NCBI GenBank assembly: GCA_002701845.1
Contig: NZXG01000016.1
Location: 1 to 64,000 of the forward strand
Reading direction: 5' to 3'
DNA from: Pseudomonadales bacterium
GTDB lineage: Bacteria; Pseudomonadota; Gammaproteobacteria; Pseudomonadales; Ketobacteraceae
Length of the DNA stretch: 64,000 bases
Shown here one piece after another: positions 1 to 64,000 of this stretch. Both the position numbers and the translations under genes were made by a program. The notes beneath the pieces are model-generated. The model was not told the DNA's origin, made no database searches, and saw nothing but the letters and a program-made list of their open reading frames with translations. Positions within the stretch are counted from its first letter, which is position 1. Every line of letters starts with the position of its first letter.

Positions 1-40
1 CTTCAAAAGGTAATTTGCGGGTATCTATTTTTTTAGTCAT
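1..40 (-). CDS. 5' fragment of a CDS running off the left edge (MTKKIDTRKLPFE...)
   Basis: Reverse complement of 1-40 reads ATG ACT AAA AAA ATA GAT ACC CGC AAA TTA CCT TTT GAA. Confidence 0.4.
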   Translation of the reverse strand, partial: MTKKIDTRKLPFE

Positions 41-74
41 CCGCGCATTATATCAGAGATATTACTAAGCCGGG

Positions 75-2273
75 TTAATAATAGCTCTTTAACTTCTTCA
101 AAAACACAGAAACAGAACGGTATTTCTTTATAATCTCATCTCTTTCAGCGTCAGACAGCTTCTTCACGTCTGAACGAGATGACAAAGTATTTCTGTGCTT
201 TTCGATTATCGGGCAAGGAGTGTGAACGTCAGAAGTTAAACTGTTTTCTTCTACATTAGTAGAGATATTCGGCGTAACCTCTCGGATAATCTCACTTATA
301 TCAGGAATCAGTATTTTAATATCTTTCTCACTGAACTCATTTAGATGATTCACAGTAAAGTTAACTGCAATTGCTCTCAAACTAGGCACTATTTTATGAT
401 CTTCATAAAATCCACCTATATATTTTTTCATCCTCAAGATCATTTCCTGTTTGTCAAAGTCGTCATCAAATGCAGCTGTTATATAGCCATAATAAGAGCC
501 AAAATGAGCAGCTATTTGATCTAAGCCTACACCCTCTAGACAATTTTCTACTTTTGAAATATCTGGAATTGACTCATTTAGCTCTTTGTACCGTCGCAGC
601 TTTTCCAATAACAATTCTCGACTATTGAGCTCCAATTTCATATTCTCGATCAATTCGAGGACTTTCGCCGCCTCTTCACTATATTTGACATCCAGTGACC
701 CATCATGAAAAACACTATTTACATCCGGCTCCTCCATATCATCAATTAGATTTTCTTTATCAACTGGCATTCTATCAATAGACCTAGAAAGCTCTTTCAC
801 CTCGTTAAGCCTCTCTAGAGACCCTACAAAATCCAATACATGAACATAGTCTTTATTAGGTGTTTTTCTTAATCCACGCCCTAACTGTTGAAGCCAAATG
901 GTTCTAGAGCCCGTATACCTCATAAAAATGAGTAGATTGGTTTCTGGAATATCAATTCCCTCATTAAATAGGTCACACACCAATATATACTTATAATTTC
1001 CCTCTCTAAAACTTCTAATATTCTCTCTTCTTTCCTGATCCTGCATTTTTGAATGTACGAGAGTAGCTGACCCGAGCTGAAAAAATCCTATAAGGTGGTG
1101 CATGTGGCGAATGTTTCTACAGAATACGATTCCCTTTACTCTCTGTATCCCCTGTTCTTCAACAGTTTTCTCAACAATACGAACAACTTCCTGATCTTTT
1201 TTATGCAAGAATAATTTTTTATCCAAATCAGAAATGGATAGACCACTTTCTAATTGATTAATTTTATCCTGATCAAGATCATCAAGAAGGACGAGATATC
1301 TAGGAAATGCCAACTTCCTATGCTTTAAAGCCCAAACCAAATCGAATTTACCAATATGCCCATCAGCCCCACCAAAAAAAGAGATTACATCTTTGTTGTC
1401 TGCACGATATGGCGTGGCAGTTAAACCAACCAGCAGTTTAGGCTGAAATAGGCTGACCACTTCGGAATAAGTTCTTGCTGCCGTGTGGTGCGCCTCATCG
1501 ACAACAATAAAATCATATGAATTTTTGCATAGATCACCCAGTTGGCCATATAACGTATCAAATGATGCAAACACAAAATCTGTGTCCTCAGGTCTCGTTC
1601 CAGAAAAGCAGGCAGAGAAGCTGTAATTTCCAATACCTAAGACGTTTTTGAATGCTGTAACCGACTGAAGCAAGATTTCTACTTGATGCGCAAGAAAGAG
1701 AATCCTTGGTCGCTCAGCAGACTCTTGAATTAGCCTCTTTATTAGATGAGCTACTGTATAGGTTTTTCCCAAACCTGTAGCCATCTCAATCAAAAGCTTG
1801 TTTTTTCCTGCATTATATTTGTGCAAAGCTTCATCAATGACATCTTGCTGGTACTTTCTTGGTTTAATATCCCGACCAATCTCTGAGTGTTTTACCACCC
1901 AAAGATTCTGCAACTCATCTCGATCAATAAGCTCTACACCCAAGCGCAATGCTCGTGCTTTAACTTCTGAGGTGAAGTATGAATTGGTAACTAATATCTT
2001 GTTAGACACGTTTGCTAATTTAGCGCCTGTAACAAGTTGGTTTAAGGCTTTTACGTCAACGGTAGCGCTCAAGTTCCGTTGTTTAACTTCGATAGCAAAT
2101 TTTCTCTTTCCTTTGTAAGCAAAGATATCCACGCCACCATCACCGTGTTTAAATTCTCTCCCAACTCTTGTAATTTCAGCATCCGACCACCCGGATGCAA
2201 GAAATAGATCTCTAACAAAAATCTCGAAATCTGCAGGTGTTAGCTGGTCAATATCTTTAAAGTCTTTTACCAT
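75..2273 (-). CDS. Mrr-like restriction endonuclease domain fused to DEAD/DEAH SF2 helicase
   Basis: N-terminal GDGGVDIFAYKGKRKFAIEVKQ (D..ExK nuclease core); MATGLGKT (Walker A), VVDEAHH (DEAH), QQLGRGLR (motif VI). Confidence 0.9.
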   Translation of the reverse strand: MVKDFKDIDQLTPADFEIFVRDLFLASGWSDAEITRVGREFKHGDGGVDIFAYKGKRKFAIEVKQRNLSATVDVKALNQLVTGAKLANVSNKILVTNSYFTSEVKARALRLGVELIDRDELQNLWVVKHSEIGRDIKPRKYQQDVIDEALHKYNAGKNKLLIEMATGLGKTYTVAHLIKRLIQESAERPRILFLAHQVEILLQSVTAFKNVLGIGNYSFSACFSGTRPEDTDFVFASFDTLYGQLGDLCKNSYDFIVVDEAHHTAARTYSEVVSLFQPKLLVGLTATPYRADNKDVISFFGGADGHIGKFDLVWALKHRKLAFPRYLVLLDDLDQDKINQLESGLSISDLDKKLFLHKKDQEVVRIVEKTVEEQGIQRVKGIVFCRNIRHMHHLIGFFQLGSATLVHSKMQDQERRENIRSFREGNYKYILVCDLFNEGIDIPETNLLIFMRYTGSRTIWLQQLGRGLRKTPNKDYVHVLDFVGSLERLNEVKELSRSIDRMPVDKENLIDDMEEPDVNSVFHDGSLDVKYSEEAAKVLELIENMKLELNSRELLLEKLRRYKELNESIPDISKVENCLEGVGLDQIAAHFGSYYGYITAAFDDDFDKQEMILRMKKYIGGFYEDHKIVPSLRAIAVNFTVNHLNEFSEKDIKILIPDISEIIREVTPNISTNVEENSLTSDVHTPCPIIEKHRNTLSSRSDVKKLSDAERDEIIKKYRSVSVFLKKLKSYY

Positions 2274-2347
2274 TTCGATAGCCTCTTAGTAGGCCCAAAC
2301 CGTTTAATCACATTATTCAATTTCAATGGCAACGTTTAAAAACGTCG

Positions 2348-2587
2348 TCACAGCTGCTTAGGGTTTAGCCCGGCGGCTTTCAAGCGCTGAGTCAGATTGC
2401 GCATTTTGCTAAATTCGGTGCCAAAGCTGCTCCGCAGACCTACTCCTTCACAGAACTCTTTGGCGGTGATGTTCTTCAGTTCATCGGCATATTTGATCAT
2501 TTGCAGATGAAGTTCAGCGGTGTATTGATTGCGAGGGGCATCTGCCAGGACCTGCTTGATGCGCTCGTAAATCTCGTTTTCGTTCAT
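2348..2587 (-). CDS. small HTH-like protein of unknown function
   Basis: Intact 79-aa ORF, predicted helical, between tniQ and cargo. Confidence 0.65.
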   Translation of the reverse strand: MNENEIYERIKQVLADAPRNQYTAELHLQMIKYADELKNITAKEFCEGVGLRSSFGTEFSKMRNLTQRLKAAGLNPKQL

Positions 2588-2751
2588 TTTTTAGCCTGCG
2601 CGACAATGACATCTAGATAATTTAGCTAATTTATATAGATAGAATGAATTGTACAAGGACAAAAAGGCAGTTTTTGATCAATGCCATAATATCAACTGCA
2701 TGCTTGACCACGCCCAGGAGAAACCAGGACTTACTAAGGTATGAGATAGAG

Positions 2752-4224
2752 TTAAGCCATATTGTTGATTTTAAAACCAAAGAATTGGCTTAGGCTTGCT
2801 GTGCTATCAACGTCGGCAGCAACGCTATACTGGAGTTCGCCACTCTGCATAGCCATAACAAGTTGGACAATTGAGTACCCCTGGCGCTGAACACCAGCCA
2901 TAGATAAGGCACCCGAAGGAGGCTCTGACTTGCGAGCATTGCTCCGCAGTACACTAATCAGGTCCAGGCAGCCTAGTTTATCGACAACCCAGTCGCGATT
3001 CAGGCTATCCGGTTTCTGTATTGCCCGGATAGCTCCTGCATCCAGGAGCTGTTTGAGTTGGTACCGAGTTACCTCAAGAGCTTCGCAGGCTTCCGCCATC
3101 GTCCAGTTTGAAGATATTTCATTCGCGAGCGCTTCCACCTGATCCCGCTGATAATGCGCCTTACCTTTGAAAACAATCGGCGTGATACGTCCCTGCTGAA
3201 CAAGCTTATCAATCCTTTCGAGGCGAGATCCCAGTATACGGGCAGCTTCTTTTTTGGAGATAATATTTCGCGCTGTTGACGCTAGCTGTATTCGGGTGAT
3301 CCGCTCCGGCTCCAAAACGCCAGGCCAATATTCCTCGATGTATCGATCAAATTCAGCCTTAATGCGAGCGATACCCCGATTCTCTTGTTGCCGATGTAAA
3401 CGTTCGTAAAGATCTCTAAAGTGCTTGTTTAGGCCAGCTTGACCTTTGCTGCTCATTGGTCGGTCAACATACTGGCTTAGCAGCGAATAGAAGCTGTCTG
3501 GCCAAGCTTGCAGCGTTTGCCATACATTTTCGTAAACATGGGCCAATTCATAGCTTTGCAGCGCAACAGGGTTAAATGATCCGGCCAGCAATCGAGCTTG
3601 ATAATGTGCGATAAAGTGAATCAGGCTAAGCACTTCCCTAAACTCCAACCCCATTAGCACAACAGGGCTTGAGCAGCCTGGCTGTTTACCAGCCAGTAGC
3701 GCTTCGATGTGCAGGCATTGTTGTATTGAACTCGACGGTGCATGTGCTCCGGCCGTTTTTATTGGGCAATCTCCTCCATCAAACCGGTTTAGATACTGAC
3801 GGTACCAACCGAGGTTTTTGCCAGTAGCGGGGTTTTGATCTACCAAAATACTTTTGTGTCTGGAACAAGCCACCACAGGAAGTAAAGCCCATTGGTATTT
3901 ACAGTAACCTAGCTCTTCTAGACATTCCGGACAAACTCGTGGACTCTTTACAAGGATATAGGGGGTATCTATAACTCGCTGAAAAGAACGATACACCGGT
4001 GTAATTTTTGATTGGTATTCCGACAACCCTAAAGTTGATAATAGTGGCGCTGCATCACATTCCCCAGATAACAACTGATGGATAGGTGCGCGATTATTTT
4101 TCCAATTCAGCCCTGCATAATGTAAAAGATGTCCGATATGCTTAAAGCCATTTTGCTCAGATACTCTTATGAGATAGCTCACCAAGCACTCGTCGGATCG
4201 CGGCGCAGGTTTTGCCAAGAGCAT
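2752..4224 (-). CDS. tniQ: TniQ/TnsD family target-selection protein (large, 490 aa)
   Basis: N-term PRSDECLVSYLIRVSEQNGFKHIGHLL; zinc-finger CPECLEELGYCKYQWALLPVVACSRH; C-terminal helix-turn-helix-like repeats. Confidence 0.88.
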   Translation of the reverse strand: MLLAKPAPRSDECLVSYLIRVSEQNGFKHIGHLLHYAGLNWKNNRAPIHQLLSGECDAAPLLSTLGLSEYQSKITPVYRSFQRVIDTPYILVKSPRVCPECLEELGYCKYQWALLPVVACSRHKSILVDQNPATGKNLGWYRQYLNRFDGGDCPIKTAGAHAPSSSIQQCLHIEALLAGKQPGCSSPVVLMGLEFREVLSLIHFIAHYQARLLAGSFNPVALQSYELAHVYENVWQTLQAWPDSFYSLLSQYVDRPMSSKGQAGLNKHFRDLYERLHRQQENRGIARIKAEFDRYIEEYWPGVLEPERITRIQLASTARNIISKKEAARILGSRLERIDKLVQQGRITPIVFKGKAHYQRDQVEALANEISSNWTMAEACEALEVTRYQLKQLLDAGAIRAIQKPDSLNRDWVVDKLGCLDLISVLRSNARKSEPPSGALSMAGVQRQGYSIVQLVMAMQSGELQYSVAADVDSTASLSQFFGFKINNMA

Positions 4225-4278
4225 GAGAATTAAATCTCTACCTACACCAACCGACCTGCTGTTAACAGCAAGTGGCGC

Positions 4279-4809
4279 TTAAATTCTTGTAAAAGCTCGA
4301 TGAGATGCATATATCCTTGGTACGGACTCTTCATCTCGCTCTTCTTTTGACAGAATATCAGCATAATAAAGCCCCTCCTTTAAAGGCGAAAAATTCAACC
4401 CAAGCTTCTTTACAGAACACATCATCAGCCCACAATAGCTTGCTCTGTTATCTTGGAACTGGTTCCGTGGTGAATCAAACAAACCCCGAACTGAAACCAA
4501 CTGGTGGCATCTGGCCTTATCAGGAAGGTCCCAGTCCCAATTCTTCGGTTCCATGTACAAGCATCGAAAGCATTGAGGCCTCTGTACCACAGCTGATGGG
4601 ACATCATCAATTCCGAGCTCTATAAAACGGCCGGAAATAATTCTTACTAAACCACTATAACTGCAACAAACGTAGTACTTTTTCTTTGACGAATTGATCA
4701 AGAATCTTTTAAATCGACCAACATCATTAAATCCATTCTTATACGACAAATCACTTAGATAATCGCCAAACCCTTGCTGATCATTTGGCTTGCTTCTATC
4801 CAGTAACAT
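4279..4809 (-). CDS. short TniQ-like protein (176 aa)
   Basis: N-term PNDQQGFGDYLSDLSYKNGFNDVGRFKRFL resembles TniQ; degenerate zinc-knuckle CFRCL...W..LPDKARCHQL; located directly after tnsC. Confidence 0.65.
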   Translation of the reverse strand: MLLDRSKPNDQQGFGDYLSDLSYKNGFNDVGRFKRFLINSSKKKYYVCCSYSGLVRIISGRFIELGIDDVPSAVVQRPQCFRCLYMEPKNWDWDLPDKARCHQLVSVRGLFDSPRNQFQDNRASYCGLMMCSVKKLGLNFSPLKEGLYYADILSKEERDEESVPRIYASHRAFTRI

Positions 4810-4845
4810 TTTTCCTCACATGAAATATTTACATACGCGGGCTAA

Positions 4846-5856
4846 TCAGCCTGTCAAACAATAGATTTTGTTGTCTTTCAGTATTCCATATTCAATGTAC
4901 TCAGCGTTTACTATTGCGTTTTTATTTGCACGACTGCCAAAACTCCAGTCCGAATGAACCACCAGCTCCCTCAATACAAGCTTTTCTATTGGCAACTTGA
5001 ATGCATTGAAATCATCTTCAACGCCATAACGACGAACTACATTCGCAAATAGTTGAATGCTGATCTTTTTACCCTCCATATCTGAGAGTATAAATGCATC
5101 ACAGACCAGATTTGCTGTAGCAGCCAGATTACCGCTGGTTGCAGCAAAGCATCGTAATGCAAAGGAAACGTCTTCTATTTTTAAATTTTTCGATATTCCA
5201 TAGTGGTCGCCCAAAAACTTCAACAGTCGCCTGTAATCATCTCTCGTTTCTTTTTGACTTACTCGATATGGCGGAATAACGTAATGATACGCAATCCGAC
5301 GCTTGAGCTGCCGATTCGAATCAACCAGATATCTACTCCAAGGCATCCCCATAAAAACAATCGGAATCTCTGTGTCATTAATCAGATCTTTAAAAAGGTC
5401 GGCAATTCCAGTAACGACTTTGGCACTACGTCGTTCAATAATCACCTGGATTTCATCAAGAATGAGCAACTCAAGGCCAACAGTATTTATGAGAATAATC
5501 AACCGTGCATACAGCTCTCCCTTATTTCTTGCGCCGCGCCCTTGCTGGGGATCGCCTATAGCTACCAATAGAGATCTCAAGAATTCTTCTGGCGTTGCTA
5601 CTGAGCGCAATTCATAATGAAGGACTGGTATGTGTGTTCTTTCTTCATCCTCAACAACCGGATGATTTTTCACATAGTTTTTCGCCAATTCACTTTTTCC
5701 GCTTCCTGACTCACCGGTTAACAACAAGCACGACGCCACCCCATAGTGCTTTTTCTTATGGCGCAGCGAATCAAAGAGATTGATCATGTCAGTTAAAAAA
5801 GGATTTTTTATGAACGGGCGCTCTAGAATTTTATGAGCCATCATTCTACGCTCCAA
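4846..5856 (-). CDS. tnsC: TnsC/TniB family AAA+ transposition regulator
   Basis: GESGSGKS Walker A; LELLILDEIQ Walker B; syntenic with tnsA/B. Confidence 0.92.
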   Translation of the reverse strand: MERRMMAHKILERPFIKNPFLTDMINLFDSLRHKKKHYGVASCLLLTGESGSGKSELAKNYVKNHPVVEDEERTHIPVLHYELRSVATPEEFLRSLLVAIGDPQQGRGARNKGELYARLIILINTVGLELLILDEIQVIIERRSAKVVTGIADLFKDLINDTEIPIVFMGMPWSRYLVDSNRQLKRRIAYHYVIPPYRVSQKETRDDYRRLLKFLGDHYGISKNLKIEDVSFALRCFAATSGNLAATANLVCDAFILSDMEGKKISIQLFANVVRRYGVEDDFNAFKLPIEKLVLRELVVHSDWSFGSRANKNAIVNAEYIEYGILKDNKIYCLTG

Positions 5857-7757
5857 CCACCCAGATCAAGATCATCATCAGAGCCTTCGAACTCCACTTG
5901 CATAGCTTGCCTGGAATTATCTACCACTAATTTTATGTCGCTGACACCAATTTTCTCTGATCTGGCAGCTTTCGACGTCGTCACCTGGTTTTTTCTCCGG
6001 GAATTTCTGGCATGAAACTCCTCTCGTTCTTTCGACAGCTTGACCCTGGCTTTCTGAAGATCCAGGTTATCCAGCTTGGATTTACCGGTTGCCCTGGCTG
6101 CCTCTCTTACCTTCCCATGCTCGTATGCCGATAGGCCTGATGCATATTCAAAATTTTCACTTTCGATCTTCAGATATACTTTGTTGACAGAATCGAGCAC
6201 CAAAATATAACCGATATCAAAGGGGTTATACTTAATGGTGACTGTTCCTGGACCATCCCTGCGGTACAGATCTTTTAAAAGATTGGAGTTGTAATCCAGC
6301 ACAAACTTTCTGATTCCACCTTTGCTTAGTTCGCGCGTTTCGGTCGCCATGAGAATTGGCGTAATCTCCATTTCATCCTCAACAGGAACCGGAAAATCAC
6401 GCTCTGAATCTGTCCATAATTCATACGGTGTCATGCCCAAACTCTCGACCGGAATGTGGTGGTAGACTTTGGTTATCCAGTCAACAAGATATCCTTTAAA
6501 CTCCGAGAACGTAATCGTTGCTTCCTGTCTGCCATCATAAGTATCGCCGCACTTGCCTACCTTTCGAACCACTCCAGGCAAATCATCCAATACCATAGAA
6601 TTCACAATGCCAAAGAATCGTTCTACTCGACTTTTATAGTTACCCTTTCGTATTGGGCAATACTGAAACAACGAACCTATTTCATCTGCGACAGCGCTGA
6701 AGTTTCTTCCCCAAAATTCATTGCCATTGTCCGTTACAAGCGTAGTGGGTATTCCGTGGGCAGGCCATGCGCCATCCGAACCGACTGCTTCCATAAAAGC
6801 ATCTTTCGGTAAAAATGCATTGATACAAGCGATACAAACTGATGCAAACGATGGCTTTTCAAACGATAGCTGAAAGCCTAGAACCATATGAGAGTAGTGG
6901 TCGATGAGAACGGTAATATTTGGTCTGCCCAACAGGGTTTTGTGATCGTCATGGAGCACGTGAATATCTAACAGGGTGTGATCTATTTCAACCCGTTCAA
7001 GGACTCTGGTAGTTTCTATTCCACTTTCGGAGCTGGCCAACTCCGCCTGTAGAGTTCTTATTCCCTGTCGCGCTTTCTGCTTTGACTGATAACTTGCTTC
7101 TAAAACACGAGATTGTACAGTGAGATAATTTGGAACCTTCAGCTGCTCGCCAGGATGATCCAAATTGTGCTCGATAATTTTATCCTCAACATTGCGATAG
7201 ACTGATGCCATTGAAGGCTGGCTCTTGTTGAAATATCGCTTGGCGGCCTCTTTTATAATTTGCAGCACCTTTTGATCAATTTTAGGCTCTCGATCACCTT
7301 TAAAACGGTGCCGTGGATACAAACCACGCATCTTGCTGCCAGACTCGACAAAACTCTTATACCAACTTCTTACAGACTGCCAGTGTGGCGGTTTTTCACT
7401 AAGCTCTGACGCGACTTCAAGAATGATCTGCCCAGAACTCTTTTCCGTTATTTTTGTAACGCCGCGCTCGGTCAATCTCTTGATGTATTTATATTTCCGG
7501 TTGGTCTCTTTCTGTTCTTTTTCGGTGAGATCCGTAAACTTCAGTTCACCAAAGTCACGCGACTCCGCTAGAAACCTAGCACCACCAGACTTATAAATAT
7601 CGTCAAGATCTTTTCTGCCAACGCTAATACTTGCCCCAGTTGATACATCCGCAAGAATTACTTCGCTTTTTCCAGCAGATCTGATGATCGCCCGGTGACA
7701 AGGTTTAGCGCCGCTGAACTCGACAATGACACCTTCTTCCCACAAATCAATGGACAT
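5841..7757 (-). CDS. tnsB: TnsB/TniA family DDE transposase
   Basis: rve-type DDE core: VEIDHTLLD ... LVTDNGNEFWG ... KSRVERFFG; 638 aa; overlaps tnsC by 16 nt. Confidence 0.95.
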   Translation of the reverse strand: MSIDLWEEGVIVEFSGAKPCHRAIIRSAGKSEVILADVSTGASISVGRKDLDDIYKSGGARFLAESRDFGELKFTDLTEKEQKETNRKYKYIKRLTERGVTKITEKSSGQIILEVASELSEKPPHWQSVRSWYKSFVESGSKMRGLYPRHRFKGDREPKIDQKVLQIIKEAAKRYFNKSQPSMASVYRNVEDKIIEHNLDHPGEQLKVPNYLTVQSRVLEASYQSKQKARQGIRTLQAELASSESGIETTRVLERVEIDHTLLDIHVLHDDHKTLLGRPNITVLIDHYSHMVLGFQLSFEKPSFASVCIACINAFLPKDAFMEAVGSDGAWPAHGIPTTLVTDNGNEFWGRNFSAVADEIGSLFQYCPIRKGNYKSRVERFFGIVNSMVLDDLPGVVRKVGKCGDTYDGRQEATITFSEFKGYLVDWITKVYHHIPVESLGMTPYELWTDSERDFPVPVEDEMEITPILMATETRELSKGGIRKFVLDYNSNLLKDLYRRDGPGTVTIKYNPFDIGYILVLDSVNKVYLKIESENFEYASGLSAYEHGKVREAARATGKSKLDNLDLQKARVKLSKEREEFHARNSRRKNQVTTSKAARSEKIGVSDIKLVVDNSRQAMQVEFEGSDDDLDLGGWSVE

Positions 7758-8400
7758 TGAATCTCACCTCCGTCGACATTGTCAGTTCTTCCGAGCGCAT
7801 ATCAAACGTTAAGAACCCTAATGCTAGCCAAGAGTAAATTTCTCTCAGGCTTGCCTTATCTCCGAGCTTCGCAATTAAGCGGGATAGAGGCATCGCCAAA
7901 CTTATGAGTTCAGCGCACCGATGAAGATTTCGTACATCCAAGGTGGGACGCTTTCTGTATTGATAAAGCTTTTCGTAGTTTGATAGTAGTGGTCTCTGGT
8001 AGATCTCTGTTTCATCAACCAGCAAGAAACTTGCACCAGTGTTTTCTAGCGATTCTTCGAAACCAGCGAAAAGTTCTTGGTAATGCTCGCTCTTGGCTCG
8101 CTCAGATGGTTTCACCTCGACATATTTTCGGCCACCTGATACGTATCGCACTTCAAAATCCGGCGTGTAGGTACGTAGTTCAGCGCCGACGGAAACCGTG
8201 AATGTTCGAGGCTGTGGAAAATATTCCTCAACGCTCGAATCAAATTCGAGATAGAGGCAATATTTTGATTCCAGAATGGATTCTACGAGGATGGATTTTC
8301 CACCATTCGCCTTAACCGGCGGAAAACGAACGATGTTTTTGACAGCAGATCTTTTGAGCTTGCGAGCTGGGGTGTTCATGTAAAGGCGTATCCAAAGCAT
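7747..8400 (-). CDS. tnsA: TnsA family endonuclease
   Basis: ESILESKYCLYLEFD...YTPDFEV...KYVEVKP catalytic pattern; adjacent to transposon end; overlaps tnsB by 11 nt. MNTPARKL (8379) is an alternative start. Confidence 0.9.
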   Translation of the reverse strand: MLWIRLYMNTPARKLKRSAVKNIVRFPPVKANGGKSILVESILESKYCLYLEFDSSVEEYFPQPRTFTVSVGAELRTYTPDFEVRYVSGGRKYVEVKPSERAKSEHYQELFAGFEESLENTGASFLLVDETEIYQRPLLSNYEKLYQYRKRPTLDVRNLHRCAELISLAMPLSRLIAKLGDKASLREIYSWLALGFLTFDMRSEELTMSTEVRFNVH

Positions 8401-8421
8401 CCTTGCTCAAACTATACGCCA

Positions 8422-8485
8422 CTTTATAAGGTTTCCCTAAAAATATTTATAAGGTAGTCCTATAAATTTATAGGTTTTCCCTACA
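8422..8485 (-). repeat. Three TnsB-binding-site-like repeats in the transposon end (8466-8485, 8445-8464, 8422-8441)
   Basis: Minus strand: TGTAGGGAAAACCTATAAAT / TATAGGACTACCTTATAAAT / TTTAGGGAAACCTTATAAAG. Confidence 0.8.
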
Positions 8486-8490
8486 ATTCA
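8486..8490. other. candidate 5-bp target-site duplication (ATTCA) next to transposon terminus
   Basis: 5 bp immediately outside the ..CTACA terminus; partner copy not in window. Confidence 0.6.
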
Positions 8491-8495
8491 CAAAC

Positions 8496-10388
8496 TCACA
8501 CCACATCCGCCAGATTCCCCTTGCTCTCCAACCAGCTTTTGCGATCCCCCGCCCGCTTCTTCGCCAACAGTAAATCCATGGCATCGTTGGTGTCGTCCCC
8601 CTGCTCCACCACCAGTTGCACCAAACGGCGGGTATCGGGGGCCATGGTGGTTTCCCTCAGCTGTATCGGATTCATTTCCCCCAGGCCCTTGAAGCGGGTG
8701 ACCTGGATATTACCGCGTTTTTTCTCCGCTTTGATGCGATCCAGAATGCCCTGCTTTTCGTCTTCGTCCAGGGCGTAATACACGTCCTTGGCCACGTCAA
8801 TGCGGTACAGGGGTGGCATGGCCACGTAGACATGGCCCGCCAGCACCAGGGGCCGGAAGTGGCGCACGAACAGGGCGCACAGCAGGGTGGCAATGTGCAG
8901 GCCGTCGGAGTCGGCGTCCGCCAGGATGCAGATTTTGTTGTAGCGCAGGTTGGCCAGATCGTCGGAGCCCGGTTCCAGGCCGATGGCAATGGAGATGTCG
9001 TGCACCTCCTGGGAAGCCAGAATCTCCGCTGAATCCACTTCCCAGGTATTGAGGATTTTACCGCGCAGGGGCATCACCGCCTGGAATTCCCGGTCCCGGG
9101 CCTGCTTGGCGGAGCCGCCGGCGGAATCCCCTTCCACCAGAAACAATTCGGCGCGGTCGGAATCCTGGCTGGCGCAGTCCGCCAGTTTGCCCGGTAGTGC
9201 CGGCCCGGCGGTGACTTTTTTGCGCACCACTTTTTTGCTGGCGCGCATGCGTTTTTGCGCGTTACTGACCGCCAGATCCGCCAGGGCATCCCCCTCGGCC
9301 GTGTGCTGGTGCAGCCACAGGCTGAAGGCGTCCTTCACCACGCCGGAGACGAAAGCCGCGGTTTGGCGGGAGGACAGTTTTTCCTTGGTCTGGCCGGCGA
9401 ACTGTGGGTCCTGCATTTTCACCGACAATACATAGCTGCATTTATCCCACACATCCTCGGCGGTGAGCTTCACCCCACGGGGCAGCAGGTTGCGGTTCTC
9501 GCAGTATTCCCGCATGGCCTCCGCCAGGCCGCTGCGCAGACCATTGACATGGGTGCCACCCTGGGCGGTGGGAATCAGGTTGACGTAACTTTCGGTGATC
9601 AGCTCGCCGCCCTCCGGCAGCCATTGCAGGGCCCAGTCCACTGCCTCGGTATCGGCGCTCATGCTGCCCACGAAGGGTTCTTCCGGCAGCAATGCCCATC
9701 CCTGGTTGGCGCTCAGCAGATAATCCTTAAGTCCGTCTTCGTAGTACCACTCCTCGGTTTCGCCACTGTTGTGATCCGTAAAGCAAACCTGCAACCCGGG
9801 GCACAGCACCGCCTTGGCCCGCAACAAATGGGTCAACCGGCTTACGGAATATTTGGGGGAATCAAAATAATGGGGGTCCGCCAGAAATCGCAGGGAGGTG
9901 CCGGTGTTGCGCTTGCCGCAGGTGTCCACCACCTCCAGCTCCGAGACTTTTTCGCCCCCTTTGAACGCCATGCGATAGACATTGCCGTCCCGGCGGATGG
10001 TCACCTCCAGCATTTGCGAGAGGGCATTGACCACCGACACCCCCACCCCGTGTAAACCGCCGGAGAACTGATAGCTCTTGTTGGAAAACTTGCCGCCGGA
10101 GTGCAGGGTGGAGAGGATGACTTCCACCCCCGGCACGCCTTTCTCCGGGTGGATGTCCACCGGCATGCCGCGGCCGTCGTCCACCACTTCCAGGGAGCCG
10201 TCTTTATGCAGGGTCACCTCGATTTTTTTGGCGTGACCGGCCAGGGCCTCGTCCACGCTGTTGTCGATCACTTCCTGGGCCAGGTGGTTGGGGCGGGTGG
10301 TGTCGGTGTACATCCCCGGCCGCTTGCGGACCGGATCCAGGCCGCTGAGAACTTCGATGGATTCCGAGGTGTAAGCGTCGTTTGCCAT
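8496..10388 (-). CDS. parE: DNA topoisomerase IV subunit B
   Basis: GHKL and TOPRIM motifs (EVIDNSVDEALAGHAK, LFLVEGDSAGGSAKQARDR); ends KSWLESKGNLADVV. Confidence 0.98.
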   Translation of the reverse strand: MANDAYTSESIEVLSGLDPVRKRPGMYTDTTRPNHLAQEVIDNSVDEALAGHAKKIEVTLHKDGSLEVVDDGRGMPVDIHPEKGVPGVEVILSTLHSGGKFSNKSYQFSGGLHGVGVSVVNALSQMLEVTIRRDGNVYRMAFKGGEKVSELEVVDTCGKRNTGTSLRFLADPHYFDSPKYSVSRLTHLLRAKAVLCPGLQVCFTDHNSGETEEWYYEDGLKDYLLSANQGWALLPEEPFVGSMSADTEAVDWALQWLPEGGELITESYVNLIPTAQGGTHVNGLRSGLAEAMREYCENRNLLPRGVKLTAEDVWDKCSYVLSVKMQDPQFAGQTKEKLSSRQTAAFVSGVVKDAFSLWLHQHTAEGDALADLAVSNAQKRMRASKKVVRKKVTAGPALPGKLADCASQDSDRAELFLVEGDSAGGSAKQARDREFQAVMPLRGKILNTWEVDSAEILASQEVHDISIAIGLEPGSDDLANLRYNKICILADADSDGLHIATLLCALFVRHFRPLVLAGHVYVAMPPLYRIDVAKDVYYALDEDEKQGILDRIKAEKKRGNIQVTRFKGLGEMNPIQLRETTMAPDTRRLVQLVVEQGDDTNDAMDLLLAKKRAGDRKSWLESKGNLADVV

Positions 10389-10397
10389 AGGCTGCGT

Positions 10398-10988
10398 TTA
10401 TTCCGAAACAGGTAAATTGAAAAACTCAAAGATGGTGTTGAGGTGGCGCTCAAAGCCGTCGAAACCATGGCTGCCACCGGGCTCCACGATCTGACGGCAG
10501 GGGGCGTACTTCTCCACCCCCTGACGATAGTCCAGGGTCTCGTCGCCGGTCTGGGTCAGCAGCAGGTAGCGTTCCGGCCGGGTGATGCGGGGCACATCCA
10601 GCGACCGCAACAGGTCGATATGGCGTTCGGTAAACTCATAGCGCTCACCGGTGTAGATGTTTTCGTTGGTGCCCAGGTAATCCCGCAGCAACTCAACAGG
10701 CTTTACCGCCGGATTCACCAGCACCAGAGGCAGATTATAGTGCTCCGCCAGCCAGGTGCCGTAAAAGCCGCCCATGGAGCTGCCCACCAAACCCACGGGC
10801 TGGGGCAGGCAGGGCTCCACCGCCCCCTGCAGGTTGGCCAGAGCGCCTTCCGGATCATAGGGTAGCGCCGGCACCTGATAATGCACTTGCGGCAACGCTT
10901 CCGCCGCCGCCCCCAGAATGCGGGCTTTGGTGGACTGCGGGGAACTGTTGAAGCCGTGAATGTAGAAAAGATGGAAGCTGTGGGACAT
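10398..10988 (-). CDS. yqiA: YqiA-like esterase
   Basis: MSHSFHLFYIHGFNSSPQS..., GSSMGGFYGTWLAEHY; conserved parE neighbour; start chosen at internal Met. Confidence 0.88.
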   Translation of the reverse strand: MSHSFHLFYIHGFNSSPQSTKARILGAAAEALPQVHYQVPALPYDPEGALANLQGAVEPCLPQPVGLVGSSMGGFYGTWLAEHYNLPLVLVNPAVKPVELLRDYLGTNENIYTGERYEFTERHIDLLRSLDVPRITRPERYLLLTQTGDETLDYRQGVEKYAPCRQIVEPGGSHGFDGFERHLNTIFEFFNLPVSE

Positions 10989-10998
10989 GGGGCAGAGA

Positions 10999-11805
10999 TT
11001 AATAGCCTTTGACGCTGTAATCCACCACAAATTCCACCCCGGTCACCCGGGACACACCGGTATCCAGGGAGCCGTCGGGGAACAGGTCCAGCCAGCGGTA
11101 ACCGGGGTTGGCCTTATCCACGGCGAAATCCTGGCTCTGGGGCATAAACTGCACACAGGTGGAGGGCACGGACATCAACTGCACGCCGTTGCGACGGGTC
11201 TCAAACACCTGATGCACGTGGCCCCAAATAATGGCCTGCACATTGTCAAAGCGGTCCACCACCTGAAAGAAATCCGCCGCATTGCCCACGATCTGCTGAT
11301 CCAGCCAGCGGCTGCCCACGGGTACCGGCTGGTGGTGCAGGGCAATCAGCACGTGGCAATCGGTGGCAGCCTGCAGGGCCTGCTCCAGAAACTGCAGTTC
11401 AGCGGGGGCGAAACGGCCCGGCACTTTGCCGCGAATGGTGGAGTCCAGCATGATCACCTGCCAGGGGCCCAGATCAATGACGCAGGGGCTCATGCGCTGG
11501 GCCGCCTGATGATTCTGCATGATATCGGTGAGATCGTGGTTGCCGGGCAGCCAGTAGACCGGGCAGGAGAACGCCTCCATCCAGCGGTGAAACCGGGCGT
11601 AAGACTCGTCGGATCCATCCTGGGACAGGTCCCCCGTGGCCAACACCAGCTCTGCGTCCGGCTGCTCCAGTTGAATCAGGTCCATCACCTGGGACAGGCT
11701 GTGCTCGGTGTTGAGACCCAACAGCTTACCCTCTGTGGTGCGGAACAGATGGCAATCCGAGAGCTGGACAATACGAATCGGAGGCTGGGAAGTGTCTCTA
11801 GCCAA
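10999..11805 (-). CDS. cpdA: 3',5'-cyclic-AMP phosphodiesterase
   Basis: Metallophosphoesterase motifs LSDCHL, ATGDLSQDG, GNHD, WGHVHQ; yqiA-cpdA synteny. Confidence 0.9.
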   Translation of the reverse strand: MARDTSQPPIRIVQLSDCHLFRTTEGKLLGLNTEHSLSQVMDLIQLEQPDAELVLATGDLSQDGSDESYARFHRWMEAFSCPVYWLPGNHDLTDIMQNHQAAQRMSPCVIDLGPWQVIMLDSTIRGKVPGRFAPAELQFLEQALQAATDCHVLIALHHQPVPVGSRWLDQQIVGNAADFFQVVDRFDNVQAIIWGHVHQVFETRRNGVQLMSVPSTCVQFMPQSQDFAVDKANPGYRWLDLFPDGSLDTGVSRVTGVEFVVDYSVKGY

Positions 11806-12011
11806 GGGTCAATCCATTCTAGTTGTCATTAGCGCCAATAAACCACATCAATCGCAGAGCACTCACCCTGAGAACGCCCTTAACCCGGGCGTTACTGAGG
11901 TGAGTATAACGGGTTTTTGCGGATGGGTAAGCGAAGACTGTGACAAAATCCACCCCAAATGCCCGTGAATATTCACAATTTTGCCGTCTTTGACCCGGAT
12001 TTCCAACATTT

Positions 12012-12452
12012 TCAGACCCGCTGCAGGACCCGGCCGGCACGCAGGCAGAACTCCAGCCACTCCCCCAGAAACGTATTCAGCTGGGCCTTTTCGTCCGGCT
12101 GGAACATCTTTTCATTGGGATAAGGGTAACTCTGACGCAAATGCCGGTTGCGTTGGAACGACAGCACTTCCGCCATCTGCGCATCGTGATAGAGGCGCAC
12201 AGTGATCACGGGCTTGGGCACCCAGTCGTCCAGCAGGCTTTCCTGCGCCACATTGACGGTGGTGGTGTAACGGCTGCGCTCCACCACATGGATGCGGACT
12301 TTGCGGGTCTTTTCAGGGTTGCCATCCACCCCAAACAGCCAGTCCTCCTGCTGCTCCAGTTCCGGCAACAGGCGCATCAGCCGATGGTAATTGATCTCAC
12401 AATCACTCATCAGCTTGCTCAGATTGGGCGTGTAAGCCTTCTTCACAGTCAT
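12012..12452 (-). CDS. yqiB: DUF1249 / YqiB family protein
   Basis: KKAYTPNLSKLMSDCEINYHRLMRLLP; synteny with cpdA/nudF. Confidence 0.85.
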   Translation of the reverse strand: MTVKKAYTPNLSKLMSDCEINYHRLMRLLPELEQQEDWLFGVDGNPEKTRKVRIHVVERSRYTTTVNVAQESLLDDWVPKPVITVRLYHDAQMAEVLSFQRNRHLRQSYPYPNEKMFQPDEKAQLNTFLGEWLEFCLRAGRVLQRV

Positions 12453-12459
12453 GGGTGCA

Positions 12460-13083
12460 CTACTGCCATTGTTGCTGCAACCGTTGATAGTTCATCTGCA
12501 GCCACTGCAGGGCGATGATGGTGGCCGCGTTGTGAATGTAGTTCTCCTGCAATATCTGCCAGGCCTCTGCCCGGGGGAAGGTCTGTACCCAGATATCCTC
12601 CCCTTCCTCCGCCAGCCCATGAACTCCGCCCACATTACTGGAATCAATGCCGCCGCAGAAGAGATAGAACTTCTCGTTGGAGCCACCGGGGCTGGGGTAA
12701 TACTCGTAGATATACTCCAGGGCCAGCACGTCGCTGCCGGCCTCTTCGATGGCTTCGCGGTGGACTACGTCTTCCGGCGTCTCCCCCGCTTCGACAATAC
12801 CAGCCACGATCTCCAACTGCCAGGGGCCCTCATTGGCCTCCAGGGCGCCGATCCGGAACTGCTCCCCCAGCACCACCACATCCTTGTAAGGATCGTACAA
12901 CAGCACCCCCACCGACGGGCCGCGGTCAAAGCATTCCCGCTCCAGCAGCTTGCTCCAGCCCCCCTCCACCAGCCGGTGGCGCAGACGGTAGCGTCGCATG
13001 TTGAAAAACCCCTGATACACCAGCTTGGATTCGGTCACTTCCACATCAGCGCGACTGAAACAGGGGCCCTCTTTTCGATCCAT
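12460..13083 (-). CDS. nudF: ADP-ribose pyrophosphatase (Nudix)
   Basis: Nudix box GIVEAGETPEDVVHREAIEEAG; synteny. Confidence 0.92.
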   Translation of the reverse strand: MDRKEGPCFSRADVEVTESKLVYQGFFNMRRYRLRHRLVEGGWSKLLERECFDRGPSVGVLLYDPYKDVVVLGEQFRIGALEANEGPWQLEIVAGIVEAGETPEDVVHREAIEEAGSDVLALEYIYEYYPSPGGSNEKFYLFCGGIDSSNVGGVHGLAEEGEDIWVQTFPRAEAWQILQENYIHNAATIIALQWLQMNYQRLQQQWQ

Positions 13084-13184
13084 GAATCCGCCTTTTTGAG
13101 TGAATGTCTGTCTGTGTAAGGCTAGTCAGTTTCCGGGCCGGGGACAATGCCATCCCGGCGGGCTGGCACCGCTCCCGGAAAACA

Positions 13185-15130
<1,946 letters not shown>

Positions 15131-15206
15131 GAAAATGAACTGGGGCACGGCTCGCCGCGCCGAGAACGACAACTATAACCAGTGAGTCACACAGCGGCAA
15201 CCGGGG

Positions 15207-16493
15207 TCAGCCAATCTGCCGGCAAATCAGACTGAACAGTCGATCCATGGCACCACGGTTATCTTCCACCACGCCACGGCCGCGTTTGGACAATGCATAA
15301 CGTTGCTCATCGTGGGTGAGCAGGCGCTCCACAGCCTGCCCCAGCCCCACCGTAGTGGTGACCGTCTCCAGCACGTTCAGCTCGGTCAGCAAATCCGCCA
15401 CCATCTGGAAATTGAACACATGGGGCCCGGTGAGCGCCGGCGTACCCATGGCCAGCGCCTCCAGCATATTGTGCCCCCCCACCGGTACCAGACTGCCACC
15501 AATAAAGGCCACATCCGCCGCCCCCAGCATCTTCAGCAACTCGCCCATGGTGTCCCCCAGCACCACATCGGTATCCTCTGTCACCGGCTGCTGCTGGCTG
15601 ACCCGACTCAGGGTCAGGCCCCGGCCTTCAACCAACCCCGCCACATCCGCGAACCGCTCCGGATGTCGCGGCACCAGCACCAGCAGGGTGCCTGGCAGTT
15701 TGCTACGGATATAAAGATGCGCCTCCAGCACCTCTTCATCCTCTCCCTGGTGGGTACTGGCGGCGATCCACACCTTGCGCTTGCCACCCCAGCGCTCCCG
15801 CAGCGCCCGCGCCTGGTCATGGGTCTCGGGTTTGATGTCCAGATCGAACTTGACCGTACCGGTCACCTGCAGATTGCGCGGCGGCAACCCCAGCTCCACG
15901 AAACGTTCACCATCCGCATCACTCTGGGCGGCAAGCAGCGCCAGCTCCCGCATCATGGGCCGGAACAGGGGCAACACCCGCCGGTAACCGTCTGCGGATT
16001 TTTCCGAGAGCCGGGCATTGGCCAGGACAATGGGCACCCCGGCACGATACGTATAGTGAATCATATTGGGCCACAGCTCCGTTTCCATGATTACCAGCAC
16101 CGCCGGGTTGAAACGCTTTAGAAACCGGTTAAGGGCATCCGGCAGATCGTAAGGCAGATAGACGTGCTGGATACGGCCACCGGCCAGCTGGTCGGCATAG
16201 GCCTGCTGCACCCGGTCCGAACCGGTGGGGGTCATGGTGGTGATCACACAGGGGCGGTCCGGGTAGTTATCCAGGATCCGGTCGATCAGGGGGCGGGCGG
16301 CCAGGAACTCGCCTACGGATACGGTATGGAACCAGAGGCTGTTTTGCAGGGGAGTTTGAAGCGTATAATAGCCGAAGCGTTCCGGAATACGCCACGCATA
16401 ATCGGAATTCTTCCTTGCTCTCTTCCAAAGACGAAATAACAACAAAGGAATGGCAAGGTAAAACGTCAGGGTGTACAGCAGTCGGGCTAGCAT
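15207..16493 (-). CDS. waaA: 3-deoxy-D-manno-octulosonic acid transferase
   Basis: WFHTVSVGEFLAARPLI...; GGSLVPVGGHNMLEALAMGTPALTGPH. Confidence 0.95.
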   Translation of the reverse strand: MLARLLYTLTFYLAIPLLLFRLWKRARKNSDYAWRIPERFGYYTLQTPLQNSLWFHTVSVGEFLAARPLIDRILDNYPDRPCVITTMTPTGSDRVQQAYADQLAGGRIQHVYLPYDLPDALNRFLKRFNPAVLVIMETELWPNMIHYTYRAGVPIVLANARLSEKSADGYRRVLPLFRPMMRELALLAAQSDADGERFVELGLPPRNLQVTGTVKFDLDIKPETHDQARALRERWGGKRKVWIAASTHQGEDEEVLEAHLYIRSKLPGTLLVLVPRHPERFADVAGLVEGRGLTLSRVSQQQPVTEDTDVVLGDTMGELLKMLGAADVAFIGGSLVPVGGHNMLEALAMGTPALTGPHVFNFQMVADLLTELNVLETVTTTVGLGQAVERLLTHDEQRYALSKRGRGVVEDNRGAMDRLFSLICRQIG

Positions 16494-16769
16494 GTCGCTT
16501 CCGTTGTTCTTTTACGAAGAGTACCCACCGGAAGCGGTTCACTACAATGACTCCGGTGATAGCTTAAACTAGGTTTCCAGCGGGTGCCTGGCTCCAGAAG
16601 TAGTTCGGGAAATTCGCGATAGACTAATGATTCATCCGGAACGGTCAATATGCTTTTGCCTTGTGGCTGTTGAAGCTCTTCATCTCTCCACCCGCCTGCG
16701 CGCCACACCTGCTGTAATGCCGCCCAAAAACTGGTATTCTGATAGCCGACATGATGAAGAGATAACCTC

Positions 16770-17663
16770 ATGAGTTTCAAAGGAATTATACTCGCTGGGG
16801 GCAGCGGCACCAGGCTACACCCTCTGACCCACACAGTCAGCAAACAATTGATGCCGGTCTACGACAAACCGATGATATATTATCCCATATCCACGCTTAT
16901 GTTAGCGGGTATAACGGATATTCTCATCATTACCACCCCCCGGGATCATCAGTCCTTTGTGGACTTGCTGGGGGACGGCTCGCAATGGGGGGTGAGCTTC
17001 ACCTACGCCGTGCAGCCCTCGCCGGACGGCCTGGCCCAGGCTTTCATCATTGGTGAACAGTTTATTGGCAATAATAATGTATGTCTGATGCTGGGTGACA
17101 ATATCTACTACGGGGAAGGGCTCTCTAAAAAGCTGCGTAATGCGTGCCAACAAACCACTGGCGCCACAATCTTCGGATACTACGTCACCGACCCTCAACG
17201 CTATGGAGTGGTCAGTTTTGATCGGACGGGCAAGGTGCTTGATATCGAGGAAAAACCACAATCCCCCAAGTCAGCCTATGCCGTCACCGGCTTGTACTTC
17301 TACGATAATCAGGTGATAGATATCGCGAAATCCGTCAAGCCGTCCGCCCGCAACGAATTGGAAATAACGGATGTCAACCTGACTTACCTGAGGCAGGGCA
17401 ACCTCAATGTTGAACTGCTGGGTCGGGGCACCGCCTGGCTGGACACCGGGACCCATGATTCCTTGCTGGATGCCGCCAATTTCATAAAACTCATAGAAGA
17501 GCGGCAGAGCCTGAAGATCTGCAGCCCGGAAGAAACCGCTTTTCGTATGGGTTATATTGACGCCTCGGACTTGAGCAAGCTCATCGCTCCCCTGGCCAAA
17601 ACCGGGTACGGTGACTATCTTAGCCGGATCCTTAGCGAGAACGCAGGCAATCAGGAAGAGTGA
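16770..17663 (+). CDS. rmlA: glucose-1-phosphate thymidylyltransferase
   Basis: [37 protein letters not shown]. Confidence 0.98.
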
Positions 17664-17666
17664 CCC

Positions 17667-18224
17667 ATGGAAGTAGTAACGCTTAAGCTTAACGATGCCT
17701 TTTACATCGAGCCGAAAGTGCATGGCGATCACCGCGGATTCTTCATGGAGACCTGGCGCGACAGCTGGTTTGAGGATCTGAGCCTGAACTACCGGTTCGT
17801 TCAGGACAATCACAGCAAGTCTGTACGAGGCTCCCTGCGAGGCCTTCACTATCAGATCAGTCACCCCCAAGGTAAGCTGGTGAGGGTCACCAGCGGCGAG
17901 GTTTTTGATGTAGTGGTTGATCTACGGGTTGATTCACCCACTTTTTCCCAATGGGAGGGCATCTATCTGTCCGCGGAAAACAAGCGCATCATGTGGGTGC
18001 CTCCTGGATTTGCACATGGCTTCTATGTGGTTTCCGATGAAGCGGAGTTTGTTTACAAATGCTCAGAGTATTTTTCTCCCGAGGATGATCGAACACTGCT
18101 GTGGAACGATCCCGATATAGGCATTGAGTGGCCAGTTGAGGACTTCGACAACGTTATTCTATCCGCTAAGGATAAGGCTGGAACCCCGTTGAAAAAGGCC
18201 GACGTTTACAGGGCGATGGGCTGA
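17667..18224 (+). CDS. rmlC: dTDP-4-dehydrorhamnose 3,5-epimerase
   Basis: HGDHRGFFMETWR, VRGSLRGLHYQ, PPGFAHGFYV. Confidence 0.97.
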   Translation: MEVVTLKLNDAFYIEPKVHGDHRGFFMETWRDSWFEDLSLNYRFVQDNHSKSVRGSLRGLHYQISHPQGKLVRVTSGEVFDVVVDLRVDSPTFSQWEGIYLSAENKRIMWVPPGFAHGFYVVSDEAEFVYKCSEYFSPEDDRTLLWNDPDIGIEWPVEDFDNVILSAKDKAGTPLKKADVYRAMG

Positions 18225-19099
18225 TGAAAATTGTAATCACAGGTGCTGATGGCCAATTGGGTCAGACCCTCACCCACTGCCTGGCTGATTGCGACGTCAC
18301 CCCCTTGAGCCGGTCGGCACTTGATATCACCAGTGATGACCTTAACAGCCAGTTACAGGCCCACCGGCCCGACTGGGTTGTCAATACGGCTGCCTATACC
18401 GCCGTTGATAAAGCCGAATCTGAAGCATCGTTAGCAGACCACGCAAATCATATCGCCGTCGGCATGCTGGCTGCCGCTTGCAAGGAGCTGGGTAGCAGAC
18501 TGCTGCATCTGTCCACTGACTTTGTTTTCTCAGGCTCCGGTAATATCCCCTATGCGGTGGACGCTGAATGCGACCCGGAGAACATCTATGGAAAAACCAA
18601 ACACCAGGGTGAGCAGGCTGCATTGGCAGCCCACCCTGCAGGCGTCTGCATTGTGAGGACAGCCTGGCTTTATTCCGCCAGTGGCAATAATTTTGTCCGC
18701 ACCATGCTACGCCTGATGCAAGAACGTGATTCACTTGGGATTGTAATGGATCAAATAGGTTCACCCACTTCAACCAGCACCCTGGCCACCTGCATTCGCG
18801 AATTGATCAAACAAAGTGAGACGGGCATTTTCCATTGGACTGATGCCGGTACCGCCAGTTGGTATGATTTTGCGGTGGCAATTTACGAGGAAGCCCAGGC
18901 CGCCGGCATCCTCAGTCGCCCAGTGAGTATCACCCCAATCCGTAGCGAGCAATTTCCAACGCCTGCAGCACGACCCCATTACAGCGTACTGGACATCTCG
19001 AAAACCTACTCTCACACTGGTCTGCAACCGATTCACTGGAGAGTTCCGCTGCGAACTGTGATAGGTAAAATTGCAGAGATGGAGAACAACATTGTCTAA
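18224..19099 (+). CDS. rmlD: dTDP-4-dehydrorhamnose reductase
   Basis: ITGADGQLGQTL; STDFVFSG; rml synteny. Confidence 0.95.
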   Translation: MKIVITGADGQLGQTLTHCLADCDVTPLSRSALDITSDDLNSQLQAHRPDWVVNTAAYTAVDKAESEASLADHANHIAVGMLAAACKELGSRLLHLSTDFVFSGSGNIPYAVDAECDPENIYGKTKHQGEQAALAAHPAGVCIVRTAWLYSASGNNFVRTMLRLMQERDSLGIVMDQIGSPTSTSTLATCIRELIKQSETGIFHWTDAGTASWYDFAVAIYEEAQAAGILSRPVSITPIRSEQFPTPAARPHYSVLDISKTYSHTGLQPIHWRVPLRTVIGKIAEMENNIV

Positions 19100-20156
19100 C
19101 CTGCTTGTTACCGGCGGTGCCGGTTTTATTGGTTCTAATTTCCTGCATTATTGGAGCAAGCACCACCCCGATGATCAATTAATCGTACTCGACGCCCTAA
19201 CTTATGCGGGAAACCTGCCCAGCATCCAGCCCCTGCTGGACCGTGAAGCCGCGGTTTTCGTCAAAGGCTCAATATGCGATCAACCGTTAGTGGAAAGGCT
19301 GTTTCTGGAATACGCTGTTGACGTGGTCGTTAACTTCGCCGCAGAGAGCCACGTTGACCGATCCATTACCGGGCCGGATGCATTTATCGACACCAATATC
19401 GTCGGCACTCACACCTTGCTTAAAGCCGCGCGCAAGTTTTGGCTGGGACAAAATACTCTTGACCAGCATCGGTTCCATCACATCTCCACTGACGAGGTTT
19501 TTGGTTCCCTGATGCCCGATGAAGCACCATTTAAGGAGTCCAATAAATATTTGCCCAACTCTCCCTACTCAGCCTCAAAAGCCGCTTCCGATCATCTGGT
19601 CCGTGCCTATCACCACACCTATGGCCTCAATGTCACCACCAGCAACTGCTCCAACAATTACGGTCCCTTTCACTTTCCGGAAAAGCTGATTCCGCTTTGC
19701 ATTACTAACATTCTTAAAGGCAGAACACTGCCGATTTACGGTGATGGCAAAAACATACGGGACTGGCTGTTTGTGGAGGACCATTGTCGCGGCATAGACC
19801 TGGTCCTGACTCAGGGCCGCGCCGGGGAGACCTATAATATCGGAGGCAATAATGAATGGGACAACCTCTCTCTGGTTAAGCTGATTTGCGAAGTTGTCGA
19901 CCGCGCTTTTAGTGAGAACGGCAGCTTAAATACCGTGTTTCCTGCCTGCCCCGCTGTACAAGGCTTAAAATGCCAATCTCTAATAGAATTTGTTCCTGAC
20001 CGCCCCGGGCATGACCGGCGGTACGCCATATCCACCGACAAAATCGCAACAGAGCTCAATTATCGCCCCCAGACCACTTTTGAGGAAGGCATCAAAAAAA
20101 CGGTTCAGTGGTATCTGGACAACAGGTCCTGGTGGCAGCCTCTGACCAATGACTAA
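19092..20156 (+). CDS. rmlB: dTDP-glucose 4,6-dehydratase (probable TTG start)
   Basis: LLVTGGAGFIGSNFLHYW; ISTDEVFGSL; SPYSASKAASDHLVRAY; GGAG about 8 nt before TTG 19092. Confidence 0.95.
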   Translation: MSNLLVTGGAGFIGSNFLHYWSKHHPDDQLIVLDALTYAGNLPSIQPLLDREAAVFVKGSICDQPLVERLFLEYAVDVVVNFAAESHVDRSITGPDAFIDTNIVGTHTLLKAARKFWLGQNTLDQHRFHHISTDEVFGSLMPDEAPFKESNKYLPNSPYSASKAASDHLVRAYHHTYGLNVTTSNCSNNYGPFHFPEKLIPLCITNILKGRTLPIYGDGKNIRDWLFVEDHCRGIDLVLTQGRAGETYNIGGNNEWDNLSLVKLICEVVDRAFSENGSLNTVFPACPAVQGLKCQSLIEFVPDRPGHDRRYAISTDKIATELNYRPQTTFEEGIKKTVQWYLDNRSWWQPLTND

Positions 20157-20185
20157 ACTTTGTCGCCAATTGATGATATGACTTT

Positions 20186-21034
20186 ATGACACAACAAGCC
20201 GAACTCACCGTCGCCATTGTTTCCTACAACAGCTATTCTGTTATCACTGCCTGCCTGGATGAGTTAATAAAATCCGGCGGGTTTCACGTCATCATTGTCG
20301 ATAATGCTAGTACTGACGGGTCCGGTGACAAGCTCAAGCAAACGTATCCTGATGTTCAGGTCATCCAGGAACCGGTGAACCTTGGCTATGGCCGAGCCGC
20401 CAATGTTGCCATCAAAAAATGTATCACACCCTACTTTTTTCTGGTTAATCCGGACTTAAAAGCTGACGTGGAAAGTACTGGAAAACTTTTGGCAACCATC
20501 AGATCATCGGCCCCCAGCACCGCCCTGGTGGCCCCGGCAACGACACGCAAAAAGCATACAAAAACCGGACTGGTGGAAAAACAATGGGTCATCGGCGCGG
20601 CCATGATGTTCAGCATGGAACACCTGAGGACGGTAGGCCTGTTCGACGAGCAAATATTTCTTTTTTCGGAAGAGTCAGACCTGTGCAAGCGCATCATTCA
20701 GGAGGGCTACAAAATTTATCTGGATACCGACATATATATCGAGCATTTATACCGGCAATCCAGCACGCCAAGCCCGGAGACACAAGCACTTAAAGACTGG
20801 CACAAGGCCTGGTCTAAGCTTTACTTGCATCATAAGCACCAAAACATCAGTGGAAAACATCGACCTTCGAGAGTGGCACTGGGCTATGCCATAAAGTGGA
20901 TGCTCGCCACCCAACCAGAAAAGCGGCTGCGCTATAAGTATCGCTTTCAGGGAAGCCTCGCGTTTCTGCAGGGAAAACCCGCAATTTTGGAGTCGGGGGC
21001 CCCTTTCCACCCACTCAAACCAAAGCAACACTAA
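20186..21034 (+). CDS. glycosyltransferase family 2 (rhamnosyltransferase-like)
   Basis: VAIVSYNSYSVITACLDEL...IIVDNASTDGSGDKL. Confidence 0.9.
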   Translation: MTQQAELTVAIVSYNSYSVITACLDELIKSGGFHVIIVDNASTDGSGDKLKQTYPDVQVIQEPVNLGYGRAANVAIKKCITPYFFLVNPDLKADVESTGKLLATIRSSAPSTALVAPATTRKKHTKTGLVEKQWVIGAAMMFSMEHLRTVGLFDEQIFLFSEESDLCKRIIQEGYKIYLDTDIYIEHLYRQSSTPSPETQALKDWHKAWSKLYLHHKHQNISGKHRPSRVALGYAIKWMLATQPEKRLRYKYRFQGSLAFLQGKPAILESGAPFHPLKPKQH

Positions 21035-21045
21035 GCTATCCGGCT

Positions 21046-22812
21046 TCAGCTTGAAAACTCCGACTGATAGAGCTGAGAATAGAAGCCTCGCTTGTCCAAT
21101 AGCTGCTGGTGTGTACCCATCTCCACGATCTTACCATCCTTCATTACCAAAAGTCGGTTTGCCTTAAGAATCGTCGAAAGCCGATGGGCAATCACTATCG
21201 TGGTGCGGGTCTCCACCAATTCTTCAATCGCCTGGGTGATTCTGGCTTCAGACTCGTTATCCAAGGCCGAGGTCGCTTCATCCATTATTAAAATAGGAGC
21301 GTTCTTTAAAAACGCACGCGCAATTGAAATTCGCTGACGCTGCCCCCCTGAGAGCTTAAGACCATTTTCACCAATAACGGTATCTATACCATCAGGCAGC
21401 TCATTAATAAACTCCATGGCATAAGCTTTCTCCAGAGCATCAATTACTGCTGTTTCAGGCACATCCAGATCGCCGTAAGCAACATTATTGCGAATAGTAT
21501 CGTCGAACAATGCGATATTCTGGTTAACCATCGCTACGTTGCGACGGAGGCTCTCCAGAGTGATCTCATTGATATCAACCCCATCAATGAAAACTTGGCT
21601 TTCTTCCACTGGATATTTTCGGCATAAGAGGTCTGCCAGGGTTGATTTTCCGCTACCTGATTTGCCAACCAAAGCGACCATTTCACCAGGAGACACATGA
21701 AATGAAATATCGCTTAATACAACGCGCTCACCTCTAGGATAGGTGAAACGGAGTTTAGAAACCTGCAGCTCTCCACGGGGGTTAGCCAGCACAATTGTCC
21801 CATGGTCTTCCTCGAGTGGTTCATCCAGAATACCAAAGATAATCTCTGAACCAATGGCGCCCTGCTGTATCATAAGACCTACGCCACTAAGCTGGCGTAT
21901 TGATTTTGGCAGCAAAGCGATAGCGGTGAGGTAACCCACCAAATCCCCAGTGGAATACTGATCCAGTATAGACGGGCTAAGCAACAGATATATAATGCCC
22001 GACATTGCGATAGCGATAATCAGCTGTGATACCGGAGAAAACAACGCTGTGATCCGACGCAACTTAAGGCTTTGCGCAAATACCTGATCAAGGTTTTTAT
22101 AGTAACGATGCTTTTCGTAGTCCTCTGCGCCGAACCCCCGAACAATGGCGTGATTGCCGATTAGCTCTTTCGATACCTGACTGGTTTGCCCTAGAATTCT
22201 CTCGTTAGAGCGAGCAATCTTTTTAAAACGCCGGGTCACGTAAGACACGAGATACGCCAGAACGGGAGCCACAGCCAGAAACGTCAGAGATAGTCTCCAG
22301 TTAAGATAAAAAATCCAGCCCACTAGAAATATCACCGAAAACCCTTCTCGAATGACAATTTTCAAAGCTGACGTAATAGCACCCTGGATCTGGCCTACCC
22401 CGCTACCAAGGCGGTGCATAATCTGACCCTGATTATGGCGATCATAGAAATCCGCAGGCAGGTGAATCAAGTGATCAAACAGCTGCTTTTGGATTTTTCT
22501 GATGACGCTGGCGGCAAGATAAGAATTATAGAAAGTGCCCATAAAAGTGCCCAGCCCCCTGAAAAAAAAGATTCCAATGGCCAACAGCGGCAGCACTAGC
22601 CTCTTATCGGTGTCCTTTTGTTGGATCGCTTCGATCATCACTTCCATCAGCTTTGCCATGGCTGGCTGGGTAGCCGCAAACATCAGGAAGCCTAAGGTGC
22701 TCAGCAAAAATGCCCACCAGTATCCGTTAAGAAACTGTAGCAACCTAAAGTATGAGCGGATAGACTCTAACATAGTGTCCCTGGCCAGGGGGTCCCATCT
22801 TTGGTGAAACAA
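21046..22812 (-). CDS. msbA: lipid A export permease/ATP-binding ABC transporter (MsbA-like)
   Basis: GKSGSGKST, LSGGQRQRISIARAFLKNAPILIMDEATSALD; 588-aa TMD-NBD half transporter. Confidence 0.92.
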   Translation of the reverse strand: MFHQRWDPLARDTMLESIRSYFRLLQFLNGYWWAFLLSTLGFLMFAATQPAMAKLMEVMIEAIQQKDTDKRLVLPLLAIGIFFFRGLGTFMGTFYNSYLAASVIRKIQKQLFDHLIHLPADFYDRHNQGQIMHRLGSGVGQIQGAITSALKIVIREGFSVIFLVGWIFYLNWRLSLTFLAVAPVLAYLVSYVTRRFKKIARSNERILGQTSQVSKELIGNHAIVRGFGAEDYEKHRYYKNLDQVFAQSLKLRRITALFSPVSQLIIAIAMSGIIYLLLSPSILDQYSTGDLVGYLTAIALLPKSIRQLSGVGLMIQQGAIGSEIIFGILDEPLEEDHGTIVLANPRGELQVSKLRFTYPRGERVVLSDISFHVSPGEMVALVGKSGSGKSTLADLLCRKYPVEESQVFIDGVDINEITLESLRRNVAMVNQNIALFDDTIRNNVAYGDLDVPETAVIDALEKAYAMEFINELPDGIDTVIGENGLKLSGGQRQRISIARAFLKNAPILIMDEATSALDNESEARITQAIEELVETRTTIVIAHRLSTILKANRLLVMKDGKIVEMGTHQQLLDKRGFYSQLYQSEFSS

Positions 22813-23172
22813 TAACGACTGTTTATAATACTGGCAATGCTAACATATTAGTCCGCACAAATACCTTATAATTCTGGATACTTGCGCAAACAAAGCTGGG
22901 GTGTCAGAAAGGGCATATTTAGCGACTAGCGCTTGCCTCGGCGGCACACCCCTATACAGTTCACAAGTAGTTTTTACCAGCGCCCCACTGTATATTTAAC
23001 CAATAGCCTGAAGTCAGAATGACTGAAGAGTTAACAGATTGCAGGAAAACCTCTTATAAACGCCATAGGTTTTGAATGGCTCTCTACATAAGATACTGAG
23101 ATAACTGTTCCGCTTAGCAATTACGACCAATAGAAGGTGATCCGTTTCAGGCAGTCGGGTAGAGGCACACTC

Positions 23173-24477
23173 ATGGAAAGCTCAAATAAGTATTCAACAG
23201 TTCACCGAATTCTGAGTGACTACAACCGAGCCAGAAAAAGCGCTTCAAGGAAATTCTCTTTGAAGATATTGAAGCACCTCAGCAGCTACCAGTTCAGCAT
23301 TATATACGCAAAAGATTATTCCGCGAGCAATAACATACCATCGATCACTCTAGCACCGGAAACCAAACTGAAGCTTCCTGGCCCTGAATTCGCTGACGAA
23401 AAAAAATATCCTGTCTATACCGAGCGGGACTTCATACTCTATCATCCAGAAATAAATGCATCGATTTACAGAGACTGCGTGGTCACTGGCGGCTCGACCC
23501 TTATCTTTTCAGGCAACCTCGCTATCACGCCAAACAGTTTTGATTTAACCAAGTACGTTACCGCGCTGGAATCCTCTGATTTGGCAGAATTTCGCAAGCA
23601 AAGCTCAAAATTTGTGTTCTGGGGAAAACCAAAAAAAAATCCCAGCGGACAAACTGCGATTCGTGGAATTAATCTTATAACCGAACATGCCGCCAACTAC
23701 GCCCATTTTATTACAGAGGTCCTACCAAGATTTACTCTAATTGAATCTCTTCCGGAATTTAGGGACTACAGTTTGATTTTGGATAGCTCAACTCCAAAAT
23801 CGTTCGTTCAGATACTAAAAGATAGCGCCACTTTCCCCAGAACCATTCATTATGTAAAAAAAGGCGAGCGACTTAATCTGCGTTACTGCATAAACATAGA
23901 ACCTACTGCCTTTACTCCAACCCACCATCGCACTACGTGGAGAACTGGGCCAATAGCTCCACCTTCCCCACACTCACACACCTTCTCAAAACCAGCCCTT
24001 GAATATACGCGAGAGAGAAAGCTTTCTTCAATCATTGATTCACAGACCACAAGCAACGATTCTTCGAGGCTACTCTTGGTAAGAGACAAGACTAGCTCAT
24101 ACAACAGCAGGTACGCCGTCACCTGGCATCAAATAAAAGACAGATTCATAAAATACGGATTTCAACCTTATAACCCCGCATCAGATAGCTTTGACAAGCA
24201 AGTGACCCGGTTCTCTAAAGCCGAATTGATAGCAGGAGAAGTCGGGGCTGCGCTCGTCAACTCAATGTTTTGCGCCAAACCTTGCACGATTTGGTGCCTA
24301 GCTTCGTATTACGAGAATGCGGACTACTACTATTTTTCTAATTTGGCACAATTATTAGGACACACTCTTGTTTACTTTGTTGGCCCACGATCTATTTCAG
24401 ACACTAACAAGCCGAAGGAGGTAGGCACGTATTGGATTTCGCCGAATTGCTTTGATGACTTTTTGGCAAGACTATAG
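23173..24477 (+). CDS. glycosyltransferase family 61 (DUF563)-like protein
   Basis: NYAHFITEVLPRFTLI...; C-terminal EVGAALVNSMFCAKP; start at ATG 23173. Confidence 0.75.
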   Translation: MESSNKYSTVHRILSDYNRARKSASRKFSLKILKHLSSYQFSIIYAKDYSASNNIPSITLAPETKLKLPGPEFADEKKYPVYTERDFILYHPEINASIYRDCVVTGGSTLIFSGNLAITPNSFDLTKYVTALESSDLAEFRKQSSKFVFWGKPKKNPSGQTAIRGINLITEHAANYAHFITEVLPRFTLIESLPEFRDYSLILDSSTPKSFVQILKDSATFPRTIHYVKKGERLNLRYCINIEPTAFTPTHHRTTWRTGPIAPPSPHSHTFSKPALEYTRERKLSSIIDSQTTSNDSSRLLLVRDKTSSYNSRYAVTWHQIKDRFIKYGFQPYNPASDSFDKQVTRFSKAELIAGEVGAALVNSMFCAKPCTIWCLASYYENADYYYFSNLAQLLGHTLVYFVGPRSISDTNKPKEVGTYWISPNCFDDFLARL

Positions 24478-24743
24478 TATCACCCCTACAAGCCCCTGGG
24501 ATTCTAGGGCAAACAAAATATCCCTGAACTAGACATGCAATTTGTTGGAGATTACTTCCTCACTTAGCCAGCAATCCAATAACCTACTCCGACGCGCCTC
24601 CTCGCCGGCACCAATAGCGGTCTCAGATCGCAAAACAAGACACTTCGGAAGCAATAATATCTATTAAATCAGCAGAATACACGATATACTCTAGGCACAG
24701 AGAATTCCAACATTATTTACAGCCGACGCGCGACAACTGGCAT

Positions 24744-25919
24744 ATGAGAAAAGCTCTACTTGTGGGCAGCAGCTATAGCTCTGCGCCGATTTTAAGCATA
24801 CTACGTGAGCGTGGTTTCCAAATTTCAGTGTGTGGCGTACACCGTGACGACCCCTGCCATGAGTACGCTGATAAATCATATTACATTGATTATTCAAACT
24901 CTGAAGCGCTCAAGCAGCTAATAGACGCTGAACAGTTTGACTTCATAGTACCAAGCTGTAATGACACTGCGTATATGTCTACAGTTCAAGCCACACAACA
25001 AAATCCTTATCCAGGATTCGACACCTTGCCAACGGCGAGAATATTACACACAAAAAATTCGTTTAGGGAATTCACAAAAGATAACGCCATACCAGCTCCT
25101 CGCTGGTTAAAGGCAAGTGCCCAGAAAGATTATTCGTCTCTGACTTTACCGCTACTGGTAAAACCTGTTGATGCTTTTAGTGGTAGAGGCATCACCAAAA
25201 TTACGGATTATAGTTCTCTTGGTCCTGCCATCGAAAATGCCAGATTAAGCTCTAAAGATGACGGCGTGATTGTTGAAGAATTTGTTGAAGGCAGTCTGCA
25301 CAGTCACTCGGCCTTTGTCGTAAACGAAAAGATAATGATCGATTTTTTCGTAGATGAGTATTGTAGCATTTATCCTTACCAAGTGGACTGCTCCAATCAT
25401 CCATCATTTCTTTCACAGCATATTCGCAACTCAGTTCGCGCAGCGATTGGCACGATTATCAGCAAGCTCAAGATATGTGATGGCTTGATACACTCGCAGT
25501 TTATAGTTAATGATGACCAGATCTGGATTATAGAGTGCATGAGAAGAGCGCCTGGAGACCTCTTTGGCAATTTAATTAGTTACTCCACAGGCCACGATTA
25601 TACTGAACTCTATACTCTTCCATTTATAGGGGGAAAGATAAAAGCCAACAGTTCATCCGAACGCTACCGGCTCATAGGCCGTCACACTATTTCCGTGGTG
25701 AAACCAAAAACCCTATTTTCTTTTTCCCAGTCGCTTCCATCACCGAAGGTAAGTATCGTCCCCTTGAAACGCAGCGGTCACCCAATTACTGATGCGCCTT
25801 ACGATAAAGTAGCAATATTGTTTGCTGAGTTTGAGGCCGCTGAGACGCTTAAGTCAATTACACCTTCTATGGCAGATTACATGAGCATAAAAACAATTGA
25901 GGATAATCATGCTTTCTGA
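24744..25919 (+). CDS. ATP-grasp domain protein (carboxylate-amine ligase-like)
   Basis: LLVKPVDAFSGRGITKITD, VIVEEFVEGSLHS, ECMRRAPGD. Confidence 0.85.
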   Translation: MRKALLVGSSYSSAPILSILRERGFQISVCGVHRDDPCHEYADKSYYIDYSNSEALKQLIDAEQFDFIVPSCNDTAYMSTVQATQQNPYPGFDTLPTARILHTKNSFREFTKDNAIPAPRWLKASAQKDYSSLTLPLLVKPVDAFSGRGITKITDYSSLGPAIENARLSSKDDGVIVEEFVEGSLHSHSAFVVNEKIMIDFFVDEYCSIYPYQVDCSNHPSFLSQHIRNSVRAAIGTIISKLKICDGLIHSQFIVNDDQIWIIECMRRAPGDLFGNLISYSTGHDYTELYTLPFIGGKIKANSSSERYRLIGRHTISVVKPKTLFSFSQSLPSPKVSIVPLKRSGHPITDAPYDKVAILFAEFEAAETLKSITPSMADYMSIKTIEDNHAF

Positions 25920-27063
25920 TAACCGACTAGATATCCGGCCAATACGGGCGGCCTTTCTGGGCGGCGGAAAGAGTTCTGCTGTTGGTCGTGCACACTATGC
26001 AGCAATTCATTTGGATGGTCTGTTCAAACTAACGGCCGGTTGTTTTAGCCGCAATAGAAAAGAGAATATTGAAAGTGCACATGTTTATGGCGTACCGGAG
26101 CAGAATTGCTGCAGCTCCTATGAGGACCTGATTAAACTACATAACACCGAATTTGATGCATTAATTGTTCTAACACCCACAAACCAGCATTATGCAGCAA
26201 TCTCTAGCTGCCTGGCTCATGGAGTTACCGTGATTTCCGAAAAATCGCTAGTGACTTCTTTGAAGGAGGCCAAAAAACTAGCAGAGTTACAGGCGAAGTC
26301 GAACAGTTATCTGTGCGTCACGTACAATTATACGGGCTATCCGATGACTAGAGAGCTGCGTGCACTCGTCCAGCAGGGGGCGTTGGGTGAAGTACAACAA
26401 GTAATGCTGGAAATGCCTCAAGAAGGCTTTATAAGGCTAGATACCAATGGCAATCCGGTGATTCCACAGAAGTGGCGCTTAAGTGACAGCACCGTTCCAA
26501 CAGTATCACTTGACCTTGGCGCGCATCTACAGATGTTTATTGAATTCTTAACGGGGCAAGACGTTCAGGAAGTTATAGCCACTACTAACTCCTATGGGAA
26601 TTTTACTGAGATAGATGATTCAGTATCCTGTATAGCACGCTATCATTCCGGGATGACCTGTCATTTCTGGTATACCAAAGCCGCTTTAGGATACCGCAAT
26701 GGTATGCGTATACGGCTGTTTGGGTCCAAAGGCTCCGCCGAGTGGACTCAAACTGAACCAGAGATTTTACATTTAGCGGACTCAAGCGGCCGCCGAAGCA
26801 CTTTAGATCGTGGGAGCCCCGATGTTAGTGAGTGCAATAAGCTGCGCTATACAAGGTTTAAAGCCGGGCATCCCGCTGGTTACATAGAAGCTTTTGCAAA
26901 TTATTACGCCGATGTAGCTTCGGAAATCAGTCAGCTGACCAGTGGTGAACCGGTTTCTTCCCCATACGTGTTTGGAGTTGAAAAAGAAGTGAAAAGCATG
27001 GCGCTGATGGAAGCAATTCATCTTTCCTCGGCATCAAGAAAATGGGTGGCTGTGGATGGATGA
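25909..27063 (+). CDS. Gfo/Idh/MocA family oxidoreductase
   Basis: IRAAFLGGGKSSAVGRAHYAAIHLDG Rossmann; VTVISEKSLVTSLKEAKKL. Confidence 0.88.
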   Translation: MLSDNRLDIRPIRAAFLGGGKSSAVGRAHYAAIHLDGLFKLTAGCFSRNRKENIESAHVYGVPEQNCCSSYEDLIKLHNTEFDALIVLTPTNQHYAAISSCLAHGVTVISEKSLVTSLKEAKKLAELQAKSNSYLCVTYNYTGYPMTRELRALVQQGALGEVQQVMLEMPQEGFIRLDTNGNPVIPQKWRLSDSTVPTVSLDLGAHLQMFIEFLTGQDVQEVIATTNSYGNFTEIDDSVSCIARYHSGMTCHFWYTKAALGYRNGMRIRLFGSKGSAEWTQTEPEILHLADSSGRRSTLDRGSPDVSECNKLRYTRFKAGHPAGYIEAFANYYADVASEISQLTSGEPVSSPYVFGVEKEVKSMALMEAIHLSSASRKWVAVDG

Positions 27064-28174
27064 TAAGAGTCTAATTTTACCCGTCAAAGGTGAAGCCGAC
27101 AAAATAAAGAGCTTAAAAGACTTTTATGTTAGCTTTAGCAACCCCGGCTCGCGCCCCTGCTATCTGTTTGGATATAACAGATACGCTGGGTCGATTCTAA
27201 AGAAATTCAAGATAGAAGGGATCATAGACGACTTCACGTCATGCTCTAGTATCGCAGAGAAGCCGATAATCCGTAGCTCAGAAATACCGGCCAACGCACT
27301 GGTTCTTGTATTGGCGGGCGGGAAACCACTGACGGTATCCCGCTTTCTTGACCGCTTAAATATTGAACATCAACATTATTTTTCATTGTTTAAGCTATGG
27401 AAGAAAGATCTATGTCGCATTCATTTTAATGAAGGGTTCGAGTCAGATTTTTTGAGCAACCGGGAAAAATATGAGTGGACCTATCAATTGCTTGCTGACA
27501 GAGAGTCCAGGCATTGCTATCAAAATTTAGTTAATTTTCGACTTCAGTATGATTTTGATTTTCTAGAGGGATTTTCGGATCAAGAGAGCCAACAATACTT
27601 CGAGCCATTTTTGAACCTGCGCCGTGAGGGTGAGTGCTTCGCGGACATAGGTGCTTTCGATGGTTACACCAGTGAAATGTTTATATCACTCTGCCCGGCT
27701 TACAAGCAGATTCATGTATTCGAGCCCGACCCAAACAACTTATTAAATGCAAGAAAGCGGCTAAGCCACCATAACCATGTTTACTTTTACCCAATTGGGC
27801 TATCAGACAGGGCAGAAACCCTACGACTTAGTTCAAGCGGGTCAGGCTCCAGAGTTTCTGATACGGGAGACATCACTATCAAAGTGGACGCTCTGGATGA
27901 CGTGACGAACACTGATTTCTCCTTCATCAAGATGGATATTGAAGGCGGGGAAATTTCGGCCTTGAAAGGCGCAGAGAAAACCATCAAGAGATGCCACCCC
28001 AAATTAGCTATTGCTATTTACCATTGCATCGAGAATTCAGGCCCTTTTTGGGAAGTACCCAAGAAGGTACTTTCGATACGCAGTGATTATGATGTGTACG
28101 TTCGCCATTATACGGAAAGCATTTACGAGACAGTGATGTTTTTTGTTCCGAGAGCATCAAGAGCGGGCATATAA
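27056..28174 (+). CDS. FkbM family methyltransferase with N-terminal nucleotide-binding-like extension
   Basis: CFADIGAFDGYTSEMFISL...IHVFEPDPNNL...FIKMDIEGGEISALKGA. Confidence 0.88.
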   Translation: MDDKSLILPVKGEADKIKSLKDFYVSFSNPGSRPCYLFGYNRYAGSILKKFKIEGIIDDFTSCSSIAEKPIIRSSEIPANALVLVLAGGKPLTVSRFLDRLNIEHQHYFSLFKLWKKDLCRIHFNEGFESDFLSNREKYEWTYQLLADRESRHCYQNLVNFRLQYDFDFLEGFSDQESQQYFEPFLNLRREGECFADIGAFDGYTSEMFISLCPAYKQIHVFEPDPNNLLNARKRLSHHNHVYFYPIGLSDRAETLRLSSSGSGSRVSDTGDITIKVDALDDVTNTDFSFIKMDIEGGEISALKGAEKTIKRCHPKLAIAIYHCIENSGPFWEVPKKVLSIRSDYDVYVRHYTESIYETVMFFVPRASRAGI

Positions 28175-28587
28175 TGCATATAGATAACTGCAAAATTATT
28201 GAATTGCCAAAAATACATGATAATCGGGGCAATTTAACATTTATTGAACAGAGCCAGCACATTCCCTTCGATATTAAGAGAGTTTATTACTTGTATGATG
28301 TCCCTGGAGGCAGTAATCGTGGGGGGCATGCTCACAAGGAGCTGGAGCAATTGCTTATCGCCGCTGCAGGAAGTTTCGATGTAGTGCTTGACGATGGGCA
28401 GTATCGGAAGACCGTAACTCTCAATCGGCCTTGGCAGGGCCTCTATGTTTGTACGTCAATTTGGCGCGAGCTTCATAATTTTTCTTCTGGATCTGTGTGC
28501 CTTGTGCTTGCTTCCCAAATTTATGATGAGTTGGATTATTTTCGAGATTATGAATCCTTTGTAAGGCACCGTTTTCACAATGGTTAA
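28174..28587 (+). CDS. QdtA/FdtA-type dTDP-4-oxo-6-deoxyglucose 3,4-ketoisomerase (WxcM-like cupin)
   Basis: DNRGNLTFIEQSQHIPFDIKRVYYLYDVPGG.NRGGHAHKELEQ; W.ELHNFSSGSVCLVLAS..YDE.DYFRDY. Confidence 0.92.
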   Translation: MHIDNCKIIELPKIHDNRGNLTFIEQSQHIPFDIKRVYYLYDVPGGSNRGGHAHKELEQLLIAAAGSFDVVLDDGQYRKTVTLNRPWQGLYVCTSIWRELHNFSSGSVCLVLASQIYDELDYFRDYESFVRHRFHNG

Positions 28588-29683
28588 AGTACCTTTTTAC
28601 GATATGAGCCGATCCTACGAAGAAATAGGTGAGGCCCTGGAAGCCAAGGCGATTGAGGTTTTGCGGTCCAACTGCTATATCGGCGGGGCTCAAGTGGAAG
28701 AATTTGAGCAACATTTTGCAGATTATGTTAATGCTCATTACTGTTGTGGCGTATCAAGCGGTCTTTCGGCTTTACATTTGGCGTTGATTGCTGTGGGAGT
28801 GGGTCCCGGTGACGAAGTGATCGTGCCATCAAATACTTTTATTGCCACCTGGTTAGCAGTGTCGCATTGTGGAGCTACTCCGGTACCAGTTGAGCCAGAT
28901 ATAAAGTATCACACAATGTCAGCCGAATACGTGGAGCGAAGCATTACTAGAAACACCAAAGCGATCATACCGGTACACCTTTACGGCCAAAGCGCGGACC
29001 TGGCTCCCATCATAGAGCTGGCCAGAAAACACAATCTTTCTATTATAGAAGACGCCGCGCAAGCCCACGGAGCGCGATACAATGGTGATCGTATTGGCAG
29101 CCATTCAGATATTGTTGCATGGAGCTACTACCCGGGAAAGAATCTGGGAGCCGCCGGTGATGCTGGAGGCATTACTACCAATCAGCCGGAAATTGCGCAA
29201 AAAATCAATTTATTACGCAACTACGGCTCCATCCTAAAGTATCAAAATGATATTATTGGCTTCAATGCCCGGCTGGATCCGATCCAAGCAGCTTTACTTT
29301 CTATTAAGCTGGAGAAGCTGGATTCATGGAATTATTCACGCCAGGAAATCGCCAATGCATATAGCAATGGAATAACCAACTCTTGCGTAGTGACACCCTC
29401 CACCCCCTCTTGGTCTACGCCAGTTTGGCATCAATATGTTATTCGATCTCCTTATAGAGACAAACTTAAGCATTGGCTGCATACTTGTGGAGTAGAGACC
29501 TTAGTTCATTATCCAATACCTCCTCACAAGCAAAAAGCTTATGAGAGCTTCAATTCTTTACATCTGCCTGTTTCTGAGCTGCTAGCCGATGAAATTTTAA
29601 GCTTACCGGTGTCCCCGCACCTTTCTCCTGACCAGGTTAAAACGGTGGTTGATGCCATAAACGATTTCGATCCAACAACGTAG
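28580..29683 (+). CDS. DegT/DnrJ/EryC1/StrS aminotransferase (QdtB/FdtB-like)
   Basis: EDAAQAHGARYNG, SYYPGKNLGAAGDAG; follows ketoisomerase with 8-nt overlap. Confidence 0.92.
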   Translation: MVKVPFYDMSRSYEEIGEALEAKAIEVLRSNCYIGGAQVEEFEQHFADYVNAHYCCGVSSGLSALHLALIAVGVGPGDEVIVPSNTFIATWLAVSHCGATPVPVEPDIKYHTMSAEYVERSITRNTKAIIPVHLYGQSADLAPIIELARKHNLSIIEDAAQAHGARYNGDRIGSHSDIVAWSYYPGKNLGAAGDAGGITTNQPEIAQKINLLRNYGSILKYQNDIIGFNARLDPIQAALLSIKLEKLDSWNYSRQEIANAYSNGITNSCVVTPSTPSWSTPVWHQYVIRSPYRDKLKHWLHTCGVETLVHYPIPPHKQKAYESFNSLHLPVSELLADEILSLPVSPHLSPDQVKTVVDAINDFDPTT

Positions 29684-29688
29684 TTGCC

Positions 29689-30636
29689 ATGGCCTCACCT
29701 TCTGTCACTCTGATAATTTGCAGTTACAATCAGGCGGCTTACATAAAGGAGTCCGTTGAAGCAGTTCTCAAGCAGACATACTCCCCCATCGAAATCATAA
29801 TCTCTGATGATTGCTCGACGGACAGCACTTTTCAGATCATTGAGCAGACGGTGGCGCAATATACTGGACCAAACGAGATTGTTCTAAACAGAAACGACAT
29901 CAACCTTGGCTTAATTGAACATGTAAACAAGGTGTTCAGGATGGCCAAGGGTGACCTTATTATTGGCTCCGCCGGCGATGACGTATGCTTGCCTGAACGA
30001 ATTGCAACAATGGTAGATCTGTACAAAAAGCGCAATGGAAAACCGACACTGTTTCATGGTGACGTTATAAAAATTGACAAAAATAGTAACGAGCTTGGGG
30101 TATTAGAAGCATCTTGGGGAACCAATTCTGTCGACTTGTCTGATACAGCTGTTCGTGGCTCTCTCTATATTGGCGCTTCTTCGGCTTTCACCAGAAGTCT
30201 TTTGGACGCCTTCCCTCCTATTCACTATAAGAATGCCTACGAAGACCTGGTCTGGGGCTTTAGAGCCGCTTTGCTTGACGCGGTTGTTTACGTGGATACA
30301 CCATTGGTCAAATACCGAGTCGGCGTTGGTATTTCCTGGACATCGAATCATAAAACGAACAAGACTTTAAATGAGCTATTAGACCAAAAAAAGTCCAAGC
30401 GGAGGGTTTTTATAGATGTCTATTCCCAGCGACTACTAGACCTTGAATATGTTGACCCAAACAAAACTTACAAATGCTTAAGGAAAAAAATACAACGCAA
30501 AAAGCTTAAACATGAAATTGATTTCCTGCTCATTGATAATCCACGTCAGGCCATACAGCATGGCTGGAATTCACCCATACTGTTGCTAAGTCGTTATTTT
30601 GCATTGCGAAAAGTAAAGGCACGCTTTACTGGATAG
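29689..30636 (+). CDS. glycosyltransferase family 2
   Basis: SVTLIICSYNQAAYIKESVEAVLKQTYSPIEIIISDDCSTDST. Confidence 0.93.
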   Translation: MASPSVTLIICSYNQAAYIKESVEAVLKQTYSPIEIIISDDCSTDSTFQIIEQTVAQYTGPNEIVLNRNDINLGLIEHVNKVFRMAKGDLIIGSAGDDVCLPERIATMVDLYKKRNGKPTLFHGDVIKIDKNSNELGVLEASWGTNSVDLSDTAVRGSLYIGASSAFTRSLLDAFPPIHYKNAYEDLVWGFRAALLDAVVYVDTPLVKYRVGVGISWTSNHKTNKTLNELLDQKKSKRRVFIDVYSQRLLDLEYVDPNKTYKCLRKKIQRKKLKHEIDFLLIDNPRQAIQHGWNSPILLLSRYFALRKVKARFTG

Positions 30637-30872
30637 TCCACTCAATGTGTCAGACCAAACCATTGTTATTTTTTAAGCCAATGAAATGCGATAGGCACTT
30701 GAAGACAACTAGATTCATGACGATAGCCGGCAAATTGAATTGCTACAACCTAGCTTAGCTCGTCCGTCGAGCATTAATGGCCCGCATTTTGCTTGATCGC
30801 GGTTAGGTACTCCTATTCTAGCGTGAAGACAGTTTTTTCACCACGTTATCAAACCTGAATCTCACGTATGAT

Positions 30873-31820
30873 TTGAGCGAGGCAGCAAAGTTGATTTACG
30901 AGCCATCCCAATTAGAGAAAATTTTTGGAGATGATATGCATCTGTTGCGTATCATTGGGAGACGCTTGCTGGCTTTGGTGGTAGGCGTTATTCCGTTTAA
31001 GCGGTGGCGGGTAGCACTACGGAATAAAATAGACGCTTGGTTGATAGCGCTATATCGTCCCAAAATCGAACGTTTCATCGCAAACTATCCCAAGGCTGTG
31101 CGACCCGAACCGACAATCGAAAAAATCCGCGCAGGCGCCAGCCTTGCAAGATTAAATGACGGTGAATTTAATCTGCTACTGGGTAAAGACAAGCGTGCCT
31201 ACCAGAAGCTAGAGAAGAAACTGGTAACGAGACTGCAACAGATCCTGAAATCTGACGAGAAAAATATTCTGGTGGGCATATCCGGCATCTATGAATTTGA
31301 AACCCTCGGCCCCATTTGGAAAAAATTCATCATTAGAAAAGGCAACAGAACACTCAGACTTTTCGATCCGCAGAAAACCTATTACTCAGGGACCATTTCC
31401 GGCCTTCTCTGGGCAAAGGGAGAGCAATTTGATCGCAATGTGGCGCTTTTTAAATCCATATGGGAAGACCGGCGTGTTCTCTTCGTGGTTGGGAAGAAGA
31501 GCCGATTTTTCTTTGTCGAAGAATTATTTGGCAATATAATTGAACATCAATTCGTATTTGCTCCTGCCAAAAATGCATTCGCTGAGTACGAGACAATTTT
31601 GAATAATGTTCGGCAATACGAGAAAGACTGGCTGGTGCTGATTGCGCTGGGTCCCACTGCCACGGTATTGGCCTTCGATCTGGCACATGAGGGTTATCAC
31701 GCCATTGACCTGGGGCAGTTGCCCTCCATTTACCATAAAACCAAATTCGGTGAACGGTACCCCGAGGATCACTGGTTGCGGAAAGAAACCGAACGAAGGC
31801 GTAACGCCATCTTCAAGTAG
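30873..31820 (+). CDS. GT-D fold domain glycosyltransferase (start uncertain; TTG 30873 or ATG 30936)
   Basis: SLARLNDGEFNLLLGKDKRAYQ... resembles GT-D/DUF1792 DGEF motif. Confidence 0.75.
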   Translation: MSEAAKLIYEPSQLEKIFGDDMHLLRIIGRRLLALVVGVIPFKRWRVALRNKIDAWLIALYRPKIERFIANYPKAVRPEPTIEKIRAGASLARLNDGEFNLLLGKDKRAYQKLEKKLVTRLQQILKSDEKNILVGISGIYEFETLGPIWKKFIIRKGNRTLRLFDPQKTYYSGTISGLLWAKGEQFDRNVALFKSIWEDRRVLFVVGKKSRFFFVEELFGNIIEHQFVFAPAKNAFAEYETILNNVRQYEKDWLVLIALGPTATVLAFDLAHEGYHAIDLGQLPSIYHKTKFGERYPEDHWLRKETERRRNAIFK

Positions 31821-32054
31821 AATTCTTTTTACAACACCAGAGGCCGACTGGTAGAAGTCTTCCATATTATCCATAACCCAGCCGATGTGACGGGTTGAGG
31901 GTGGAAGACACAATTTGTCCATAGTAATTCATGGCATACCTGTATATCCTTCGGGCTTTAGCGGGCGGCAGCCCCATTTCGATTGGTAATTCACACCACC
32001 TTGAAGCCGGGTGGTTCAATAGCAGTTAATCAGAGCAAACTCAGGGGTTTCGGC

Positions 32055-33398
32055 ATGAAAATCACCGTATTCGGAACCGGTTACGTCGGCCTGGTCACTG
32101 GCGCCTGCCTGGCGGACGTGGGCCACCACGTGGTCTGCGTGGATATTGATCAGAGCAAAATAGACAAGCTAAAACAAGGGGTTATACCCATCTACGAACC
32201 CGGCATCGAGGATGTTGTTAAGCGCTGCGTGGCCGAGGGTACCCTGAATTTTACCACCTCCGCCGAGCAGGGCGTGGCCCACGGAGTGCTGCAGTTTATC
32301 GCCGTGGGCACCCCGCCGGACGAGGATGGGGCCGCGGACCTGCAATACGTGGTGGCGGTGGCACGCACCATCGGCCAGCATATGGCGGACTACAAGGTCA
32401 TTGTGGATAAGTCTACGGTGCCGGTGGGTACCGCCGAGAAAGTGGGTGCCGCGGTGCAGGAAGAGCTCAACAAACGGGGTGAAAAGCTCAGTTTCGATGT
32501 CTGTTCCAATCCGGAATTCCTCAAGGAGGGTAGTGCCCTGGAGGACTTCACCAAGGGCGCGCGGATTATCGTGGGCACGGATTCCGATGCGGTGCGGGAT
32601 CTGATGCGGGAGTGCTACGCACCCTACATGCGTAACCACGATAAGCTGATGTTTATGGATATCCGGGCGGCGGAGTTCACCAAGTACGCCGCCAACGCCA
32701 TGCTGGCCACCAAGATCAGCTTTATGAATGAGCTGTCGCAGATGGCGGAGCGTCTGGGGGTGGATATCGAGCACGTGCGGGAGGGTATCGGTTCCGATCC
32801 CCGTATCGGTTATCACTTTATCTATCCCGGCTGCGGCTACGGCGGCTCCTGTTTTCCCAAGGATGTCAAAGCGCTGGCCCGTACCGCTCGCGATATCGGC
32901 TATGATCCCGAGTTGCTGGTGGCGGTGGAAAATGTCAACGAGCGGCAAAAATCCATTCTTTTCAACAAGTTAAACAAGGCCTTCGACGGGGATCTGCAGG
33001 GTAAAACGGTGGCGGTTTGGGGCTTATCCTTCAAACCCAACACCGATGACATGCGCGAAGCCCCCAGCCGTAATCTGATGGAGTCCCTGTGGGCCGCCGG
33101 CGCCCGGGTGAAGGCCTATGACCCGGAAGCGATGAAGGAATGCCATCGCATCTATGGCGACCGGGACGACCTGGAATTCTGCGACCACCGTAACGATGCC
33201 GTGGCCGGCGCCGATGCGCTGGTGGTGTGCACGGAGTGGAAAGCCTTCCGCACCCTGGACTTCGACTGGCTGAAAGGCCAGCTCAAGTATCAGGTGGTGG
33301 TGGACGGCCGCAACCTGTATAACCCGGCGGATGCCCGGGCCGCCGGCTTCCTTTACTACGCGGTTGGCCGCGGGGATTCTCTGGCCCCCATCCAGTGA
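32055..33398 (+). CDS. ugd: UDP-glucose 6-dehydrogenase
   Basis: [46 protein letters not shown]. Confidence 0.97.
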
Positions 33399-34522
33399 CC
33401 GGTTCCCGTCCGCTGACCATCGTCCAGGTGCTGCCGGCCCTGAACGCCGGCGGGGTGGAACGGGGCACCGTGGAATTTGCCCGGGAGATCGTCAAACTGG
33501 GGCATCGCTCCATTGTGATCTCCAATGGCGGCGGCATGGTGGCGCAGTTGCAGGCCGAAGGCACTGAACACCTCAGCCGCCCGGTGCACCGAAAGTCCCT
33601 GCGCTCGTTGGGGCAGGTGCGGCCCATGCGCCGCCTGCTGCGAGAACTGAGGCCGGATATCGTCCATGTGCGCTCCCGCATGCCGGCCTGGATCACCTGG
33701 CTGTCCTGGCGCAAGCTGCCCGCAACCAGCCGCCCCGGGCTGGTAAGCACTTTTCACGGCATGTATTCCGTCACCCCCTACAGTGCGATCATGGCGCGGG
33801 CGGAACGCCTGATCGCCATTTCCGATTGTGTGCACCAGTACATTCTGGACAACTATGCGGTAGACCCCGCCGCGATCACCCGCATCTACCGGGGGCTGGA
33901 TCCCGCCGCCTTCAATCGCCAAGCCTGCACCGAAGACTGGCGCCGTGAACTCTATGGTCAGTACCCGGAGCTGGCGGGCAAACGCATCATTCTGATGCCG
34001 GGCCGACTGTCCCGCTGGAAAGGCCAGGAGGCGTTTTTGCAGGTGATGTCACAGCTGATCCAGTCACAGCCGGACTGCCACGGGGTGGTGGTGGGCGCGG
34101 CGGAGCCGAACAAGGAACATTATCTGGACGAGTTACTGCAGCAACGGCGGCAGCTGGGCCTGGAGTCGCACGTCACGTTCGTGGGCCACCGCAGCGATAT
34201 TCAGGCGTTTTACGGGTTGGCGGCGGTGACCTGCCACCTGTCCAGCAAGGCGGAGCCCTTCGGCCGCACGGTGCCCGAGGCTCTGGCCTGCGGCTGCCCG
34301 GTGGTGGCCTACGACCGGGGTGGCGCCAGCGAATCCCTGGGTGCCGGTTTCCCCCAGGGCCTGGTGGAACCGGACAACATCCCCCGCTTCGCCCGTCGTA
34401 TCAGCGAACTGCTGGCGCAATCCCACCGCATCGAGTTACCCCGGGCGTTTTATCTCGAAACCCAGGTGCGGGAGACGCTGGCGGTCTACCACGAGCTGCT
34501 GAGCGCCCGGGGGCAGCCCTGA
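33395..34522 (+). CDS. glycosyltransferase family 4
   Basis: [64 protein letters not shown]. Confidence 0.92.
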
Positions 34523-34611
34523 GCCCAGAACAGCCCTGAGGTTTATCCCGCCGCCGGCGCACTGTTATAATCCCGCCCCTTACCAGCCCGGGTGATTGAG
34601 GCCAGCCGTTC

Positions 34612-35652
34612 ATGAGAATACTGCACATCGCTTACCAGCAATTGCGCCGCTACGGCAAAACGCGGGTAAGCTGGGCCCAGAAACTGACCTTTGGCCTGAT
34701 CAAAAACGATCATTACGTCCAGGGGTTCAGTGATCGCGACGTGGCGGCCTTTGAAGCACCGTTGGGCATTCGGGAGTTGGGCACCAAAAAAGCCAATGTC
34801 CGCCTGCTGGACACCGTGGACGCCTTCGAACCGGACCTGGTGATTGCCGGCCACTGCGATATGATCACCAATGCCACCCTCAGCGCCATCAAACAGCGAT
34901 TCCCCCGGTGCGCGGTGATTCACTGCAACAACGACCCTTTGTTCGTGCCCAGCAATGTGGAGCGCATCAAACACCGGGCAGCGGTCGCCGACGCGGTGTT
35001 TGTATCCACCGGCCGCCGGGAATTAGTCCAGTTCGAAGGTATCGGCGCCCGGATCTACCACATGCCCAACCCGGTAGACCCCGCCATCGAAAATCTGAAC
35101 AATGCCGAGCGCAGCGACCTGCCCATCGATCTGCTGTTTTGCAGCAACAGTGATGAGTTTACGGAACGACTGCAGATGGTGAAGCGCATTAAAGACGCCG
35201 TGGCTGGTGAGATGAATTTCAAAACCTTCGGCAGTTTTGGTGAGCCACCAGTATGGGGGCGCGACTATGACCGGGCCCTGGCGCAGAGCAAAATGGGGCT
35301 GAATCTGAATCGTCAGGAAGGTCATTACTGGTATTCCTCCGCCCGCATGGCGCAGCTGGCGGGCAATGGTATTTTGCAGTTCAGCCATGCCAGCCCCCGG
35401 TTTGATGAGCTGATGCCGGCGGAGTCCCTGGTGTATTTCAACGACGAGGCGGAACTGCTGATCAAGATCCGCGAATTCCACCACGACGACGCCAAACGCC
35501 GGCACTGGGCGGGGCGGGCCCGGGACTTTTTTCATCGGGAAATCAATTCCCGCCTGTATGCCCAATATATTGTGGAGGCCGCACAGCAAATGCCCTTCAG
35601 CCACGATTATGTCTGGGCCCGGGACATCCAGGCGGATGGCACGCTGAAATGA
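34612..35652 (+). CDS. glycosyltransferase (CgeB/GT4-like)
   Basis: GT-B-like architecture, C-terminal SSARMAQLAGNGILQFSHASPRFDEL; in GT operon. Confidence 0.7.
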   Translation: MRILHIAYQQLRRYGKTRVSWAQKLTFGLIKNDHYVQGFSDRDVAAFEAPLGIRELGTKKANVRLLDTVDAFEPDLVIAGHCDMITNATLSAIKQRFPRCAVIHCNNDPLFVPSNVERIKHRAAVADAVFVSTGRRELVQFEGIGARIYHMPNPVDPAIENLNNAERSDLPIDLLFCSNSDEFTERLQMVKRIKDAVAGEMNFKTFGSFGEPPVWGRDYDRALAQSKMGLNLNRQEGHYWYSSARMAQLAGNGILQFSHASPRFDELMPAESLVYFNDEAELLIKIREFHHDDAKRRHWAGRARDFFHREINSRLYAQYIVEAAQQMPFSHDYVWARDIQADGTLK

Positions 35653-36347
35653 GCGTCCGGTTGAAGGATCAAAAGCCCTTCGCCCAGGGTGGCAACCGAC
35701 TCTGTTTTGTCCAACCGACGCAACCGGACCGCTGCATCAAAGTGCGGCGGCCCGACTTCAGCCTGGAAGCACTGCGCGCTAGCAAAGGCTTCCCCAAAAA
35801 TCTGCGGCCACTGGCCAGTTTCGATGACAACCTGGAAGAACGGCGGGTGATGGGCCAATTGGATCGACGTCTCGGTGCTGATATTTACGCCCATGTCAGT
35901 CATTGCTACGGCATGGTGGACACGGACCTGGGGCCGGGATTGGTATCGGAACTGATTCGGGATAGCGCGGGTCCTATCGCCCTATCCCTGAAACAGATGC
36001 TGTGGGAACGGGGCCTGACTGACGATCTGCAACAGGCGCTGGATGACTTCTGCAGTTTCTGGGAGCGCTCGTGCATTCCCTCCCGCCAGCTACTGCCACA
36101 CAATATTGTCGCGCCCCGGGATCAACAGGGCAACGTGCAGCGTCTGGTGGTGATTGACGGCTTGGGTGAGAGTACCCTGCTGCCCCTGCACTGGCTGCCC
36201 ACCCGCTGGCAGCAACGCCGCTGCCGTAACAAAACCGGGCAACTGCGGGCCCGGGTGGATCGCTTTCTGGCAGAACTCAAGGCGGGCAAGGTGCCCAGCA
36301 ATATGGGCCGGCTGCTGCACGACGGGAGCCCGACTTCCTCATCATGA
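35649..36347 (+). CDS. YrbL-like kinase-fold protein
   Basis: GGNRLCFVQPTQPDRCIKVRR; LLPHNIVAPRD...LVVIDGLGE resembles YrbL family. Confidence 0.8.
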   Translation: MSVRLKDQKPFAQGGNRLCFVQPTQPDRCIKVRRPDFSLEALRASKGFPKNLRPLASFDDNLEERRVMGQLDRRLGADIYAHVSHCYGMVDTDLGPGLVSELIRDSAGPIALSLKQMLWERGLTDDLQQALDDFCSFWERSCIPSRQLLPHNIVAPRDQQGNVQRLVVIDGLGESTLLPLHWLPTRWQQRRCRNKTGQLRARVDRFLAELKAGKVPSNMGRLLHDGSPTSSS

Positions 36348-37432
36348 CCCACTTGAACCCGGCACCACGTCCCCCCATGCGCTTGATGCAAATACTGCTG
36401 TCCCAGGCGGAAGCCGGCGCCGAAACCTATTTTGAAAAAGTGGCGGCGGCCTTTGCCCGCCAACCGGGGATAGAACAGCAACTGGTGATCGAGGCATTAC
36501 CCGCGCGGGAAGCCCGGCTGACCGCGGCCGGGGTGGATTATCGCAGCCTGCCCATGGGTCTGTTGTCCCGTCCGCTGTTTTACGATCTGCGGCTGAAGCA
36601 GGCGGTCAGGGATTTCCGCCCGGATCTGATCGTGACCTGGGTCAACCGCGCCTCCCGCAAGTGCCCCCGCACCGACGCCGTGGTGGTGGGCCGCCTGGGC
36701 GGCTATTACGACATCAACAATTACCGCAAGTGCGACCATCTGATCGTGAACACCCCGGACCTGGTGCGCCATGTCACCGAGCACGGTTGGGAGCCGGAGC
36801 GGGTTTCCATGATTTCCAATTTTGGCGAGCTGCCGGACACCCTGCAGACGCCACAGCCCCTGCCGGAGATCCCCCCGACGCACAAAGTGCTGCTGGCCCT
36901 GGGCCGCCTACACCCGAAAAAAGCCCATGACACCCTGATCAAAGCCATGCCGGAGATTCCCAACGCCACCCTGCTGATCGCCGGTAATGGCAGTCTGCAG
37001 AGCAAGCTGCAACAACTGGCGCAGGACCTGGGCGTGGCGGACCGGGTCCAACTGCTGGGCCTGCGCAAGGATGTCTTCAATCTGTTTCAGCGAGCCGATA
37101 TCTGCGTGTTCCCCTCCCGCTTTGAACCGCTGGGCAACGTGGTGCTGGAGGCCTGGGCCACCGCCACCCCGATTGTTGCCGCCGCCAGCCAGGGGCCGTC
37201 CTGGCTGATTACCGACGAAGAGGACGGCCTGTTGTTCCCGGTGGACGATGTGGCCGCCTGCGCGCGCCAGGTCAACCGCCTGATTCAGGAGCCGGCCCTG
37301 GGGCAGACCCTGGCGGAACATGGGCAGCGCCGGTTCCAGCGGGAATTTTCCATGGAGGTAATCATCGGCCAGTATCGACAGCTGTTTTCAACACTGGTGG
37401 AGCAACACAGGAGTGATTCACCATGCGCGTAG
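36344..37432 (+). CDS. glycosyltransferase family 4
   Basis: LLALGRLHPKKAHDTLIKAMPEI; PSRFEPLGNVVLEAWATATPIVAAASQGP. Confidence 0.93.
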   Translation: MTHLNPAPRPPMRLMQILLSQAEAGAETYFEKVAAAFARQPGIEQQLVIEALPAREARLTAAGVDYRSLPMGLLSRPLFYDLRLKQAVRDFRPDLIVTWVNRASRKCPRTDAVVVGRLGGYYDINNYRKCDHLIVNTPDLVRHVTEHGWEPERVSMISNFGELPDTLQTPQPLPEIPPTHKVLLALGRLHPKKAHDTLIKAMPEIPNATLLIAGNGSLQSKLQQLAQDLGVADRVQLLGLRKDVFNLFQRADICVFPSRFEPLGNVVLEAWATATPIVAAASQGPSWLITDEEDGLLFPVDDVAACARQVNRLIQEPALGQTLAEHGQRRFQREFSMEVIIGQYRQLFSTLVEQHRSDSPCA

Positions 37433-38463
37433 CTCAGGTTCTGGCAGGCGCCGAGCAAGGGGGTGCCGAAAATTTTTTCGTGCGGCTGGTGAGTGCGCTC
37501 AACGCCCGGCCGGAGCTGGAGATCAAAGCCTTTATCCGCAATCACGAACACCGGTTGCAGGCATTACAGGCCAACGGCGTCACCACCGCAGGTTTCCGCT
37601 TCGGCGGGCGGCTGGACTGGCCGGGACACTGGCAGTACCGCCGGGCACTGAAACAGTTTCAGCCGGACATCGTCATGACCTGGATGGGCCGGGCCAGCGG
37701 CACCACCCCCCACTCCAGGGATTATGCCCTGGTGAACCGGCTGGGCCATTACTACAACCTGAAGTACTACCGCCATGCGGACTACTGGGTGGGCATCAGT
37801 CGGGGTATCTGTCAGCACATGATCGACGGCGGCTTCCCCGCCGAGCGGGTGTTCTACATCCCCAACTTTGCCGACGAAACCCCGGTCACCCCCCTGCCCC
37901 GCACCAGTTTTGCCACCCCGGCGGAGCCGCCATTGATCCTGGCCGCCGGCCGCCTGCATGAGAACAAAGGCTTTGACGTGCTGCTGCACAGCCTGCAACA
38001 GATCCCCGACGCCACCCTGTGGCTGGCGGGCTCGGGTCCGGAGGAAGCGAGTCTGAAAGCTCTGTGCCGGCAACTGGGGCTGGAGCAGCGGGTGCGCTTT
38101 CTGGGCTGGCGTAATGACGTCACCACCCTGATGGCCAGCGTGGATCTGTTTGTCTGCCCCTCCCGCCATGAGGGACTGGGCTCCATCGTGATGGAATCCT
38201 GGGCCCACGGCTGTCCCATCGTGGCCACCGCCTCCCAGGGCCCCGGCGAGGCCATCACCGACGGCGTCAGCGGATTGCTCACTCCCATTGACGACGCCGA
38301 TGCCCTGGCCCGGGCCATTCAACGGGTGCTGGACAGCGAGGAATTACGCCAGTCACTGATCGCCGGCGGCGAGCGGGTTTATCGGGAAGGTTATTGCCGG
38401 GACCATATCGTGGCGGAATATCTGCGACTCTATCAACAGATCGCCAACCAGCGCGCGGCGTGA
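37423..38463 (+). CDS. glycosyltransferase family 4 (paralogue of preceding gene)
   Basis: ILAAGRLHENKGFDVLLHSLQQI; PSRHEGLGSIVMESWAHGCPIVATASQGP. Confidence 0.93.
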   Translation: MRVAQVLAGAEQGGAENFFVRLVSALNARPELEIKAFIRNHEHRLQALQANGVTTAGFRFGGRLDWPGHWQYRRALKQFQPDIVMTWMGRASGTTPHSRDYALVNRLGHYYNLKYYRHADYWVGISRGICQHMIDGGFPAERVFYIPNFADETPVTPLPRTSFATPAEPPLILAAGRLHENKGFDVLLHSLQQIPDATLWLAGSGPEEASLKALCRQLGLEQRVRFLGWRNDVTTLMASVDLFVCPSRHEGLGSIVMESWAHGCPIVATASQGPGEAITDGVSGLLTPIDDADALARAIQRVLDSEELRQSLIAGGERVYREGYCRDHIVAEYLRLYQQIANQRAA

Positions 38464-38518
38464 AATTCGCCGGCATTCCCACGCCGCACCGGGTCCGACA
38501 CTCGATTCCCGATCACCT

Positions 38519-39433
38519 TTAGCCCAGATACTCCAACAACCAGCGGGCGCCCCGATCCGCCTCCCACAGGCGTTTTTCCGTGATCGGTAGCGGCTGGCGC
38601 AGATCCCAACCATTAAAATCCTGCAACCAGCCCTCGCCGAGCAATTTATCCATATCCTTCACCACCCGCGACTGCCGCAACCGCGTCATGGCCAGTAACC
38701 CGGTGGGGGCACCGGAGGTCAGACATTCATACACCATGGACACACTGTCCCGGGTCACCCACAGCTGTCCGGTGCGATCCAGTTGCTGCTTGATAAACCC
38801 CCGCGGCGTATCCCGGTGGCTGATCAGTTCCAGATTGGCCAGCCCCAGGGCCTTGAGCGCCGGCAGAAAGCTGTCCGGCGTGCGGCGGGAGTCCGTCAAT
38901 ACCCACTGCACATGCGGCTGCCCCTGACACACCTGCACCACCTGCCCGATAATCTCCCCATCATCCCAGTGGTAGTGCTCGTTGCTGCCGCCAATCAAGA
39001 AAGTACCGGTGGTGTCATTGCGGCCAAAATAGCGGGGCACCACCGGATTCATCACCCCGATGGTGGGCAGCACATTGGCCCGTTGGGGCGGGTTGTCGTG
39101 CAATGGCGTGATGTTGGCATCGAACAGCGCCATGGGAAAGGCCCCCCGCATCAGCAGAATGGTTTTGGCACCAAAGCGGTATTTCAGTTTCAGGATTAAG
39201 GCGTGAGTCCCGGCACCGGCACCGAGAATCCAGTCCGGCGCCGGCAGCTCCGGGCGCACCGGGCGGCGCAGCAACACATCCATCAGACTTAGCTGCAGGT
39301 TCTGAATATTCAGCCAGTGCACATCGAAGGGCGCCAGGGTCTGCAGCCGCTCCACCAACCCTTCCTGCTGGCTGCGGTGACCCGGCTTTTCATCGGTGAC
39401 CACCCACAGCACGCGGGCGGGGGTTTCAGTCAT
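38519..39433 (-). CDS. ELM1 (mitochondrial fission) family protein
   Basis: WVVTDEKPGHRSQQEGLVERL; VTRDSVSMVYECLTSGAPTGLL. Confidence 0.85.
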   Translation of the reverse strand: MTETPARVLWVVTDEKPGHRSQQEGLVERLQTLAPFDVHWLNIQNLQLSLMDVLLRRPVRPELPAPDWILGAGAGTHALILKLKYRFGAKTILLMRGAFPMALFDANITPLHDNPPQRANVLPTIGVMNPVVPRYFGRNDTTGTFLIGGSNEHYHWDDGEIIGQVVQVCQGQPHVQWVLTDSRRTPDSFLPALKALGLANLELISHRDTPRGFIKQQLDRTGQLWVTRDSVSMVYECLTSGAPTGLLAMTRLRQSRVVKDMDKLLGEGWLQDFNGWDLRQPLPITEKRLWEADRGARWLLEYLG

Positions 39434-39472
39434 AGCGCGCCATACTGTGCCTTTATGAATGAAGGGTGGAGC

Positions 39473-40393
39473 TCAGACCAGAGTTATCCAGTCGGTATGC
39501 TGTTCCGCGCGGCCCATCACCTGATCAAAATATAGGGTCTGCAGCTGCTCGGTGATAGGTCCCCGTTTGCCGGAACCAATAATGCGACCATCCAGTTGCT
39601 GAATGGGCAGTACCTCCGCGGCGGTGCCGGTGAAAAACGCCTCATCCGCCACATACACCTCATCCCGGGTGATACGCTTTTCAATCACTTCATAGCCCAG
39701 CTCCCGGGCCAGGGTAATCACCGTGGCCCGGGTGATTCCGTCCAGGCAGGAGGTCAACTCGGGGGTGTAGAGTTTGTTGTCGTACACAATAAAGATATTC
39801 TCACCGCTGCCTTCCGCCACATAGCCTTCCGGATCCAGCAGCAGGGCCTCCTCGGCACCGCAGGACAGGGCTTCGTTCAGCGCCAGCATGGAGTTAATGT
39901 AGTTGCCGTTGGCCTTGGCCTTACACATGGTGATGTTCACATGGTGGCGGGTGTAGGAGGAGGTGCGCACCTTGATCCCCAGTTCCTTGGCTTCCGGCGT
40001 CATGTAGGCGGGCCACTCCCAGGCGGCCACGATCATATGCACCTTGAGATTGTGCGCCCGCAGCCCCATGCCCTCGGAGCCGTAGAACACCATGGGCCGC
40101 AGATAGGCGTGGGGCAGATTGTTTTCCCGTACCGCCGCCAGTTGCGCCGCGTTCACCTCGTCCTTGGAGAAGGGAATTTTCATATTCATGATGTGGGCGG
40201 AACGGAACAGACGATCGGTATGCTCGTGGAGACGGAAAATGCCCGGGCCGTTGACGGTTTCGTATGCGCGCACACCCTCAAACACACCCATGCCATAGTG
40301 CAGGGTATGGGTCAGCACGTGGACCCGCGCATCGCGCCAGGGTACCATTTCTCCGTCAAACCAGATAAGACCGTCGCGGTCGGCCATGGACAT
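39473..40393 (-). CDS. ilvE: branched-chain amino acid aminotransferase
   Basis: FDGEMVPWRDARVHVLTHTLHYGMGVFEGVRAYET; EGSGENIFIV. Confidence 0.96.
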   Translation of the reverse strand: MSMADRDGLIWFDGEMVPWRDARVHVLTHTLHYGMGVFEGVRAYETVNGPGIFRLHEHTDRLFRSAHIMNMKIPFSKDEVNAAQLAAVRENNLPHAYLRPMVFYGSEGMGLRAHNLKVHMIVAAWEWPAYMTPEAKELGIKVRTSSYTRHHVNITMCKAKANGNYINSMLALNEALSCGAEEALLLDPEGYVAEGSGENIFIVYDNKLYTPELTSCLDGITRATVITLARELGYEVIEKRITRDEVYVADEAFFTGTAAEVLPIQQLDGRIIGSGKRGPITEQLQTLYFDQVMGRAEQHTDWITLV

Positions 40394-40498
40394 GATCTAC
40401 TTCTCCTATCGAGCAGTGTAACAATTTGCGCTGTGTCACCATCGGATGCGCCGGCAGCCCACAGCAGGCGCGGCTCCGGGACCCGCAACTATAGCATA

Positions 40499-43447
40499 TT
40501 AAGTAAAGGTTTTACGCCAGATTTCACGCACCTGGCGGCGCTGCTGTTGAAACTGGTCGGCACTCACGTGCTTGCCCGCGTTCTGCAGCGCCAGGGTATG
40601 GGTCTGCCCGCGATACAAAAGATACGCTTCCTGCAGCGCCGCCACCGCCTCCGGTGGCAACAGCGCTTCATCCCGCACGGTATCAAGAATGCGCATATTG
40701 TCCGTGTAGGTGGCCATGGTGGGCTTTTCCGCTGCCCAGCGCAGCACCAGATACTGAGTCAGAAATTCGATATCCACCATGCCCCCGGGATCCTGCTTCA
40801 GGTCGAACCGGTGTTCGGCGGTCATATGCTCCGGGTTCAGTTCCAGCTCTTTATAGCTGCTGAGGTGCCCCAGCATCTTTTCCCGCATGGCCACCACTTC
40901 CTGCTTCAAAGTGGCTTCATCCCGGGGCCGGGCCAACACGGCTTCCCGGACCTGGGCAAAGCGCTCCGCCAGTTGCGGGCAGCCGGCCACCACCCGGGCC
41001 CGCACCAGGGCCTGATGCTCCCAGTTCCAGGCCTTGTCCTGCTGGTAATCCGCAAACGCCATGAGGGTACTCACCAGCAGCCCGGAATTGCCGGAGGGGC
41101 GCAGCCGCATGTCCGCCTCATACAGCTCGCCGGAGGCCATTTTGCTGGTGAGGATATGAATAATGCGCTGCCCCAGGCGGGCGAAGAACACACTGTTGTC
41201 GATGCTCTTGTCGCCATCGGTGGCGCCACTGGTGGCGGCATCGTGGATAAACACCAGATCCAGATCGGAGCTGTAACTGAGTTCGATGCCCCCCAGCTTA
41301 CCGTAGCCGACGATAATGAAATCCAGCTCACAGGAGCTACCGTCCTGGCGTTGGGGCCGACCGTATTTGGCCACCATCTGGTGCCAGGCCAGTTCCAGCA
41401 CCGCCTGCAGCAGGGTTTCCCCCAGCCAGGTCAGGTAATCGCTTACCTTCATCAATGGCAGGGTACCGGCGATCTCGGACGCCGCCACCCGCAGCACGTG
41501 GCTGTGCTTGAACTGACGCAGCGCGTCCATCTGCCGCTCCAGATCGTCCTCCGGAATCCGCAACAGAATTTGCCGCAATTCGTTTTGCAGGGTGGCCACG
41601 TCCAGGGGGTTCAGCAGGCTGGCCTCGTTCAACAGGGTATCCAGCAGCATGGGATGGCGGGCGATGGTCTCCGCCACCCAGGGGCTGGCGCCGCAGAGCA
41701 ATGCCAGGCGCTCCAGGGCCTTGGGGTTCTCCACCAGCAGGGCAATATAGGCGGAACGCCGGATAATGGCTTCCACCAGCGGCAGCACCCGCCGCAGGGT
41801 CAGATCCGGATCCGGCTGCTGGGCACTGGCGTTGAGCAGCAGAGGCATCAGCTTGTCCAGCCGCTCCCGGCCCACCGCCTGCAGATGCAGTACATCGCGG
41901 CTGGTTTTCAGTTCATGCAGCAGATGCCAGGAAGTCTCCGCATTGTCGAACCCCAGTGCTTCCAGATCCTGCCGGCCCTCTTCCGAATCGCTGTCACTGA
42001 GCCAGAGGGCCACCGCCTGATCCTCAACGGACACCTCGTCCTGATCCTCCGGCGCGGCGATCAGGGCGTCAAAATGGGTGCGGACGCGACCGCGCACGGA
42101 CTTCAACTCGGCGTAAAACGTTGCCCAGTCCGCATACCCCAGGCCCACGGCGATGCGGGCCTGTTGCTCTGCATCCCCGGGCAGCGACTGGGTCTGGCGA
42201 TCCTGCAACGCCTGCAACCGGTGTTCAACGTTGCGCAGGAATACGTAGTCGTCGCACAGGGAACTCACCACCGGCTCCGGCAGCAGGCCCAGATCGCGAA
42301 TCACTCCCATCACCTGCAGCAGATTACGTTGCTGCAGTTCCACATCCTGCCCCCCGCGGATTAACTGAAACACCTGGGCAATAAATTCCACCTCACGGAT
42401 ACCACCGGCGCCGGTTTTGACATTGTCTTCATTGCCCCGCCGCAGCACCTCCTGATTGATCAGTTTTTTCAGCTCCCGCAGGGAGTCGATCACGCCGAAA
42501 TCCACGTAGCGGCGGTAAACGAAGGGCTTAAGCCGTTGCAGCAGACGCTCGCCATCGCCGTTGTCGCTACCGATGGCCCGGGCCTTGATCATGGCGTAAC
42601 GTTCCCATTCCCGGCCCTGTTCCTCGTAATAGCTTTCCATGGCGCGAAAATTCAAAGCCAGGGCGCCGCTGGCCCCATAGGGCCGCAATCGCATGTCCAC
42701 CCGGAACACAAAGCCGTCGGCGGTCTGTTCATCCAGGGCCTTGATCAGGCGCTGGCCCAGGCGGGTGAAAAAGTCCCGGTGCGCCAGCGCCTTGCGACCA
42801 CCGCGGGTCTCCCCCTCACCGGCATAGGCAAACATCAGATCAATATCCGACGACAGGTTCAGCTCCCGGGCCCCCAGTTTGCCCATTCCCAGCACCACCA
42901 AAGGCATGGTTTGCTCGGACTTGGGGTAATAGGGCAACCCGAACTGGGGCTCCATCCAGGCATAGATTTTTTCCAGCGCCAGATCGATGCAGGTGTCCGC
43001 CAGCTCGCTCAGCTCCCGCACCGTCTGCTGAAAGCTGGCCAGCCGGTTACAGTCACGCCAGATCAGCCGCACCATTTCCCGCCGCCGGAACCGCCGCAGC
43101 GCACGACCCAGGGTGGCATCGTCCGCCACCGCCTCCAGCTCCGGCCGCAGCCGTTGCGCCATGGCACCGGGGCTGTATTCCCGCTGCAGATCGCCGCTTT
43201 GCAGCAGCGTCACCAGCCACTGCGGGTGCCGTACCCATTGATCGGTGACAAAATCACTGCACAGCAGGCAGGTTTGCAACTGCTGCTGCAGTTGGGATTC
43301 CAGGCCCAGCAGTGGGTCCAGCAAATCCGCCTCCCTCAGGGCTTCTTCCAGCCGCTCCAGGGACTGACTCAATGCCGGCCGCACGGACTCGGGAAAGCGC
43401 TCATCGGGAAGGTGATCAGAGCTAAATAACGTCATAGGAGAACCCAT
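40499..43447 (-). CDS. glnE: bifunctional glutamine synthetase adenylyltransferase/deadenylase
   Basis: Two nucleotidyltransferase cores (VVLGMGKLGARELNLSSDIDLMF; IIVGYGKLGGIELSYSSDLDLVF). Confidence 0.97.
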   Translation of the reverse strand: MGSPMTLFSSDHLPDERFPESVRPALSQSLERLEEALREADLLDPLLGLESQLQQQLQTCLLCSDFVTDQWVRHPQWLVTLLQSGDLQREYSPGAMAQRLRPELEAVADDATLGRALRRFRRREMVRLIWRDCNRLASFQQTVRELSELADTCIDLALEKIYAWMEPQFGLPYYPKSEQTMPLVVLGMGKLGARELNLSSDIDLMFAYAGEGETRGGRKALAHRDFFTRLGQRLIKALDEQTADGFVFRVDMRLRPYGASGALALNFRAMESYYEEQGREWERYAMIKARAIGSDNGDGERLLQRLKPFVYRRYVDFGVIDSLRELKKLINQEVLRRGNEDNVKTGAGGIREVEFIAQVFQLIRGGQDVELQQRNLLQVMGVIRDLGLLPEPVVSSLCDDYVFLRNVEHRLQALQDRQTQSLPGDAEQQARIAVGLGYADWATFYAELKSVRGRVRTHFDALIAAPEDQDEVSVEDQAVALWLSDSDSEEGRQDLEALGFDNAETSWHLLHELKTSRDVLHLQAVGRERLDKLMPLLLNASAQQPDPDLTLRRVLPLVEAIIRRSAYIALLVENPKALERLALLCGASPWVAETIARHPMLLDTLLNEASLLNPLDVATLQNELRQILLRIPEDDLERQMDALRQFKHSHVLRVAASEIAGTLPLMKVSDYLTWLGETLLQAVLELAWHQMVAKYGRPQRQDGSSCELDFIIVGYGKLGGIELSYSSDLDLVFIHDAATSGATDGDKSIDNSVFFARLGQRIIHILTSKMASGELYEADMRLRPSGNSGLLVSTLMAFADYQQDKAWNWEHQALVRARVVAGCPQLAERFAQVREAVLARPRDEATLKQEVVAMREKMLGHLSSYKELELNPEHMTAEHRFDLKQDPGGMVDIEFLTQYLVLRWAAEKPTMATYTDNMRILDTVRDEALLPPEAVAALQEAYLLYRGQTHTLALQNAGKHVSADQFQQQRRQVREIWRKTFT

Positions 43448-43575
43448 TTTGCATCAGGGAATCGTGCCAGAAAGTCGTTCTGCCCGTCCATTGCGTGCGC
43501 CCCGACCTGTTCCGCAAGCAACCTACGCCGGCCCCGGCGCCGATGCAACCGGAATTGCCACCAGCGGGACCGTGG

Positions 43576-45330
43576 TCAGGGACCGGCGCAGTGCTGTGAG
43601 TCCAGGCGCAGCTCGATGGAAGTGCCCGGCGGCGGTAACACGCAGACCGCCACCTTGCCACTGTGCCAGTGATAGAAGGCGTAGCGGTCGCTGTGGAGGG
43701 GGGCATCGAATTGGAATCGGGCCCGTACCGGCGCCCCCTGCTCCGTGGCCAGCACCGTGATCACCAACCCGGACAGCCGCACCTGATCGCCCACCGCAAA
43801 CGGCGCCTGGGGGCCCCGCAACACCCCTTCCTGTACCGCATCATACAGGCCAGTGGCGGCACTCAATTCCAGACTGTGTTCGTCGATGACCGTCAACTGC
43901 AGAGGTTTCATGCCGGACGCCAGCAGCCAGGTCTGGGCGGTCACCGGCAATCCATAATAGGCCCGCACACCATTGATATAGCCACCGGCGCTGGACAGAG
44001 GGGGGTTGATCAACACCGGTGTGGTCCCCGCCGGCAGTGCCTCCAGCTGCCAGTTGCGGGCACCGCTGTTGAGGTAGGTGTCCCCCAGCAGGCGCATGGA
44101 GACCACCTCCAGGGGCAGCAGCAAAGCCGACATCCCCAGGTGCAAGAACAGTAGCAGTCCCAGCATGGGTGCCACCAGAAAACGGGGCATCAACCCCCGG
44201 GCCAGTTCTCCCTGGCGCCAGGCTGCCAGCAGCAAACCCAGAAACCCGGCGGCTCCCAGGCTGGCGGCAATCAGCAACCGGCTGTGCGGCACGGTACTGG
44301 CCACAGGCACTAAACACAACAGGGCGCCGGTGAGCCAGAACCGGGCCCGGGCATCCCGCCGCAGCAGGGGCCGGGCCACCGCCAGCAACAGCAGGAACAA
44401 CCCCAGGTAAACCCAGCGTCGCGCCGCCGGCAGACCGGAGCCCAGCTCCGGCGGCACCACCCAGAATAATCCCCCCAACAGATCCGCGCCCCGACCGGCA
44501 AAAGTCTGCAGAAACAGCAGCGGGTTCTGCAGCGGATCCAGATAGTGACCGGAGCCACTGGCGCCGTAACCCAACAGCGCCCGCATGCCCAGCCAGGCAA
44601 CACCAATCACCAGGTAAGGGCCCAACGACATCAGGCGCTCCCAAAGCGACCCCCGCTCCAGCCACAGGGCGTATGCCACCAGATAAGCGCCGGTGCTGAC
44701 CGCCATCTCGCCACAGAGCAGCCCCGCAGCGAAACAGAGGCCGGCGCTGAAATTCAATACACCCCGATCCCCCTGGCGCCAGCGGTGGTGGGCCAGCAGG
44801 GTCAACACCAGAAACAGGGTGGCCAGCACCGCATTGCGATTGGCCAGCCAGCCGGCGGGAACACCGTGGGTGTAGGAGACAACGAACAGAAACAGGGCCC
44901 AGACCCAGGCGGCGCTGTCCCCCTGCAACCGGCGCAACAGGTGGGCGCTCAAGCCCAGCAACAGCAGCAGATACACCAGGCTGTGCAGATGCATCAGCCA
45001 GGGTTGCCGGGGCCACAGACCATAATCCAGGATATGGGTTAATTCCGTGATGGGGCGCCAGAAGGCGTACTCCACCTGGGGATAGGTCCACCAGGGCAGC
45101 AGCCCCAGATTCACCAGGTCGGAAACCCGGTTGGGATCCCCATCCACGAAACTGAACAGGCCGTAGGGGCTACCCGGGCTTTGGGTTTGCAACACCGGGC
45201 TGTGCTGGGTCACCAGCCCCCAATGAAAATAATCGTCCAGCTGCAGGCCCACCCACAGGGCCGGCAGGGTCAGTACCAGGCCCAGGACCAGCGCCGCCCA
45301 CACTCTTTTATCCGCCCGTACCGCCGTCAT
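43576..45330 (-). CDS. polytopic membrane protein, GT-C-like (unassigned)
   Basis: 584 aa, many TM segments; LQLDDYFHWGL acidic pair near first TM; coupled to upstream acyltransferase. Confidence 0.7.
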   Translation of the reverse strand: MTAVRADKRVWAALVLGLVLTLPALWVGLQLDDYFHWGLVTQHSPVLQTQSPGSPYGLFSFVDGDPNRVSDLVNLGLLPWWTYPQVEYAFWRPITELTHILDYGLWPRQPWLMHLHSLVYLLLLLGLSAHLLRRLQGDSAAWVWALFLFVVSYTHGVPAGWLANRNAVLATLFLVLTLLAHHRWRQGDRGVLNFSAGLCFAAGLLCGEMAVSTGAYLVAYALWLERGSLWERLMSLGPYLVIGVAWLGMRALLGYGASGSGHYLDPLQNPLLFLQTFAGRGADLLGGLFWVVPPELGSGLPAARRWVYLGLFLLLLAVARPLLRRDARARFWLTGALLCLVPVASTVPHSRLLIAASLGAAGFLGLLLAAWRQGELARGLMPRFLVAPMLGLLLFLHLGMSALLLPLEVVSMRLLGDTYLNSGARNWQLEALPAGTTPVLINPPLSSAGGYINGVRAYYGLPVTAQTWLLASGMKPLQLTVIDEHSLELSAATGLYDAVQEGVLRGPQAPFAVGDQVRLSGLVITVLATEQGAPVRARFQFDAPLHSDRYAFYHWHSGKVAVCVLPPPGTSIELRLDSQHCAGP

Positions 45331-45331
45331 A

Positions 45332-46591
45332 TCACTTCCGCAGATTCATAATGGGCCGCTCCACCAGCATGTAAATCAGGAACGCCCCCAAAACCGTGGC
45401 CACAGTGGAATAAAGACAAAGCAGGCTCATGGCCTCCCAGTGGCTGTAGTCATAGCGCTCCGGATACTTGGTCATGGCGTTCACGCCCATCTGCACCGCC
45501 AGCACAATGGGGAATACATGCAACAGGTACATGGAGTAGGAGAGCTGAGCCAGGGGATACCAGATACGATTGCCGAATATCAGATTCAACACCCGGCTCA
45601 GGTAGCTGCGCTCCAGGCATACCAGCGCCACGTAGGCCACCGCGCCACAGAACAGGTTGCGGCTGACAGTCTGGTACAGCACGCTGAACGCCGTCATATC
45701 ATCAAAACTGCGGCTTAACACCGGCAGCCAGAGAAACAAGATAATCAGACCAAAGCTCACCAGCTCCAGCACCTTGCCCCAACCGGAATTCAGAAAACGC
45801 CGCAGTGCGGCCTCGTGATGGAAATAGTAAAAAGCGGCGATACAGCCACAGAGCAGGGAACCGAAGCGGGTGTACAGATTATCGTAGAGCACCGAAAAAT
45901 GATAAGCATGGGCCTCGGGGCTCATCACCAGCTCGCTGCCGTTGGTGGTGAGAATGCGCTGATCAGTGATGATGATCAGGAACCGCACCAGGAATGAGGC
46001 TAGTAGCAACAGCCAAAGCCCCAGCAAGGGCCGCTTCAGATACTGCACCAACAACATCAGAATCAATGGATACAGCAGATAGAACTGCTCTTCAATGGCC
46101 AGGGACCAGGACCAGTTCATGGCCTGCTCCTCATAGGGCAGGAAATTATTGATATAGAGGATATTGGCCCAGATATTATCGACGTTGGGCAGATTAAGCA
46201 GGGCATAAAGCCCCAGCACCAGCCAATAGGCCGGACTCAGTCGCAACAGGCGGCGATAATAGAAATTACCAAAATGAATGCGCCGGTCCTGATCCAGCTG
46301 CCGCAGCAGGATGCCGGTGATCAGAAACCCGCTGATAACAAAGAAAACATCCACGCCTTTATCGCTGTTCCAGATCCAGGCGGACCAGGTACTGGCCTCC
46401 ACCATGTCGATCAGCTCGATATCCGGGTGAAAGGTGCAATAGATGGTAAAGGTATGAAACACCAGCACCATCAGCATGGACAGGGCCCGAAAGCCATCCA
46501 ACACCTTGAAATTGGAGGGCGGACGCACAAACAGGTGCTTGATATTGCGTACCGGTGAAAACGCCGACAACAGGGAACTCATTGCGCTCAC
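45332..46591 (-). CDS. acyltransferase 3 family membrane protein
   Basis: LDGFRALSMLMVLVFHTF; VFFVISGFLITGILL; YYRRLLRLSPAYW. Confidence 0.93.
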   Translation of the reverse strand: MSAMSSLLSAFSPVRNIKHLFVRPPSNFKVLDGFRALSMLMVLVFHTFTIYCTFHPDIELIDMVEASTWSAWIWNSDKGVDVFFVISGFLITGILLRQLDQDRRIHFGNFYYRRLLRLSPAYWLVLGLYALLNLPNVDNIWANILYINNFLPYEEQAMNWSWSLAIEEQFYLLYPLILMLLVQYLKRPLLGLWLLLLASFLVRFLIIITDQRILTTNGSELVMSPEAHAYHFSVLYDNLYTRFGSLLCGCIAAFYYFHHEAALRRFLNSGWGKVLELVSFGLIILFLWLPVLSRSFDDMTAFSVLYQTVSRNLFCGAVAYVALVCLERSYLSRVLNLIFGNRIWYPLAQLSYSMYLLHVFPIVLAVQMGVNAMTKYPERYDYSHWEAMSLLCLYSTVATVLGAFLIYMLVERPIMNLRK

Positions 46592-46771
46592 TTCTTATTG
46601 TTATGGTCACCGCCGGCGTCAGCCCGGGCCCCTCGGCTGAGTTTTCAAATCCAGGCACACAACTGGCGGAATGCCGCATTCTAGCAACCGAATGCCCGCA
46701 AAGGGAGACTTGACCCGGTTTTTAGCGGAGCCCGGCCGACAAAGGGCGGATTGCTTCAGAAATCAGCGTGG

Positions 46772-48535
46772 TTAGTAACTGCCCACTACCGGCGCAACCC
46801 GCATCACCTCCTCGGCGGTGGTGACCCCGGCAGCCACCTTCTGGGCCCCGCTCAGGCGCAGGGTGCGCATGCCCTCTTTCATGGCCTGCTTGCGCAGGTC
46901 GGACAGTTCCGCGGCACTGCTCACCATATCCTTTAGCTGCTGGGACAGGGGCATCACCTCGTAGATGCCCACCCGCCCCAGATAACCGGTCTTGCGGCAT
47001 TCCAGGCAACCCACCGGGGCCTTAATCCGCTCCGGCTGCTTGCCCTTCCACGGATGGATCAGGTGGTGCCACACATCCGGATCCACGCGGGTATCCCGTT
47101 TGCAGTGGGGGCACAGGGTGCGCACCAGGCGCTGGGCCATCACCCCCAGCAGGGTGGCCGAGATCATATAGGGCGGCACCCCCAGATCCAGCAGCCGCAC
47201 AATGGCGGAAGGCGCATCGTTGGTGTGCAGGGTGGATATCACCAGGTGGCCGGTTAACGCCGCCTGGATGGCCATATTGGCGGTTTCCAGATTACGGATC
47301 TCCCCCACCATGATGATGTCCGGGTCCTGCCGCAACAGGGATTTCACCCCATCGGCGAAGGTCAGGTCGATATTGTCCATCACCTGCATCTGGTTGAACG
47401 CCGGCTCCACCATCTCGATGGGATCCTCAATGGTACAGACGTTCACTTCCCGGGTGGCCAGCTGCTTAAGGGTCGAATACAGGGTGGTGGTCTTGCCCGA
47501 GCCGGTGGGCCCGGTCACCAGCACGATGCCGGTGGGCTGGGTGACCATATTGTTCCAGCGCTCGTAATCGTCATCCGCCAGCCCCATCTGGGCAGCGGAG
47601 CGAACCAGCACCTCCGGGTCGAATATCCGCATCACCAGCTTCTCGCCAAAGGCCGTGGGCAGGGTGGACAGGCGCAGTTCCACCTCCTCCCCTTCCGTGC
47701 TCTTGGTTTTCAGACGACCGTCCTGGGGCCGGCGTTTCTCCGCCACATCCATGCGCCCCAGAATCTTGATCCGACTGGTGACCGCCGCCATCACCGGCGC
47801 CGGCAGTTCGTACACATCGTGCAGTACCCCATCAATGCGAAAACGAATATTACCGTGCTCCCGGCGCGGCTCCAGGTGGATATCACTGGCCCGCTGATCA
47901 AAGGCGTACTGCAGCAGCCAGTCCACGATCTTGACGATATGTTGATCGTTGGCATCCGGTGAAGTGAGCTCCCCCAGTTGCAGCAGCTGCTCGAAGTTGG
48001 TGACGTTGGAAGGCCCCTTGCCACCGCTGGCCCCCTTCACCGAACGCGCCAGATTGTAGAATTCCAGGGTGAAGCGCCGGATCTCGGCGGGGTTGGCCAC
48101 CACCCGTTTGATCAGCCGACCCCGAATGATCTGCTCCAGGCCCTGTTCCCACTCGTTAAGGAAAGGCTGGCCGCTGGCGATGGTGACACTGTCATCGTCC
48201 ACCGCCACCGCCAGAATCTCGTGGCGTTCGGCAAACTGAAACGACATGACGGAGGTCACCTCGGTCACATCCACTTTCAGGGGGTCGATGTAATAAATGG
48301 GCTGCCGGGCCCGTTTCGCCAGCCATTCCGTCAGCCGCTCCAGATCCAGCTTACGGTTCTCGTTCTGCTGGTCATCCAGGTTGAATTTGGCCACAAACTG
48401 CAGCGGGTTCCAGTTCAGCTCGGCTTTTTCCCGGCGCTGGCCGGAGACAAAATTCATGTCCCGCTCGCTGATGCGGCCATCATCCATTAACCCGTCCAGC
48501 ACCCAGCGCACGTCGATGCGGATGCTGGGCTGCAT
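46772..48535 (-). CDS. GspE/PilB family secretion/pilus ATPase
   Basis: VTGPTGSGKTTTLYS; GEIRNLETANMAIQAALTGHLVISTLHTND; tetracysteine CPHC..CLEC; start at MQPSIRID. Confidence 0.92.
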   Translation of the reverse strand: MQPSIRIDVRWVLDGLMDDGRISERDMNFVSGQRREKAELNWNPLQFVAKFNLDDQQNENRKLDLERLTEWLAKRARQPIYYIDPLKVDVTEVTSVMSFQFAERHEILAVAVDDDSVTIASGQPFLNEWEQGLEQIIRGRLIKRVVANPAEIRRFTLEFYNLARSVKGASGGKGPSNVTNFEQLLQLGELTSPDANDQHIVKIVDWLLQYAFDQRASDIHLEPRREHGNIRFRIDGVLHDVYELPAPVMAAVTSRIKILGRMDVAEKRRPQDGRLKTKSTEGEEVELRLSTLPTAFGEKLVMRIFDPEVLVRSAAQMGLADDDYERWNNMVTQPTGIVLVTGPTGSGKTTTLYSTLKQLATREVNVCTIEDPIEMVEPAFNQMQVMDNIDLTFADGVKSLLRQDPDIIMVGEIRNLETANMAIQAALTGHLVISTLHTNDAPSAIVRLLDLGVPPYMISATLLGVMAQRLVRTLCPHCKRDTRVDPDVWHHLIHPWKGKQPERIKAPVGCLECRKTGYLGRVGIYEVMPLSQQLKDMVSSAAELSDLRKQAMKEGMRTLRLSGAQKVAAGVTTAEEVMRVAPVVGSY

Positions 48536-48797
48536 AAAACTGGCTTTGCCTTTTTGAATACCGGTCACGTTGCTCGCTCTGTGGGTGGTGGTGTGTCTGG
48601 GCCCGTCAGGGGGTGGGAGTCGGGTTTCGGGGCGCCCACCTCCTGACTCCGAATTAGAGCCACCAAATTCGCGCTGTCTAAGCAATTGTAGTCGCAAGCC
48701 TTTCCCCAAACCAACCGCCCGCCACCGGAATCGTGACCCGGCCCGGAAATTCCGGTATCTTTAGGGCCGTCATAACGGTGTTCAGGTAGTCAGAACC

Positions 48798-49319
48798 ATG
48801 ATGGAATCCATCCTCGAAAAGACCCTTTACGCCAGCCGCTGGCTGATGGCCCCGGTGTATCTGGGCATGAGCCTGCTGTTGCTGGTGCTGGCCTTCAAAT
48901 TCTTTCAGGAAATGCTGTATATGGTGCCCATTCTGTTCGAGATGAGCGAGCAGACCCTGATTCTGAAGATTCTGACTCTGGTGGATTTGACCCTGGTGGG
49001 GAGCCTGGTGGTGATGGTGATGTTCTCCGGCTATGAAAACTTCGTCTCCAAGATTGACATCAGTGAGAACAGCGAAAAGCTTTCCTGGCTGGGTAAGATG
49101 GACTCCGGTTCCCTGAAGCTTAAAGTCTCCTCTTCCATTGTGGCTATTTCCGCCATTCACTTGCTGAAAAATTATATGGAGTTCAAACCCGATGCCGAGG
49201 GGGTAAACGAAACCAAACTGATGTGGCTCTTAATCGTGCACATTGGCTTTGTACTTTCGGCGTTGTGCATGCAGCTGATCGATAAAATTGATCGCAGCAG
49301 CAAGGCCGCTCAGCACTGA
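48798..49319 (+). CDS. TIGR00645/YqhA family inner-membrane protein
   Basis: [69 protein letters not shown]. Confidence 0.92.
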
Positions 49320-49454
49320 TCATGCAGGGCCAGGGTCGCTGGCCTCAATATCCCTGTTTCTGGCGCGTTAAGCGCTGTCCGGGCCGGCGGCCCGCCGTTA
49401 CCATACATTCTTTATAAGTGAACCACTGCAACGGCCTGAGGCCGGGGGATAGAC

Positions 49455-51731
49455 GTGCTAGCCAGACGTTGGGCCCATTGGGTCATGGACCACAGGATCA
49501 GCAGTATCTTACTGACCGTTCTGGGGTCTGTCATATTGGGGATGGGGTCCTGGGGGGCCCAGTTTTCCGCCGATCAGCGGGACTTTTTCAAACCCAGCAA
49601 TCAGCACCTGCGGGACCTGATTCAGATTGAGGAAGCCTACACCAGCGACAAAAACGTCATGATTCTGGTGGAGCCCGCCAGTGGTGATGTATTTGATCGC
49701 AATGTGCTGCGGGCGATTCAGGCACTCACGGAGTTCGGCTGGACCATCCCCTACTCGCAGCGGGTGGAGTCGCTGACCAATCACCTTTACAACCGGGTGC
49801 AGGGTGATGAACTGCAGGTGGAGCCCCTGGTGGAGGATCTCAGCGCTCTGAGCGACGCCGATCTGAAGGAACGCCGGGAGTACGCCACCAGCAAGCCAGG
49901 GGTGCGGGATTATCTGATTACCCCAGACGCTGACTTGTCGCTGGTGGCGGTGATTCTCAATTTCCCCGAGTCCAATGGCGGTCAGGCGGCGGTGGAGGTA
50001 ATGCGGTATGTGCGGGACTTCGTGCAGCAGCTGCAACAGCAGTACCCCGCCATCAACTTTCGCATCGTGGGCGGGGTGGCGGTGGAAACCACGCTGCCGG
50101 ATATTGTGCAACAGGATGGCCAGACCATTTTTCCCTTTGCTCTGGTTTTGGTATTTCTGTTTCTGACCTTTACCCTGCGGGACCTGATCGGCAACCTGGC
50201 CTGTATTGCCACGGCCCTGCTGGCGATTCTGGCGGGCATGGGCGCGGTGCTGTGGACCGGCGTTAAAGTCTCCCCCATTCTGGTGAACACCCCCGCCATT
50301 ATCGTTATCATCGCCATGGCGGACTGCATCCATTTGATGGTGAATTACGCCCAGGGGCTGGGCCGGGGCCTGGACAAGAGAGCCGCCCTGGAAAACAGTA
50401 TCGAGGTAAACTTCTCCCCCATTATTTTCACCAGCCTGACCACCGCCGTGAGTTTTTTCGCGCTCAACTTCAGTGAGTCTCCGCCTTTCGCCCATATGGG
50501 TACGGCGGCCGGTATCGGCATTCTTTACGCCATGGTGGCTTCCCTCACCTTCCTGCCGGCGGTGGTCTATTACCTGCCCAGTCGCGCCCGCGGCATCACC
50601 AAGCTCCCCACCATGGGCAATCTGCTGAATCTGTATCGGCCTCACGCCAACAAGATCATTATCGGCTTTGGACTGGTGATGGTGGTACTGGCCGCCCTGA
50701 TCCCCCTTAACCGGCTGGACGATAATTTTGTGGAGTTTTTTGATGAGGACCTGGAAGTCCGCCGCAACATGGATTTCATGATCGAAAACATCAGTGGTTC
50801 GGTGGTGGTGAATATCAGTTTGCCGGCCACTGAAAGCGGCGGCATCTATGACCCGGAATATCTGGCGCTGCTGGCGGATCTGGAGCAACGGCTGCAGGAA
50901 AATCCCAAGCTGCGATTCACCAACTCCCTGCTGGAAATCATGAAGACCCTGAATCGTAATCTGCACCAGGACGATCCCCAATGGTACCGCATACCAGATT
51001 CACGGGAGCTGGCGGCGCAGTATCTGTTGATGTATGAAATGTCGCTGCCATTTGGCCAGGATCTGAATAATCTGATTAATTTTGATCGTACCGAAACCCG
51101 GGTGATCGCTGTCTACGATCAACTCTCGGACAAACAACTTATCGAACTGGAGCATCGCATCCAGGACTGGCTGGACGACCACGCATTTGCCACCGACGAG
51201 GCCACCATCGGCAGCGCCAATCTGGCCTTCGCCCATATGCAGTATTCCAACGTAAACAATCTGTCCAAAGGTTTTGGCCTGGCGCTGATCATCATTTCAT
51301 TGTTGTTGATTCTGATGTTTCGTTCCTGGCGCCTGGGCCTGATCAGCATGGTCCCCAACCTGTTCCCAGCGGCCATGGCTTTTGGTTTGTGGGCGCTGAT
51401 CAGCGGCAAAATCGGCTTTGGCATGTCCGTGGGTATCACCATCACCCTGGGCATCGTGGTGGATGACACTATTCATTTTCTCGCCAAATACAAATACGCC
51501 CGGGAACAACTGCACCTGGACAACACCGGTGCCGTGCAGTACGCCATGGATACCGTCGGTGTGGCCATGCTGCTCACCACCGCCATGATGGCCATCGCCT
51601 TCACCTCATTGTTGTTTTCCGATTTCAATCCCAACCAGGACCTGGGACTGATCACGATTATTACCATTGTGTGCGCGGTGCTGGTGGATCTGGTGTTGTT
51701 GCCGCTTCTGCTGTTGCGGATATTCCGGTGA
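49455..51731 (+). CDS. MMPL/RND family transporter
   Basis: 758 aa; GISMGVGITITLGIVVDDTIHFLAKYK-type SSD/RND repeats. Confidence 0.92.
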   Translation: MLARRWAHWVMDHRISSILLTVLGSVILGMGSWGAQFSADQRDFFKPSNQHLRDLIQIEEAYTSDKNVMILVEPASGDVFDRNVLRAIQALTEFGWTIPYSQRVESLTNHLYNRVQGDELQVEPLVEDLSALSDADLKERREYATSKPGVRDYLITPDADLSLVAVILNFPESNGGQAAVEVMRYVRDFVQQLQQQYPAINFRIVGGVAVETTLPDIVQQDGQTIFPFALVLVFLFLTFTLRDLIGNLACIATALLAILAGMGAVLWTGVKVSPILVNTPAIIVIIAMADCIHLMVNYAQGLGRGLDKRAALENSIEVNFSPIIFTSLTTAVSFFALNFSESPPFAHMGTAAGIGILYAMVASLTFLPAVVYYLPSRARGITKLPTMGNLLNLYRPHANKIIIGFGLVMVVLAALIPLNRLDDNFVEFFDEDLEVRRNMDFMIENISGSVVVNISLPATESGGIYDPEYLALLADLEQRLQENPKLRFTNSLLEIMKTLNRNLHQDDPQWYRIPDSRELAAQYLLMYEMSLPFGQDLNNLINFDRTETRVIAVYDQLSDKQLIELEHRIQDWLDDHAFATDEATIGSANLAFAHMQYSNVNNLSKGFGLALIIISLLLILMFRSWRLGLISMVPNLFPAAMAFGLWALISGKIGFGMSVGITITLGIVVDDTIHFLAKYKYAREQLHLDNTGAVQYAMDTVGVAMLLTTAMMAIAFTSLLFSDFNPNQDLGLITIITIVCAVLVDLVLLPLLLLRIFR

Positions 51732-51817
51732 GCCCCTCCAAAAACCTCACAGACCCGGCCAACCTGTGCCAAAATGAATGATGAAACTGGTAACAGCCGA
51801 GGTCATTAGAAAACGCC

Positions 51818-54800
51818 GTGGCACGCTGTAAAGCCCCCTCCACCATGGGGCTGGAATTTCCGCTTCCGGACATTTTACTCGCCCACTACCTGCGCAGCGA
51901 GGAAGACGCGGTGCAGGACCTGCTGATGGGCTACACCCTGGGGGACGACACCCGGGAACGGATTCGGGCGCAGGCGGCGGAGTTTCTGATTGTCATTCGT
52001 AATGCCAAACCCGGCATCCGGGTGGAGACCCTGCTCAACGAATACAGCCTGGACAACAAGGAAGGCATTACCCTGATGTGTCTGGCGGAGGCGCTGTTGC
52101 GGATTCCGGATCAGGCCACGGCGGAGCGCTTTGTGGAGGACCGCCTGCGCCAGGGCAATTGGGCGGAGCATCTGGGTCACAGCGATGCCCGCTGGGTCAA
52201 CGCCTCCACCTGGGGCCTGTTGCTCAGCGGCAAGCTGTTCACCCGCCATGAACTGCCAGGCAATTGGCTGGCCGATGGTATCAAGAGCCTGGTGCGACGC
52301 CTGGGGGAACCCCTGGCCCTGAGCGCCATTCGCCAGGCCATGACCGTAATCGGCCAGCAGTTTGTGGCCGGGGAGACCATGGAAGAGGCGTTACAGCGGG
52401 GCGAAAAGGAGATCAAGCGAGGGTATTTCCACTCCTACGACATGCTGGGTGAAGCCGCCATGACCCTGGCGGATGTGGAACGCTACACCGAGGCGTACGA
52501 GCACGCCATTCGCTGTCAGGGGGAGCGGCTGGAAAACCGGCGGGATCACGGCGGCATTTCCATCAAGCTGTCGGCCCTGCACCCGCGCTTTGAATTGCGC
52601 CAGGAGGTGGCTCTGGACACCCTGTTTGAACGGCTGATGGAGCTGTTGCTGCTGGCCCAGGAGAAAGACATCGCCGTCACCATTGATGCCGAGGAAAGCT
52701 GGCGCCTGGAACCCACCCTGATGCTGTTCAGCCGGGCCATGGGGCATAACCGGCTGCGGCACTGGGGCAAGCTGGGGCTGGCGGTGCAGGCCTATCAGAA
52801 GCGGGCCCCGGCCCTGATTCAGTGGCTGATGGATGTCAGCAAGACCCTGCATTGTCAGATTCCCGTGCGTCTGGTGAAGGGCGCCTACTGGGACACCGAA
52901 ATCAAACTGGCCCAGCAGCTGGGGCTGGAGGAGTACCCGGTTTATACCCAGAAGGATCATACCGATCTGAGTTTTCTGTATTGTGCTCAGACCCTACTGG
53001 CCAGCCGCCACTTTCTCTACCCCCAGTTCGCCACCCACAATGCCCATACCGTGGCCAGCATTCGAATCCTGGCGGAGCAGTACAAGGCCCAGCACTATGA
53101 GTTCCAGCGCCTGCACGGCATGGGGGAATCGCTCTACGATCATTTGCTGGACGGTTACGAGGATGTCCGCTGCCGGATTTACGCGCCGGTGGGACCTTAC
53201 CGGGAACTGCTGCCCTATCTGGTGCGGCGCCTGCTGGAAAACGGCGCCAACACCTCGTTCGTGCGCCAGATTCAATTGGCCAGAAGCGATGGCAGTTGGC
53301 TGATTGAGGAGCCCAGCGCCAATATCCGCGCCATGGAGCGCCTGCGCAACCCCAAGATTCCCTTGCCACGGCGGGTGTTTCAACCCCAGCGTAAGAATGC
53401 CCTGGGTTGCAACCTGGAAAGCCTGCAGGCGCTGAAATCCCTCAGTAAAGCCATGCAAGCGCAGCTGCCCGACGCAACCAACGACCAAACCGAGACCGAT
53501 TCCAACCTGACGCCGGTGCGGTCACCGGCGGATGACGACGAGATTGTCGGCTACTACCGCCCCGTCAGCCGCAAGGATTGCCTGCAGGCCTGCGACCAGA
53601 GCCGTCAGGCCTTCGTCAGCTGGCGCCGGGTGGCGGTGGAGGAGCGGGCGGCCCTGCTGGAAGCCACCGCCCAGCTGTATGAAGAGCATTATCCCGAGCT
53701 GATGCTGCTGGCCATGCAGGAAGCGGGCAAGACCCTGGACAATGCCCTGGCGGAAGTGCGGGAGGCAGTGGACTTTCTGCGTTACTACGCCCACCAGGCC
53801 CGGCATTTGTTTGACCCCAAAGTCCTGCCCAGTGTGACCGGGGAGGAAAACCGTCTGCAACTGGAAGGCAAAGGACCGGTACTCTGCATCAGTCCCTGGA
53901 ATTTTCCGCTGGCCATTTTCACCGGCCAGGTGGCGGCGGCCCTGGCCGCCGGCAATACGGTGCTGGCCAAGCCTTCCCTTTTGACCCCCCTGATCGCCCA
54001 ACGGGCGGTGGCGCTGTTCCACCAGGCCGGCGTGCCCCCGGAGGTGCTGCAACTGGTGCTTGCCGCCACCCGGGAGGTGGAGGAGACGCTGCTACAGGAG
54101 AACGCCCTGCGGGCGGTGATGTTCACCGGCTCCACCGCCGTGGCCCGCAAGATCAATCGTCGGCTGGCCCTGCGGGACGGCCCCATTATCCCGTTGATCG
54201 CCGAAACCGGCGGCCAGAACGCCATGATCGTGGACAGCTCCGCGCTCACCGAGCAGGTGGTGCGGGACATGGTGCAGTCGGCCTTCGACAGTGCCGGCCA
54301 GCGCTGTTCCGCTTTACGGGTGTTGTTTGTGCAGGAAGAGGTGAAAGCCAAAACCATTGCCACCCTAAGCGGACACCTGGAACACCTGAGCCTGGGCGAT
54401 CCCCTGGACTGGGCCACGGATATCGGCCCGGTGATCAGCGCTGGCGCCCAATCCGAGCTGCTGCTGCATATCGAACGCTTCCGCCAACAGGGCCGGGTGC
54501 TGTACGAGGCACCGCTGCCACCCCTGCGGGGTCACTTCGTGCCCCCGGTGATTATTGAACTGGAGCACATCAACGAACTGTATGGCGAGGTGTTTGGTCC
54601 CATCCTGCATGTCATCGGTTATCCCGCCGGGCAGGAGGAAGCCGTGCTGGAACAGATCAGCAGTACCGGCTTTGGGCTGACCCTGGGGGTACACAGTCGT
54701 ATCAACGGCTTCTGTGAGGACATCGCTCAGCGCGCCCCAGTGGGCAATGTCTACATCAACCGCAATATGATCGGCGCCACCGTGGGCTCCCAGCCCTTTG

Positions 54801-54934
54801 GCGGAGTGGACCTGTCCGGCACTGGCCCCAAGGCCGGCGGCCCCCACTATCTGTTGCGACTGGCCAATGAAAAAACCATTTCCGTCAACACCGCCGCCGT
54901 GGGCGGCAACGCAAAATTACTGACCGATGATTGA
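51818..54934 (+). CDS. putA: bifunctional proline dehydrogenase/L-glutamate gamma-semialdehyde dehydrogenase
   Basis: VRLVKGAYWDTEIKLAQ (PRODH); ISPWNFPLAIFTGQVAAALAAGNTVLAKP; SAGQRCSALRVLFVQ. Confidence 0.97.
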   Translation: MARCKAPSTMGLEFPLPDILLAHYLRSEEDAVQDLLMGYTLGDDTRERIRAQAAEFLIVIRNAKPGIRVETLLNEYSLDNKEGITLMCLAEALLRIPDQATAERFVEDRLRQGNWAEHLGHSDARWVNASTWGLLLSGKLFTRHELPGNWLADGIKSLVRRLGEPLALSAIRQAMTVIGQQFVAGETMEEALQRGEKEIKRGYFHSYDMLGEAAMTLADVERYTEAYEHAIRCQGERLENRRDHGGISIKLSALHPRFELRQEVALDTLFERLMELLLLAQEKDIAVTIDAEESWRLEPTLMLFSRAMGHNRLRHWGKLGLAVQAYQKRAPALIQWLMDVSKTLHCQIPVRLVKGAYWDTEIKLAQQLGLEEYPVYTQKDHTDLSFLYCAQTLLASRHFLYPQFATHNAHTVASIRILAEQYKAQHYEFQRLHGMGESLYDHLLDGYEDVRCRIYAPVGPYRELLPYLVRRLLENGANTSFVRQIQLARSDGSWLIEEPSANIRAMERLRNPKIPLPRRVFQPQRKNALGCNLESLQALKSLSKAMQAQLPDATNDQTETDSNLTPVRSPADDDEIVGYYRPVSRKDCLQACDQSRQAFVSWRRVAVEERAALLEATAQLYEEHYPELMLLAMQEAGKTLDNALAEVREAVDFLRYYAHQARHLFDPKVLPSVTGEENRLQLEGKGPVLCISPWNFPLAIFTGQVAAALAAGNTVLAKPSLLTPLIAQRAVALFHQAGVPPEVLQLVLAATREVEETLLQENALRAVMFTGSTAVARKINRRLALRDGPIIPLIAETGGQNAMIVDSSALTEQVVRDMVQSAFDSAGQRCSALRVLFVQEEVKAKTIATLSGHLEHLSLGDPLDWATDIGPVISAGAQSELLLHIERFRQQGRVLYEAPLPPLRGHFVPPVIIELEHINELYGEVFGPILHVIGYPAGQEEAVLEQISSTGFGLTLGVHSRINGFCEDIAQRAPVGNVYINRNMIGATVGSQPFGGVDLSGTGPKAGGPHYLLRLANEKTISVNTAAVGGNAKLLTDD

Positions 54935-54992
54935 GCCCGGCGCCGTGGCAGGGCTAAGATAGCAGGCATCAGCACCCGATCAGCGGTACCCC

Positions 54993-56321
54993 ATGCAATC
55001 AGATCAGCACACACCCAGTCAGGATTTCGTCAACTGGTTTCGTAACAGCACCCCTTACATTAATGCCCATCGGGGCAAGGTTTTCGTGGTGGCGTTTCCC
55101 GGCGAGGCGGTGGCGGCGCCGGGCTTTCCGCAATTAATGCAGGACGTGGTGCTGCTGCACAGCCTGGGTATCCGGGTGGTGCTGGTGCATGGGGCGCGCC
55201 CGCAGATCGACCAGCGGCTGCAGGAGGGTGGCCTGCCCATTGTGATCGAGCACCATCGCCGGGTGACCGCCGCCAGCGCCCTGCCGGCGGTACTTGAGGC
55301 CATCGGCCGCACCGCCATCCAGGTGCAGAGCCAACTGGTGCAATGGATGGCGGCCGCCCATCTGCACGGCGCCGCCAGCGTGGTCTCCTGCGGCAATTAC
55401 GTGGTGGCCAAACCCTTCGGTGTGCGCCATGGGGTGGATTTTCAACACAGCGGCGAGGTACGCCGCATTCAGCAGCAGGCGGTACGTCAGCAACTGGACG
55501 ATGGCCATCTGGTGTTGTTATCGCCACTGGGATATTCCCCCACGGGCGAAGCCTTCAACCTGCTGTGGGAGGAAGTGGCGGAAGCCGCCGCCACCGCGCT
55601 GGGGGCAGAAAAAATTATCTACTTTAACGCCGCCACCGGCGTGCTGGATCCACACCAGCAATTGCAACGGGAACTGACCGTGCCCCAGGCCCGCCAACTG
55701 AGCGAGCAGCTGGATTCCCCTCACTACACCCTGATCAGCGCCTGCAATGCGGTCACCGCCGGAGTCAACCGGGCCCACGTGGTCAGTTACGAGCACAACG
55801 GCGCCCTGTTGCGGGAACTGTTCACCCTGGACGGCACCGGTACCCTGATCACCCGGGAAACCTATGAAAAAGTGCGCCTGGCCACGGTGGATGATGCGGC
55901 CAACCTGCTGGAACTGCTGGAGCCTTTGGAACAACAGGGGGTGTTGGTGCGCCGGTCGCGGGAATTACTGGAAAACGAGGTGTCGCATTTTACCCTGATT
56001 GAACGGGATGAAAAAATCATTGCCTGCGCCGCCCTCTATCCGTTCCCCGACGCCCAGAGTGGCGAGCTGGCCTGCGTGGTGGTACATCCGGAATACCGCA
56101 GTGCGCAGCGTGGTGACCTATTGCTTCAAGCCATAGAGCAGCGGGCCCGCATGTTGGGTCTGCGATCACTGTTTGTACTCACCACCCGCACGGCCCATTG
56201 GTTTATGGAACGGGGGTTCAAGAGCGCCGAAGTATCCGAGCTGCCACAACAGCGGCAATCCCTGTACAATTACCAGCGCAATTCCAAAGTGTTCATCAAG
56301 CCACTGGCAAGGGAAGCGTAG
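54993..56321 (+). CDS. argA: amino-acid N-acetyltransferase (N-acetylglutamate synthase)
   Basis: AAK plus GNAT domains; FVNWFRNSTPYINAHRGKVFVVAFPGEA. Confidence 0.96.
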   Translation: MQSDQHTPSQDFVNWFRNSTPYINAHRGKVFVVAFPGEAVAAPGFPQLMQDVVLLHSLGIRVVLVHGARPQIDQRLQEGGLPIVIEHHRRVTAASALPAVLEAIGRTAIQVQSQLVQWMAAAHLHGAASVVSCGNYVVAKPFGVRHGVDFQHSGEVRRIQQQAVRQQLDDGHLVLLSPLGYSPTGEAFNLLWEEVAEAAATALGAEKIIYFNAATGVLDPHQQLQRELTVPQARQLSEQLDSPHYTLISACNAVTAGVNRAHVVSYEHNGALLRELFTLDGTGTLITRETYEKVRLATVDDAANLLELLEPLEQQGVLVRRSRELLENEVSHFTLIERDEKIIACAALYPFPDAQSGELACVVVHPEYRSAQRGDLLLQAIEQRARMLGLRSLFVLTTRTAHWFMERGFKSAEVSELPQQRQSLYNYQRNSKVFIKPLAREA

Positions 56322-56378
56322 TCTCGCTCGATCAGCGGGTGCCGCAGGCGGCCCCGAGGGGGAAGACCAAAAACCACC

Positions 56379-57713
56379 ATGACTTTAAGCAGATTGCTCA
56401 TGCCATTCCTGGCCCGAATGGTCACCAGCCCCAAGACCCGCAACCTGCGCCGGGGCTGGTTCGAAGTAAAGCGGCGACTGCGGCCCTCTCTTAACACCGT
56501 CATCTTTTACCATCGGGTGGATGACCCCTACTCGCTGCTACTGTTGCAGGCCCTGCCCCGGTTTCTGGAGGATTTCAAGGTGGACCTGCAGATCCGCCTG
56601 GTGCTGGATTTGCCGGCGGAAGCCAACCCTGTTCCGGAATTACAGGCCCGCTATGCACTGACCGACGCCCGCCGGCTGGCACAATTGCACGGTCTGGTGT
56701 TTCCTGCCAACGCCAGCCAGCCCAGCCCGGAGGACGCCCTCAAGGCCAGCGCCATACTGCTGAAACACCAGGATCGCCCCCGCCTGTTGCATCTGGTCAC
56801 CGAGGTCACTGCCGCCCTTTGGGGCTGCAGCACCACCACCTTCCACAGTGCCGCCAAACGCTACGGCAGCCTGAAGGACAGCGAGGCGCGTCAGCTGCTG
56901 AGTCAGAACAGCGCCGAGCTGGTGGCCCGGGGCCATTATCAGTCGGCCATGCTGTATTACGGCGGCGAATGGTACTGGGGACTGGACCGGCTGGCGCACC
57001 TGGCCGACCGCCTCAACAAACCGGGCATCCGCCGGGCCAGTGGCGACCTGGCGGATTATCAACGTCAGTACCGTCACGTGTTGCAAAGCTACAACACACT
57101 GCGCCCCCGGCCAAAGCAGGTGAAGCCCCTGGATTTTTATTTCTCCTTTCGCAGTCCCTATTCCTACCTGGCGGCGGATCGGGTGTTCAAACTGGCTGAC
57201 CTGTATAAAATTCCGGTCCTGCCAAAACCGATCATGCCCATGGTCAACCGCGGCATCCCACTGCCCAAGGCCAAACGCCGCTATATTCTGCGGGACGCCA
57301 AACGGGAAGCGGAAAAATACAACCTGCCTTTCGGTAAAATCTGTGATCCCCTGGGGGACGGCGTGCGGAACGCCATGGCCCTGTTCCCCTTTGCCCAGGA
57401 ACAAGGCAAAGATCAGGAATTCGTGGTGTCAGTGCTGAGTGGCATTTGGGCCGAAGGCCTGGATATGACCCGCCCCAGCCACCAGCGAAAAATGCTGGAA
57501 CGGGCCGGGCTGGACTGGCCCCAGGCCCGCGCCAGCCTGGATAACGACAACTGGCGCCGGCTGGCGGAGCGCAATGGCGGGGAGCTGGAACAGCTGGGCC
57601 TGTGGGGTGTGCCTGCCTTTCGCTACGGCAGTCTGATACTGTGGGGTCAGGACCGCCTCTGGGCACTGGAAAAAGCCGTACTGGCCGGCACCAAAAACGG
57701 AACTCAGGAATAA
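56379..57713 (+). CDS. DsbA/2-hydroxychromene-2-carboxylate isomerase-like protein with two thioredoxin-like domains
   Basis: VIFYHRVDDPYSLLLLQALPRFLEDF and DFYFSFRSPYSYLAADRVFKLADLY repeats; LGLWGVPAFRYGSLILWGQDRLW. Confidence 0.8.
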   Translation: MTLSRLLMPFLARMVTSPKTRNLRRGWFEVKRRLRPSLNTVIFYHRVDDPYSLLLLQALPRFLEDFKVDLQIRLVLDLPAEANPVPELQARYALTDARRLAQLHGLVFPANASQPSPEDALKASAILLKHQDRPRLLHLVTEVTAALWGCSTTTFHSAAKRYGSLKDSEARQLLSQNSAELVARGHYQSAMLYYGGEWYWGLDRLAHLADRLNKPGIRRASGDLADYQRQYRHVLQSYNTLRPRPKQVKPLDFYFSFRSPYSYLAADRVFKLADLYKIPVLPKPIMPMVNRGIPLPKAKRRYILRDAKREAEKYNLPFGKICDPLGDGVRNAMALFPFAQEQGKDQEFVVSVLSGIWAEGLDMTRPSHQRKMLERAGLDWPQARASLDNDNWRRLAERNGGELEQLGLWGVPAFRYGSLILWGQDRLWALEKAVLAGTKNGTQE

Positions 57714-57729
57714 CTCGGATATCTCGGAT

Positions 57730-58584
57730 ATGATGGTACGTACTCTGGTTTGCAGCGGGCTGCTGTGGCTGACGATGACCGCTACGGCGGCCACAGACCC
57801 CGCGCCCGAGCAGTCCTCCCGCCCCGCCAACGCGGACCCGGCACAACAGGTGGCGCGTCTGATCAGGCTCACGGGACTGCAGCAGCAGCTGCAGTACATT
57901 CCCCAGGCCCTGCGGGAAACCGCCAACGCGCCGGATAATCCCACCGGCAGCCTGCTCAAGCCCCTGTTGCAGCAGCTGATGCAGGTATTCGATCCCAAGG
58001 AAATGCTGGCGATTCTCTCCACCGACCTGTTGCAACGGCTGGATGTGAGCACCCTGCTGGATGCGCTGCAGTGGTACCGCAGTACCGATGGCCAGGCCCT
58101 GGTGCGGGCCCAGCAGCAGGCCGCCTCCCCCGCCGTGCTGGAAAAAACCACGGCGGTTCTGGAATCGCAGCAACCGGCGATCAGTAACCAACGGCAGGTT
58201 CTGATTCGCGAGATGATCCAGGCCTCCAGGGCGGACGCCATGGCCCTGGATCTGATGGTCAACCTGCAGGCGGCCTTCACCAGTGGTCTGGGTAACATGA
58301 TCGCCCCGGCCCAAACCCCGGACTTTGCGAGGCTGCACGAGCAATTCGCTGGCACCCGCGAGCAACTGGCGCCGCAACTGCAACACCAGCTGCTGTTGCA
58401 ACAGAGTGTGGCGCTGGAGCAGCTTTCGGATGCCACGCTGGCGTCGTTTGTGCAGTTCGCCCGCTCCGGTTCCGGCCAGCGCCTGTTTCAGGCCCTGCGC
58501 GCCGCCATGGATCACACCGTGCAAACCATGGCCCGGCGCATCCCGCAACAGATTCAATCCTCCCGCGCCGCCCCGGCGCCCTGA
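57730..58584 (+). CDS. DUF2059-like exported protein
   Basis: Signal-like N-terminus, helical Q/A/L-rich body with AQQVARLIRLTGLQQQLQYIP. Confidence 0.6.
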   Translation: MMVRTLVCSGLLWLTMTATAATDPAPEQSSRPANADPAQQVARLIRLTGLQQQLQYIPQALRETANAPDNPTGSLLKPLLQQLMQVFDPKEMLAILSTDLLQRLDVSTLLDALQWYRSTDGQALVRAQQQAASPAVLEKTTAVLESQQPAISNQRQVLIREMIQASRADAMALDLMVNLQAAFTSGLGNMIAPAQTPDFARLHEQFAGTREQLAPQLQHQLLLQQSVALEQLSDATLASFVQFARSGSGQRLFQALRAAMDHTVQTMARRIPQQIQSSRAAPAP

Positions 58585-58595
58585 GCAGCCACCCC

Positions 58596-60122
58596 GTGCG
58601 TCAACCCTCGGTGGTATCCCGACTGGTTATTCCCCTGCTGCTGATCGCCGCGGGTTGGGCTGGGATCAGCGCCGCCGGTGCCGACACCTCCGACGCACCG
58701 GCTGCCCAGGCTCCGCCAGCCCTGCCGGAATTTCACAGCTGGCAGCAACTGGCGGACTGGGCCCGCCTGCGCTACCCGGAGCCGCCGGCCGAGAATGCGG
58801 CACTGGATACGGTGGTGAACGCCCTGCGCCAGCAGGCCGACTCCGACGACGGCCGTATCAGCGCCGCCCTGCGACTGGTACAGGACCGGATCGAAACCCT
58901 GGATCAGCCTCTGTGGCAGACTGCCATCCAACCGGCCCCGGTGACCCTGCAACAACAGTCCGGCAGCAGTGAGGATAAGGCCCAGCTGCTGGTGGTGTTG
59001 TTGAACCGGCTGGGGGTGGAGGCCTATCCGGCCCTGGTGAACACGCAACCGGACCCCGGGGTGGCGTTGTCCCCTTCCCAACCCGGCCTGTTTGATCACG
59101 TCCTGGTGCAGGTGGTCACGCCGGACCGCCACTGGTGGCTGGACCCCCGGCGCCAGTACCAGCGGGGGGCACTGGATCTGATCAGCCCGCCAGACAATGG
59201 CCGGGCCCTGGTACTGCGCCCCGGCAGTGACAGCCTGACCCCGATCAACGCCACGCCGGAACCCCACGGCCTGCAGGTCAGTGATCGTTTTGTACTGGCG
59301 GCGGATACCAGCGAGACAGTGCTGTTCACCACCAGTTCCCTGTATCAGGGCCGCCAGGCGGAGCGTCAGCGCCAACAACTGGCCAGCCAGGGGGAGGCAG
59401 CGCTACAGCAACGTTATCTCGACTTTTATCGCTACTTCTATCCCACCATCGAAGTGCGTTTGCCCCTGGTCATTAAAGACAATCAGGCGCGCAACACGCT
59501 GGCGATCACCGAATATTACCGGATCGCCGGCTTCTGGGAGTTACAGACCGACGAACAGCGCTGGATCGCCAATTTTTACCCGCATACCCTGAACAGTTAC
59601 CTGAGCCCGGAACCGGTGCAGTCGGACGCGGCACCCCTGCCCCTGCACCACCCGGAACAGGTTCGCCACAGCATTGAAATTGAGTTCGAGAGCCGGGACT
59701 GGCAGTTTGAGGATGAGACAGTGTTGCGGGAAAACCCGTTTTTCCTGTTTCAGTTCCAGGCCCGCTACTATCCGGTGGTGCGCCAGTTGAAGCTGGATTA
59801 TGAATACCGTCCCCGGGTGCGGCAAGTGGCCGCCGATGATCTCCCGGCTTACAACGCAGCGGCGCAGGCAGCGGCGGAACTGCTGGGCTATGGTATTTTT
59901 CAGAGTGCCGACCCGTCGCCCTGGAGCCTGGAGCAGAGTGCAGAAGAACAGGCCATGACGTGGGGGTTGTGGGGGTTGTGGGGGGTGTTAGCGATACTGG
60001 TGAGTGGCCTGGGATTTTTGCTGTGGCATCTGCTCAAACCCGGCCGGGGCCGGCCGCCCGGATCTGCAGCCAACCCGGATCGCGGCGCAACAACAGCGCC
60101 ACCCCCACAAAATAGCCGTTAA
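58596..60122 (+). CDS. transglutaminase-like domain protein with C-terminal TM
   Basis: GSSEDKAQLLVVLLNRLGVEAYPALVNT...FDHVLVQV; TM near C-terminus. Confidence 0.75.
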   Translation: MRQPSVVSRLVIPLLLIAAGWAGISAAGADTSDAPAAQAPPALPEFHSWQQLADWARLRYPEPPAENAALDTVVNALRQQADSDDGRISAALRLVQDRIETLDQPLWQTAIQPAPVTLQQQSGSSEDKAQLLVVLLNRLGVEAYPALVNTQPDPGVALSPSQPGLFDHVLVQVVTPDRHWWLDPRRQYQRGALDLISPPDNGRALVLRPGSDSLTPINATPEPHGLQVSDRFVLAADTSETVLFTTSSLYQGRQAERQRQQLASQGEAALQQRYLDFYRYFYPTIEVRLPLVIKDNQARNTLAITEYYRIAGFWELQTDEQRWIANFYPHTLNSYLSPEPVQSDAAPLPLHHPEQVRHSIEIEFESRDWQFEDETVLRENPFFLFQFQARYYPVVRQLKLDYEYRPRVRQVAADDLPAYNAAAQAAAELLGYGIFQSADPSPWSLEQSAEEQAMTWGLWGLWGVLAILVSGLGFLLWHLLKPGRGRPPGSAANPDRGATTAPPPQNSR

Positions 60123-60762
60123 GCAGCAGCGCCATCCACCATTCGAACGCGTCTTCCATGGCGTCGTAACCCCGGCCCAGCACCAGGTCCAGAATCACAC
60201 TGAGCAGGCCGATACCCAACAGCAACAGTTGCAGGCTTAGACTGCGGCGCCACCAATGAGTCCACCAGGGATCGCCGTTACGCTGAGCCAGTCGCCGCAG
60301 CAGCCGGGTAAACAGGACCTGGGCCAGAAAAGTAAACGCAAATGCCAACACCACACCGGTGCGACGCAAGGTGCGGTAGCCCTGCCCCACCTCCCCCAGG
60401 GCCAGGGTATAGAGTATCAGTGCCAGCGCCGCCAGAGACCCCAGCACCGGCATCCACCAACCGGTGCCAGCCTGATGTTGGCGCCCCCAGCCCCACAGGC
60501 ACCACCATAACGCGGCGGTGAGCAACGCCGCCGGAATCATCCCCAGCTTGAAGACATACTTGGCGGGCAGTTGCCGGCCGGTGGCGCTGATGGAAGTGCA
60601 GCTGTCCCAGTAGGGAATACACCAGTCCACCTGGCCATGACTGGCCGCCAGCAGGTAACAAATATGGGTAGTGACAAACGGCAGCAGCGCCGCCAGCCAT
60701 GCCAGCCAGACCAGCGGCAGCCCCTGGGATGGAGCGGACGAGTGCGCACCAGTTTGATTCAT
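60034..60762 (-). CDS. Frag1/DRAM/Sfk1-like polytopic membrane protein
   Basis: HICYLLAASHGQVDWCIPYWDSCTSISATGRQLPAKYVFKLGMIPAA; start at MNQTG. Confidence 0.7.
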   Translation of the reverse strand: MNQTGAHSSAPSQGLPLVWLAWLAALLPFVTTHICYLLAASHGQVDWCIPYWDSCTSISATGRQLPAKYVFKLGMIPAALLTAALWWCLWGWGRQHQAGTGWWMPVLGSLAALALILYTLALGEVGQGYRTLRRTGVVLAFAFTFLAQVLFTRLLRRLAQRNGDPWWTHWWRRSLSLQLLLLGIGLLSVILDLVLGRGYDAMEDAFEWWMALLLNGYFVGVALLLRRDPGWLQIRAAGPGRV

Positions 60763-60918
60763 AACCAACACCCCTGCCTCATAGCCGGGCATGGAAACGC
60801 AAATTCCTTCGTCAAGTACAGAGATTTTCCCCAAATTAGCGGAAAAAAGCCATGGCACATGGCTTGCTAAGAAACTTACCGAGTGTTTCATGCGAACACC
60901 CAGAGGATTCAATGGCGC

Positions 60919-60947
60919 TTGCACTGGCTATTGGCTCTGTCTACAAT
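60919..60947 (+). promoter_or_regulatory. candidate sigma70 promoter (TTGCAC-17-TACAAT) upstream of riboswitch
   Basis: -10 TACAAT (60942-60947), 17-nt spacer to TTGCAC (60919-60924); predicted start lies just before the aptamer. Confidence 0.5.
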
Positions 60948-60959
60948 CTGGCGCACTAC

Positions 60960-61080
60960 CAATGGATCGCTAGGGTTCCGATCAGCCAAAGTCGGTTGGT
61001 GACTGGTCCAAGAGCGATCGACCTCACGCTGCTGGTCGGCCTGGGGTTACACGGCGGGATAAAAGCCCGGGAGGCATGCA
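60960..61080 (+). ncRNA. guanidine-I riboswitch (ykkC) aptamer
   Basis: Conserved blocks CTAGGGTTCCG ... GACTGGTCCAAGAGCGA ... ACACGGCGGGATAAAAGCCCGGGAG, upstream of urea/guanidine-type transporter. Confidence 0.95.
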
Positions 61081-61111
61081 TGGCACTGCAGAAGTTGCAG
61101 CAAGAGTGCCA
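61081..61111 (+). promoter_or_regulatory. stem-loop directly after aptamer (candidate expression platform)
   Basis: TGGCACT-GCA...TGCA...-AGTGCCA inverted repeat. Confidence 0.5.
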
Positions 61112-61160
61112 TTGAATCCTCTGACATTTTATTCGTGTAACCTTTGGGAGGTTTACCACC

Positions 61161-62216
61161 ATGACCAAGCGTCTTATTACCGCACTGACGATACTGACTG
61201 CTGTTTTGGGCTTCGCCCCTGCTGCCAACGCCAAGGATTCCTTCAAAATCTGCTGGTCCATTTACGTGGGCTGGATGCCCTGGGATTACGGCGCCCAGAA
61301 AAAAATCGTGGAAAAATGGGCGGACAAGTACGATATCAGTATCGACGTGGTGCAAATCAACGACTACGTGGAATCCATTAATCAGTACACCGCCGGCCAG
61401 TACGACGGCTGCTCCATGACCAACATGGACGCCCTCACTATTCCCGCCGCCGGCGGCGTGGATTCCACCGCGCTGATCGTGGGGGATTTCTCCAACGGCA
61501 ACGATGGCGTGGTGCTCAAGGGCAAGAGTGATTTCAAGGCCATTGAAGGCCAGTCCGTGAATTTGGTGGAGCTCAGTGTTTCCCACTACCTGCTGGCCCG
61601 GGGACTGGAATCCATCGGCATGTCCGAGCGGGACGTGAATGTGATCAACACCTCTGACGCCGATATGGTGGCCGCCTACACCACCGACGATGTTACCGCC
61701 GTGGTCACCTGGAATCCGCTGCTGAGTGAAATTGCCGCCATGCCCAAGAGCCATAAGGTTTTCGATTCCTCGCAGATCCCCGGCGAAATCATTGACCTGC
61801 TGGTGGTGAATACCGACACGCTGAAAGCCAATCCGGATTTTGGTAAAGCGTTGGTGGGCGCCTGGTATGAAATCATGGGCATCATGAGCGGCGATGACGA
61901 AGCCGGCAAAGCGGCACGGACGTTCATGGGCAAAGCCTCGGGCACTGACCTGGCGGGCTATGAAGCCCAACTGGCCTCCACCAAAATGTTTTACACCCCG
62001 GCATCCGCCGTGGAGTTCACCACCAGCGAAAAGCTGAAAACCACCATGAAATACGTGGCGGAGTTCTCCTTCAAGCACGGTCTGCTGGGGGAAGGCGCCG
62101 CCGATGCCAGCTTTATCGGTATCGAAACCCCCGCCGGTGTTTATGGCGACAAGAACAATATCAAGCTGCGCTTCGACCCCAGTTACACGCAAATGGCCGT
62201 GGACGGCAAACTGTAA
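61161..62216 (+). CDS. ABC transporter substrate-binding protein (annotated in homologues as putative urea; likely guanidine-linked)
   Basis: Signal peptide FAPAANAKDSFKICWSIYVGWMPWDYGAQKKIVEKWADKY; behind guanidine-I riboswitch. Confidence 0.92.
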   Translation: MTKRLITALTILTAVLGFAPAANAKDSFKICWSIYVGWMPWDYGAQKKIVEKWADKYDISIDVVQINDYVESINQYTAGQYDGCSMTNMDALTIPAAGGVDSTALIVGDFSNGNDGVVLKGKSDFKAIEGQSVNLVELSVSHYLLARGLESIGMSERDVNVINTSDADMVAAYTTDDVTAVVTWNPLLSEIAAMPKSHKVFDSSQIPGEIIDLLVVNTDTLKANPDFGKALVGAWYEIMGIMSGDDEAGKAARTFMGKASGTDLAGYEAQLASTKMFYTPASAVEFTTSEKLKTTMKYVAEFSFKHGLLGEGAADASFIGIETPAGVYGDKNNIKLRFDPSYTQMAVDGKL

Positions 62217-62230
62217 TTCAGGCGTTATCC

Positions 62231-62253
62231 GCCGGCCAGGCTCACTGGCCGGC
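62231..62253 (+). promoter_or_regulatory. perfect 9-bp stem-loop between SBP and permease genes
   Basis: GCCGGCCAG-gctca-CTGGCCGGC. Confidence 0.65.
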
Positions 62254-62300
62254 CCACTTACTCCTTGATTCTTTTTTTGCTGATTTAAGCCGGGGCCGCC

Positions 62301-63128
62301 ATGAAAAAACTGATCAATCAACAGCCCGCAAGACCCGCCCGCTGGATGCTGGGCACATTGCCATTTATTCTGCTGATCTTTTTTTACATGGGCGCCTCCA
62401 ACGCCCGGTTGGAGGAAAACCCCAACGATAAACTACTACCGGCGTTTGGCAGTTTTGTGGACGCCATCGACCGTCTGGCGTTCCAGCCCAGCAAGCGCTC
62501 GGGGGAATATGTGTTCTGGCAGGACACCCTGAGCAGCCTGCAACGGCTGGCCATTGGCGTGGGAATCAGTGCGCTGATCGCATTGGTGCTGGGGGTCAGT
62601 AATGGCACCATTCCCTATTTACGAGCCGGGTTGTCACCGATGATCACCGCCATCTCCCTGGTGCCACCCATGGCCATTCTGCCCGTGCTGTTTATTGTCT
62701 TTGGCCTGGGAGAGGTATCCAAAATTGTTTTGATCGCCATTGGCATCACCCCGTTTCTGGTGCGTGACATGCAACAGCGGGTGCTGGAAATTCCCAGCGA
62801 ACAATTAATCAAGGCACAAACCCTGGGGGCCAATACCTGGCAGATTATTCTGCGGGTGGTGCTACCCCAGGTGATGCCGCGGCTGCTGGCCAGTGTGCGT
62901 TTGTCCCTGGGGGCCGCCTGGCTGTTTCTGATCGCGGCGGAGGCCATTGCCTCCACTGATGGTCTGGGTTACCGGATCTTTCTGGTGCGCCGCTACCTGG
63001 CCATGGACGTAATCCTGCCTTATGTACTCTGGATCACCCTGCTGGCGTTTGTGATCGACTACCTGCTGCGTAAATTATCCCTGTGGCGCTATCCCTGGTT
63101 CCACGATCAGACTCCGGAGGGCAGCTGA
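62301..63128 (+). CDS. ABC transporter permease (NitT/TauT-type)
   Basis: EAA-loop like LIKAQTLGANTWQIILRVVLPQVMPRLLASVRLSLGAAW. Confidence 0.93.
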   Translation: MKKLINQQPARPARWMLGTLPFILLIFFYMGASNARLEENPNDKLLPAFGSFVDAIDRLAFQPSKRSGEYVFWQDTLSSLQRLAIGVGISALIALVLGVSNGTIPYLRAGLSPMITAISLVPPMAILPVLFIVFGLGEVSKIVLIAIGITPFLVRDMQQRVLEIPSEQLIKAQTLGANTWQIILRVVLPQVMPRLLASVRLSLGAAWLFLIAAEAIASTDGLGYRIFLVRRYLAMDVILPYVLWITLLAFVIDYLLRKLSLWRYPWFHDQTPEGS

Positions 63129-63130
63129 CC

Positions 63131-63928
63131 ATGAGTTACATCACCATTAATAACGTCTGGAAAGAATACGGCGACCAGGTGGTGCTGGAGCGCATCAACA
63201 ACCGGGTGGAACAGGGGGACGTTATCACCATTGTCGGCGCCTCCGGCTGCGGCAAGACCACCTTCCTGAAAATGCTGCTGGGTACTGAAGCGCCGAGCCG
63301 GGGTGATATCTGTATCGAAGGTGAGCCGCTGCGTTACGAACCCGATTCCCAGCGGGGCATTGTGTTTCAGCGGTATTCCGTGTTTCCCCATCTCACCGTT
63401 CTGCAAAACGTCTTGCTGTCCCGGGAATTTGAAGCCAGCCCGTTACTGGCCCGGTTGTTTGCGGGCCGCCGACAAAAGGCCCGCGAGGAAGCTCAGGAGA
63501 TGATTGACGCGGTGGGGCTGGGCGCCGCCCTGGATAAGTATCCCCACGAGCTGTCCGGCGGCATGCAGCAGCGTCTGGCCATCGCCCAGGCGCTGATCAA
63601 GAAACCCCGCATTCTGTTGCTGGATGAACCCTTTGGCGCCCTGGATCCGGGCATCCGCGCCGACATGCATCAACTGGTGTTGAAGCTGTGGCGTGAATAC
63701 CGCCTGACGATCTTTATGATCACCCACGATCTGAAGGAAGGTTTTTATCTGGGGACCCGGCTCTGGGTGTTCGATAAAGTGCGCGTGGATCCCCAGGCCC
63801 CGGGGGCATTCGGTGCCCGTATCACCTATGACATGCCGGTGGGTTCCATCGACGCCAGCGCCGGCAATAAAATCCACCAGGCCCTGGCGGAACCCCCGGT
63901 TACCGAGCAACCTGCCATTACGGAGTAA
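63131..63928 (+). CDS. ABC transporter ATP-binding protein
   Basis: GASGCGKTT; LSGGMQQRLAIAQALIKKPRILLLDEPFGALD; start at MSYITINN. Confidence 0.95.
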   Translation: MSYITINNVWKEYGDQVVLERINNRVEQGDVITIVGASGCGKTTFLKMLLGTEAPSRGDICIEGEPLRYEPDSQRGIVFQRYSVFPHLTVLQNVLLSREFEASPLLARLFAGRRQKAREEAQEMIDAVGLGAALDKYPHELSGGMQQRLAIAQALIKKPRILLLDEPFGALDPGIRADMHQLVLKLWREYRLTIFMITHDLKEGFYLGTRLWVFDKVRVDPQAPGAFGARITYDMPVGSIDASAGNKIHQALAEPPVTEQPAITE

Positions 63929-63932
63929 GCCC

Positions 63933-64000
63933 ATGACCGAAATGCTTTACCAATACACCGTGCCCGGCGCGGCACACTGGTCGCTGCGGATTCGCCGGGG
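63933..64000 (+). CDS. urea carboxylase/amidolyase-associated protein (UAAP, DUF1989), N-terminal fragment
   Basis: MTEMLYQYTVPGAAHWSLRIRRG, truncated by window edge; operon context. Confidence 0.75.
   Translation, partial: MTEMLYQYTVPGAAHWSLRIRR

Follow-up and report, generated by a model that had tools for sequence, protein, structure and literature searches.

Why does a Tn7-like transposon inserted at the 3' end of parE carry two TniQ-family proteins of very different size, and what is the smaller one for? The question is raised by a stretch of 64,000 nucleotides (hereafter, the window) from a Pseudomonadales bacterium of the Ketobacteraceae (assembly GCA_002701845.1, contig NZXG01000016.1, positions 1 to 64,000), in which open reading frames of 176 and 490 aa follow directly after tnsC, exactly where a preliminary description made from the letters alone had placed them. 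Tn7 itself combines TnsABC with TnsD for insertion at glmS and uses TnsE for conjugal plasmids. The reading developed here, which we regard as about evenly poised between right and wrong, is that the long TniQ homes the element to the 3' end of parE, while the short TniQ is an adaptor for a second route leading to non-parE sites. The features of the locus are the following.

8496..10388, minus strand: parE, 630 aa, intact; the attachment-site gene, whose 3' end adjoins the transposon right end
8420..8492, minus strand: transposon right end, with the terminus TGTGAATTGTAGG and three TnsB-site-like repeats ending in TATAAA
7747..8400, minus strand: tnsA endonuclease, 217 aa, Tn7_TnsA-like_N
5841..7757, minus strand: tnsB DDE transposase, 638 aa, rve and Mu-transpos_C
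4846..5856, minus strand: tnsC, TniB-family AAA ATPase, 336 aa
4279..4809, minus strand: short TniQ-family protein, 176 aa; N-terminal helical part with an NGF motif, half a zinc finger
2752..4224, minus strand: long TniQ/TnsD-type protein, 490 aa; PF06527 and a weakly HTH/excisionase-like C-terminal part
2348..2587, minus strand: small HTH_73 protein, 79 aa; next gene past the long TniQ, cargo or accessory
75..2273, minus strand: cargo Mrr_cat nuclease-helicase fusion, 732 aa; best PADLOC match a type IV methyl-directed restriction enzyme

The clustering of tnsA, tnsB, tnsC and a TniQ/TnsD gene in the window identifies a Tn7-like transposon. Its right end begins 3 bp past the parE stop codon and contains TnsB-type repeats; both ends and a 5-bp target site duplication (TSD) were observed in relatives. 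As the first base of the window is also that of its contig, the element is truncated by an assembly break, in line with the preliminary description, which had seen it cut at the left edge; the left part was recovered neither by an end-motif search nor via a downstream gene. In the portion that is present, the type IV restriction-like Mrr_cat fusion adjoins the 79-aa HTH_73 protein. Elsewhere in the same genome (G000), three more TniQ genes with open frames of 586, 436 and 439 aa are located on contigs C17, C27 and C31 (L001-L003).

The 176-aa protein has no family match in Pfam (the PF06527 cut-off is not reached), NCBIfam or PHROGs, and its relationship becomes evident from direct comparisons. 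BLASTP matches its N-terminal 36 residues to the long TniQ (4e-4 in a single comparison), and residues 2-103 align with full-length TniQs that occupy the same operon position (hereafter, the slot) in related elements (hhalign 92.4%, E 5e-7), compared with 66% against long TniQs and 0.4% against a TnsC control. Over the TniQ set, Y17, N25, G26, C80, C83, W93 and C101 (short-protein numbering) are invariant, so that of the zinc finger the CxxC, the W and the third Cys are kept, while the fourth ligand, the H of CxxH, is absent. In addition to the zinc-finger Cys residues, C126 is kept in every short form; it is accompanied by a C-terminal region, CGL...LGL..S....Y..D, which is conserved among the short forms and absent from the full-length ones. 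Neither a Hel2-type nor an HTH domain is present. At the sequence level, no match of the short form to any solved TniQ structure was found, that of type V-K included. AlphaFold (AF2) models reach a mean pLDDT of 49.8 and 51.2 and are confident only for residues 10-40; a Foldseek search with such a low-confidence model returned Vibrio cholerae TniQ among the matches of best probability, at a non-significant E of about 1. By profile comparison, the 176-aa protein is a divergent relative of the TniQ family with a putative TniQ fold and, given its incomplete zinc finger, it is named here a TniQ relative rather than a canonical TniQ. Hence, the degenerate zinc knuckle noticed earlier is borne out as a half finger without its His ligand, and so is the presence of two TniQ-family proteins in one TnsABC element, for the long one by Pfam and for the short one by profile comparison; the concern that the short frame might not be a TniQ at all does not hold at the profile level.

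Homologues of 153-172 aa, 40-50% identical to the short TniQ of the window, occupy the slot on two Acinetobacter plasmids, in three Acinetobacter genomes and in Pseudohongiella, which together with the window makes seven elements from three lineages. In other relatives (G119, G307, G029 and the MAG Ch67), the slot is filled by a TniQ of 304-397 aa with an intact zinc finger, and in every homologue examined closely the slot TniQ comes directly after tnsC. The family is rare, with 9 of 392 genomes of the order matched in a search for tnsC (E 1e-40 or better), and three of 176 genomes of Acinetobacter species. Several copies have features of their own. A full-length slot TniQ in G049 (L051) is broken by one in-frame TGA with the frame open on either side, and damage is apparent in the copies L016 (a stop in tnsB, a frameshift in tnsC) and L019 (an interrupted tnsA, a frameshifted long TniQ). 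MAG Ch67 encodes a third TniQ of 394 aa and of the slot type (L015:4236-5420) a few kb downstream of its long TniQ; the two are separated by a DEDDh-type exonuclease-like gene.

With its TniQ likeness confined to the first ~100 residues and the fourth zinc ligand missing, the short gene could be taken for what decay has left of a second, full-length TniQ, and the preliminary description had itself considered a decayed duplicate absent from close relatives. This explanation is largely refuted by the same-slot homologues and by signs of purifying selection (dN/dS 0.20-0.38 within Acinetobacter), to which are added the persistence of the gene in three lineages and its own conserved C-terminal region; we consider it very improbable. 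Furthermore, a single clade of short-slot elements is rejected in the long-TniQ tree (p-AU 3.5e-5), which makes it likely that either the slot gene or the long TniQ moved between elements as a module, and the short form seems to have been exchanged as a working module; in the TnsB tree, such a clade is not rejected.

The long protein is a regular member of its family, matching Pfam TniQ PF06527 with 48.7 bits (E 1.6e-12), and has a sub-threshold HTH_17/excisionase-like match at residues 375-414. In the window and at six further loci (L018, L019, L027, L050, L051 and L053), the element lies directly after the parE stop codon with its tnsA end facing parE. The same location and orientation are found in a sister clade comprising G067, G028 (two copies) and G174, apart from the one G028 copy at another site described below; its TnsC is about 35% identical. 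There, a slot-type TniQ of 341-361 aa follows right behind tnsC, whereas a parE-type long TniQ is encoded 18-20 kb away on the opposite strand; for G067 and the two G028 copies, this places it immediately within the left end. The long TniQ probably reads parE, and its association with the parE insertion, as well as the lack of an assigned target for the short one, agree with what had been proposed at the outset. Between the window and the sister clade, identity amounts to 46% for the long TniQ, 40% for TnsA, 39% for TnsB, 34-35% for TnsC and 17-18% for the slot TniQ; the long TniQ is, hence, the best conserved of the core proteins and the slot TniQ the fastest diverging one, a pattern which fits a reader fixed on parE together with a second selector that is free to change.

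The main rival to the adaptor reading concerns precisely this pair of proteins. According to it, the short TniQ is an accessory or regulatory factor of the parE pathway itself, which binds TnsC together with the long TniQ or in competition with it and thereby tunes homing instead of selecting a different target. The constant presence of the slot gene in the operon of the window's clade, directly before the long TniQ, is consistent with such a role, as are the lack of a recognisable DNA-binding domain in the short form and the precedent of CyCAST, whose TniQ strongly lowers TnsD-driven homing (PMC10293859). However, in the sister clade it is the slot TniQ that remains with tnsABC while the parE-type TniQ is located far off, and the slot protein, which exists as two strongly dissimilar forms, has diverged at a much higher rate than the long TniQ; this is unlike a fixed subunit of one homing complex. 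We judge the homing regulator to be a real contender, if rather unlikely.

Sister elements at parE in the genus and family of the window share a conserved gene set lying between the right end and tnsA (L054-L057 with L087-L094 in G174, G028 and G067; L071 in G215). It consists of a 137-aa gene on the plus strand and, on the minus strand, a 301-aa gene, a 177-aa gene and an XRE regulator; the 137-aa and 301-aa genes have no Pfam match. The products of this set are candidate partners of the slot TniQ.

Insertions at parE are flanked by the 5-bp TSDs TTTAA (L018), TTAAG (L019), CCTTT (G119), TTTTT (G067) and GAGTC (G028a). Outside parE, one copy with the TSD CTTTC is inserted in an array of 84-bp repeats on an Acinetobacter plasmid, another with the TSD AGAAA is found in the Acinetobacter sichuanensis chromosome beside an IS982-type transposase gene, and a third (G028b, TSD TATGC) interrupts a dnaQ-like gene, the same genome harbouring a further copy at parE; the G028b element carries a full-length slot TniQ. 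The Pseudohongiella element (L052) is not next to parE within its locus. A second Acinetobacter plasmid contains the element at the identical base of the 84-bp array. Compared with one another, the two plasmid copies have mosaic cores; they may derive from one insertion, and two independent insertions at one site are, for this reason, not claimed. The tally, therefore, is about eleven parE sites versus three independent non-parE sites.

A query made of the joined flanks of the plasmid site found matches in 69 plasmid records, which in 67 cases extend over most of the query, with a best match of 99.9% in one uninterrupted piece, and a member of the plasmid family with this site carries Dot/Icm transfer genes. 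The 84-bp array was found on an Acinetobacter plasmid family of roughly 200-400 kb (L013/L028, L014/L029); each unit contains an inverted repeat, GAAAGTTT...AAACTTTC, and the transposon is located exactly at the end of one arm. The GC skew around the array is ambiguous as to a replication origin. By eye, no parE-like sequence was seen at the non-parE sites and, when these were compared, no common motif was evident.

The small number of non-parE insertions relative to those at parE, together with the lack of an obvious common motif, may be understood as rare off-target events of TnsABC and the long TniQ in which the short TniQ is not involved. Yet one of these insertions hit a transmissible plasmid, and such plasmids are what Tn7-like elements usually use as their second target; in addition, a slot TniQ stands behind every tnsC examined, which implies that some function of it is needed. 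This off-target explanation is, in our estimation, quite unlikely.

The preliminary description had suggested a second, possibly RNA-guided, targeting mode. The part concerning a second mode has gained from the non-parE sites with TSDs in the family, while RNA guidance has not stood up. In such a scheme, the short TniQ would partner a CRISPR effector, encoded either in trans or on the lost left side of the element, in the manner of CASTs of type I-F3 or V-K. There are several points of contact: the type I-F3 CAST Tn7017 has dual TniQ proteins with a parE-reading TnsD (PMC11406308), among PDB entries the full-length slot TniQs come nearest to the TniQs of I-F3 CASTs (7u5d at 7.6e-8, the V. cholerae protein at about 1e-6), and the short form resembles the Hel1-plus-zinc-finger plan of V-K TniQ. 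Against this, no CRISPR-like repeats were detected in seven complete or near-complete relatives and no cas genes in the inspected cargo of complete relatives, which makes RNA guidance unlikely, nor is either seen in the 8.5 kb of the element present in the window. In a genome-wide cas search covering type I-F (Cas7f), this protein was absent from the genome of the window and from 9 of 12 relatives, and in the remaining ones (G119, G174 and G758) it is encoded on contigs other than that of the element. Given, in addition, the above-mentioned lack of a sequence-level match between the short form and any solved TniQ, a CRISPR partner is hardly credible.

The search for another partner covered the cargo of the elements. 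No partner gene common to all short-slot elements was found. TnsE and TnsF were not among the Pfam matches of the window proteins, the L018 cargo and part of the L028/L029 cargo, in a scan that had no dedicated model for TnsF. All five Acinetobacter copies, different as their cargo is, have a 3'-5' exoribonuclease-like (DEDDh-type) gene immediately within the left end (L028:9605-10069, with equivalents in L016, L018, L019 and L029); the candidacy of this gene is weakened by close homologues on plasmids without these transposon ends. A tyrosine recombinase directly after the long TniQ of Pseudohongiella (L052:10871-11695) was set aside as a TnsF, since the residues of its catalytic motif are apparently intact and none of the other elements was seen to have it. 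Searches of viral contigs gave one spurious match and otherwise none.

According to the adaptor reading, the long TniQ would recognise parE and steer insertion to just past its stop codon, whereas the short TniQ would be a conserved, stripped-down adaptor whose N-terminal part and half zinc finger may touch TnsC. Being devoid of a DNA-binding extension of its own, the short TniQ would depend on another protein; this partner, which may lie outside the element and would probably be encoded by the host or the target plasmid, would bring TnsABC to non-parE sites such as plasmid DNA, so that the short TniQ may drive these insertions. Several observations speak against this role, namely that the G028b element at a non-parE site has the full-length and not the short slot TniQ, that the plasmid copies perhaps go back to one insertion, and that neither a universal partner nor a common site motif emerged. 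More specifically, a minimal, CRISPR-free TniQ of Hel1 plus half a zinc finger might recruit a protein that is already bound to conjugative-plasmid DNA, for instance a repeat-binding one; this version we consider unlikely. If it were true, the transposon would hitch-hike without itself encoding a DNA- or RNA-guided selector.

Elements with two TniQ proteins are already known, and so are TnsD proteins that read parE. What appears to be new is a short, conserved and CRISPR-free TniQ, the alternation of short and full-length forms in one slot, and the non-parE sites, although the supplementary tables of surveys may list such loci. A small TniQ beside a TnsD is taken as a sign of undiscovered target selectors, and the present family offers a compact, CRISPR-free test case with a fixed parE reader, a swappable second TniQ and documented non-parE sites. 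Furthermore, as CRISPR-free relatives of dual-TniQ CASTs at parE, these elements are useful for understanding how TniQ came to work with Cascade.

Dual TniQ/TnsD loci are not unusual, with 998 reported, CASTs included (PMC10293859), and a small TniQ tends to mark an additional target selector (PMC10293859, PMC9876797, PMC11406308). Tn7017/EasCAST (type I-F3) shares with the elements described here two TniQ-family proteins, one of which is tied to parE insertion (PMC11406308), and I-F3 TniQs are the nearest to the slot TniQs among solved structures; unlike in that system, the complete relatives inspected here have neither cas genes nor a CRISPR array, and the second TniQ, only 176 aa in the window, is encoded between the genes for TnsC and the long TniQ. 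The CRISPR-free dual TniQ-TnsD Tn7-like elements likewise encode one protein of >400 aa and one that is substantially smaller (PMC10293859). Compared with these published loci, the short form is below the TniQ core of roughly 300 aa (PMC10293859), has an incomplete finger and lacks a Hel2-like domain, and the slot alternates between short and full-length forms. In type V-K CASTs, TniQ consists of Hel1 and a zinc finger only and works as a TnsC adaptor (PMC10293859, PMC9876797); the ShCAST protein, thus, has the same plan of an N-terminal helical domain and a zinc finger linking TnsC to the target binder (PMC10293859, PMC9876797), while here Cas12k and CRISPR are absent, the finger is incomplete and accompanied by an extra conserved Cys, and a TnsD-type protein co-occurs. 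Tn6022 (TniQ and TnsF, plus TnsE) is comparable in having a small TniQ that needs another protein for targeting; in contrast, the window and the checked short-slot cargo showed no recognisable gene for TnsE or a TnsF-like protein, and the site is parE and not comM. With Tn7, finally, the family has in common a chromosomal attachment site, located next to the tnsA end where an essential gene has its 3' end, 5-bp duplications and extra plasmid insertions, but it differs from Tn7 in targeting parE instead of glmS, in its TniB-type TnsC, and in a TniQ relative as the candidate selector replacing TnsE.
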